A stretch of DNA of 38,372 nt, from positions 1-38,372 of the forward strand of contig DGDY01000330.1 of NCBI GenBank assembly GCA_002385675.1, read 5' to 3'. The position numbers and the translations under genes were made by a program. A model generated the notes under the pieces. It had not been told where the DNA came from. It worked only from the letters and a program-made list of their open reading frames with translations, and ran no database searches. The stretch comes from Anaerolineales bacterium UBA3940. GTDB taxonomy: Bacteria; Chloroflexota; Anaerolineae; Aggregatilineales; UBA3940. Positions 1 to 38,372 of this stretch are shown piece by piece (the first letter of the stretch is position 1; each line of letters starts with the position of its first letter).

Positions 1-17
1 ATGGAGGGAGGCAGTGT

Positions 18-1592
18 ATGGCGACAGCCGATACCCAACAGTTCTCGAATGGCGTCTCTGAGGGGACCGGGCGCTGGGTTCTGGTGGCGACGATCCTCGC
101 TTCCAGCATGGCGTTCATCGACGGAACCGCCCTGAACGTGGCCCTCCCGGCTATCCAGGCCGATCTGAACGCAACGGGGCGCGACCTGCTGTGGATTGTC
201 AACGCCTACCTGCTGATGCTGGCGTCGCTGCTGCTCGTCGGCGGCGCGCTGGGTGACCGCTTTGGCCGCCGCCGTGTGTTCAGCCTGGGCATTGCGCTGT
301 TCACCGCCGCCTCGGTTGCCTGCGGGCTGGCGCCCTCCCCCGGCTTCCTGATCGGAGCGCGGGCCGTGCAGGGCGTCGGCGGCGCGCTGATGGTCCCCGG
401 CAGCCTGTCGATCATCACAGCGACATTCCCGACGAACCGGCGTGGCGCGGCCATCGGCACGTGGTCGGCCTTTACAACCATTACCACGGTCATCGGCCCT
501 GCGCTCGGCGGGCTGCTTGCCGACATCGGGCTGTGGCGCGGTGTGTTCTTTATCAACGCGCCGCTGGGCGTGTTCGCCCTGTGGGCCACGCTCAACCACG
601 TACCCGAAACCCGTGACGAGACGCTGCGCGGCCCGCTCGACATCGCCGGGGCGGTGCTGATCGTCGCCGGGCTGGCGGGCCTGACGTACGCCTTCACCAC
701 AGCCGGCGACCTCGGCCTGCAGAACGCCATCACCGATCCCCTGGTTGTCGGCGCGCTCGTGCTGGGCGTGCTGGCCCTTGTCGCGGCGCTGTTCGTGGAG
801 TCGCGCGCGCCCAACGCCCTCATGCCGCCCCGGCTGTTCGCCTCGCGCACCTTTGCCGGGGCGAACCTGCTCACGTTCTTCCTGTACGCCGCACTGAACG
901 CCGTGAGCGTGTTCCTGCCGCTCAATCTGGTGCAGGCGCAGGGCTACCGCGAAACGATTGCCGGGCTGACCTTCCTGCCGTTCACCCTGATGCTGGCGGC
1001 GCTCTCGCGCTGGGCGGGCGGGCTGGTGGAGCGTGTCGGCCCGCGCCTGCCGCTGACGGTCGGGCCGCTCATCTGCACGGTCGCGCTGTTCCTGATGGGG
1101 CTGCCGGGGCTGACAGGCGGCCCTGCCGACTACTGGCGCACGTACTTCCCGGCGATCCTGGTGCTCGGCATCGGCATGGGCGTGACGGTCGCGCCGCTGA
1201 CGACGACGGTGATGAGCGCCCTCGACGGGCGACATGCCGGAACGGCGTCCGGCATCAACAACGCGATCTCGCGCATCGGGGGCGTGCTCGCCATTGCGAT
1301 CTTCGGCGCGATCATGCTGCTCGTCTTTCAGAGTGCGCTGGCAGGCCGGTTGGCACCGCTCGACCTGCCGGAGGGCGTCCAGGCCGCGATGATGGAGCGC
1401 GCCGGCGACCTCGGCAACACCCGCCCGCCGGACGGGCTGCCCGCAGCCGTGACGGCGCAGGTCGGCACGGCGGTGAACGGGGCGTTTGTCAGCGCCTACC
1501 GGGTGGTGGCGTTCGTCAGTGCGGGGATGGCCCTGCTCAGCGCGCTGCTGGCGTACCTGCTCATCGAGGACGTGGTGCGGCAGGAGGAGTGA
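18..1592 (+). CDS. MFS drug exporter, DHA2 (EmrB/QacA-like) family
   Basis: Predicted proton-driven multidrug efflux permease of the inner membrane, 524 residues, the usual length for the 14-helix DHA2 family. Visible signatures are an acidic residue in helix 1 (MAFIDGTALN, Asp35) followed by NVALPAI, and the cytoplasmic loop motif A GGALGDRFGRRR at residues 75-86. Many hydrophobic segments follow up to residue 518. The ATG at 18 is preceded by a GGAGG run (4-8). The substrate cannot be told from sequence. Upstream context is cut by the window edge, so a co-transcribed regulator could lie just outside. The gene downstream is on the same strand but 160 bp away. Confidence 0.9.
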   Translation: MATADTQQFSNGVSEGTGRWVLVATILASSMAFIDGTALNVALPAIQADLNATGRDLLWIVNAYLLMLASLLLVGGALGDRFGRRRVFSLGIALFTAASVACGLAPSPGFLIGARAVQGVGGALMVPGSLSIITATFPTNRRGAAIGTWSAFTTITTVIGPALGGLLADIGLWRGVFFINAPLGVFALWATLNHVPETRDETLRGPLDIAGAVLIVAGLAGLTYAFTTAGDLGLQNAITDPLVVGALVLGVLALVAALFVESRAPNALMPPRLFASRTFAGANLLTFFLYAALNAVSVFLPLNLVQAQGYRETIAGLTFLPFTLMLAALSRWAGGLVERVGPRLPLTVGPLICTVALFLMGLPGLTGGPADYWRTYFPAILVLGIGMGVTVAPLTTTVMSALDGRHAGTASGINNAISRIGGVLAIAIFGAIMLLVFQSALAGRLAPLDLPEGVQAAMMERAGDLGNTRPPDGLPAAVTAQVGTAVNGAFVSAYRVVAFVSAGMALLSALLAYLLIEDVVRQEE

Positions 1593-1632
1593 GGACAGAA
1601 CATGGCGTCTTGTCGCGCTGCCGCCTCCCCTT

Positions 1633-1655
1633 CGCCGCGAAGTTTATTCGCGGCG
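1633..1655 (+). terminator. Perfect 9-bp hairpin after the exporter gene
   Basis: Positions 1633-1641 pair exactly with 1647-1655 around a 5-nt loop (gttta). No T-run follows, so it is either a weak terminator or a 3'-end protecting hairpin. A second 7-bp hairpin (1689-1695 with 1705-1711) lies closer to the next gene. Confidence 0.35.
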
Positions 1656-1752
1656 GTGTCTACAGCTACCCCGGTTGCATATCCACTCCCTGAATGCCAA
1701 AATCAGGGAGCTACCACACCCTAACGCCAACTGGATACGACAGGAAGGGCTC

Positions 1753-2913
1753 ATGCATCATCAGGGCATCTCCCGGCGCACGGCGCTGAAGGCAGGCGCG
1801 CTGACCGCCGCCTCACTCATCACAGGCCGTGCCGTGCCGCGCGCGCTCGCGCAGGAGGGGGGCGAGAGCGACGACGAGCAGCTTGCCAACCCCGGCGGAC
1901 GCGTGCGCGTTCAGTACGACGAACTGCAATCATTCAACGAGCTTTATAATTACCCGCCGCTGCTCGGGCGCGCCGAGGCCTGGCGCATCCCCATTGTCGA
2001 AGACCCCGGGCGCTACAACGAAACCATCGTCCGCCTTGTCAACTACTCGGATGTCGTGCCCATCTACGGCGCGATCCGTCACGAGGCGCTGCGCTGGGGC
2101 TACGAGCACAACGACGTATGGTTTGACGTTGGCGAGGGGTACATCCACTCCTCGTGGATTGTGCCCTGCTACGAGATCTTCAACGAGCCGGAAGAGGTCA
2201 TCGGCGACGGCTTCTGGGGCGAGATCACCGTGCCGACCTCGTGGCAGCACTGGGAGCCGAAGCTCAAATCCACCCGCTACTACGACTTCGCCTATGGCGC
2301 GGTGTTCCGCGTGATAGACCGTAAGGACGAGGAAAACGGGCGCGCCTGGTACAAGCTGTTTGACGACGCCAAGCCCGGCGCGTCGTGGTGGGTGCAGGCC
2401 ACGCACGTGCGCCGCATCGATGAGCGCGAGTTCGCCCCGATCTCGCCGGACGTGCCGCCTGAGGAGAAGCGCATCGAGGTGGACCTCGACAACCAGGTGG
2501 TGACGTGCTACGAGTACGATCACCCGGTGTTCTCGGCGCGCTGCGCAACTGGCACGGCCTTCCGTGATGAGCAGGGGCGCCGCCTGGACTTCTTCACGCC
2601 GCGCGGCGAGTTCCGCGTGTGGCACAAGCGCCCCTCCCGCCGCATGACGGGCGGCGAGTCGTCCAACGACCGCTACGACCTGCCCGGCGTGCCCTGGTGC
2701 ACCTTCTTCACGGCGAGCGGCGTGGCCTTCCACGGCACGTACTGGCACAACGACTACGGGAAGCCGCGCTCACACGGCTGCGTCAACCTCACCCCTGAGG
2801 CGGCCAAATGGATCTACCGCTGGGTCGAGCCTTACACAGGGCACGATGTCGAAGCCTACTTCGTCAAGGAGCCGGAGGAGCGCGAGATCGCAACGCGTAT
2901 CGTCGTGTTCTGA
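1753..2913 (+). CDS. Tat-exported L,D-transpeptidase (YkuD domain)
   Basis: Predicted peptidoglycan-remodelling L,D-transpeptidase, 386 residues. The N-terminus carries a twin-arginine signal (SRRTALKAG, residues 7-15), then a hydrophobic stretch and an AxA-like cleavage region near residue 33, so it should be exported folded. The central part (about 40-235) matches no family I can name and may contain SH3-like folds. The YkuD domain spans about 240-370, with the catalytic signature His327 and SHGCVNL, nucleophile Cys343. I chose ATG 1753 because it starts the Tat signal and has AGGAAGG upstream; the longer open frame from 1486 runs back into the exporter gene. Tat rather than Sec export is common for this family in Chloroflexota (inference). 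Confidence 0.88.
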   Translation: MHHQGISRRTALKAGALTAASLITGRAVPRALAQEGGESDDEQLANPGGRVRVQYDELQSFNELYNYPPLLGRAEAWRIPIVEDPGRYNETIVRLVNYSDVVPIYGAIRHEALRWGYEHNDVWFDVGEGYIHSSWIVPCYEIFNEPEEVIGDGFWGEITVPTSWQHWEPKLKSTRYYDFAYGAVFRVIDRKDEENGRAWYKLFDDAKPGASWWVQATHVRRIDEREFAPISPDVPPEEKRIEVDLDNQVVTCYEYDHPVFSARCATGTAFRDEQGRRLDFFTPRGEFRVWHKRPSRRMTGGESSNDRYDLPGVPWCTFFTASGVAFHGTYWHNDYGKPRSHGCVNLTPEAAKWIYRWVEPYTGHDVEAYFVKEPEEREIATRIVVF

Positions 2914-2950
2914 CATAAGCAGGGCCCACAGGCTGGCTTGTGATGTTCGG

Positions 2951-2980
2951 CAGGGGCGGGGGTGACACCCGCCCCTGTTA
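2951..2980 (+). terminator. GC-rich hairpin after the L,D-transpeptidase gene
   Basis: A 10-bp stem (2951-2960 with 2968-2977) is followed only by TTA, so the intrinsic terminator is weak at best. Confidence 0.45.
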
Positions 2981-3065
2981 CCGCGTGCCCGAAACTGGAA
3001 AATGTCGTGTGAGTACGTTAAAACATGTCCGAGGCCGTTAACTTTTTAGCTGGAGTTCAAACCTG

Positions 3066-3236
3066 ATGAACATGCTCGTGATCATCGCGATTGCCAATGC
3101 CATCCTGTGGAGCGGCGTCATCCTGGTGCTGCTGCTGGTGCTGGCGCGTAACGCCCGCCGCCTCGACATGCAGATCGACCGGCTGGAGCAGCAGCTTACC
3201 GAAGCGGGCGTCGAGCAGCTCGACGAGCCGCGCTGA
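3066..3236 (+). CDS. CcmD-like single-span membrane peptide
   Basis: A 56-residue protein: one transmembrane helix (about residues 4-27), then a basic-acidic amphipathic tail (RNARRLDMQIDRLEQQL) typical of CcmD-type small proteins, with a short coiled-coil propensity. A GGAG run lies about 11 nt before the ATG at 3066; a second ATG two codons later is possible. It lies 120 bp upstream of ccdA on the same strand. CcmD-like peptides elsewhere belong to cytochrome c maturation systems, which supports a role with CcdA. The assignment rests on size, topology and position only; a generic small membrane protein is the alternative. Confidence 0.6.
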   Translation: MNMLVIIAIANAILWSGVILVLLLVLARNARRLDMQIDRLEQQLTEAGVEQLDEPR

Positions 3237-3356
3237 GCCAGGTGCTCTCTGTGCCCCCACCGGGTGGCTGCAACGCCGGAGCCCCCGCGCGCATCCAAAA
3301 GGTGGCTCAGGCAAGCAGCTATCATGTGACGCACAAGCGCCGGAGACATACTCGCT

Positions 3357-4190
3357 ATGATTGATCCATCTGCTGTAACCCTGCCGCTGGCACTTCTCGC
3401 CGGATTCATGTCGTTTATCTCGCCGTGCGTGCTGCCCCTCGTACCGGCCTACATCGGCTACCTGACCGGGCAGGCAGCGAACACCGCGAGCAGCACGCTC
3501 GCTATGGCGAGCGCCGGGCCGCAGAGCCGTGGGGCAAGCGCTGCGCAGGCCACGCCTTCACGCTGGATCATCGCGCTGCACGGGCTGTTCTTCGTGCTTG
3601 GCTTCTCGATTGTGTTCGTGCTGCTGGGCATCACGGCGGGGACGATCGGCCAGATCAGCAGGCAGTTCAACCAGGCGACGGACTGGATCATGCGCATCGG
3701 CGGGCTGCTGATCATCGTGCTCGGCCTGCATACGATGGGCGTCATCCGCATCCCGTTCCTGTATTACGACACGCGCCGCCAGTCGCAGCCCAAGTACGAG
3801 CTTGGCTACCTGGGGTCGCTCTTCATGGGCGTGACGTTCTCGGCGGGCTGGTCGCCCTGCCTCGGGCCGATCCTCGCCGCCATGCTCACGCTCGGCGCGA
3901 GCACCGGCTCGGCGGGGCGGGCAGCAGTGCTGCTCACGGCCTACGCCATCGGCTTGGGCATCCCGTTCATGCTGGCCGCGCTGCTTCTTGACCGGGTCAC
4001 CGACCAGCTCCGCCGCCTGCGGAAGTACATGCGGATCATCGAGATCGTGAGCGGCCTGCTGCTGATCGCGGTGGGTGTGCTCGTCTTCAGCGGCGCGATG
4101 CAGCGCCTGCTGGCTCCGCTCGCGGGCAACACCGACCTCACCATCGCCATCGACAGGTGGCTGGTGAACCTGGTCGGCGGGGGTGAGTGA
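3357..4190 (+). CDS. ccdA: CcdA-type thiol-disulfide transmembrane transporter
   Basis: Polytopic membrane protein, 277 residues, of the DsbD-beta/CcdA family, which carries reducing equivalents from cytoplasmic thioredoxin across the membrane to extracytoplasmic thiol proteins, classically for cytochrome c maturation. The two redox-active cysteines sit in the expected pseudo-symmetric motifs: ISPCVLPLVPAYIGYL (Cys24) and SAGWSPCLGPILA (Cys167). The loop after helix 1 (about residues 40-66) is long and Ala/Ser-rich. The neighbours, a CcmD-like peptide upstream and a glutaredoxin-like fusion downstream, fit a small redox group. The start at 3357 has GGAGA about 11 nt upstream. Confidence 0.92.
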   Translation: MIDPSAVTLPLALLAGFMSFISPCVLPLVPAYIGYLTGQAANTASSTLAMASAGPQSRGASAAQATPSRWIIALHGLFFVLGFSIVFVLLGITAGTIGQISRQFNQATDWIMRIGGLLIIVLGLHTMGVIRIPFLYYDTRRQSQPKYELGYLGSLFMGVTFSAGWSPCLGPILAAMLTLGASTGSAGRAAVLLTAYAIGLGIPFMLAALLLDRVTDQLRRLRKYMRIIEIVSGLLLIAVGVLVFSGAMQRLLAPLAGNTDLTIAIDRWLVNLVGGGE

Positions 4191-4220
4191 TTAAGACATC
4201 CAGGTATCCGGCCACGTATA

Positions 4221-4256
4221 GGGGCACAGATGGGGAAGGCCCGCTGTGCCCCTTGC
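4221..4256 (+). terminator. Hairpin terminator after ccdA
   Basis: A perfect 9-bp stem (4221-4229 with 4244-4252) is followed by TTGC. It would separate ccdA from the next gene, whose -10 box begins at 4260. Confidence 0.5.
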
Positions 4257-4265
4257 TGTTATACT
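4257..4265 (+). promoter_or_regulatory. Extended -10 promoter of the glutaredoxin/DUF2085 gene
   Basis: TGT followed by TATACT (4260-4265) is a TGN-extended -10 box with no clear -35. It lies about 54 nt before the GTG start at 4319. Confidence 0.45.
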
Positions 4266-4318
4266 ATGCGGGTCATTGAATCCATAAACGAGCCAAGGTT
4301 GAGGCAGAGGGGCAAGAA

Positions 4319-5368
4319 GTGACCGTAGACGTGACGCTGTTCACGCGGGAGGACTGCCACCTGTGTGACGAGGCAAAGGCTGAGCTGCAGCGCATCGGCC
4401 AGGCCATCCCGTTGAACGTGATTGAAGTGGACATTGCAAGCGACCCCCGGCTGGAGCGCGAGTATGGGGAGCGCATCCCGGTGATCGGCGTGGACGGGGA
4501 GACCTTCAGCGCGCCGATCAACTGGGAGGACGTGAAGGTGGCGCTCATCACCGCTGCCAGCTTCGAAAGCGCGAGCGAGAAGCAGAAGGCGACGGGCCGC
4601 AAGCGCCGCGTCGTGATCGCGCTTGACAAGGGCATCCTGTGGCTGACCCGCCACTGGCTGGCAGTGCTCAGTACGATTGTCGGGCTGTACGCCGCGATCC
4701 CATTCATGGCGCCGGTCGCCATGGAAGTGGGTGCGACGGGCGTCGCCAATCTCATCTACACCGTATACAGCCCGGTCTGCCACCAGTTCGCCTTCCGCTC
4801 GTGGTTCCTGTTTGGCGACCAGCCCGCCTACCCCAGGGCGCGTGCGGGCGTTGAGCATCTGGAGCCGTTTGAGGTCTACGCGGCGGCAGAACCTGCCTTC
4901 GACGGCATCGACGTGACCGTGCTTGACGATGACCTGATCTTCGCCGCGAAGCGCTTCCGGGGCAGCGAGCGCATGGGCTGGAAGGTGGCGTTCTGCGAGC
5001 GCGACGTGGCGATCTACTCGGCGCTGGCGCTCACCGGCGTGGCGTTTATCTTCCTCAAGCGAGCGGGTGTGAAGGTCCCCAAGCTGCCCTTCTGGGCCTA
5101 CGTGCTGATCGCCATCGTCCCGATAGGGCTGGACGGCTTCAGCCAGCTCTTCGCCAACCCGCCGTTTAACGCCTTCGGGCTGGACGCCTACCCCGTCCGC
5201 GAGAGCACGCCCTTCCTGCGGGTGCTCACCGGGGCGCTGTTCGGGTTTGGCAACGGCTGGCTCGTGTTCCCGTACATCGAGGAGAGCATGCAGGAGACCG
5301 CCGAGATGGTGGAGAACAAGCTCCGCCGGGCGGGTGAGCTGCCTCCGGAGCGTGCGGCGGCGAAGTAG
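4319..5368 (+). CDS. Glutaredoxin-like domain fused to DUF2085 membrane domain
   Basis: 349 residues with two parts. Residues 1-80 form a thioredoxin-fold, glutaredoxin-like (DUF836-type) domain with CHLC at 13-16 and the cis-proline turn RIPVIG (Pro54). From about 110 there is a membrane part matching DUF2085: helices near 110-133, 232-247, 256-278 and 300-320, with the signature VCHQFAFRS (Cys154, His155, Arg160). A soluble insert of about 60 residues (165-228) splits the membrane part. DUF2085 has no established function. The fusion next to ccdA suggests a thiol-redox role at the membrane (inference). GTG start at 4319; no earlier in-frame start fits the glutaredoxin N-terminus. The SD is weak. 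Confidence 0.8.
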   Translation: MTVDVTLFTREDCHLCDEAKAELQRIGQAIPLNVIEVDIASDPRLEREYGERIPVIGVDGETFSAPINWEDVKVALITAASFESASEKQKATGRKRRVVIALDKGILWLTRHWLAVLSTIVGLYAAIPFMAPVAMEVGATGVANLIYTVYSPVCHQFAFRSWFLFGDQPAYPRARAGVEHLEPFEVYAAAEPAFDGIDVTVLDDDLIFAAKRFRGSERMGWKVAFCERDVAIYSALALTGVAFIFLKRAGVKVPKLPFWAYVLIAIVPIGLDGFSQLFANPPFNAFGLDAYPVRESTPFLRVLTGALFGFGNGWLVFPYIEESMQETAEMVENKLRRAGELPPERAAAK

Positions 5369-5389
5369 CCCGACTACCGCGATTCACCT

Positions 5390-5427
5390 CGCCCTTCTCG
5401 CGTAGCAGTGAGAAGGGCGCTTTTTAT
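5390..5427 (+). terminator. Strong intrinsic terminator
   Basis: A perfect 10-bp stem (5390-5399 with 5410-5419), a 10-nt loop, then CTTTTTAT. It ends the glutaredoxin/DUF2085 transcript. Confidence 0.9.
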
Positions 5428-5561
5428 CGTCAGCCGTGCGGGAGGGGTAAAGTTTCACCCGCAAAGGGCAGAATTGCCGCATGTAATACATAATGCCGGC
5501 CTACAGCCAGCCCGTACCATGCCACATGCGTAAAATTGGGCTAAATTCCCGTGCAATGTGC

Positions 5562-5590
5562 TTGCATACGTGTAGTGTTTCGTGTACGCT
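5562..5590 (+). promoter_or_regulatory. Promoter of the DUF5679 gene
   Basis: TTGCAT (5562-5567), a 17-bp spacer, then TACGCT (5585-5590). Predicted start near 5597, giving a leader of about 25 nt. Confidence 0.5.
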
Positions 5591-5621
5591 GTGTTTACGT
5601 GTATCCGAATAGGAGGTACAA

Positions 5622-5792
5622 ATGAGCAAAGAAGAATACACTGCCTACTGCGTGAAGTGTAAGACCAAGCGCCCCATGAAGGATGCCGAAGTGGTGACGA
5701 ACGCACAGGGGCGTCGGCAGGCAAAGGGTGAGTGCCCGGTATGCGGCACCAAGATGAACCTGTTCCTTCCGAGTGAGAAGAAGAAGGCCTAA
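5622..5792 (+). CDS. DUF5679 zinc-ribbon small protein
   Basis: A 56-residue soluble protein with two CxxC knuckles, YCVKC (Cys10, Cys13) and ECPVCG (Cys38, Cys41), spaced as in a small zinc ribbon, plus a Lys-rich C-terminus. It resembles the DUF5679 family common in Chloroflexota and some Actinobacteria. No function is established; a nucleic-acid or ribosome-associated role is only a guess from the basic charge. A textbook AGGAGGT lies 4 nt before the ATG at 5622. It is monocistronic, with its own promoter upstream and a strong terminator immediately downstream. Confidence 0.85.
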   Translation: MSKEEYTAYCVKCKTKRPMKDAEVVTNAQGRRQAKGECPVCGTKMNLFLPSEKKKA

Positions 5793-5819
5793 GGCTGAAA
5801 CAGCTATGATCTGACTAGA

Positions 5820-5849
5820 CGCCCCGCCCCGTGCGGGGCGCATTTTTTG
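5820..5849 (+). terminator. Strong intrinsic terminator of the DUF5679 gene
   Basis: An 8-bp GC stem (5820-5827 with 5833-5840), a 5-nt loop, then CATTTTTTG. Confidence 0.92.
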
Positions 5850-5881
5850 CCGGGGCACAACACGGCACGCCGACCTTCTGC

Positions 5882-5915
5882 ACAGATGTGCAATAAAATT
5901 CTGGACAGATGTGCA
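5882..5915. repeat. Direct repeat of acagatgtgca, 23 bp apart
   Basis: The 11-mer acagatgtgca occurs at 5882-5892 and 5905-5915. The first copy is also the core of an inverted repeat (TGCACA-GA-TGTGCA). It lies immediately upstream of the TTAACA-like array and could be a second regulator site. Confidence 0.5.
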
Positions 5916-5919
5916 GTTC

Positions 5920-5972
5920 TTAACCTGTTCTTAACACACTGTTCACAGGGGCTTAATGCACCTGCGGATAAT
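5920..5972 (+). promoter_or_regulatory. PhoP-box-like promoter: four 11-bp-spaced TTAACA hexamers plus -10
   Basis: Hexamers TTAACC (5920), TTAACA (5931), TTCACA (5942) and TTAATG (5953) start exactly 11 bp apart. A GATAAT -10 box follows at 5967-5972. With a start near 5979 the array covers about -59 to -21, the same place as the core site of PhoP-activated promoters in Bacillus, where the consensus is TT(A/C/T)ACA repeats on one helix face. An OmpR/PhoB-family response regulator is therefore the likely activator. No phosphate gene is in the window to support the specific regulator. Confidence 0.55.
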
Positions 5973-5978
5973 GACGGC

Positions 5979-6078
5979 TGTGTGGTGCAGTGTGGTAACC
6001 TACTTTTCTCCCCTTGTAGACCACCTCCTATTCTTCTCACGAGCGAGGCAGCCGTCAGGGCTGCCTCGCTCGTTTATT
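5979..6078 (+). ncRNA. Candidate small RNA with own promoter and terminator
   Basis: About 100 nt between the PhoP-box-like promoter and a strong terminator, with no convincing reading frame. The 5' half can fold into a hairpin (5992-5996 with 6020-6024, and 6000-6003 with 6016-6019, with a 3-nt bulge) whose 12-nt loop is U/C-rich (CUCCCC). A single-stranded C/U-rich linker containing CCUCC follows, then the terminator stem. C-rich loops and anti-Shine-Dalgarno stretches are typical of Gram-positive trans-acting sRNAs. I recognise no known RNA family. The alternative is an attenuator leader for the kinase gene downstream, which however has its own -10 box at 6116. Confidence 0.5.
6041..6078 (+). 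terminator. Strong terminator (13-bp stem)
   Basis: Positions 6041-6053 pair perfectly with 6059-6071 around loop gtcag, followed by GTTTATTAT. No protein gene ends upstream of it, so it must end the small-RNA transcript or attenuate the kinase gene. Confidence 0.85.
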
Positions 6079-6115
6079 ATGCACGGGCCGGGTGGCAGAG
6101 CCGCCCCCGCTCAAC

Positions 6116-6121
6116 TATACT
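6116..6121 (+). promoter_or_regulatory. -10 box of the pseudokinase gene
   Basis: TATACT, with only a poor -35 17 bp upstream. A start near 6128 excludes the upstream in-frame codon at 6092 and supports the GTG at 6167 as the start. Confidence 0.45.
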
Positions 6122-6166
6122 TGGCGCACGTACACCTATGAGCTATCACCATCGACGAGGCGAGCA

Positions 6167-8425
6167 GTGTCAGGAGAGCTGACAGGCCAGCAACTTGGCC
6201 CCTTCACCATCGACGAGCTCATCAGCAGCAACCCGCTCATCGACACCTACAGCGGCTACGACGCCGACCCTGAGCAGCGTGTCGTCGTCAAGATCGTCAA
6301 GCGCGAACCCGCGCCAGAGGATGACCTTCTCCTCGAGTTCCGGCGCGAGGCGCGGGCCATCGCAGGGCTGCGCCACCCGAACATTGCCCGCGTTTTCGAC
6401 TTCGGCGAGACCCGGGCCGGGCGCTACGTCGTCAGCCGCGAAATTGACGGCGTGCCGCTCAGCGAGGCGCTGGCTGAAGCCGCCGCCACCGGGCAGACGT
6501 TCTCCCTGGACGACGTCGCTTTTATCGTACGGCAGGTTGCCGCTGCGCTCCACGAGGCGCACCGGCAGGGCGTCATGCACCGCGCGCTCACGCCCGAGCG
6601 CATCCTGCTCACGCGCAGCGCCCAGGCGATCGTTACCGACTTCGGCCTTGCGCTACTGGCCGGGGACGGGGGCGCAGAAGACCCGCTCGGCGCACGCGAG
6701 TACAGCGCCCCGGAGATGCAAACCGGCGCTCACAGCGCCACACCGGCTGCCGACGTGTACTCGCTGGCCGTGATCGCCTACGAACTGCTCACCGGGCAGC
6801 GCCCGTACAGCCTGGACTCAGACCTTGACCGCGCCCTGCGCGACCTCGCCGATACCGCGCCCGACCCGCGCATATTCCGGCCCAGCCTGCCCCGTGCGGT
6901 GACTCCCGTGCTCCAGAAGGGGCTTGCGACAGCGCCGGGGGAGCGGTTCGAGAGCGCCATGGCGTTCGCCAGTGCGCTGGAGCGCGCGCTCGATGGCGAT
7001 GCGGTCGTCGCGCCGGAGCGCAAGCCCGCGCCGGAGGTCATCCCGCCGCCCACCCGGCCCCCGGCACGCAAGCGCCGCTCGCCCGTTACCCTGGCGCGGG
7101 TTGTGGTGGTTGCCGTCGTGCTGCTGTTGTTTGCGGGCGCGGGCGCAATGCTGCTGCAGGCTATCGGGCTGATCAGCCTGCCGTTTGGGCCGAGGCTCGC
7201 CAGCCGGGAGCCGGAGGCGGAGGTCGCCGCCGAGCCCAGCCCTCCCCCCACATCCGAGCCGACCAACACGCCGCCGCCTTCCCCCACGCCTGAGCCCAGC
7301 CCGACCGACCTGCCCGTCGTCGAGCCAACGGCGACCCTTGCGCCTACCCCGACGCCCCCGCCGCTCGTGGTGGGCAGCAGCGCGTTCCGGCTGGCCGATG
7401 GCGCAGAACTGCGCTTCATCCCCGCTGGCACCTTCCTGATGGGCACAGACGACCCGACCCGGCAGTCGGCGGCTCGCCCGCAGCATGAGGTGCATCTTTC
7501 TGACTACTGGATCGACCTGACGGAGGTCACCAACGCGCAGTATGCGCTGTGTGTCGAAGATGGCGCCTGTACGCCGCCCGTGACGCGCCGCTTCTACGAC
7601 TCGCCGAACTTCGCCAGCCACCCGGTGACGTACGTGCAGCACACGCAGGCGGTCAGCTACTGCCTGTGGCTCGCGCGGGAAACCGGGGAGCCTATCGGGC
7701 TGCCCACTGAGGCCCAGTGGGAGAAGGCTGCCGCCTGGGACCCTGAGGCGGGTGAGGCGCGGTTGTTCCCCTGGGGCAACGAGCAGCCAACCCCCGACCT
7801 GCTGCGCTACGCCGGGAGCGGTGCGAACGCGCCCGCACCGGTCGGGACTTACCCTGAGGGTGCAAGCGCCTACGGCGTGCTCGATATGGCGGGCAACGTG
7901 TGGGAGTGGGTCGCGGACTGGTTCGCCGAGGACACGTACCAGAGCGGCGGCGTCCGCAGCGACCCGACCGGCCCGGCGACCGGGACCCGCCGCGTGACGC
8001 GTGGCGGCGGCTGGCTGGATCAGCAGCCGCTGCTTGTAAGCAACGTGCGCAACTGGGCCAGCCCGACCGCCGCCGGGGACGACCTCGGCTTCCGCTGCGC
8101 GCTCAATACGGACTACCCGTCCACCAACACCGTTGCCCTGACGCCACTGGATCTGGCCTCCGCGCTCGAAGACCTGCTCGCCGACGCCCGGCGCGGGCGT
8201 GACCTCGACCGAGAGATAGCGGACGCGTGGGAGGAGGCGATCGCCAGCCTCACAGAGGCGCTGGGCACGGGCGACGACGAAACCGCCCGCGCCATTGTCG
8301 AGGAGCGGCTGGCCCGGCTGACACGCCAGCGTGCCGATGAGCAGATCGAGCCGGGGCTGGGCTACCGGCTCGACCGCGCGCTGCTCTGGATGCGCAACCA
8401 GCTCGCAGAGGGGACTGCACCGTGA
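6167..8425 (+). CDS. Membrane pseudokinase with C-terminal FGE-sulfatase-like domain
   Basis: 752 residues. Residues 7-275 form a Hanks-type kinase fold: the VAIK-type lysine is present (VVVK, Lys42) and so are DFG (158-160) and APE (181-183). The catalytic loop reads HRALTPER (138-145), so the HRD aspartate is Ala140, the loop lysine is Thr142 and the metal-binding Asn is Arg145. The glycine-rich loop is also missing. This predicts a pseudokinase. A transmembrane helix follows (about 307-336), then a Pro/Thr-rich linker (350-400) and an extracytoplasmic FGE-sulfatase/SUMF1-like domain (404-647, ending GFRCA) without the Cys pair of true formylglycine-generating enzymes. The tail to 752 is charged and probably helical. 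GTG start chosen from the -10 box at 6116 and the GACGAGG SD-like run. Confidence 0.88.
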   Translation: MSGELTGQQLGPFTIDELISSNPLIDTYSGYDADPEQRVVVKIVKREPAPEDDLLLEFRREARAIAGLRHPNIARVFDFGETRAGRYVVSREIDGVPLSEALAEAAATGQTFSLDDVAFIVRQVAAALHEAHRQGVMHRALTPERILLTRSAQAIVTDFGLALLAGDGGAEDPLGAREYSAPEMQTGAHSATPAADVYSLAVIAYELLTGQRPYSLDSDLDRALRDLADTAPDPRIFRPSLPRAVTPVLQKGLATAPGERFESAMAFASALERALDGDAVVAPERKPAPEVIPPPTRPPARKRRSPVTLARVVVVAVVLLLFAGAGAMLLQAIGLISLPFGPRLASREPEAEVAAEPSPPPTSEPTNTPPPSPTPEPSPTDLPVVEPTATLAPTPTPPPLVVGSSAFRLADGAELRFIPAGTFLMGTDDPTRQSAARPQHEVHLSDYWIDLTEVTNAQYALCVEDGACTPPVTRRFYDSPNFASHPVTYVQHTQAVSYCLWLARETGEPIGLPTEAQWEKAAAWDPEAGEARLFPWGNEQPTPDLLRYAGSGANAPAPVGTYPEGASAYGVLDMAGNVWEWVADWFAEDTYQSGGVRSDPTGPATGTRRVTRGGGWLDQQPLLVSNVRNWASPTAAGDDLGFRCALNTDYPSTNTVALTPLDLASALEDLLADARRGRDLDREIADAWEEAIASLTEALGTGDDETARAIVEERLARLTRQRADEQIEPGLGYRLDRALLWMRNQLAEGTAP

Positions 8426-8504
8426 CCGGCGCCGGAGATCATACGCGGCGGCCCAAGTGTCAGGCCCGCTTGAAAACGCCCCGGCTGGGCGCTTAAATCA
8501 GGAC

Positions 8505-9449
8505 ATGACAGCCAGCCAACGCCCAACCCCCGCCGCACCACCGACTTTCTGCTCCGACGCCTGCCGCGCCGCCGGTGAGCCGCTCTTTGCCACCGCTACC
8601 CGCGCCGATGTGTGGCTATTGCTTGAGTACACGGGGCGCTGGGGTGCAAAGGCGCTCGAGGAGAACGCCCTGCCGCAGCCCGTCCGCCGCCGCCTGAGCG
8701 CGCTCGAAGCCGAGCAGCCGCATACCCGCATCCAGTTCATCAAGCGCACGCCGCCCTACCCGCCCGGCCCGGTCCAATTTTTCGTTGCGCTGGCCCACCT
8801 CCCCCGGCCAGCGCTGTACCGCTTTGAACTGAGCCACTACGCCGACCTGCTCGACCTCGACATTGAGGCGATCCTCAGCGGCGATCCACACTTTGAGCCG
8901 CACCGGGTCCACGATCCGCTGTACCTCGTCTGCACCAACAGCCTGCGCGACGCCTGCTGCGCGAAGTACGGGCTGGAGGTCTACAACGAGCTGGCGAAGC
9001 GGGTCGGAGGCTCCGCCTGGCAGACCACGCACCTGGGCGGGCACCGCTTCGCACCGATCCTGCTGGTGCTGCCGCAGGCGCTGCATTACGGGCGCGTCAA
9101 ACCCGGCAACCTGGATACGCTCGTCCGGGCCACCGAGCGCGGGGAAGTCCTGCTGCCACGCTACCGGGGGCGCACCATTTACGACAGGCCGGTGCAGGCC
9201 GCCGAACACTTCCTCCGCGAGGCAACGGGCCGGATAGCCATTGACGCGTTCGCCCTGCTTGGCAGCGAGCAGACCGCCGAGGGCGAATGGTCGGTGCGGC
9301 TGGCCGAGACGGCAGGCGATGCCGTGCACCGGGTGCGCGTCGCAGCGGAGACATTCCCTGAGCCAATCCTCAAGAGCTGCAGCGCCGCCGCGCCGGAGCC
9401 CGTCGAGCACTTCCGGCTCATCGCCCACGAGGTCGAGGGCGGGGCGTAG
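8505..9449 (+). CDS. Sucrase/ferredoxin-like (Apd1-type) thioredoxin-fold Fe-S protein
   Basis: 314 residues of the Suc_Fer-like family. The signature of the C-terminal thioredoxin-like ferredoxin is visible: CTNSLRDACC with Cys143 and Cys152 (C-x8-C) and HLGGH with His176 and His180 (H-x3-H), matching the two-Cys/two-His [2Fe-2S] site known from yeast Apd1. The N-terminal half (16-130) carries CSDAC and looks like the family's degenerate first thioredoxin fold. No signal peptide is seen, so it is probably cytoplasmic and electron-transferring; substrate unknown. ATG 8505 lies 79 bp after the pseudokinase stop with a short AGGA in front. The C-terminal 80 residues are outside the recognised fold. 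Confidence 0.8.
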   Translation: MTASQRPTPAAPPTFCSDACRAAGEPLFATATRADVWLLLEYTGRWGAKALEENALPQPVRRRLSALEAEQPHTRIQFIKRTPPYPPGPVQFFVALAHLPRPALYRFELSHYADLLDLDIEAILSGDPHFEPHRVHDPLYLVCTNSLRDACCAKYGLEVYNELAKRVGGSAWQTTHLGGHRFAPILLVLPQALHYGRVKPGNLDTLVRATERGEVLLPRYRGRTIYDRPVQAAEHFLREATGRIAIDAFALLGSEQTAEGEWSVRLAETAGDAVHRVRVAAETFPEPILKSCSAAAPEPVEHFRLIAHEVEGGA

Positions 9450-9495
9450 GCTTTACGGGGGAAAGTCACAAACCGCCCGGTAATTGTCCAGAAAA

Positions 9496-9519
9496 CCGCG
9501 GCGTTCACAGTCGCGGCGC
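9496..9519. repeat. Imperfect copy of a short palindromic repeat
   Basis: The stretch resembles the perfect palindrome at 25782-25802: both have ccgcg, one variable base, cgttca, then gtcgcggcg and a T/C-rich flank. This copy has a CA insertion that weakens the stem. Confidence 0.4.
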
Positions 9520-9549
9520 TTTATCTCTCCACCTTAGCTCCTGAATCAA

Positions 9550-9577
9550 AAGACCGGCCTTCGGACCGGTCTTCATT
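9550..9577. terminator. Bidirectional terminator between convergent genes
   Basis: An 8-bp stem (9550-9557 with 9566-9573) with CTTCATTT on the plus side and TTTT on the minus side. It serves the Fe-S protein gene (+) and the PRPP synthetase/GlsB run (-). Confidence 0.75.
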
Positions 9578-9586
9578 TGCTTCTGC

Positions 9587-9901
9587 TTAACGCCGCGAGC
9601 GCCGCGAGCGGCGCCCGCCGCCAAGCTGCTGCCCCGGCAGCACCAGTTCGAGCACGAGCAGCAGGATCGCCGCGCCGACCGTCGCGTTGATGATCGTATC
9701 GATAAAGCCCACGCCGGTGAGGCCACCCGGCACAATGAAGCGCCCCATGATAAACCCGCCGACGAGCGCGCCAATGATGCCGAGAGCCACGTGCAGCAGG
9801 CAGCCGCCGCGATCATAGCCGAGCAGCGAGCTGGCTGCCCATCCGGCGATTCCGCCCGTGATGATCCACCCAATGAGGCTAAAAATTGTGCTGAGTTGCA
9901 T
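9587..9901 (-). CDS. GlsB/YeaQ/YmgE-family membrane protein
   Basis: 104 residues with three hydrophobic Gly-rich helices (about 5-28, 33-55, 63-88) and an Arg-rich C-terminus (RRSRRSRR). The pattern GWIITGGIAGWAASSL, GIIGALVGGFIMGR and FIDTIINATVGAAILLL is that of the transglycosylase-associated/GlsB family, small inner-membrane proteins often induced by stress; no biochemical role is known. It is the last gene of the minus-strand run, 81 bp after prs, and is followed directly by the bidirectional terminator. Confidence 0.85.
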   Translation of the reverse strand: MQLSTIFSLIGWIITGGIAGWAASSLLGYDRGGCLLHVALGIIGALVGGFIMGRFIVPGGLTGVGFIDTIINATVGAAILLLVLELVLPGQQLGGGRRSRRSRR

Positions 9902-9982
9902 AGCGTGTCGTCTTCTCCTGTGTAACCCGTCTGTCGCGCTTCACAGGCGAGCCGCGACCGCCCCATCATACAGGCCGGGCAG

Positions 9983-10966
9983 CTACTCGTCAAACAGCGC
10001 GCCGACGGAAACACCTTCATGTGCGCGGCGGATGACCTCGCCAAGCAGGTCCGCCACCGACAGGATCGTCATGTTCGGCAGCCGGTGCTCGGGCGGAACC
10101 GGGATGGTGTTCGTGAATACGAACTCGCGCACACGCTCGGACATCTGGCGCAGGCGCTCGTGCACCGGCGGCGAGAACACTGCGTGCGTAAAGGCGACGG
10201 TGATGTCGCGCGCGCCGGACTCGTCAAGGAGTTCGACGGCCTGAAGCATCGAGCCGCCGGTGTCCATCTCGTCGTCTACGAGCAGCACGTCCTTGTCACG
10301 TACGTTGCCGATGATCGCGTGAGCGCGCGTCTCCGTGCCGACCCGCCGCTTCTCGATGAAGGTCAGCGGCACGTTAAGCAGCCGCGCCCAGTTGCGCCCG
10401 CCCTTCGCAAAACCGAGGTCGACAGTGGTGACAACCATGTTGTCAGTCGGCAGCGTCTCCCTGATGTAGTCCACGATCAGGTAGCGGGCGGTCAGCGAGT
10501 CGCCGGGGATGCTGAAGAAACCCTGGATCTGCCCGGCGTGCAGATCGATAGTCATGTAGCGGTCAGCGCCGGCAATCTGGATCATATCCGCGATCAGCCG
10601 CGCGGTGATCGGCGTACGCGGCAGGTCTTTCTTGTCGGTGCGCGAATAGGCCATGTACGGGATCACCGCCGTGATGCGACCCGCCGAGTCCCGCCGCACT
10701 GCGTCGAGCGTGATGAACAGCTCCATCAGGTTGTCGTTGACCGGCGCTCCGGTCGTCTGGATGATGTACACATCCTGCCCGCGCACGCTCTCGTTCAACT
10801 GGACGAAGATGTTGTCATTCGGGAACTTCTCGATGGACGCATCCAGCAGCGGGACGTACTGACCGGTGGTGCGGGTCAGGTAGTCGGAAATCTCGGTTGC
10901 GAGTTCGGGGCAAGCACTGCCGGCGATCAGCTTGATCTCACCATACATGCCGGGTACGCGCGTCAT
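9983..10966 (-). CDS. prs: Ribose-phosphate pyrophosphokinase (PRPP synthetase)
   Basis: Makes PRPP from ribose-5-phosphate and ATP for purine, pyrimidine, His, Trp and NAD synthesis; cytoplasmic. 327 residues from the ATG at 10966. Visible are the flexible-loop segment YSRTDKKDLPRTPITARL (107-124), the divalent-metal motif DLHAGQIQGFF (141-151) and the PRPP loop DDEMDTGGSM (231-240). Several positions differ from the usual class I consensus (TDKKDLPRT for RQDRK..RE; DTGGS for DTAGT), so this is a divergent member. Start chosen because GAGGAGG lies 9 nt upstream; the GTG at 10984 overlaps that SD and the meaB stop. It is 17 bp behind meaB, so probably co-transcribed. Confidence 0.9.
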   Translation of the reverse strand: MTRVPGMYGEIKLIAGSACPELATEISDYLTRTTGQYVPLLDASIEKFPNDNIFVQLNESVRGQDVYIIQTTGAPVNDNLMELFITLDAVRRDSAGRITAVIPYMAYSRTDKKDLPRTPITARLIADMIQIAGADRYMTIDLHAGQIQGFFSIPGDSLTARYLIVDYIRETLPTDNMVVTTVDLGFAKGGRNWARLLNVPLTFIEKRRVGTETRAHAIIGNVRDKDVLLVDDEMDTGGSMLQAVELLDESGARDITVAFTHAVFSPPVHERLRQMSERVREFVFTNTIPVPPEHRLPNMTILSVADLLGEVIRRAHEGVSVGALFDE

Positions 10967-10983
10967 ATGAGTCAGCCTCCTCA

Positions 10984-12042
10984 CTATGCGTTTGAACGAC
11001 TGGCCTGCCTGCCGCCCGCAGCCTCCTCCGCAAGGAGAGAAGCCGCCTGACGGGGCATGATCTCGCGCGCCATAATGCGATCGATAAGGCTGGCCAGCCG
11101 GTCGGGCATCAGATGTTCGAGCAGATCGGCGAGGAGCACGTCACGCAGAGAGGCGTCAAGCTCGGCAAGAGCGCGCGCCCACCGGCGGCGTTCAAGCTCC
11201 CCGCTTGTGGTCAGGTAATCCAGGTGTGCGTCCAGTTGTGCGATGAGCGCCGGGAGCCCTTCACCGCTGAGGGCGACCGTCTGCTCAATCGGGACCTTCC
11301 AGCCATCTGCTACTGGCTCTTCCGGGAACGGTGCGGGAAGGGCCTTCACGAGCGGTGTAAAGATGTTCAAACGCCGGGCCGCGCCGATGCTGCCATTCGA
11401 CAGGTTGAGCATGGCACGCAGCGCGCGGACGGTGTCTCTCGCGCGCGGGTCATCCGCCTTGTTGACGACGAGCACGTCGGCGATCTCCAGAATACCCGCC
11501 TTGATAGCCTGCACGTCGTCGCCCAGGCCCGGCGCCTCCACGACAACGACGGTGTGAGCCAGGCTCGCCACGTCGACCTCCGACTGCCCCGCACCGACCG
11601 TCTCGATAATGATCACGTCAAACCCGGCGGCATCGAGCACGGTCACCACATCGGATGCCGCCCGCGCCAGCCCGCCGAGGCTTCCACGCGTCGCCATGCT
11701 GCGGATGAAAATGCCGGGGTCGCCAGCCAGGTCGCGCATGCGGATGCGGTCGCCGAGGATCGCGCCGCCGGAGAACGGGCTTGTCGGGTCGACGGCAATC
11801 ACGCCCACGGTCTTCCCGCGCTGCCGCAGATGCAGCGCGATCTGGTTAACGAGCGTGCTCTTGCCAGTTCCCGGCGCGCCGGTCACACCAACGAGGTGCG
11901 CCTGGCCGGTGTGCGGGTAGAGTGCGGCGAGGAGCGGCCCCGCCTCTGGAGTGTGGTTTTCAACCAGTGTGATGGCCCGCGCGAGTGCGCGGCGGTTGCC
12001 GCCCACGATGGCGGCGGCGAGGGTATGTGTCTCAGCCACCAT
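10984..12042 (-). CDS. meaB: MeaB/ArgK-type G3E GTPase, methylmalonyl-CoA mutase chaperone
   Basis: P-loop GTPase that protects and loads adenosylcobalamin-dependent acyl-CoA mutases. 352 residues. Walker A GAPGTGKST at 55-63, the MeaB-type VDPTSPFSGGAILGDRIRM segment after it, ETVGAGQSE (switch/G3 region) and NKAD (G4) are all visible. The neighbour upstream is the B12-binding mutase subunit, the classic pairing. ATG 12042 is preceded by AGGGGGG; a GTG 14 codons upstream (12084) lacks an SD and adds a low-complexity head. The stop lies 17 bp before prs. The large mutase subunit is not in this window. Confidence 0.9.
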   Translation of the reverse strand: MVAETHTLAAAIVGGNRRALARAITLVENHTPEAGPLLAALYPHTGQAHLVGVTGAPGTGKSTLVNQIALHLRQRGKTVGVIAVDPTSPFSGGAILGDRIRMRDLAGDPGIFIRSMATRGSLGGLARAASDVVTVLDAAGFDVIIIETVGAGQSEVDVASLAHTVVVVEAPGLGDDVQAIKAGILEIADVLVVNKADDPRARDTVRALRAMLNLSNGSIGAARRLNIFTPLVKALPAPFPEEPVADGWKVPIEQTVALSGEGLPALIAQLDAHLDYLTTSGELERRRWARALAELDASLRDVLLADLLEHLMPDRLASLIDRIMAREIMPRQAASLLAEEAAGGRQASRSNA

Positions 12043-12117
12043 CACCCCCCTGCCTGACGGTTGCGCGGGTGGCGCTGCCGTCACCCGCTGGCTGTAAGCC
12101 CATCATCCACAATCCCC

Positions 12118-12540
12118 TTACGCCCTCGAATTGCCATGCCCGCCGTTGCCGACTGCGCTGTGGATTACCTCGACAATATCAGATGTGAGGGCGCCGGGTC
12201 CAAACACCTCGGTCACACCGGCGGCTTTCAGTGCGGGGATGTCATCGTCGGGGATGATGCCGCCGACGATCACCGTCACATCGTCCATGCCGTTCTCGCG
12301 CAGCAGTTGAATCACACGCGGCACGAGTTCCATGTGCGCGCCGGAAAGGATGCTCAGGCCGACGACATCGACATCTTCCTGCAGGGCGGCTTCGGCGATC
12401 ATTTCGGGCGTCTGGCGCAGGCCGGTGTAAATGACTTCCATGCCTGCATCGCGGAGGGCGCGGGCGATCACCTTCGCCCCGCGATCGTGCCCGTCAAGCC
12501 CGGGCTTGGCGACTAGGACACGGATCTTGCGCTCACTCAT
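12118..12540 (-). CDS. Cobalamin-binding subunit/domain of methylmalonyl-CoA mutase
   Basis: 140-residue free-standing B12-binding domain. The DxHxxG motif DGHDRG (Asp16, His18, Gly21) gives base-off cobalamin binding through His18; LSILSGAH and GGIIPDDD are the other cofactor-contact loops of the Rossmann-like fold. It corresponds to the C-terminal part of MCM (or its split small subunit), which with MeaB converts methylmalonyl-CoA and succinyl-CoA. The split form is common in archaea and Chloroflexota. AGGAGG lies about 12 nt before the ATG. It is the first gene of the minus-strand run prs-meaB-mutase, with an extended -10 box 45 bp upstream. Confidence 0.92.
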
Positions 12541-12583
12541 GGGGTTTGCCAGCCTCCTCTGGTGGGGTGAAGGAACCGCAATC

Positions 12584-12592
12584 ATTATAACA
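12584..12592 (-). promoter_or_regulatory. Extended -10 promoter of the mutase-meaB-prs run
   Basis: On the minus strand TGT precedes a consensus TATAAT (12589 down to 12584). No -35 is visible, consistent with a TGN-extended promoter. Confidence 0.55.
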
Positions 12593-12662
12593 GGATCGGC
12601 GTGAGAGTTGCGACTAAAGGCGCGGCAGAGCGGCCCGCATGATTGCAGCGCCGCTCTTGCTG

Positions 12663-12668
12663 TAGAAT
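12663..12668 (+). promoter_or_regulatory. -10 box of the ABA-sandwich-like gene
   Basis: TAGAAT with a start expected near 12675, divergent from the mutase promoter. No convincing -35. Confidence 0.35.
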
Positions 12669-12711
12669 AGAGACAGAAGCGGCCTACGGTGGTCAGATGA
12701 GGGGGGAACTC

Positions 12712-13119
12712 ATGCACTGGCAAGAACTGGAGCCCGGCCCGGACCTCAACCGCGCTGTTGCCGAGCGGCTTGGCTGGTCGGTGCGGCGCATCGTGCCGGG
12801 GCGGCAGGTGCGCTACCAACTTATCCGCCCGGACGGCTCAGTGGAGGGCACGTACAACGCCGAGCGCGACGCCTGGATGGAAGTCCCCAGCTTCAGCACC
12901 CGGCTGGACAGCGCGCTGGGGCTGGTCGAGGCGGCAGATGCGGAGCTGATGCTGCGGCGCATACCGGGGGTCGGCTGGCGAGCCGAGATCCGCCATGGTA
13001 ATGGTGTTTACACGAGCGGGCCGGACGGCGAGCACCTGCCCGACCCCGCGCCCGTCGTCGTGCGGGCCTGGCTGGCCCTGCAGGACCAACTGACCCTGCC
13101 CACCGGGCGCGAAAGTTAG
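12712..13119 (+). CDS. Phage ABA-sandwich-like domain protein
   Basis: 135 residues resembling the phage ABA sandwich domain (a small fold found mostly in phage-derived proteins). The pattern is [11 protein letters not shown] near the N-terminus, [15 protein letters not shown] in the middle (the helix following the conserved P-x-S/T-x-D/R), an Arg/Trp-containing strand, then a hydrophobic helix [14 protein letters not shown] at the end. No catalytic residues are recognisable and the domain's function is unknown. ATG 12712 follows a GGGGGG run; ATG 12697 would put the start inside that SD. No other phage gene lies nearby, so it is a domesticated or stand-alone copy. Family assignment is by pattern memory only. 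Confidence 0.6.
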
Positions 13120-13163
13120 CTTTTGTTTAGCCTCCGTTGAGGACTTTTTTAGCCCGCCGCTGC

Positions 13164-13169
13164 TACAGT
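13164..13169 (+). promoter_or_regulatory. -10 box of the structured RNA
   Basis: TACAGT with a start expected around 13176, immediately before the closing stem of the candidate RNA. The -35 region (GGACTT at 17 bp) is weak. Confidence 0.35.
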
Positions 13170-13175
13170 TAAGCA

Positions 13176-13270
13176 TAGTGGGAGCGGCTTGAAGCATCAG
13201 CCCGACCTGGCGGTAGGGCGTCAGCAAATTCCGGTAGTGGTAGTGGGGAACAGGGCCGCTCCCGCCTTTT
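13176..13270 (+). ncRNA. Candidate structured RNA of about 95 nt
   Basis: The ends pair perfectly over 9 bp (13180-13188 with 13255-13263), extendable by G-U pairs, and are followed by a TTTT tract (13267-13270). Inside, 13200-13207 pairs with 13212-13219 (one G-A mismatch, loop UGGC), and UUCC (13229-13232) can pair with GGAA (13247-13250). The layout resembles SRP or 6S RNAs, with a long closing stem and a terminal U-run. The conserved SRP core (GGAAGGAAGCAG-like) is absent, and I recognise no riboswitch signature. It lies 270 bp between two plus-strand genes and holds no ORF. Confidence 0.45.
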
Positions 13271-13310
13271 CTCTCCTCGAAGCGTGTCGCGCGTCTGCTG
13301 ACTTTACCTG

Positions 13311-13338
13311 TTGCGTTGTTCACAAATCCTGGCATACT
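13311..13338 (+). promoter_or_regulatory. Possible promoter of the lipoprotein gene
   Basis: TTGCGT (13311-13316), a 16-bp spacer, then CATACT (13333-13338), about 50 nt before the ATG at 13390. Confidence 0.35.
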
Positions 13339-13389
13339 GTCATTTGATCATCGGCTCCATTATCGCTTTCATCGAGGAATCCAGACAGT

Positions 13390-14166
13390 ATGCCGCTCCG
13401 ATCACTCTCCCATCGGCGTCTCTACGCCTGCGCCGTGTTGCTCAGCCTGGCCGCCCTGCTGCTGGCCGCGTGTGGGTCAGTTGGGCAGGAGGGCCAGCCC
13501 ACATCGGGCGGGGTTGCAGCCGCCCCACCGGTAGCCAACCCGCAGATCGTCCCAACCGTCACACCGACGCAGGACCCGTGCGCCCTGCCGGTTAACATCG
13601 TGGATGTGGTGTCCACCGGCGGCGGCATCACCGGCAAGGGGATTATGCAGCTTGTCGTGGAGAACCCCCACGACGAGGACACGCGCGTTCGTGTTGTGCC
13701 GGGCTGCACCTTCGCGCCACCCGCAGGCAGCGGGCAGCAGCGCATGATGGTGATACAGGAGGCCAGCGCGGTCGTTCCCGCCGGGGGCACGGCAACCCTC
13801 GACCCGTACGTCGCCTGCATCGACGCGGATGCGAGCGCCCCGCAGGAGGGCGCCGAGTACACCTTCGGCGGCATGGTACCCGACCCCAATCTCCAGCAGT
13901 TCGCCGAGTGCCTCGCCCAAAAGGACCTCCCGCAGGACATGATCACCGAATTCGACCGGGTCCTCGGGCTTCAGTTCGCGGTGTGGCACGTCAGCGGCGG
14001 GTTCTCGCTAGCGGAGTTTGACGAGATGTCCTCAGGGGGCGGTGAGAGCGCCGGGGATGAGAGCGTATCGGCCATGCTCGCGGAGATGCTGTCGCTACTG
14101 GACGGCATGGCGGAGTCATCACAGGCGTGGCTGGAGGCCTGCGGTATCGAGGTGGAGGGCGGATAG
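13390..14166 (+). CDS. Lipoprotein of unknown function
   Basis: 258 residues with a type II signal peptide: basic start (MPLRSLSHRR), a hydrophobic core, and lipobox LAAC with Cys28 as the lipidated residue. The segment to about 60 is a Gly/Ala/Pro-rich tether. Residues 65-160 look like a beta-sandwich (alternating hydrophobic strands, NPHDEDTRVRV, VPAGGTATLDPYVACID). The C-terminal 80 residues are acidic and helical. The six extracytoplasmic cysteines after the lipobox could form disulfides. I recognise no family. It is probably a surface-anchored protein, convergent with the FHA gene (18 bp between stops). Confidence 0.8.
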   Translation: MPLRSLSHRRLYACAVLLSLAALLLAACGSVGQEGQPTSGGVAAAPPVANPQIVPTVTPTQDPCALPVNIVDVVSTGGGITGKGIMQLVVENPHDEDTRVRVVPGCTFAPPAGSGQQRMMVIQEASAVVPAGGTATLDPYVACIDADASAPQEGAEYTFGGMVPDPNLQQFAECLAQKDLPQDMITEFDRVLGLQFAVWHVSGGFSLAEFDEMSSGGGESAGDESVSAMLAEMLSLLDGMAESSQAWLEACGIEVEGG

Positions 14167-14184
14167 CACGCAGGCGGGCTGAGG

Positions 14185-14832
14185 CTACTCGGACTCTGGC
14201 TTCTGCTCGTCAGGCCCGTTCTGTGGCGACGCATTCCCGGCTAACGCCTGCTCGCTCAGCATTTTGAGCGGGCTGGTGGTGCCCGCCGTCTCGGGGTTGG
14301 GCCGTTTGACGATGTGTATCATCAGAACCATGTTGCCCAGGTTAATCAGGTCTTCGTCGGCCAGCGCCCGCGCCATCCCGCGCCCCAGCGGCATGCTGTT
14401 GATGGTCGTACCGTTGGTGCTGCCCTGATCGATGGCGAACAGATGGCGGGCGGTCGGGCGCAGCAGGAGGTGCTGGCGCGACACGCCCAGCTCAAGCGCG
14501 TTGTACTCGTCAAGGTCGACAACGATCAGGCCCGGCTTGCTTTTGCCCCGCCCCAGCACCACGTCGCCGTACAGGTCCAGCCCGAGGTGCATCGGCTTCT
14601 GCTGAACGTACAGTTCCAGCCGGACGCGCCACGGCTCGCGCAGCAGCAGGTTATCATCGGGGCCGGGCTTATACGGCAGCGCATGGTAGACAACGTCATC
14701 CACGCGCGTCTGGAAGCCGAACGGCGTGTAGTACATGAGAAAGCGCTCGAAGATCGTGTTGATGCGATCTTCCTGCTGGGAGACGATGAACGTCTCCTCG
14801 TCCAGATACCGGGTCTCTTTGTCTGACGGCAT
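14185..14832 (-). CDS. FHA-domain protein
   Basis: 215 residues. The FHA fold, which binds phosphothreonine peptides, spans about 68-175: GR at 94-95, SRQH at 118-121 and DQGSTNGT at 135-142 give the conserved Arg, Ser, His and Asn of the pThr pocket. The N-terminal 65 residues are not recognisable but have hydrophobic patches. The C-terminal 40 are disordered and acidic. No membrane segment. FHA proteins usually read Ser/Thr-kinase output; the pseudokinase at 6.2 kb is too far for an operon link. The start ATG has little SD. A consensus -10 (TATAAT, minus) lies 66 bp upstream. Confidence 0.88.
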   Translation of the reverse strand: MPSDKETRYLDEETFIVSQQEDRINTIFERFLMYYTPFGFQTRVDDVVYHALPYKPGPDDNLLLREPWRVRLELYVQQKPMHLGLDLYGDVVLGRGKSKPGLIVVDLDEYNALELGVSRQHLLLRPTARHLFAIDQGSTNGTTINSMPLGRGMARALADEDLINLGNMVLMIHIVKRPNPETAGTTSPLKMLSEQALAGNASPQNGPDEQKPESE

Positions 14833-14897
14833 GGCAGCCCCGCGCAGGTGCAGATACGAGAATGGGCGCAGTGCAGACTGCGCCGACGGTCCGCCCC

Positions 14898-14903
14898 ATT
14901 ATA
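14898..14903 (-). promoter_or_regulatory. -10 box of the FHA gene
   Basis: TATAAT read on the minus strand, divergent from the rpsO promoter 70 bp away. The -35 is unclear. Confidence 0.45.
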
Positions 14904-14948
14904 TACGAGGGTCGGGCATGGCGATACTAGGGATAAACAGTACCAGCT

Positions 14949-14978
14949 TTTGCAGCGCCGGGCCCCGCGCGCTATACT
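14949..14978 (+). promoter_or_regulatory. rpsO promoter
   Basis: TTGCAG (14949-14954), an 18-bp spacer, then TATACT (14973-14978). The predicted start near 14985 gives a leader of about 69 nt. Confidence 0.6.
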
Positions 14979-15001
14979 TCCCCGCGTTATGAAACCTTCG
15001 A

Positions 15002-15046
15002 CCGGTGGGCGCATCTCCTGCCCACCTGGCGACTTACAGGGAGATG
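15002..15046 (+). promoter_or_regulatory. rpsO leader pseudoknot over the Shine-Dalgarno
   Basis: Hairpin 15004-15010/15020-15026 (7 bp) has the loop gcatctcct. Loop bases 15012-15018 (CATCTCC) are the exact complement of 15040-15046 (GGAGATG), which contains the rpsO SD. The two helices form an H-type pseudoknot that would hide the SD. S15 autoregulates through structured leaders in several phyla, including a pseudoknot in E. coli. This one is seen only from base complementarity. Confidence 0.55.
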
Positions 15047-15053
15047 AACAAAA

Positions 15054-15323
15054 GTGGCTCTCACCAAAGAAGAAAAGCAGAAGATTTTTGAAGAGTTTGG
15101 AACGCACGAGGGCGATACCGGGTCGTCTCAGGTGCAGATTGCGCTCCTGACCAGCCGCATTAATCGCCTGATCGAGCACCTGCGCGAGCACAAGCACGAC
15201 CAGCATACCCGCCGTGGCCTGCTGAAGCTGGTCGGGCAGCGCCGCCGCCTGCTGCGCTACCTGCGCAGCAAGGATCCTGAGGCCTACCTGGCGCTGATCC
15301 AGCGGCTCGGCCTGCGCCACTAA
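15054..15323 (+). CDS. rpsO: 30S ribosomal protein S15
   Basis: 89 residues, the normal length. S15 binds 16S rRNA at the central-domain three-way junction early in 30S assembly. The conserved [16 protein letters not shown] (21-36), the HKHD turn and [12 protein letters not shown] (60-71) are all present. GTG start at 15054 with GGGAGA about 9 nt upstream. Its leader can fold into a pseudoknot over that SD, suggesting autoregulation. It is monocistronic: a strong terminator lies 21 bp after the stop. In many bacteria pnp follows directly; here a minus-strand methyltransferase intervenes. Confidence 0.97.
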
Positions 15324-15344
15324 ACTCCGCAATCGGCTGCACGA

Positions 15345-15375
15345 GGGGCGGCGAGACAACTCGCCGCCCCTTTTG
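15345..15375 (+). terminator. Strong terminator of rpsO
   Basis: A perfect 11-bp stem (15345-15355 with 15360-15370), loop acaa, then TTTTG. Confidence 0.93.
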
Positions 15376-15380
15376 TTACC

Positions 15381-16163
15381 TCAGTACATTGGCACGTGCG
15401 CGAGGAGCATCACGATCTGCAGCCGCGAGCGGAACGTGACAGGTCTGCCCGTCGCTTCCGCCCGCGCAACCGCGGCCCTGATCCGCCGGATACCTGTCTG
15501 GTACGCCTCGTCGCTGATCAGCGCAAGCTGCGAGGTCGAACGTTTCTCGATGAACACATCGTCGAGCACCGCCCGGCCAACCCGCTCCTCGTTAATCTCA
15601 TGAATAACGCGCGACTCGACCCGCACGAAGCCCGCCGCTGTCAGCCATTCGCGCAGCGTCTCCCGCGAGGCAAAGCGTGCTGTGTCGATCTCATACGTGC
15701 CGTCGAAGTACTCGTAAACATACCAGTCTTCGCGACGGGGCGGCGTCATGCCGATGATGGCAAGCGCACCACCCGGCGTGAGCACCCGGCGCGCCTCGCT
15801 GATGAAGCGCTGTCGGTCCTCAAAATGATGCAGGGCGTTTACGACATACACAAACTCGAATGAGGCCGCTCGAAATGGCAAATTCTCTGCCCGCCCGTGG
15901 GTCAGGCAAGCGGACGAGGCTACCTTGGCCTGAGCTGTGCGCAGCATCCCCATCGACGCGTCCAGCCCAAACATCTCACGCCTCGGCGCGGCAAGTTCGG
16001 CCAACCAGTGGCCGGTGCCGCAGCCGACCTCCAACACTCGCGCCGCTCCCAGCCCGCCAAGCACCGTCTTCAGCGCCGACCCTACCGGCTTCATCGGGCT
16101 TGCCTGGTAGCGACGGTCATACTCCGCCGCGATCTCATCGTAATTGACGCGGTACAGTTGCAT
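15381..16163 (-). CDS. Class I SAM-dependent methyltransferase (UbiE-like)
   Basis: 260 residues. Motif I VLEVGCGTG (43-51) binds SAM, GLDAS is the acidic end of strand 2, and ALHHFEDRQRFISEARRVLTPGG holds motifs of the Methyltransf_11 fold. The substrate is unknown; the C-terminal 80 residues, which would select it, match nothing I know. Start uncertain: ATG 16163 has a G-rich run directly before it and gives the usual short head; ATG 16178 or GTG 16202 are alternatives. The gene ends 10 bp from the rpsO terminator and sits inverted between rpsO and pnp, two genes that are commonly neighbours. Confidence 0.85.
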   Translation of the reverse strand: MQLYRVNYDEIAAEYDRRYQASPMKPVGSALKTVLGGLGAARVLEVGCGTGHWLAELAAPRREMFGLDASMGMLRTAQAKVASSACLTHGRAENLPFRAASFEFVYVVNALHHFEDRQRFISEARRVLTPGGALAIIGMTPPRREDWYVYEYFDGTYEIDTARFASRETLREWLTAAGFVRVESRVIHEINEERVGRAVLDDVFIEKRSTSQLALISDEAYQTGIRRIRAAVARAEATGRPVTFRSRLQIVMLLAHVPMY

Positions 16164-16268
16164 CCTCCCCCCGTTCATACTCCAGCCCGTTTCAACGCTC
16201 ACGTGCTGTGAGTCTCGTTCATCATTGAACGAAGTTGGTGTTTTTGTCAAGTGCGTGTACACTCATAG

Positions 16269-16283
16269 CAGTAAATTTTACTG
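16269..16283. promoter_or_regulatory. 15-bp perfect inverted repeat, operator-like
   Basis: CAGTAAA and TTTACTG around one central T, in an AT-rich spot of the divergent methyltransferase/pnp region. Possible regulator site for either gene. Confidence 0.4.
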
Positions 16284-16335
16284 GATTGGCTGGCCTAGAG
16301 GAGCAGGAATTGGAAAGCGAAATCAAGTGCGCGTG

Positions 16336-16368
16336 ACAGCCTTGCCTCCCGCCGGACCGCAAGGCTGT
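16336..16368 (+). promoter_or_regulatory. Hairpin in the pnp leader
   Basis: A 10-bp perfect stem (16336-16345 with 16359-16368) with a 13-nt loop, 73 nt before the pnp start. It is not followed by a clean T-run. E. coli pnp is autoregulated via RNase III cleavage of a leader stem, so this could be an analogous element (inference). Confidence 0.4.
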
Positions 16369-16441
16369 TTCATGTGCCCCTTGATGGCGGTTTCCAGTCC
16401 CTGAGCCTCTAGGCGATTCAGCAAGGAGGCAAAGAACGCTT

Positions 16442-18703
16442 ATGTCTATGGACAACATTAGACGGTACAAAGTAACAGTTGGCAACCGCGAACTGTTCTT
16501 TGAGACCGGGCATCTTGCCATGCAGGCAGGCGGCGCCGTGACCGTCCGCGAGGGCGACACGATGGTGATGGGCACGGCAACCATGTCGCCCAAGGCGCGT
16601 GACGGCATCGACTTCCTGCCGTTGAGTGTGGACTTCGAGGAGCGGCTATACGCCGTCGGGCGCATCCCCGGAAGCTGGTTCCGCCGGGAAGGCCGCCCCA
16701 CCACCGAGGCCATCCTCGTGGCCCGCATGACGGACCGCCCGCTGCGCCCGCTCTTCCCCAAGACGCTGCGCAATGAGGTTCAGGTCATCCTCTACGCCCT
16801 CTCGCATGACCAGGAGCACCAGCACGACATCCTCGCCATCAACGCGGCGAGCGCCGCGCTGCACATTTCCGACATTCCCTGGGATGGCCCCATTGGCGCG
16901 GTGCGCGTGGGCCGCATCAACGGCGAGTTCGTCATCAACCCGACCTATGCGGAACTCGAAGAGTCGGACCTCGACCTGCGCGTGGCGGGCAACCGCGACG
17001 GCATCCTGATGGTCGAGTGTTCGGCCAACGAGATCCCCGACGAGCAGATGGTGGACGCGCTCGAGTTCGCCCACGAGAAGCTCCAGCCCCTGATCACCAT
17101 CCAGGAGCTGATGCGTCAGGAAGTCGGCAAGGAAAAGAAGCCCTACGAGTCGGTTGACATCAACGAGGCCCTTCGGGCGCAGATCGAGGCCGACGTACGG
17201 GAGCGGGTCGCCAACATCCTGAGCCAGTACTACGACCGCGACGAGCGCAAGGCCGAGCTTGAGGACCTGCGCGAGCAGATAGGCGTCGAGTACACCGACG
17301 ACACCGAAGAGGAAGAACTGGCCCGCCGGCTGGCGCAGGTCGAGCGCGCGATTGACGAGGCGGTCAAGAAGGAAGTCCGGCGGCGCATCCTGTACGAGGG
17401 CGTGCGCCCCGACGGGCGCGGCTATACGGACATCCGTGAGCTGCACGCGGCGGTTGGCATCATCCCGCGCGTGCATGGCAGCGGCCTGTTCCAGCGCGGG
17501 CAGACGCAGGTTATGAGCGTGCTGACGCTCGGCACCCCGCGCGACGCGCAGGAGTTCGACGGGCTGGAGCCGGTCGGATCAAAGCGCTACCTGCATCACT
17601 ACAACTTCCCGCCCTTCTCAACCGGCGAGACGTGGTTCCTGCGGGGGCCCAAGCGCCGTGAGATCGGCCACGGAATGCTTGGTGAGTACGCGCTGAAGCC
17701 CGTCCTGCCCGATGAGGATGAGTTCCCCTACACCATGCGTGTGGTGAGCGAGGTCCTCAGCTCGAACGGCTCGACCTCGCAGGCGGCCATCTGCGCGAGC
17801 ACGCTGGCGCTGATGGACGGCGGTGTGCCGATCAAGCGCCCGGTGGCGGGCGTGGCGATGGGCCTCATCACCGACGAGGAAAAGTACGCCATCCTGACCG
17901 ACATCCAGGGCATGGAGGACCACCTCGGCGATATGGACTTCAAGGTCGCCGGGACGAGCGAAGGCATCACCATGCTCCAGATGGACATCAAGATCAAGAG
18001 CCTGCCGCGCGAGATCATGGCACAGGCCCTGCAGCAGGCCCGCGAGGCTCGGATGAAGATCCTCGAGGCGATGCTGGCGGTCATCCCCGCGCCGCGTGCG
18101 GAGCTCAACCCGAACGCGCCGCGCATCATCATCATGAACATCGACCCGGAGAAGATCCGCAATGTCATCGGCAAGGGCGGCGAGACAATCCGCAGCATCC
18201 AGTCGGAGACGAACACGCGGATCGACATCGAGGAGGACGGCACGATCTACATTGCGTCGCCTAACCTCGAGGGCGCTGCAGCCGCTAAGGCTCGCATCCA
18301 GGCGCTGACGGAGGAGGTTGAAGTCGGGCGCATCTACACAGGCAAGGTGGTTCGTGTGGAGAACTACGGCGCGTTCGTCGAGATCCTCCCCGGTCAGGAC
18401 GGGCTGGTCCACATCAGCCAGCTCGACACCTATCGCATCGACAAGACCACGGACGTCGCCAACGTCGGCGACGAGATCATGGTCATGGTCACCGACATCG
18501 ATCCCAGCGGGAAGATCCGTCTGAGCCGCCAGGCCGTGCTCGAGGGCTGGACGCTCGAAGAAGCGCAGGCCGCCGACCGGGGCGTTAGCGCGGGCAGCCG
18601 GGGTGGTCGTGAGCGCGAACGTGATCGCGACCGCGATCGGGACCGTGACCGCGAGCGTCGCGGCGGTCGTAGCGGCAATCGCGGCGGTCGCGAACGACGC
18701 TAG
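16442..18703 (+). CDS. pnp: Polynucleotide phosphorylase
   Basis: 3'-5' phosphorolytic exoribonuclease of the RNA degradosome, 753 residues. Order: RNase PH 1 (about 12-145, with [12 protein letters not shown]), all-helical linker domain (about 150-320, unusually charged), RNase PH 2 (about 320-555, with [17 protein letters not shown] and [11 protein letters not shown]), KH (about 558-620, [11 protein letters not shown]), S1 (about 628-700, [19 protein letters not shown]). The C-terminal 50 residues are an Arg/Asp then Arg/Gly tail made of repeated RD dipeptides, absent from E. coli PNPase. AGGAGG lies 12 nt before the ATG; a second ATG is two codons in. A perfect terminator ends the gene. 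Confidence 0.97.
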
Positions 18704-18724
18704 CTCCAGATCGAAAAGCGGAGG

Positions 18725-18750
18725 AGCGCCGGGATACCCGGCGCTTTTTG
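18725..18750 (+). terminator. Strong terminator of pnp
   Basis: A perfect 9-bp stem (18725-18733 with 18737-18745), a 3-nt loop, then TTTTG. Confidence 0.92.
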
Positions 18751-18856
18751 TTCCCCTCTCACCCCGGCGCAACGGTGCGGGGATGAGGGGCACCTAATAC
18801 ACGATGGGAGTTCCGGGGTCGCCTCCACAGCGAAAAGTCTGGCCACACATTCCATC

Positions 18857-18886
18857 TAGACAGACTGCCGGAGACTTCACTATAAT
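18857..18886 (+). promoter_or_regulatory. Promoter of the sortase gene
   Basis: TAGACA (18857-18862), an 18-bp spacer, then consensus TATAAT (18881-18886). The leader of about 85 nt holds a 7-bp hairpin (18932-18938 with 18957-18963) just before the start. Confidence 0.6.
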
Positions 18887-18976
18887 CTGTAAGCACCCGT
18901 AGAGCGACAGCATCCACTATTCTGAGCCTGCGGCCCAGGCCCCTCCCCTTCCTGCGCTGGGCCCTGATTGATCATC

Positions 18977-19708
18977 ATGGAAATACTGCGCGCGATCATC
19001 GAGCAATTCAAACCGGGTTCGACCGAAACCCTCGGGCTGGCAATCGGCCTGATGCTGGGCATCAGCCTGATCCTGCTCCTCCGCGCCCGGCAGGTGTGGT
19101 CACACCGGCGAGCGTTCGGCTACGACGTGTACACCGCCGATCTCGTCCGCAGGCGGCTGATGCGCTGGTCGCTGGTCGGCGTGCTGGGGATCGGGCTGGC
19201 GGTGTTCGCCTACCGCCAGTACCTGCGACAGCAGGCGGAGGCCGAGCCGGAGCCTGTCACCGTCGTGGACGAGACGGGCGAGGTTGTCGAAACCCGGCTG
19301 CTCATCCCCCGCATTGCGGTGGACACCACGATGATCGAAGCGCCGCTCGTCGGCAACCACTGGGACATCGCCAAGCTGACAGATCAGGTCGCCCACCTCG
19401 CCGGGACCGCCTATCCCGGCAGCCCCGGCAACACCGTGCTCGCCGGGCATGTCACCATCCCCGACGCAGGCTGGGGGCCGTTTAAGGACCTCGAAGCACT
19501 CCAGCCCGGCGACCGCATTTTCATCGAGCGCGGCGACGAAACGCTCATCTACGTTGTGCAGGAGGCGAAGAAAATCTCCCCGACCAACGTCCAGATCGCC
19601 TTCCCTACCAATGACGAGCGGCTGACCCTGCTGACGTGCTCCGGCTGGAGCGACGAACTTGACGATTACGAGTACCGCTTCGCCGTCATCGCAACCCGGC
19701 TTCACTGA
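18977..19708 (+). CDS. Sortase (class D/E-like)
   Basis: 243-residue membrane cysteine transpeptidase. Two membrane segments (about 18-36 and 65-79) flank a cytoplasmic-looking basic loop, then a sortase barrel (about 100-243) on the outside. Catalytic triad visible: His158 in VLAGHVT, Cys221 in LLTCSG, Arg234 in YEYRF. Sortases attach LPxTG-like proteins to cell wall or join pilins. I see no LPxTG substrate and no pilin gene beside it, so the substrate is unknown. The ATG at 18977 is preferred over TTG 18968. Little SD is visible. Confidence 0.9.
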   Translation: MEILRAIIEQFKPGSTETLGLAIGLMLGISLILLLRARQVWSHRRAFGYDVYTADLVRRRLMRWSLVGVLGIGLAVFAYRQYLRQQAEAEPEPVTVVDETGEVVETRLLIPRIAVDTTMIEAPLVGNHWDIAKLTDQVAHLAGTAYPGSPGNTVLAGHVTIPDAGWGPFKDLEALQPGDRIFIERGDETLIYVVQEAKKISPTNVQIAFPTNDERLTLLTCSGWSDELDDYEYRFAVIATRLH

Positions 19709-19738
19709 TCGCCTCTGCACTTGGCGTATCTGCGCTGC

Positions 19739-19767
19739 TTGCCGCCGAATCCGCGTTTCGCTAGAAT
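19739..19767 (+). promoter_or_regulatory. Promoter of the AI-2E-family permease gene
   Basis: TTGCCG (19739-19744), exactly 17 bp, then TAGAAT (19762-19767). Confidence 0.6.
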
Positions 19768-19817
19768 GACGACACGCGCGGGGCAAGATCTCCATCTGGC
19801 ATACGCGCGGGCAAAAC

Positions 19818-21194
19818 GTGATATCCAGCATCCCGAGCGAGGTTAACAGGCCCGTGTCAACAGAGCGCCAGAACGTGCCGCAGACGCAGAGCGATACGCC
19901 CGCATCACCGCCGCCGAGCCGGCATCGCGGATGGAGCACGACGACGAAGGTGGTCGTCGCCGTGATGCTGACTATCCTCGCCGGGCTGGCCCTCTACCTG
20001 TTCCGCATCGCGTTGATCCCCCTCGTCATCGGCTCGCTGATGGCCTACCTGCTGACGCCGGTCGTCAAGTGGATTTCGGCAGACCCACGCATCCCGCGAG
20101 GCCTGGCAACGGCGCTCATCTACCTGGCGCTGCTGCTTATCGTGCTCCCGCTGCCCGCGTCGCTCGTGCCCTGGGTCGTCGGGCAGGTCACCTTCCTGCA
20201 GGGCGAGCTGGTCCGCTTTGCCGGCTACCTGGAGGAGATCAGCGCCGACACGGTCGAGATTCTCGGCTTCAATCTGGTCGTCGAGGACCTCGTCAACGAG
20301 GTCGCGGCGGCGATTACCGGGCTGGTCACGTCGGCTGCGCCCGCCTCGCTGACACTTGTGTTCAGCGCCGCCGAGGTGCTGCTGCTCGTCATCTTCACCT
20401 TCCTCGTCGCCTTCTACCTGACAAAAGACGGGGCGAAGTTCAAGGCGTGGTTTGCAGGGCTGGTGCCGCCCGACTACCAGGAGGACGTCCGGCTGCTCAT
20501 ACGCGAGATCGATGCAATCTGGTCGGCTTTCCTGCGCGGGCAGCTCATTCTCATGTTCGTCGTGAGCGTGCTGCTGACGGTCGCCAGCGCGATCCTGGGG
20601 CTGCCACAGCCACTGCTGCTGGGCATACTCGGCGGGCTGCTGGAGTTCCTGCCGAGTGTCGGGCATGCAATCTGGTTGATCACCGCCAGCATCCTGGCGC
20701 TGATCGAGGGCTCATCGACGCTGCCGGTGTCCGAATTCGTGTTCTTCCTCATTGTGGTCGGCTTTCACATCGCCTACACTCAGTTCGACCTGAACTTCCT
20801 GATCCCGCGCATCATTGGGCGGCGGGTTCACCTGCACCCGCTCGTCGTAATTATTGGCATTATCGTCGGGGCGACGGCAGGCAGCATCGTCGCTGGTCCG
20901 GTGGGCAGCGTGCTCGGCGTGGCGCTCGCAGCGCCGACGATCTCATCGCTGCGCGTGCTGGGCCGCTACATCTATGCGCGGCTGTTCGACCTTGACCCGT
21001 TCCCGATGGTCGGGCCGCCCTCCGCGCCAAGCGCCGAGCGGGAGCAGGCCGTCGCTCTGCTGGAGACCGGCCCACCCCCTGTGAGAGAGGCCATGCCGGG
21101 GCGCGCGGCGATCAACCGGCTCCGGCGGGAATTTAGCAACAGGTCGCGCCGCGGCGCGCGTAAGACCGACACCCAGAGCGGCAAACAGAGCTAG
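19818..21194 (+). CDS. AI-2E family (PerM/YdiK) permease
   Basis: 458 residues of the UPF0118/AI-2E family, polytopic membrane proteins linked to autoinducer-2 export, Na+/H+ exchange or unknown solutes depending on the member. The layout is typical: an N-terminal helix pair (about 42-85), a helix near 95-120, a soluble loop, a helix (170-195), then the C-terminal cluster with the conserved LLGILGGLLEFLPSVG and the last helices to 380. The C-terminal 70 residues are a basic, disordered cytoplasmic tail. The start (GTG 19818) is uncertain because neither it nor GTG 19855 has a good SD. Confidence 0.85.
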   Translation: MISSIPSEVNRPVSTERQNVPQTQSDTPASPPPSRHRGWSTTTKVVVAVMLTILAGLALYLFRIALIPLVIGSLMAYLLTPVVKWISADPRIPRGLATALIYLALLLIVLPLPASLVPWVVGQVTFLQGELVRFAGYLEEISADTVEILGFNLVVEDLVNEVAAAITGLVTSAAPASLTLVFSAAEVLLLVIFTFLVAFYLTKDGAKFKAWFAGLVPPDYQEDVRLLIREIDAIWSAFLRGQLILMFVVSVLLTVASAILGLPQPLLLGILGGLLEFLPSVGHAIWLITASILALIEGSSTLPVSEFVFFLIVVGFHIAYTQFDLNFLIPRIIGRRVHLHPLVVIIGIIVGATAGSIVAGPVGSVLGVALAAPTISSLRVLGRYIYARLFDLDPFPMVGPPSAPSAEREQAVALLETGPPPVREAMPGRAAINRLRREFSNRSRRGARKTDTQSGKQS

Positions 21195-21230
21195 ACACAA
21201 GCACACCAGACGAGGCGCAACAAGAGATTC

Positions 21231-22154
21231 ATGCACAACAACTCCAACCCCACGCATGATATCCTGTACCGGCCCGGGCGCACCGAAGACTGGCCCCAGG
21301 TCGCCCCTATTGTCGAGCAGACGTGGGGCGGCGAGGACTACATCACCGAGACGCTGTGGCAGCACTGGGCCGAGGAGCGAACCGGGCGACTGGTCGTCGC
21401 AGAGAGGGACGGGCAGGTGATCGGCCTGGCAAAGATCACGCGCCTCGGGCCGGCAGAGTGGTGGCTCGAAGGGCTGCGCGTGGCGCCTGAGCACCGTCGA
21501 CAGGGCATCGCTCACGGCCTGACCGCCCATCTGATCGAGTGGTTCGAGAAGTACGGCGACGGCATGCTGCGGCTGGCGCTCTTCAGCGAGAATGAGGCCA
21601 GTAAGAAGCTCGCCTATGCCTTTGGGATGCGCCACACGGCGAGCTATCGTAAGATGGTCGCACCCGCCAAAGCGGGCGACTACCGCAACTTCAGGCTGCT
21701 CCAGCCGCAGAACATCGATATGATTGACCGCTACCTGAGGCGCTCGCCGATGTACCGCGTCAACCGCTTCGTCGAGCTGGACTGGACGCTGTACTACCTG
21801 ACGAGCGACCGGCTGGCGTCGTACCTGCAAAGCGACTACGTGCAGGTGCTCGGCTGGCGACAGTTCGGCGAGCTGCACGGGCTGGCTATCGTGTTCCTCA
21901 GGTCGCTCGACGCCCGGTTGAGCTACGATGAGAACAGCCTCCAGATCGGTGCCGTGTACGCGCCGGACGACACGACACTTCAGGCCATGCTGCGCGCCCT
22001 GCGCGGCCTCGCCGCGTATCGCGGGCACGAGGTAGCCGCCTGGAAGATGCCCGTCGGTGTGGGGCTGGAGCGGGTCACGCAGTACGCGGGCTTCGAGCCG
22101 GAGTGGGACGACGACGCGGCGCTGTGGCTGTTCGAGCGCCCGCTCCGCCTGTGA
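21231..22154 (+). CDS. GNAT-family N-acetyltransferase
   Basis: 307 residues. The N-terminal 150 form a GNAT fold with acetyl-CoA motif A, LRVAPEHRRQGIAHGL (83-98; Q/RxxGxA form), preceded by the strand AEWWLEG. The C-terminal half repeats a weaker GNAT-like pattern, suggesting a tandem-GNAT protein whose second half is degenerate. Substrate unknown. The ATG at 21231 follows an AAGAGA run, 36 bp after the AI-2E-family gene, so the two are probably co-transcribed. Confidence 0.85.
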   Translation: MHNNSNPTHDILYRPGRTEDWPQVAPIVEQTWGGEDYITETLWQHWAEERTGRLVVAERDGQVIGLAKITRLGPAEWWLEGLRVAPEHRRQGIAHGLTAHLIEWFEKYGDGMLRLALFSENEASKKLAYAFGMRHTASYRKMVAPAKAGDYRNFRLLQPQNIDMIDRYLRRSPMYRVNRFVELDWTLYYLTSDRLASYLQSDYVQVLGWRQFGELHGLAIVFLRSLDARLSYDENSLQIGAVYAPDDTTLQAMLRALRGLAAYRGHEVAAWKMPVGVGLERVTQYAGFEPEWDDDAALWLFERPLRL

Positions 22155-22178
22155 GCGCCTGCCTGCCGCACATTTGAC

Positions 22179-22184
22179 TATAAT
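22179..22184 (+). promoter_or_regulatory. -10 box of the small acidic protein gene
   Basis: Consensus TATAAT, 35 nt before the ATG at 22219; no -35 seen. Confidence 0.45.
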
Positions 22185-22218
22185 GGAATAACACGAGATA
22201 GCGCACAAAGGAGTCACG

Positions 22219-22416
22219 ATGGCCTACGAAGACCCGAACGAGGATATGCCGCTGGTGCTGCTGGCAGAGACGGAGAACTTCGCCGTACTGCTGGGCCAGG
22301 ACGATGACGGTGAGCCGGTCTACAACCTGGAGTTCGGCACCTTCACGGTGCACCTGTTCCGCGAGGAGTGGCAGGAGCTTGTCGAGCTGATCAAGGAAGC
22401 CGATCGACGCGGCTAA
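22219..22416 (+). CDS. Small acidic protein of unknown function
   Basis: 65 residues, strongly acidic (EDPNEDMP, GQDDDGEP), with an alternating hydrophobic centre (FAVLLGQ, LEFGTFTVHLF) and a C-terminal helix (EEWQELVELIKEADRR). This suggests a small beta-hairpin plus helix, cytoplasmic. I do not recognise the family. A good AGGAG SD lies 7 nt before the ATG, a -10 box lies upstream and a strong terminator 23 bp downstream, so it is a genuine single-gene unit. Confidence 0.75.
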   Translation: MAYEDPNEDMPLVLLAETENFAVLLGQDDDGEPVYNLEFGTFTVHLFREEWQELVELIKEADRRG

Positions 22417-22439
22417 GTCTTCCTACCCGTTCAAAACGA

Positions 22440-22472
22440 CGAGCCCGGTGACAGACCGGGCTCGCTGCTTTT
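22440..22472 (+). terminator. Strong terminator of the acidic protein gene
   Basis: A perfect 10-bp stem (22440-22449 with 22455-22464), loop gacag, then CTGCTTTT. Confidence 0.9.
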
Positions 22473-22540
22473 CCCTGACGTACCGACTCGGCGTTGTGCC
22501 GCGTGCGGTGATTTACCGTTATCGTGTAAAATACTGGATG

Positions 22541-22585
22541 TGCAGGGGCGACGCAGGCCTTCGAGATTGTCCGGTCGCCCCTGCA
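22541..22585. repeat. Perfect 12-bp inverted repeat, REP-like palindrome
   Basis: Arms 22541-22552 and 22574-22585, 21-nt loop; core GGGGCGAC/GTCGCCCC. Such GC palindromes recur across Chloroflexota and cyanobacterial genomes. A possible -10 (TAAAAT, 22527-22532) lies in front. Confidence 0.5.
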
Positions 22586-22592
22586 TGAGGGT

Positions 22593-22626
22593 CAAGAGGC
22601 CAGGGGATGCCGCCCCTGGTCTCTTG
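22593..22626 (-). terminator. 14-bp hairpin downstream of yceI
   Basis: 22593-22606 pairs with 22613-22626 (one G-T), 17 bp past the YceI stop on the minus strand; the following T-run is poor on both strands. Confidence 0.45.
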
Positions 22627-22643
22627 CGAACCAGCGTCTGCTG

Positions 22644-23198
22644 CTAGTTCGCCGCCTCTGCTTCAGGCGCCTCCTGCTCCTGCCGGATCAGCTCCAGCTC
22701 GATGTTAATGCGGATTTCGTCGCCGACCAGGACGCCACCGGTCTCAAGCAACTGGTTCCACTCCAGACCCCAGTCCTTGCGGTTGATGGTCGTCTCCGCC
22801 GTGAAGCCCGCGCTGTAGGTCCCCCACGGGCTCTTGGCGACGCCGCTGTGCTCAACATCAAGCTGAACTTCGCGCGCCTTGCCCCGGATGGTCAGGTCGC
22901 CATACAGCTTGGCGTGGTGGTCATCGATCAACTCGACACGCTTGCTGCGGAAGGTGAGTTCAGGGTAGTTTTCAACATCCAGAAAATCTGCGGAGCGCAG
23001 GTGCGCGTCACGCTGGGCCTCAAACGTGTTGATGCTGGCTGCGTCGATGGTGATGTCGACACTCGTCTGCTCGGGCTTCTCCGGGTCGAAATCGATGGTG
23101 CCGGTAAACTTCTCGAACCGGCCACGGACGTTGCTGATCATCATATGCCGGACCTTGAACTCGATCAGTGAGTGTGCGGGGTCAATCTGCCACTTCAT
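22644..23198 (-). CDS. YceI-family lipid-binding lipocalin-fold protein
   Basis: 184 residues. Typical YceI start (WQIDPAHSLIEFKVRHM) and the later FRSKRVEL, LYGDLTIRGKAREVQLDVE and INRKDWGLEWN blocks. YceI proteins bind isoprenoid chains such as polyprenyl quinones in a beta-barrel. No signal peptide is present, so this copy is cytoplasmic, unlike the periplasmic E. coli protein. AGGAGG is 9 nt before the ATG. It lies 63 bp after marR on the same strand, so it is the probable target of that regulator. The tail after 170 is Glu/Ala-rich. Confidence 0.93.
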   Translation of the reverse strand: MKWQIDPAHSLIEFKVRHMMISNVRGRFEKFTGTIDFDPEKPEQTSVDITIDAASINTFEAQRDAHLRSADFLDVENYPELTFRSKRVELIDDHHAKLYGDLTIRGKAREVQLDVEHSGVAKSPWGTYSAGFTAETTINRKDWGLEWNQLLETGGVLVGDEIRINIELELIRQEQEAPEAEAAN

Positions 23199-23261
23199 GC
23201 GTGTTTCCTCCTAATAGCTGATTATGTGTTGAAAATCGATCGTGCCTGTGGCTCCGGTGCG

Positions 23262-23750
23262 CTACACCTCGACGCTGGCTTCGTACTGCTCCTTCCGGCG
23301 CAGCTCACGATCAAGCTGTGCCAGCAGTCTGCGAAGCTCGCAGAGGTCCTTCGCGCCCAGCCCCTCGAACTGGGCCGCAAGATGCGCCTCAAGCTCCGGC
23401 GCTGCGGTGGCAAACGCACGACAGCCGGCATCCGTCAGGTAAAGCTGGTTGGAGCGCCGGTCGCCGGGTTTGGCGCGGCGCTCAACGAGCCCGTCACGTT
23501 CAAGCCGGTCGACCAGCCCGCCGACGTTTCCCTTCGTCACAATGAGCCGCTCGGCCAGCTCGGTCTGGCTCAGCCCCGGTGATGTTGCCAGATGGCTGAG
23601 CACGTCGAACTGTGCCGGGGTCAGCCCGAAGCGCGAGAGCAGCGCCTGCTCCTCTCGCACGATGCGGCTGTGCACCCGGACCAGATGAAGCCAGGCCAGC
23701 ACGCTGTCACGATATTCACGCTGGATGCTCGCGCTCGCGGTGCCTGCCAT
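23262..23750 (-). CDS. MarR-family transcriptional regulator
   Basis: 162 residues. The winged-helix region spans about 45-112 (FGLTPAQFDVLSHLA; LSQTELAERLIVTKGNVGGLVDRLERDGLVERR; DRRSNQLYLTDAG), flanked by N- and C-terminal dimer helices. It likely represses its own operon with yceI. Upstream, a consensus promoter (TTGACA-18-TATACA) is followed at once by a perfect palindrome (AGTTAA-CACA-TTAACT, 23771-23786), placed where repressor would block initiation. The effector is unknown; MarR proteins commonly sense aromatic compounds or oxidants. Confidence 0.93.
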   Translation of the reverse strand: MAGTASASIQREYRDSVLAWLHLVRVHSRIVREEQALLSRFGLTPAQFDVLSHLATSPGLSQTELAERLIVTKGNVGGLVDRLERDGLVERRAKPGDRRSNQLYLTDAGCRAFATAAPELEAHLAAQFEGLGAKDLCELRRLLAQLDRELRRKEQYEASVEV

Positions 23751-23770
23751 AGCTTCCCCCTTCCAGAATT

Positions 23771-23786
23771 AGTTAACACATTAACT
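23771..23786. promoter_or_regulatory. Probable MarR operator
   Basis: AGTTAA-CACA-TTAACT, a perfect 16-bp palindrome at the predicted transcription start, 20 bp before the marR ATG. A second inverted repeat (GTATA....TATAC, 23787-23800) overlaps the -10. Confidence 0.6.
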
Positions 23787-23793
23787 GTATATA

Positions 23794-23823
23794 TGTATAC
23801 CAAATTGGCAGGGAAGTTGTCAA
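23794..23823 (-). promoter_or_regulatory. marR-yceI promoter
   Basis: On the minus strand TTGACA (23823-23818), 18-bp spacer, TATACA (23799-23794). Confidence 0.65.
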
Positions 23824-23872
23824 GGCAGTCTTATTAGAATTATCTAAATACCGGGGATTTGCTTGTAGCAGG

Positions 23873-25276
23873 CTACCAACTCGCGACGAGAACCCGCCCC
23901 CAGTTCGGTGGAACCTCGTCCACGACGAGTTGCCCACCCTCAACGGTAGCGCCAGGCAGATGTGGGTTGAGCACATCGTGCAGCACCGTGCCATCGACAA
24001 TGCCCTGCTCACGCACGGGGAGCGTCAACGAGACAGGCGCGTCGTCCGCGTTGATCGCAACAACCGCGATCTCACGTGTGTGCGCCCGCAGAAAGGCGAA
24101 GTGCGGCCCCTGCCCGTACAGTGAGGCATAGCGCCCGTCGGCAAAGACGTGATGCTCATGGCGCAGCCTGACGAGCCTCAGCGTTTCGCGCAAGATGTCC
24201 GCTCCGTACTCAGGCCAGTCGGCGGGCTGCGGCATCGGGCGACGCAGCGCCGGGTCGCCGTCCTCCTTACGCCCGCGCATCCCCACCTCATCGCCATAGT
24301 ACAGCGCCGGGATGCCCGGCGTGGTCAGCAGCAGGATCAGCGCCGGGTACACGTGACGCTCGTCCTTCAGCCGCGAGCGGATGCGGGTCACGTCGTGGTT
24401 GCTGAGGAAGTTGACGAGCGCAAGCTCCTTGTACAGGCCATAGTCCACATGGCGCGCGCGGTCGAGCCCGGCACGCAGGTCGGCGAAGTTACCGTCGTTA
24501 AACGAGCGCACAAGCGACTCGTAAAGCTGGTAGTCCGTCCCGGCGTCGAGCAGGTCCGGCGCGACCCAGGTGCGGTAGTCGCCGCGAATCGTCTCGCCGA
24601 GCAGGAAGCAGTCCGGGCGCACCTCCTTGCACGTGCGCCGGAACTCCCACAGGAAGTCGATGGGGAGTTCATAGGCCACGTCGAGACGCCAGCCGTCGAT
24701 GCCGACATCCACGAGCCACATCCGCGCAACTTCGAAGAGGTAGCTGCGCACGTCCGGGTTGGCGAGGTTGAGCTTCGGCAACGCCTCGTGTCCCTCCCAG
24801 CTCTCATACGCGAAGCCATCGCCGTAGCTGCTGTTGCCTGCCCAGTTGATATGATACCAGGACTGGTATTGCGAGTTCCGCCCGTTTTTGAGGATGTCCT
24901 GAAACGCAAAGAAACCCCGCCCGGTGTGGTTGAACACACCGTCGAGGATGACGCGCAGCCCGCGCCCGTGCAGTTCGTCGAGGATCTGCCGGAAGAGCGC
25001 CATATCCCCCAGCCGCCGGTCGATGGCAAAGTAGTCCACCGTATCGTAGCCGTGAGAGCCGCTTTCAAACACCGGGCCTAAATAGATCGCCGTCACGCCG
25101 AGGCGCTCCAGGTGATCGTACCAGTCGCGCAGGCCGGCGAGCCGGGGTACAGGCTGCGCCTCGAGGTCGTTCTGCGGCGGCGCGTCGAGAAAGCCGAGCG
25201 GGTAGAGATGGTAGAACACAGCGTGGTTGGCCCAGTCCGGCAGCCAGTAGCGGGGGGATTGAATTGCGTAGCGCAT
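23873..25276 (-). CDS. GH13 alpha-amylase-family glycosidase
   Basis: 467 residues, cytoplasmic (no signal). All four GH13 regions are seen: I DGVFNH (112-117), II GWRLDVAYE (nucleophile Asp199), III LLGETI (acid/base Glu228), IV FLSNHD (Asp295). QSWYHINWAG and the short N-terminus suggest the neopullulanase/cyclomaltodextrinase branch, acting on alpha-glucan oligosaccharides, but without an N-terminal carbohydrate-binding domain. A C-terminal beta domain occupies about 390-467. GGAGA lies about 12 nt before the ATG. No sugar transporter is nearby. Confidence 0.92.
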   Translation of the reverse strand: MRYAIQSPRYWLPDWANHAVFYHLYPLGFLDAPPQNDLEAQPVPRLAGLRDWYDHLERLGVTAIYLGPVFESGSHGYDTVDYFAIDRRLGDMALFRQILDELHGRGLRVILDGVFNHTGRGFFAFQDILKNGRNSQYQSWYHINWAGNSSYGDGFAYESWEGHEALPKLNLANPDVRSYLFEVARMWLVDVGIDGWRLDVAYELPIDFLWEFRRTCKEVRPDCFLLGETIRGDYRTWVAPDLLDAGTDYQLYESLVRSFNDGNFADLRAGLDRARHVDYGLYKELALVNFLSNHDVTRIRSRLKDERHVYPALILLLTTPGIPALYYGDEVGMRGRKEDGDPALRRPMPQPADWPEYGADILRETLRLVRLRHEHHVFADGRYASLYGQGPHFAFLRAHTREIAVVAINADDAPVSLTLPVREQGIVDGTVLHDVLNPHLPGATVEGGQLVVDEVPPNWGRVLVASW

Positions 25277-25356
25277 GATGTCTTGTTTCTCCTGATGACC
25301 GGATGTTGAGGACGCTATTCAGCTAAAGCCATGACTTCTCGAACGCAGTGATGCGG

Positions 25357-25677
25357 CTACGCAGAAGGCGGCAGGTTCTGCGACGGCTGGCCGGACACAT
25401 GAGGGAGCAGCCTGCGGTCGAAGCGCTCGCCGACGACCATGGTGAGTAACGCCGCCCCGATGAACGCGCCGACGGTCGTGCCCGCCATCCAGCCGGCGAG
25501 CGTCGCAACCGCAGCATTGGTTACGATGCCGGTGATGATCAGGTCGCCCTCCTCGGTGCGCGGCACCTCCTCCGGATCGACCAGCAGCCCCACGCGGATC
25601 AGGTTCCCGGCGACGGTTCCGGCCAGCGCCGCTACAGGCGTCAGCAGGAAGCGCAGCACCGACCTCATGCATCCCAT
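25357..25677 (-). CDS. Small membrane protein of unknown function
   Basis: 106 residues with hydrophobic segments at about 6-30, 46-66 and 68-82; Gly/Ala-rich helices, then a basic-to-polar tail. No family recognised. AGGAG lies 6 nt before the ATG at 25677, and a TTGCCG-17-TAGCAT promoter lies 42 bp upstream. It is on the same strand as the amylase gene, 80 bp before it, so the two may share a transcript. The GAFIGAALLTM pattern gives it a glycine-zipper look, but the GlsB-family motifs are not present. Confidence 0.7.
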   Translation of the reverse strand: MGCMRSVLRFLLTPVAALAGTVAGNLIRVGLLVDPEEVPRTEEGDLIITGIVTNAAVATLAGWMAGTTVGAFIGAALLTMVVGERFDRRLLPHVSGQPSQNLPPSA

Positions 25678-25718
25678 TCTCAGCTCCTTGCACTGCGCAG
25701 GATCACAATCTCAAATAG

Positions 25719-25747
25719 ATGCTAGCGAATGGGTACAGCAGCGGCAA
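25719..25747 (-). promoter_or_regulatory. Promoter of the small membrane protein gene
   Basis: Minus strand: TTGCCG (25747-25742), exactly 17 bp, TAGCAT (25724-25719). Confidence 0.55.
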
Positions 25748-25781
25748 GAGCGGTAGAGAGCTATAGCTGCGCGGACGAGGA

Positions 25782-25802
25782 GCCGCGACGTTCAGTCGCG
25801 GC
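25782..25802. repeat. Perfect palindromic repeat gccgcgac-gttca-gtcgcggc
   Basis: An 8-bp stem with a 5-nt loop, in a 248-bp gap. A near-copy lies at 9496-9519. The T/C-rich flank (GTTCTTCT) would make it a terminator only on the plus strand, where no gene ends. Confidence 0.5.
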
Positions 25803-25925
25803 GTTCTTCTCCCCGGTTGTCCATGAATGGGGTGAGCCCACAGATGACACAGATGCGCACAGATCGTAAAGCAAAGCGGGGCGCCGAATGGCGTCCCGCC
25901 CTGATAAGCGGTGATTCAGTTGTTT

Positions 25926-27749
25926 CTAGCGAACCGCATTCGCCAGCGGACCGCACGCCGGGCAACTACCGTCGGGCCGCAGGATGGCGTAACCGGCCTG
26001 TGGGTCATCACTCCAGTGCGTGAAGTCCACGTTGAAGATGATGGCCAGCCGCACGCGACCGGACTGGCGCAGCTTCTGCACCGCGCGGCCCAGCCACTGA
26101 GCGTGCTCGGAGACGCTGGTATCGCGCGCCCACGAGAAGTTCGCCGGGATTGCGCCGTAGCCGTCACCGGACAGGTAGCCCAGCTCGGTGTAGCAGAGCG
26201 GCGTGTTGGGGAACGTGCCCGCGTACAGGTTGAAGGTCGGGTCGAAGTACCACGAGTAGTGGCCGCCGCCCGGCGCTGCCGGGTGGCCGGTCGTCGCGTC
26301 CGGCGAGGTCGCGCCCGCATTGTGATGGACGCCGAGGCAGTCCATGTAGCGAGCCGCACCCGCGTCGCGCATCCCGGCGAGGTAGCGGTCGTCACTCATG
26401 ATATCGTTACCGATGTTCACACCCGTCGGCGCGAGCGCACCGGCGATCACGAGCGTGTTCGGGTTCGCCGCCTTGATCTTGGCGTAAGCGGGTGCCAGCA
26501 TGTTGTTCACGTAGCTGGCCGGGTTCACCTGGCCGGAGGGCCACTCACGGTTGAGGTTCATCTCGTTCCAGACCTCAATCGCGTCCGCCCCCAGCAGGGC
26601 CACGCCCCGCAGGAACTCGGTGTAGGAGTTGAAGTCGATAGAGGACGGGTACAGTGGGCCAGTGACGCTGATCAGCACCCTGAAGCCGTGGGCGTGCGCC
26701 TCATTGATCATGCCCGCCACGACGGAAGGATCCTGTCCCGGCGTCCACTTGTGCTGGTACTTTGCCCAGGTCATGCCGGCGCTGCGCATCAGGTCAGGGT
26801 GATACATACCCTGGACCTGGCCGCCAAGCGCAAACCCGCCAGTGCCGCCGCTCGGCGGCGGAGCCACAGGCTGCGTGGGCGCGCCGCCGGAGGTCACTGG
26901 GACGCTGTTCAGGTCGCCGGAGACGTTCAGGTACCAGCCAGCCATCCAGCCTTGCTTGCCGTTGTACTCGCCGAAAATCCACGAGTTATCGGCGTTGCGC
27001 CCCAGCACGGCAACCCTCTCCCCGACCGGAACCCATCCGAGGACAGGGTGATTGGTGCCCGGGCCCTGGCGCATGTTGAGGTTCACGGCGGTGGTCGCCG
27101 TCACGCCACCCTGCGCGGGCGGCTGCGGAGATGGCTGAGACGGCGTAGTAGGCGTCGTCGGCTGGTCGCTACCCGCCACCGGCACGGCGTTCAGGTCACC
27201 GGCAACATTGGTGTACCACCCGGCCACCCAGCCGCGCGTGCCGTTCCGGTCAATGTACAGCCAGGACGAGTCGGCGGTGCGGCTCAGCACCGGCAGCACC
27301 GAGCCCTGAGGCGCCAGCGCGATGAACTCGAAGTTGGTGCCCGGCCCGCGCCGGATGCGCAGGTTGACGGTCGTCGTCGCCCGGACGCCCGTATCCTGGG
27401 CTGGCGATGCGACACCTTCCTCGGAGGTCACGGGGACGCTGGCCAGCGAGCCACCGATATTCGTGTACCACGCCGCGACCCAGCCGCGCGTACCATCATA
27501 TTCGATAAAGACCCAGTTCGAGGCCTCGTTGCGGCCCAGCGCAGGGACCGTTGCCCCGGCAGGGATCAGCCCGACCTGCGCGAAGTTCGTGCCCGGGCCG
27601 GACCGGATCCGCAGGTTGACGGTCGGGGTCACGGTGACCGTCTGGGCGTCTGCCGTCCCTGCCTGCGCGGTCATCAGCGGCAGCGTGAGGGCAAGAACGA
27701 GCGCGATCACGCCCAACCGCCCGAGGAAATAAAGACGCTTTCTGATCAT
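25926..27749 (-). CDS. Secreted three-SH3b protein with clan-A glycosidase-like domain
   Basis: 607 residues. Sec signal peptide about 1-34 (MIRKRLYFLGRLG, hydrophobic core, AQA). Three bacterial SH3 repeats near 38-107, 122-192 and 216-286, each with VNLRIRxGPGTNF-like and GWVAGWYTN-like ends, joined by Pro/Thr linkers. From about 308 a TIM-barrel glycosidase-like domain (GH39/GH5 type): EVWNEMN holds the likely acid/base Glu396 and CYTELGY the likely nucleophile Glu522. SH3b domains probably bind cell wall or extracellular polymer. ATG 27749 has GAGG 6 nt upstream; TTG 27761 would overlap that SD. The exact substrate is unknown. Confidence 0.85.
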   Translation of the reverse strand: MIRKRLYFLGRLGVIALVLALTLPLMTAQAGTADAQTVTVTPTVNLRIRSGPGTNFAQVGLIPAGATVPALGRNEASNWVFIEYDGTRGWVAAWYTNIGGSLASVPVTSEEGVASPAQDTGVRATTTVNLRIRRGPGTNFEFIALAPQGSVLPVLSRTADSSWLYIDRNGTRGWVAGWYTNVAGDLNAVPVAGSDQPTTPTTPSQPSPQPPAQGGVTATTAVNLNMRQGPGTNHPVLGWVPVGERVAVLGRNADNSWIFGEYNGKQGWMAGWYLNVSGDLNSVPVTSGGAPTQPVAPPPSGGTGGFALGGQVQGMYHPDLMRSAGMTWAKYQHKWTPGQDPSVVAGMINEAHAHGFRVLISVTGPLYPSSIDFNSYTEFLRGVALLGADAIEVWNEMNLNREWPSGQVNPASYVNNMLAPAYAKIKAANPNTLVIAGALAPTGVNIGNDIMSDDRYLAGMRDAGAARYMDCLGVHHNAGATSPDATTGHPAAPGGGHYSWYFDPTFNLYAGTFPNTPLCYTELGYLSGDGYGAIPANFSWARDTSVSEHAQWLGRAVQKLRQSGRVRLAIIFNVDFTHWSDDPQAGYAILRPDGSCPACGPLANAVR

Positions 27750-27941
27750 AGTCAACCTCAACTCCCTGAATAGTGGTCGTTATGACAAAGGTCTGACCGG
27801 GGTAACGTTATGTATTGTAGCCAGACTAGGAAATTAGGGCTAGTCCGGCACCAGAGGCTGCGGGCAGCAGGCGTGCGGGTAGAGCCGGCGGCTGCGCAGC
27901 CCTGGAAATACTAACGACGGGAGCGGGAGAAAAGTTCCCGG

Positions 27942-28418
27942 TCAGCCATCAAATCGGGAGCGCCAGGGGCGGGACTGCTCCTGCCCGGCCAGCCAGCCGG
28001 TTCGCGTGGCCGGGTGGTGATCAAACTGCGGCACGTAGGGCTTGACGTCCAGAAGCGGGGTGCGGTCGAGCATATCCACGCCGCGTACGTGCAGCACGTT
28101 CCCCTCGCGCCGCTCAAGCTCCACTACCGACAGCCCGATGGGGTTGGGCCGGTCAGGGTGGCGGGTCGCGAAGATGCCGTGCTCGGTGTCGTCGAGGAAG
28201 GGTCGCACGGTGAGTTCCGGCCCCGGCGAGCGGTCGAACACGTAGATGAGGATCAGGTGCGAGAACGACTCAATATCGGCCAGCCCCGCCGCATACTGCG
28301 GGTCGATCTCGATCGTGCCCGCCGCCTCCGAGCGCGCGGACTGGATCGGCATGCCTTCCCGGTCATGGTACGGCGTGCGGATCACGCCAATGGAGTGGAA
28401 GGTGAACGCATCGGGCAT
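27942..28418 (-). CDS. trmO: TrmO-like tRNA N6-methyltransferase (TsaA/YaeB family)
   Basis: 158 residues. TrmO methylates N6 of threonylcarbamoyladenosine-37 in some tRNAs (m6t6A). The start HSIGVIRTPY and the family signature TRHPDRPNPIGLS (85-97) are clear. The ATG at 28418 with AGGAGG in front is preferred to the longer open frame, which runs into the trxA terminator. It is shorter than E. coli TrmO (about 235), lacking the C-terminal extension; many bacterial homologues are this size. It lies 94 bp after trxA with a terminator between, so it is probably a separate unit or partly read through. Confidence 0.88.
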   Translation of the reverse strand: MPDAFTFHSIGVIRTPYHDREGMPIQSARSEAAGTIEIDPQYAAGLADIESFSHLILIYVFDRSPGPELTVRPFLDDTEHGIFATRHPDRPNPIGLSVVELERREGNVLHVRGVDMLDRTPLLDVKPYVPQFDHHPATRTGWLAGQEQSRPWRSRFDG

Positions 28419-28451
28419 GGAGGACCTCCTGTGTGGACAGCCAAACGCAAA

Positions 28452-28490
28452 GAGGGCAGGCGAGGATCGCTTAATCCTCCACCTGCCCTC
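28452..28490 (-). terminator. Terminator of trxA
   Basis: A two-part stem (28452-28460 with 28482-28490; 28462-28467 with 28474-28479), then TTTGCGTTT on the minus strand. Confidence 0.8.
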
Positions 28491-28512
28491 CATCCAGCCG
28501 GCAACCAGATAG

Positions 28513-28839
28513 CTAGCTCAGGTGCGGGGCAATGCGCTCAATCAGACGGTCCTTCGGCAGATAGCCGGTGATGCGCTCGACCGCCTCGCCATTCTTGAAC
28601 AGGATCAACGTGGGGATGCCGAGGATGCCGTAAGCCTGCATCGTGTTCGGGTTCTCATCCGCGTCGAGCTTGGCCACCGCGAGCTTGCCTTCATACTCCT
28701 CAGCCAGCTCGTCCACAATCGGGGCGATCATCTTGCAGGGGCCGCACCACTCGGCCCAGAAATCAACCAGGACGAGCCCGTCTGAGTCAAGCACCTTGCT
28801 CTCAAATGTCTCGTCTGTCACCGGGAAAGGTTTCGCCAT
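28513..28839 (-). CDS. trxA: Thioredoxin
   Basis: 108 residues with the canonical WCGPCK active site (residues 31-36) in [12 protein letters not shown] and the cis-proline turn GIPTLILF. It reduces protein disulfides in the cytoplasm and is the usual electron donor to CcdA-type transporters such as the one at 3.4 kb. AGGAG lies about 10 nt before the ATG. A hairpin at 28899-28927 lies upstream, after the TPR lipoprotein gene, so trxA probably has its own promoter in that 147-bp gap; a candidate TTGCCC-18-TACAGA is weak. Confidence 0.97.
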
Positions 28840-28898
28840 TCGTCAATAACTCCTGTCTGACAAATCTCTTGGATGGTGTATCTGTAGATGTTGATGTC

Positions 28899-28927
28899 GC
28901 TGCCGGGCAATTTCTTACCCCGGCAGC
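28899..28927. other. Perfect 9-bp hairpin between TPR gene and trxA
   Basis: 28899-28907 pairs with 28919-28927 across an 11-nt loop. No T-run follows on the minus strand, so its role (weak terminator or leader element) is open. Confidence 0.4.
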
Positions 28928-28986
28928 ACCATGATCCTACCATGCCGGGAGAGCAGCATCAACCGGGCAGGACAAGCGCCCGCGCC

Positions 28987-30312
28987 CTACCCCCCGATCG
29001 ACTCCAGCACCGCGTAAGCGTCCTCTGCCTCCGGCCCGGCCTGCGAGATCTTCAGATACTCGTTCAGATCGTTTCTGGCAGGGCCGCTGTTGCCGATCTC
29101 CGCGTTGATCTTGCCCCGCCAGTAGTAGGCGGGCAGGTAGCTGTACGTCTCGATCAGCCGGTTGAGGCTGTCAAGCGCGGCGGTCGCGTTGCCGCGCTCC
29201 CGCTCGATGAGCGCATAGCCCAGCAGGATCTCCGGCGGCTGCCCGTAGGTGATGGAGCGCTCCTGCAGGTAGGCATAAGCAGCGCTGGGGTTGGTGCGCG
29301 CCATGATGCGTGCCGCCTGCGCCATCGCCTCGAAAGCCTCCGACAGGCTGCCCGCCCCGGCGGTAGCGCCCAGCTCGCCTGCGTGCTGGAAGGCGGTGAT
29401 AGCCTCGTCCGCGCGGCCCAGCGCATCGAGCGCCGCGCCGCGCCCGTAGTGGGCGGCAAGGCTCTGGCCGTCGACGGCTGCGGCGGCATCGAAGTCGGCG
29501 AGCGCCGCCTCGGCGTTGCCGACGGTCAGCAGCGCCCGCCCGCGCAGCAGCAGCAGGTCCGTCGAGGACGGGTGCGCCTCGATGCCCGCGTTGAGGATCT
29601 CAATCGCCGTCTCATAGGAGCGGCTTCCGTAGGCCGCCCCGGCGACGTTCAGCCAGGCATAATCGCGGTACGGGTCCAGCGTCTGCGCCCGCAGCAGGTC
29701 AGCAGCGGCTTCGGCGCTCTGCCCGATGCGCGCCCGCGCCATCGCCCGCGCCACATACAGGTTCGGGTCGTCCGGCGCGATGCCGATCATCTCGCCGTAA
29801 GCCTGCGCCGCCTGCTCGTAGTCCTCGCGCTGCTCGTAGAGGACGGCCAGCAGCCGCCACGCCTCGAAGTCGCCCGGCTCCGCGCTCACGGCGGCCTGGA
29901 GGTATTCCAGGGCGGCATCCGCGTCGCCCTCACGCAGCGCGACCTCGGCCTGCCCAATCCACGGCTCCGCCGCCTGCGGATACAGCGTCGCGAGTTCGGC
30001 GTAGCCTTCCGCCGCACCTTCGAGGTCGGCGTTGGTGTAGGCCGCCTGCGGCGTTAGGAGCAGTTCATCAAGGCCCGGGCCGGGGGTCGGGGTCGGCGTG
30101 AGCGTGGGCGGCGGGGTTTCGGTCGGGGCCGCGGTGACGGCCTCGGTCACGGTTGCGCCGGGCGTCGGCGAGGCGGCGGCAGCGGCAGGCGGGTTAGCCT
30201 CCGGCGTCTGCGCGCCGCGCGGGCCGCAGCCCACGAGAGTCACCGCACCGGCGAGCGCCAGCGCGGGCATCAGCTTGCGGAAGCGACGGGTCAGAGATTC
30301 AACAGCGAGCAT
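28987..30312 (-). CDS. TPR-repeat lipoprotein
   Basis: 441 residues. Signal peptide with lipobox LVGC (Cys29), a Pro/Thr/Ala tether (31-80), then about ten tetratricopeptide-like helix pairs from 90 to 435 (for example WIGQAEVALREGDADAALEYLQAAV, ARAMARARIGQSAEAAADLL). TPR arrays are protein-interaction scaffolds; this one should sit outside the membrane, anchored by lipid. No partner is evident. It starts 7 bp after the LOG-family gene and so is very probably co-transcribed with it. Confidence 0.88.
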   Translation of the reverse strand: MLAVESLTRRFRKLMPALALAGAVTLVGCGPRGAQTPEANPPAAAAASPTPGATVTEAVTAAPTETPPPTLTPTPTPGPGLDELLLTPQAAYTNADLEGAAEGYAELATLYPQAAEPWIGQAEVALREGDADAALEYLQAAVSAEPGDFEAWRLLAVLYEQREDYEQAAQAYGEMIGIAPDDPNLYVARAMARARIGQSAEAAADLLRAQTLDPYRDYAWLNVAGAAYGSRSYETAIEILNAGIEAHPSSTDLLLLRGRALLTVGNAEAALADFDAAAAVDGQSLAAHYGRGAALDALGRADEAITAFQHAGELGATAGAGSLSEAFEAMAQAARIMARTNPSAAYAYLQERSITYGQPPEILLGYALIERERGNATAALDSLNRLIETYSYLPAYYWRGKINAEIGNSGPARNDLNEYLKISQAGPEAEDAYAVLESIGG

Positions 30313-30319
30313 AGGATAA

Positions 30320-30856
30320 TTATTCCCAGTTCCTCAACAGTGTTACAGCCTGCTCAGGGGTGCGGGCGATCTGCCAGAGCGACATATCGGTGTCGCGGAT
30401 GTACGCGCCCCACCCGTAGAGCGTGTGCAGCAGGTCCGCCCACTGTTCGCCAAGCAGGATGAACGGACGCGGAGAGATCTCGCCGGTTTGCAGCAGGCTC
30501 CAGGTCAGCGCCACTTCGCTGAGCGTGCCAATGCCGCCCGGCAGCGCGATAGCCGCATCACCCCGCTTGACGACGTGCAGCAGGCGCTCGGACAGCTCAT
30601 CATATTGGATGATCTCGTCGATGTAAGGGTTCGGCGAGAGACCGGCTCGCTCGAACAGCCCTACCGTCACGCCGATCACATAGCCGCCGGCTTCCTTCGC
30701 GCCCCGGCTGGTGGCCTCCATCGTGCCGGAATAGCCGCCGGTCATGACGATATAACCGGCCTCGGCGAGCAGCTTGCCAAGCTCATAGGCTTGCTGGTAG
30801 GCAGGTTCGCCCGGCTTTGGCGACCCGCCGCCGTATACGGAGACGGTCCTGGTCAT
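30320..30856 (-). CDS. LOG-family (TIGR00725/TIGR00730-type) Rossmann protein
   Basis: 178 residues. The family motifs are TGGYSGTMEATSRGA (nucleotide-binding loop) and LPGGIGTLSE, the PGGxGT signature of the LOG group, which includes cytokinin-nucleotide phosphoribohydrolases and proteins long misnamed lysine decarboxylases. The catalytic Arg/Glu pair of true LOG enzymes (PGGxGTxxE with Glu) is present. The molecular substrate here is uncertain. ATG 30856 fits the family start (TVSVYGGGSPKPG); the upstream extension in the same frame has no similarity. Weak SD (AAAGG). Confidence 0.85.
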   Translation of the reverse strand: MTRTVSVYGGGSPKPGEPAYQQAYELGKLLAEAGYIVMTGGYSGTMEATSRGAKEAGGYVIGVTVGLFERAGLSPNPYIDEIIQYDELSERLLHVVKRGDAAIALPGGIGTLSEVALTWSLLQTGEISPRPFILLGEQWADLLHTLYGWGAYIRDTDMSLWQIARTPEQAVTLLRNWE

Positions 30857-31076
30857 GACGCTGCCTTTCTGTTTGCGGTGGTGACAACGGCTAACGTTAC
30901 CCCAGAATCGCCGTTTGCGAAAGGGGGTAGAAGTCCCGCTCGCAGAGGCGCGGTCGATGCTACTCTGCACGCACACCGGCGACGAGGCTGGTTCTGAATC
31001 AAGTGGGTCGTACGCGTGGACGGACTCGCCAGGGTGCTGGCCGCACCGAGGTAGGTGCTCCGGCAGTAGTGAGCGG

Positions 31077-31607
31077 CTACAACTCCCTGAGCGGCTCCTC
31101 CTCCTCGCCAATCTCCTCGACAGGGTGGTCGTCGTGGGGCGCACGGCGCTCCAACCACCCGGCGGCGAGGTTCACAACCAGGGCAAGCAGCGCGGCCCCA
31201 CCGGCGATAATGTACTGCTCCAGCCCGACGGCGCTCCCGACCCCTGCCGTAATAAGCAACGATACGCCGGTTGCCAGCGAGCGCATCGGCCACGCCTCAC
31301 GTCCGCGCAGGACCGCCCCCGCTGTGATCAGGCTGACGCCAACGATGATTGCGCTGAAAACCCGTGTGGGGTCGGCGGCGAGCGGCGCGCCGGGCAGCGC
31401 CGCATCGTAATACCGGAGGGCAGCCCCACCGAGGGTCATAAACAGCGCCGCTGCCAGCGCGGTGAGCATATGTGCCCGCAAGCCGGCCCACAGCCCGGCC
31501 TGCGGCCCGGCGGGCTTCTCCCGAAGCTGGCGCTCCAGCCCCACCACCCCGCCCAGCGCGGCGGCGATCAGCAGTCTCAGGATCACGCCGAACTGCGCGC
31601 TGTCCAT
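31077..31607 (-). CDS. MgtC/SapB-family membrane protein
   Basis: 176 residues. Helices at about 8-24, 42-62, 84-99 and 110-150, with the family start GVVGLERQLREKPAG and the AHMLTALAAALF and GAVLRGREA segments. MgtC proteins modulate ATP synthase or magnesium/phosphate homeostasis in some pathogens; in other bacteria the role is unsettled. Only the membrane part is present; the soluble C-terminal ACT-like domain of MgtC is replaced by a 30-residue acidic tail. AGGAG SD 6 nt before the ATG. The 220 bp after it, up to the LOG gene, shows no gene. Confidence 0.9.
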   Translation of the reverse strand: MDSAQFGVILRLLIAAALGGVVGLERQLREKPAGPQAGLWAGLRAHMLTALAAALFMTLGGAALRYYDAALPGAPLAADPTRVFSAIIVGVSLITAGAVLRGREAWPMRSLATGVSLLITAGVGSAVGLEQYIIAGGAALLALVVNLAAGWLERRAPHDDHPVEEIGEEEEPLREL

Positions 31608-31724
31608 CGCAGCTCCTTTCGCTCGCTCGCTGCCGTTTGCACACTTCGATCATACCAGAGGGGCGGCACGCCTGGCTCACGGGGGGTCCGCGCCCGAGTT
31701 GCCTGCAGCACCCCTACGCCCCTG

Positions 31725-31753
31725 TTGACAGGATCGCCCCCACGCGGTACACT
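31725..31753 (+). promoter_or_regulatory. Promoter of the SAM synthetase gene
   Basis: Consensus TTGACA (31725-31730), exactly 17 bp, TACACT (31748-31753). Start expected near 31760, 37 nt before the riboswitch. Confidence 0.8.
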
Positions 31754-31796
31754 GGCACAAAGACTTTTAACAATCTAAGCCGTCAAACCAAAGACG

Positions 31797-31980
31797 TCTT
31801 CTCATCCAGAGAGGTGGAGGGACCGGCCCTTTGAAGCCTCGGCAACCTCCTGCGGCGGGGCGCACGCCTCCCAAGGGAACGGTGCCAAGTCCGGCAGAGC
31901 AATTCTGTAAAACTCTGGAAGATGAGAAGAGACGCATAGCCTGCTGCTGCGCGCCTCTTCTCTGTGGAGAGGCGCTTCTG
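31797..31980 (+). promoter_or_regulatory. SAM-I (S-box) riboswitch with terminator-type platform
   Basis: The aptamer spans 31797-31930. P1 is 31797-31806 with 31921-31930 (10 bp). The S-box core AGAGAGGTGGAGGGA, then AAGCCTCGGCAACC, GGTGCCAAGTCCGGCAGAG and GGAAGATGAGAAG are all present. Downstream, hairpin 31951-31958/31968-31975 is the likely terminator. The 3' side of P1 (31924-31930) can instead pair with 31956-31962, giving an antiterminator when SAM is low. The T-run is imperfect, so the off mechanism could also be partly translational. Confidence 0.95.
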
Positions 31981-32025
31981 GTTCCTATGACGGGCCATCA
32001 CATGCAGGAGGCATGAAACAAGATT

Positions 32026-33219
32026 ATGTCTGACCGCAACATCGTCGTGTCGGAAGCCCTCGGGCAGTGGATCGAAGACCGGCCTGTTGAGATCGTCGAA
32101 CGCAAGGGAATCGGCCACCCGGACAGCCTGTGCGACGGTATCGCGGAGCGGATCTCCGTTGAGTACACAAAGTGGTGCCTGGAAAACGTCGGCTACGCGC
32201 TGCACCACAACTTTGACAAGGTGCAGCTTGTCGCGGGCGATGTCGATGTGACCTACGGCCAGGCCACGCTGGTCAAGCCCATCCGCATCCAGATCGCCGG
32301 GCGCGGCACGCCCGTCACCCCCGATGGCCGCCGCATCCCGATGGATGCCATCGCCATCAACGCCGCCAAAGCCCACATTCGTGAGACAATGCGGTACCTC
32401 GACCCGGACAAGCACTGCGTGATCGACAGCTACGCGGGCAAGGGCTCCAGCGAGCTGATGCACGCCGTCCACGAGATCACCGCCAACGACACCAGCTTCG
32501 GCGCGTCGCACTGGCCCCGCTCCGTCCTTGAGAACGCTGTCTACGAGACGTGCGAGCACATCACCGGCGTGCTCATCGACCAGTTCCCCATCGGCGAGGA
32601 TGTCAAGGTAATGGGGATGCGCCAGGGGCGCGACATCACCCTGACGTGCGCCATTCCGTTCATCGCAACACGCATCAGCGACGCGGCGGAGTACGTCGAG
32701 GTCAAGGGCGCGGTGCAGGCGGCGATTCAGGCTTTTGCCGAGACGCTCGCGCCTGAGCACAGCGTACGCGTCGAGGTCAACACGGCAGACGATGTGGAGA
32801 ACGGCGCCGTCTACCTCACGCTGACCGGCACGAGCGCCGAGATGGGCGACGACGGCGCCGTCGGGCGCGGCAACCGGGTCAACGGCGTGATCGCGCCGTT
32901 CCGCGCCGCCTCGCTGGAGGCTGCGCCGGGCAAGAACCCGATCAGCCACGTCGGCAAGCTCTACAACGTGCTGGCGCTGCTCGCCGCCCAGGACATCGTC
33001 GAGAGCGTTGACGAGGTGGGCGAGGCGCAGGTCTACATCCTCAGCCAGATCGGCAAGCCGCTCGACCGCCCGCTCGTTGCAACGGCCACTGTGCGCTCGA
33101 AGAACGGCGCCCTCAGCGAGGCCGCGAAGCAGGCCGTCATCGATGTGATCGACCGCCGCCTGGCCGACATCGAGGGCGTCCGCAGGAAGCTGGCCAACAT
33201 GGAGGTCCGGCTCTACTAG
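32026..33219 (+). CDS. S-adenosylmethionine synthetase, archaeal type
   Basis: Makes SAM from methionine and ATP. 397 residues of the archaeal-type AdoMet synthetase family, not the usual bacterial MetK: KGIGHPDSLCDGIAE (27-41) and the later GRGNRVNGVI and GKNPISHVGKLYN blocks are the archaeal-family hallmarks, while the GHPDK and GDQG-type motifs of MetK are absent. AGGAGG lies 14 nt before the ATG at 32026, and a stop codon precedes it in frame. Controlled by the SAM-I riboswitch directly upstream (feedback by its own product). A strong terminator (33297) ends the transcript. Confidence 0.93.
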   Translation: MSDRNIVVSEALGQWIEDRPVEIVERKGIGHPDSLCDGIAERISVEYTKWCLENVGYALHHNFDKVQLVAGDVDVTYGQATLVKPIRIQIAGRGTPVTPDGRRIPMDAIAINAAKAHIRETMRYLDPDKHCVIDSYAGKGSSELMHAVHEITANDTSFGASHWPRSVLENAVYETCEHITGVLIDQFPIGEDVKVMGMRQGRDITLTCAIPFIATRISDAAEYVEVKGAVQAAIQAFAETLAPEHSVRVEVNTADDVENGAVYLTLTGTSAEMGDDGAVGRGNRVNGVIAPFRAASLEAAPGKNPISHVGKLYNVLALLAAQDIVESVDEVGEAQVYILSQIGKPLDRPLVATATVRSKNGALSEAAKQAVIDVIDRRLADIEGVRRKLANMEVRLY

Positions 33220-33236
33220 GGCTTCAACCCCACTGT

Positions 33237-33259
33237 GCAGACCACCTTCAGTGGTCTGC
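33237..33259 (+). other. 9-bp hairpin after the SAM synthetase gene
   Basis: 33237-33245 pairs with 33251-33259, loop cttca, no T-run; probably a 3'-end stabilising or pausing element before the true terminator. Confidence 0.4.
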
Positions 33260-33296
33260 GAGATGAGGGGCCAACCGGTCTATCACGAGAGCTTTC

Positions 33297-33332
33297 AGCG
33301 GGCAGTCTGGGCAAACAGGCTGCCCGCTTTTG
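33297..33332 (+). terminator. Terminator of the SAM synthetase gene
   Basis: A 9-bp stem (33297-33305 with 33320-33328) with a 14-nt loop, ending in TTTT. Confidence 0.8.
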
Positions 33333-33357
33333 ATCCCCGCCGGCTGTTTGCCCGGTA

Positions 33358-33366
33358 TGTTATACT
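33358..33366 (+). promoter_or_regulatory. Extended -10 promoter of the phosphoesterase gene
   Basis: TGT followed by TATACT (33361-33366); start expected near 33373, 41 nt before GTG 33414. Confidence 0.5.
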
Positions 33367-33413
33367 CCTAACGGCAACGACAGGCTCCGCCTCTACCGGG
33401 TAGGAACAAATCG

Positions 33414-34061
33414 GTGAAAATACTGGCACTCAGCGACAAAGTCGAGCGCACGGTCTACTCGGCGCAGATCAAGGAGCTGTATGGCGATGTCGATCTAATC
33501 ATTGGCTGCGGCGACCTGCCCTACTACTACCTCGAATACGTGGTGACCATGCTCCCCGTGCCCGTTGCCTATGTGTACGGCAACCACGACAAGGAGCAGA
33601 TCCTCGCGAGTGGCCGCGTGATCAACGCGCCATCGGGCTGTATCTCGCTGGAGGATCGGGTCGTCCAGTTCGGGGATTTACTGGTAGCAGGGCTGGGTGG
33701 ATCGATACAATATCAACCGGGTGCCATACACCAGTACACCGAGGCGGAGATGCAGCGACGCATTCTACGCCTCGCGCCGCGTCTGCTGTGGAACCGGCTG
33801 CGGCACGGGCGGTATCTCGACATACTCGTGACACACTCGCCGCCCTACGGCATCCATGATGAGGAAGACCGGGCGCACAGGGGCTTCAAGAGCCTGCTGA
33901 CGTTCATGCAAATATTCAAGCCGACATACCTGCTGCACGGGCATGTCCATATCTACCGGCGCGGCGTACAGGTTGAAACCCGATACGGGCAAACAACGGT
34001 AATAAACGTGTACCCAAGACGAGTGATTTACTGGAATTTGGGACAAGATAATGAGCAGTAG
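33414..34061 (+). CDS. Calcineurin-like metallophosphoesterase
   Basis: 215 residues of the metallophosphoesterase fold. Visible metal-site motifs: motif I LALSDKV (Asp8), II GCGDLP (Asp34), III GNHD (57-59), IV THSPP (His141), V HGHVH (His177, His179). Motif I normally reads DxH; here the His position is Val10, so one metal ligand is missing. The substrate is unknown. GTG start with AGGA 8 nt upstream. Its last 11 bases overlap the start of the ParB-like gene, implying translational coupling. Confidence 0.87.
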   Translation: MKILALSDKVERTVYSAQIKELYGDVDLIIGCGDLPYYYLEYVVTMLPVPVAYVYGNHDKEQILASGRVINAPSGCISLEDRVVQFGDLLVAGLGGSIQYQPGAIHQYTEAEMQRRILRLAPRLLWNRLRHGRYLDILVTHSPPYGIHDEEDRAHRGFKSLLTFMQIFKPTYLLHGHVHIYRRGVQVETRYGQTTVINVYPRRVIYWNLGQDNEQ

Positions 34062-35010
34062 ACCCGACGCATCGGCATTCGCAAACGACATCTACCAGCG
34101 TGCTCGCCGCAAGGCGTTCCTGCGAGGGGTGCTTTCTGCGCTCCAGGGGCACTCGAACGAACTGCTGCCCTACGACGAGGTGCGACATAAAGTCCGGGCC
34201 GGGATGCCCAACTACCGGGGCATGACCTCCGTGCCGCTCGACAAGATCGTCGGCAGTGTCAACCGCTACCGTGATTTTGACCGGGCCTTCCTACCCACCC
34301 AGTCTGAGACATCCGCACGCTGGCGGCGCATCGGCGAGGCGTACTATTCGGATATCAACCTCCCGCCTGTGACGCTCTACAAGGTCGGGGAGGTCTACTT
34401 CGTCGTGGACGGCAACCACCGCGTCAGCGTGGCACGCGAGCTTGGCCGCGAGTTCATCGACGCAGAGGTGCAGGAGTGCCGGGTGCGCGTCCCGCTCACG
34501 CCGGACATGGACCCGGACGATATCGAGGTGATCGGCGAGAAGGCGAACTTTCTCGAAACGACGAGGCTCGACGAGGCGCGCCCCGGCATGTCCATCGAGC
34601 TAACCATTCCCGGCGGCTACCACCTGCTGCTTGAGCACATCGAGTATCATCGCTACATGCAGTCGCAGGAGTGGAAGCGCGAGTTCAGCACCGAGGAAGC
34701 CGCCGTACACTGGTACGACAAGGTCTACCTGCCCGTCGTGAAAGTCATCCGTCAGAGCGGCGTGCTCAACGAGTTCCCTGGCCGCACGGAGGGCGACCTG
34801 TACATCTGGATCATCGAGCACCAGTACTTCCTGCGGGAGCACCTCGGGCCCGATGTCAGCACCGAGGAAGCGGCCAGGAGCTTCACGGAGCACTTCTCAC
34901 CAAGCCGCTTGAAGCGCTTCTGGCACTGGATTACGCATCACCTGCTCAGGCGCAAGACTATCGAGGAGGAGCTGCAGGAACGGCGTGCAGAGCAAGCCGA
35001 GGGGCGCTAG
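34051..35010 (+). CDS. ParB/sulfiredoxin-fold domain protein
   Basis: 319 residues. The central part (about 60-140) is a ParB-like nuclease-fold domain: VPLDKIVGSVNRYRDFD, LPPVTLYKVGEVYFVVDGNHRVSVA (the DGxHRxxA box at 120-128). The rest has no HTH I can point to, so it is not a classical partition ParB. The C-terminal half is unrecognised, with aromatic-rich helices (FWHWITHHLLRRK). It overlaps the phosphoesterase by 11 nt. Its stop overlaps the stop of the minus-strand sugar transferase by 4 bp (CTAG). Confidence 0.7.
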   Translation: MSSRPDASAFANDIYQRARRKAFLRGVLSALQGHSNELLPYDEVRHKVRAGMPNYRGMTSVPLDKIVGSVNRYRDFDRAFLPTQSETSARWRRIGEAYYSDINLPPVTLYKVGEVYFVVDGNHRVSVARELGREFIDAEVQECRVRVPLTPDMDPDDIEVIGEKANFLETTRLDEARPGMSIELTIPGGYHLLLEHIEYHRYMQSQEWKREFSTEEAAVHWYDKVYLPVVKVIRQSGVLNEFPGRTEGDLYIWIIEHQYFLREHLGPDVSTEEAARSFTEHFSPSRLKRFWHWITHHLLRRKTIEEELQERRAEQAEGR

Positions 35011-36431
35011 TAGGCGTTCCCCTCGGCATTGCCAAAGAGCGTCTGCACGATAGTTCGCACGATGATCTTGATGTCAAGCCAGAGTGACCAGTTCTCGACG
35101 TACCAGAGGTCGTATTTGGTGCGCTCGGCAATTGAGGTATCGCCGCGCAGCCCGTTGACCTGCGCCCAGCCCGTCATCCCGGCTTTCTCGCGGTGGCGCT
35201 CCATGTAGCGCGGGATGCTGTTGCGGAACTTCTCGACGTAAATCGGGCGCTCAGGGCGCGGCCCGACGAGGCTCATGTCGCCCAGCAGCACGTTGATCAA
35301 CTGGGGCAGTTCGTCAATGTTCTTGGAGCGCAGCAGCGCCCCGATCCGCGTGCGGCGGGGGTCGTCTTTGGTGGTCCAGCCGGGGCCGTCCTCTTCCGCA
35401 TCCTGCCGCATCGAGCGGAACTTGAACATCTGGAACGGGCGACCATCAAGGCCCATGCGCTCCTGGTAGTAGAAGACCGGGCCGGGTGAGTCGAGCTTGA
35501 TGAGCAGCGCCATCAGCAGCATGAAGGGCGAGAGCAGCACCAGCCCGATACTGGCACCGATGAGGTCCATCGCGCGTTTGAGGCTCAGCCGCCAGCCGCG
35601 AAGCTGGATGTCGCGCACGTTGAGCAGCGGCAGCCCGCCCAGGTCGTCGATGCTGACGCCGGTCGTCACGAACTCGAACATGTCGGGGAAGATCTTGATC
35701 GCGACACTCCCGCGCTGCGACAGGCTGACGAGGCGCACGATCTCATGGCGCGACGTGCCCTCCGGCGGCGCGATAATCACTTCCTGAATGTCGTACTTCT
35801 CGATAATCGCAGGCAGGTCATCCGCCTTGCCAAGCACCTGCACGCCGGCTACTTCGCCGGGCGGCTCGTGCCCGTTCACCACGCCAACAAGCTCATAGCC
35901 CAGGTACGGCGACCACTGGATCTTCTGGATGATAGCCCGCGCCGATTCGCCCGAGCCGACGACCAGCACCCGGTCCCGCCCGAAGCCGTGCATGCGCAGC
36001 CGGTGCCACAGCCGCCGGTGGGACTCACGCCCGATCGCGATGAGCACCACACTCAGCAGCCAGGCATACAACACCATCGCACGGGGGAAGTCCAGCTCGA
36101 AGATCGTGTTCTTGAACGTCAGGGCGGAGATGGCGACCGAGATCATCGTCCCGATGCTCACCGCGCCGATAATGGACGACAGTTCATCCAGCCGGGAGCT
36201 TGCCCGCGTGACGTGATACAGCTTGTTGAAGTAGAACACCGCCAGCACGCTGATGACCTGCACCACCATCATCGGCACGTACACAGCGAAGCCCGGCGCG
36301 TTCTGAAGCTGCGACGGGAAGGGAAGCAAACGGCGCAGTTGGAAGGCAATCACGAACGCAGCCAGCGTCATGAGAGCGTCCAGCGCAATCTTCGATACGA
36401 TGTAGAGCGTGCGTACACGCTGCCGACTCAT
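35007..36431 (-). CDS. Polyprenyl-phosphate sugar-1-phosphate transferase (WbaP/CpsE-like)
   Basis: 474 residues. Starts exopolysaccharide repeat-unit synthesis by moving a sugar-1-phosphate from a nucleotide sugar to undecaprenyl phosphate. Four N-terminal helices (about 12-140), a Rossmann-like CoA-binding_3 domain (150-255), then the bacterial sugar transferase domain (about 280-474) with a reentrant helix, KFRSMR, DELPQLINVLLGDMSLVGPRPE and the RGDTSI segment. The ATG overlaps the GT2 stop (ATGA), so both are co-translated. The initial sugar (glucose or galactose) is not readable from sequence. Confidence 0.93.
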   Translation of the reverse strand: MSRQRVRTLYIVSKIALDALMTLAAFVIAFQLRRLLPFPSQLQNAPGFAVYVPMMVVQVISVLAVFYFNKLYHVTRASSRLDELSSIIGAVSIGTMISVAISALTFKNTIFELDFPRAMVLYAWLLSVVLIAIGRESHRRLWHRLRMHGFGRDRVLVVGSGESARAIIQKIQWSPYLGYELVGVVNGHEPPGEVAGVQVLGKADDLPAIIEKYDIQEVIIAPPEGTSRHEIVRLVSLSQRGSVAIKIFPDMFEFVTTGVSIDDLGGLPLLNVRDIQLRGWRLSLKRAMDLIGASIGLVLLSPFMLLMALLIKLDSPGPVFYYQERMGLDGRPFQMFKFRSMRQDAEEDGPGWTTKDDPRRTRIGALLRSKNIDELPQLINVLLGDMSLVGPRPERPIYVEKFRNSIPRYMERHREKAGMTGWAQVNGLRGDTSIAERTKYDLWYVENWSLWLDIKIIVRTIVQTLFGNAEGNAY

Positions 36432-37369
36432 ACCGAACTCAACCTCCCTTGATCCTCAAGCGCTCCGGCGCTGCCGCCCCTGAACACCTCGGGCCACAGC
36501 TTGGGGCCGCCCCACAGCGCAATGCCCAGCATCACGGCCAGATGCGGGAGCAGCGCCGTCTCGCGGCGATAGTGCTTGCGGTAAAAGATCAGGAAAGCCC
36601 GAACAAACTCCAGTTTGGCACGTTTGCTCTGGCGGCTTGCCGCCCGCTTCACGTGCAGAACCTCTACCCCGGGGTAGTACATCACCTTCCAGCCTGCCTC
36701 GCCGATGCGCTTGCACCAGTCGAGGTCCTCGCCGTACATGAAGAACGACTCGTCCAGCAGGCCGGTCTGGTCGATAGCCTCGCGCCGGAGCATCATGAAT
36801 GCACCGACGACCGACCCGACCTCCGCCTCCTCGTTCTCGTCGAGGAAGGTCAGGTTGTAGCGGGCGAAGCGGCGGCTCTTCGGGAACAGCTTGCCCATCT
36901 TCGTGACGTGCCAGAACGACACCTCGACCGTCGGGATGCTGCGGCGGCAGGCAAGGTCGAGCGAGCCATCCGGCAGAACGAGCTTCGGCCCGGCAACACC
37001 GACCTCCGGGTGCGCGTCCATGTACGCGATCATATCCGCGAGCGCCCGTGGCGGTAGTTCAGTATCCGGGTTGAGCAGCAGGGCATAGCGCGGGGCATCG
37101 GGCGAAGTGCAGCCGGGCTCGTCAGCGTAGCCCAGCGCCCGCAGCCCGAGGTTGTTGCCCTTCGGGTAGCCGACATTGCCATGCCCGCTGATCAACTCGA
37201 CCTGTGGGAAGGCCTCCGCGACCATCTCGGCGCTGCCGTCCCCAGAGCCGTTGTCGACGACGACAACGCGGTAGCTGAACTCGCCTTCGCTCGCAAAGAC
37301 GCTTGTCAAACAGCGGCGGAGGTAGTCGCGGGTGTTCCAGTTGACGATGATGATCCCCAGGTCTGTCAT
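36428..37369 (-). CDS. GT2-family glycosyltransferase (rhamnosyltransferase-like)
   Basis: 313 residues. GT-A fold: GIIIVNWNTRDYLRRC start, VVVDNGSGDGS (nucleotide-binding Asp), LLLNPDTELP (the DxD-like metal motif) and MYGEDLDWCKR (catalytic ED). This subgroup adds sugars such as rhamnose to surface polysaccharides; the C-terminal helix FLIFYRKHYRRE may associate with the membrane. The ATG at 37369 directly follows a TTGCCG-17-TACAAT promoter with only about 8 nt between -10 and ATG, so the mRNA is probably leaderless. No SD. First gene of a two-gene unit. Confidence 0.92.
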   Translation of the reverse strand: MTDLGIIIVNWNTRDYLRRCLTSVFASEGEFSYRVVVVDNGSGDGSAEMVAEAFPQVELISGHGNVGYPKGNNLGLRALGYADEPGCTSPDAPRYALLLNPDTELPPRALADMIAYMDAHPEVGVAGPKLVLPDGSLDLACRRSIPTVEVSFWHVTKMGKLFPKSRRFARYNLTFLDENEEAEVGSVVGAFMMLRREAIDQTGLLDESFFMYGEDLDWCKRIGEAGWKVMYYPGVEVLHVKRAASRQSKRAKLEFVRAFLIFYRKHYRRETALLPHLAVMLGIALWGGPKLWPEVFRGGSAGALEDQGRLSSV

Positions 37370-37377
37370 TGCGCGCG

Positions 37378-37406
37378 ATTGTACCCTGCCGGGTAGCGAG
37401 CGGCAA
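37378..37406 (-). promoter_or_regulatory. Promoter giving a leaderless GT2 mRNA
   Basis: Minus strand: TTGCCG (37406-37401), exactly 17 bp, TACAAT (37383-37378); 8 nt separate the -10 from the ATG at 37369. Confidence 0.65.
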
Positions 37407-37497
37407 GCGTGCCGGTCACCCCGGTCCAATTATAAATTTTTCGTTAATTTCCCAGGAATACCCACCCGGCGTGAAACTTTCTGCCCTGCTTGTACGT

Positions 37498-37503
37498 TAT
37501 TAT
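37498..37503 (+). promoter_or_regulatory. Possible -10 of the 39-residue peptide gene
   Basis: TATTAT in an AT-richer stretch; no convincing -35. Confidence 0.3.
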
Positions 37504-37598
37504 CAGTGCAAGATGGTGGTTGTTACTTCACACGGACTGTCTTCAGTTCCACCTTACGACCGACGCTCAGTGGTATTAATGGCAGGAGGAAAGTCGTC

Positions 37599-37718
37599 AT
37601 GGAAGATCGGAGCACTAGCGACAGGATCGAGCAGACCGGCTTGATTGCGAGCGTGGCGTTTATGGGTCTGTTCATTTTCAGTCTCGTTGCCGTCGCGAGC
37701 GCATTCTTCACATTCTAG
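37599..37718 (+). CDS. 39-residue single-span membrane peptide
   Basis: A hydrophilic N-terminus (MEDRSTSDRIEQTG) is followed by one transmembrane helix (about 15-36) ending at the C-terminus. AGGAGG lies 9 nt before the ATG and a perfect terminator 42 bp after the stop, so it is a real transcription and translation unit despite its size. No family recognised. It is divergent from the GT2 gene; the longer open frame from 37332 has no support. Possible roles (regulatory membrane peptide, small subunit) are guesses. Confidence 0.7.
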   Translation: MEDRSTSDRIEQTGLIASVAFMGLFIFSLVAVASAFFTF

Positions 37719-37760
37719 CACGGAGCGGCCTGCCGCCATCCGTTCTCATTCAAGTTGTTA

Positions 37761-37790
37761 GCCCCGGCCCGTCACAGGCCGGGGCCTTTT
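37761..37790 (+). terminator. Strong terminator of the membrane peptide gene
   Basis: A perfect 9-bp stem (37761-37769 with 37777-37785), a 7-nt loop, then CTTTT. Confidence 0.92.
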
Positions 37791-37864
37791 GTTCCCCTAC
37801 CCCACAGCAGCCCGTACGGGTATTCCCTGCCGGTCGCAGAGTTCAAAGAACTGATCTGGAGCAG

Positions 37865-38372
37865 CTATAAGCCGCGAGCGGTAGGCAGCGTGCGAAGCGG
37901 CTGCCCGCGCAGCGCGGCGCGGAGCGCCTCACGGTCGTCCCAGGGGTATTCCGTCGTGCCGAAGCACATGCTCTGTTCGTGGCCCTTGCCACAGGCAAGC
38001 ACGATGTCGCCGGGGCGCGCCAACTTGACCGCGAAGTGCAGTGCCTCACCCCGGTCCGGCACGCGCCAGAACGTCTCGCCCTCGACGCCGCCCGCTTCCC
38101 GCGCCGCCTCAGCACTCGCGGCAAGGATGTCGTCGAGCGACTCGGTGCGAGGGTCCTCGGCGGTGAGCACGGTAAAGTCGGCCAGCTCGGCGGCGATACG
38201 TCCCATCATGGCCCGCTTCTCCGGGTCGCGCAGGCCCGCGCTGCCAAAGGCCACGATCACCCTGCCCTCGGGTGGGATCATCAGCCGGGCCGCTTCCAGC
38301 GCGCGGCGCAACGCGTTCGGCGTGTGGGCGAAGTCCACCACGGCAATGAAGTCCTGCCCCTCGTCGATGCGC
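37865..38372 (-). CDS. murE: MurE, UDP-MurNAc-tripeptide synthetase, C-terminal part
   Basis: The 5' end is cut by the window edge; about 168 codons are visible. The frame reads VVDFAHTPNALRRAL at the edge (central ATP-binding domain end) and then the Mur ligase C-terminal domain, with VIVAFGSAGLRDPEKRAMMGRIAAEL, ACGKGHEQ and WDDREALR, typical of MurE. The enzyme adds the third residue of the peptidoglycan stem. Residues choosing meso-DAP or Lys (the DNPR-type motif) would lie near TAEDPRTES; here the position reads DPR, not DNPR, so substrate choice is unsettled. The stop is at 37865. DPEKRAMMG fits MurE better than MurF. Confidence 0.88.
   Translation of the reverse strand, partial: RIDEGQDFIAVVDFAHTPNALRRALEAARLMIPPEGRVIVAFGSAGLRDPEKRAMMGRIAAELADFTVLTAEDPRTESLDDILAASAEAAREAGGVEGETFWRVPDRGEALHFAVKLARPGDIVLACGKGHEQSMCFGTTEYPWDDREALRAALRGQPLRTLPTARGL

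Follow-up and report, generated by a model that had tools for sequence, protein, structure and literature searches.

A candidate small RNA unit behind a Pho-box-like array in a Chloroflexota genome

OmpR-family regulators in general use tandem direct repeats with a spacing of about 11 bp, and SphR of cyanobacteria is a PHO box regulator. The PHO box has been described as two 11-nt direct repeats, with CTGTCAT in E. coli and GTTCACC in S. coelicolor (PMC4415409), and the PhoB box as replacing the -35 element in E. coli (PMC3616915). In Proteobacteria, several small RNAs have been reported to be responsive to phosphate limitation: a PhoB-induced one that acts on rpoS in E. coli, and others in Sinorhizobium meliloti. 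PhoB sites are listed for some of the S. meliloti candidates (PMC2573895, PMC8829014); PMC2573895 reports none as evident before the four that are induced by starvation. These RNAs are likened to the candidate described below by regulation, not by sequence. RsaE and IsrR of staphylococci and FsrA of Bacillus are C-rich sRNAs that target Shine-Dalgarno sequences; like the candidate, they have unpaired CU-rich stretches complementary to GGAGG, a resemblance of motif only. Searches of the open-licence literature found little on sRNAs or the phosphate response in Chloroflexota; among the papers listed, none had a title on Chloroflexota sRNAs or on a Chloroflexota Pho box.

The window analyzed here is a stretch of 38,372 nucleotides from Anaerolineales bacterium UBA3940 (contig DGDY01000330.1), in which a Pho-box-like array stands before a short stretch that ends in a hairpin. 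Our preferred reading, to which we assign a probability of about 0.6 with the mode of action excluded from that figure, is a free-standing small RNA unit driven by a Pho-type regulator. A response regulator of the PhoB/PhoP type would bind the four-unit array and activate the promoter, and on phosphate limitation an RNA of approximately 95–100 nt (about 5979–6075) would be made and ended by its own intrinsic terminator.

The array in the window and its counterparts in the phylum

The sequence-only reading had described four hexamers in exact 11-bp register and a GATAAT box 8 bp past the last of them. All of these were present: TTAACC, TTAACA, TTCACA and TTAATG start at 5920, 5931, 5942 and 5953 of the forward strand and form a putative Pho-box-like operator (5920–5958), which resembles arrays preceding pst genes, and GATAAT at 5967–5972 is the candidate -10 element, with a predicted start at about 5979. 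A search of the window for TTNAC-N6-TTNAC-N6-TTNAC with up to one mismatch found this array alone, in two overlapping registers, and none of 100 shuffles gave a match. The four-unit score in the intergenic region was likewise matched by none of 1000 dinucleotide-model resamples; the array exceeds chance. Directly 5' of it lie two 17-nt repeats that the earlier reading had missed, TTCTGCACAGATGTGCA (5876–5892) and TTCTGGACAGATGTGCA (5899–5915). They contain two tandem dyads, TGCACAGATGTGCA and TGGACAGATGTGCA, 23 bp apart (5876–5915, no strand assigned), with exact pattern matches at 5879–5892 and 5902–5915. The dyads are probably a second operator and suggest a second regulator. No dyads of that kind were found before the array of the related locus L007 (L007 7401–7700).

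We scanned 400 Chloroflexota genomes for CTTAAC(N5)CTTAAC(N5)CTTAAC with up to one mismatch. The scan gave 26 matches in 21 genomes, compared with 6 for the reversed pattern; the 26 matches represented 22 distinct sites (L196–L217), 21 of which lay outside called ORFs of at least 80 aa. Nine of the 22 sites preceded phosphate-acquisition genes (mgsA-pstS, pstS, pstB, phoX or a Na/Pi cotransporter gene). The next co-directional gene, found by rule for 18 sites, was pstS at two of them, a Na/Pi cotransporter gene with a PhoU domain at one, and a methylglyoxal synthase gene followed by pstS at four. By eye, two sites that this rule left without a gene lead into phoX, which has a Pfam but no NCBIfam match, and pstB, which exceeds the NCBIfam cut-off. 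Among the six PstS proteins, four scored above that cut-off; the one from L207, truncated where the locus stops, and the one from L209 were slightly under it. The control was the reversed pattern with up to two mismatches in 121 genomes, and so differed from the phylum scan in genome set and mismatch limit. A locus was at hand for 30 of the 42 control matches, 15 of the 30 lay within ORFs, and a test of 19 immediately following called genes found no phosphate-acquisition gene among them.

Two marks of a PHO box were found in the window, namely tandem direct repeats at 11-bp spacing and a unit of the kind that precedes phosphate genes in the same phylum (9/22 sites versus 0/19 in the control). 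The array promoters are like those of PhoB in E. coli and PhoP in Bacillus and Streptomyces in having tandem 11-bp repeats shortly before the -10 element, at pst-type genes in this phylum; the candidate differs in its unit, CTTAAC[AC], and in that its array would drive no protein gene. The regulator is taken to be the phosphate one because such arrays precede phosphate genes in the phylum. The Pho-box interpretation offered earlier gained support from like arrays upstream of pst, phoX and Na/Pi genes and from the similar -10 spacing in several of them. Given the unit, Pho control is highly probable, and the promoter is very likely of the Pho type.

The remaining 13 of the 22 phylum sites were not classed as phosphate acquisition; examples are glutamine synthetase, a reductive dehalogenase, ArsJ-associated GAPDH (two sites) and a Ser/Thr kinase. 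Such sites, together with the generality of tandem repeats of about 11 bp in the OmpR family, would suit a real site of a different OmpR-family regulator, the small RNA downstream being unchanged. The nine phosphate-acquisition sites and the nearness of the window geometry to that of five of them speak against this account, which we regard as distinctly unlikely. The geometry was compared as the distance from the last unit to the best -10-like hexamer in 18 array promoters, the window and 17 others. In the window, four units are followed at 8 bp by GATAAT. The best hexamer lay at 9 bp in 6 of the 17 others: L204, L205 and L209 (four units each), L208 (five), L211 (three) and L012 (four, tied with 20 bp). 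The first five of these, L204, L205, L209, L208 and L211, are the five phosphate-acquisition sites in question, all of them pst promoters. Another distance was found in 11 of the 17 (L206, L207, L215, L201, L087, L088, L089, L018, L104, L214 and L007); 9 bp was the second choice in L018, and the best hexamer in L007 was TATGTT, 12 bp away. The window is thus near one common arrangement of array promoters, not all.

With up to two mismatches, 121 near genomes gave 32 matches compared with 42 for the reversed pattern, and the array was not enriched; since these matches were fewer than those of the reversal, most at that level may be noise. Loci were available for 30 of the 32 and were read. Arrays stood before PHO4 transporter genes, including those in G095 and G114 (L087 and L088 by Pfam, L089 by eye), at phoU (beside it in G055, divergent in L101), at a CHAD protein gene (L090) and before the pstS of G004 (L018), whose partial protein scored under the NCBIfam cut-off. 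Among the pst operons read in the nearest genomes, an array was found solely at the pstS of G004:C136. Four operons in which a substrate-binding gene was visible (G007:C51, G007:C66, G004:C332 and G004:C226) had no array above shuffles, and the stretches examined in G007:C80, G002:C297 and G001:C82 stop short of a pstS.

Other arrays raised side observations. In four Chloroflexota genomes (L204, L205, L206 and L207), mgsA, encoding methylglyoxal synthase, and then pstS lie under CTTAAC arrays, and methylglyoxal synthesis is possibly under Pho control. Three genomes (L012, L104 and L214) have a CTTAAC array a short way upstream of a Ser/Thr kinase gene, and a Pho-controlled kinase link is possible; the control locus L169 likewise had a kinase. 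Arrays at L197, L198, L203 and L210 precede genes for ArsJ-associated GAPDH (by NCBIfam in L197; by Pfam GAPDH domains and a near-identical start in L198), a reductive dehalogenase and a glutamine synthetase, so that arsenate, dehalogenation and nitrogen may possibly be linked to the same regulator. Five genomes (L095–L099) have one and the same array (CTTCACATGGGATTAACATGAYCTTAAC), flanked by a membrane protein gene and by a divergent gene that by eye is glycosyltransferase 9-like. Proteins of 90–96 aa are encoded behind arrays at L018:1143–1430 (G004, just before pstS) and L015:1082–1351 (G003, 3 mismatches); they are alike by eye and have no Pfam match.

Layout of the unit between its neighboring genes

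The gene order around the candidate unit is a CcdA-like gene, a glutaredoxin-DUF2085 gene (4319–5368), a DUF5679 zinc ribbon gene (5622–5792, PF18930 domain match), the unit itself and a kinase gene. A search with the DUF2085 protein yielded 11 loci, of which the best 8 were from Anaerolineae, Anaerolineales or Chloroflexi MAGs, so that its neighbors place the window in Chloroflexota; in L001, L003, L004, L007 and L072 the DUF2085 gene is followed by the kinase gene, with differing small genes in between. Positions 5600–6200 had no match in a plasmid collection. Across the whole window, no Rfam family scored above its gathering threshold except the SAM riboswitch (RF00162, 31799–31928, 88.4 bits), which precedes an ORF at 32026 that by eye is metK-like.

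On the 5' side, a predicted intrinsic terminator at 5820–5846 (forward strand; an 8-bp GC stem with a T run) would end the preceding transcription unit, that of the DUF5679 gene. On the 3' side lies the Ser/Thr kinase gene with an FGE-sulfatase domain (6167–8425, forward strand; PF00069 and PF03781), whose GTG start at 6167 was placed by comparison with relatives. It is outside the candidate unit and has a putative promoter of its own, GTGGCA-N18-TATACT, at 6092–6121 of the forward strand. The element GTGGC-N18-19-TATACT recurs in L007, L001, L004 and L072, and thus in 5 of the 6 syntenic loci with the window included, and L003 has TATACT only. GTGGC and TATACT with a gap of 17–19 bp had 19 occurrences on the two strands of 1.63 Mb of fetched sequence, overlapping loci being counted repeatedly. 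Because L004 and L072 carry the kinase promoter with neither an above-chance array nor a match to the RNA model described below, the promoter and the RNA unit are separable.

The putative RNA body (5979–6038, forward strand) is predicted to be weakly structured. It contains the C/U-rich stretches that had been pointed out before, CTCCCC at 6008–6013 and ACCTCC within 6023–6033 (ACCTCCTATTC). It is followed by a hairpin with a T-rich tail (6039–6078, forward strand), identified by folding, terminator scan and repeat search as the candidate's intrinsic terminator. The hairpin had been proposed with a 13-bp stem; the structure stood, and the stem proved to be 15 bp long (6039–6053 with 6059–6073, 100% complementary). 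Its T tail is weak (TTTATTATG) yet passes the terminator scan. Folding of 5977–6078 gave a z score of -6.9, owed almost wholly to the terminator stem; for 5977–6041 alone the z score was -1.0, with 31 of 200 shuffles folding as well, which is chance level.

The absence of an ORF that the earlier reading had reported holds in part, as two of the three frames are open over 5973–6085, and a short protein under Pho control could in principle be encoded there. By eye, the predicted transcript has no start codon with a ribosome-binding site and the ATG at 5971 overlaps the -10 element, and substitutions and indels between the L007 RNA and its G001 copies ignore codons (also by eye). We therefore consider a short protein highly improbable.

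The transcribed stretch might instead be the 5' leader of the kinase gene, driven by the array and carrying an attenuator hairpin. Arrays do stand close before the Ser/Thr kinase genes in G004 (L012), G010 (L104) and L214, the weakness of the T tail in the window and its absence in L007 make read-through possible, and a 9-nt stretch at 5972–5980, complementary to 6049–6057 within the hairpin, could compete with it. However, that stretch lies almost entirely 5' of the predicted start at 5979, the array-driven kinase of G004 has WD40 repeats and differs from the syntenic gene at L004, and a separate kinase promoter follows the hairpin position in 5 of the 6 syntenic loci, L004 and L072 among them, where no array rises above chance. 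We judge the leader unlikely. The free-standing small RNA unit is favored by a terminator of its own before it, a kinase promoter of its own after it and an equal layout in L007, as had been claimed for it. That a terminator stands where both flanking units are already complete speaks for a short transcript there, and a promoter and terminator of its own between independent genes, a mark of sRNA units, were found by sequence features. The predicted promoter and terminator are a real, non-random pair, the stretch is probably a transcription unit of its own, and the promoter most likely serves a free-standing small RNA. No terminator was found behind two other arrays (L213 and L201).

The unit in related genomes

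At the orthologous place in L007, TTAAAA, TTAACG, ATAATG and TTAACC stand in 11-bp register; the four-unit score was reached in 0 and the three-unit score in 3 of 1000 resamples, values that are not a blind test because L007 was already known when the weights were chosen. This array is followed by approximately 60–65 nt closed by a 13-bp hairpin that lacks a T run. L001 has a weaker four-unit array (12/1000 resamples) with a three-unit score at chance level (152/1000), and its RNA is homologous to that of L007. In G001, the source genome of L001, contig C226 opens with a second copy of the RNA (L111), which has a good T run and whose upstream sequence is lost. The L007, L001 and L111 RNAs have in common GGNCATNCA, GTTGTRTTGT, ACCYCGTGT and GACAGGGCAGC, and for the 5' part all three pairwise scores exceeded those of 1000 of 1000 mononucleotide shuffles. 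In these relatives the product would therefore be conserved as a short, hairpin-ended stretch. The arrays of L003, L004 and L072 were at chance level only, and these loci gave no above-chance match to the L007/G001 RNA model. Conservation of register and terminator, put forward earlier as a check in close relatives, was accordingly mixed: L007 had the array and a hairpin without a T run, L001 had both weakly, and L003, L004 and L072 had neither above chance.

The body of the window RNA is a different matter. In local alignment its score was reached in 448 (L007), 204 (L111) and 13 (L001) of 1000 mononucleotide shuffles, so that the likeness to L001 is marginal and that to L007 and L111 is chance. 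A covariance model of the L007/G001 RNA scored on the window by the hairpin alone (13.7 bits). BLAST with the window RNA in 151 genomes (E≤0.02) gave 3 matches, all within ORFs without an array; two were in the hairpin and one spanned 6007–6055 at 76% identity. The window RNA body has no detectable homologue, and sequence conservation, another mark of sRNAs, is lacking for it. The L007/G001 RNA is like the window in syntenic place (L007 and L001), array (L007) and a hairpin with a GGCAGC core, but its body differs, and its ACCTC motif is shorter (L007 and L111) or reads ACCCC (L001). The window and L007 share position, array and layout, yet not the RNA body. The ACAGGGCAGC hairpin by itself was not taken as homology because a terminator of this shape also follows a gene of G011. 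A search for further copies of the L007/G001 RNA gave matches at E≤0.1 in 31 of 151 genomes. Apart from the three training sequences, none of them exceeded 26.4 bits, and nine such places inspected by eye were ordinary terminators or chance.

Candidate targets and significance

The CU-rich single strand (CACCUCCU and CUCCCC) would pair with Shine-Dalgarno regions and lower translation. CACCUCCU, in the weakly structured part, extends to ACCTCCTATTC (6023–6033), the exact complement of GAATAGGAGGT in the Shine-Dalgarno region of the DUF5679 gene (5607–5617, forward strand), an 11-nt candidate pairing site. We compared 36 gene starts, drawn up by us from the ORF table. Complementarity of at least 11 nt to any of them arose in 8 of 500 randomized RNAs; the figure was 12 of 500 when CACCTCCT was left intact. 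Ranked by duplex energy, DUF5679 came 12th of the 36. DUF5679 as a conserved target found no support across genomes: in G007 and G001 its matches lie solely inside longer frames, and the six small DUF5679 genes read elsewhere (L151–L154, L160 and L161) have no array behind them. In view of the randomization rates, the energy rank and the position of the DUF5679 matches in G007 and G001, Shine-Dalgarno pairing is a tentative proposal for the action of the RNA and DUF5679 a rather improbable target, its mRNA being the best lead among local candidates by pairing length.

More speculatively, one lineage of Chloroflexota may have a Pho-controlled small RNA locus anchored before the kinase gene. The body of its RNA would change fast, one relative would have a duplicated copy, and the RNA would repress translation by anti-Shine-Dalgarno pairing once phosphate is exhausted; we hold this fuller picture to be doubtful. 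Chloroflexota are common in soils and wastewater. If the Pho-controlled small RNA is real, no response-regulator-driven sRNA would have been described in the phylum before it. The arrays offer a testable Pho box for Chloroflexota, with CTTAAC units every 11 bp and often a -10 element about 9 bp on, that would cover mgsA-pstS operons. With this phylum Pho box and a concrete small RNA candidate, phosphate-dependent RNA control becomes testable in cultured members.
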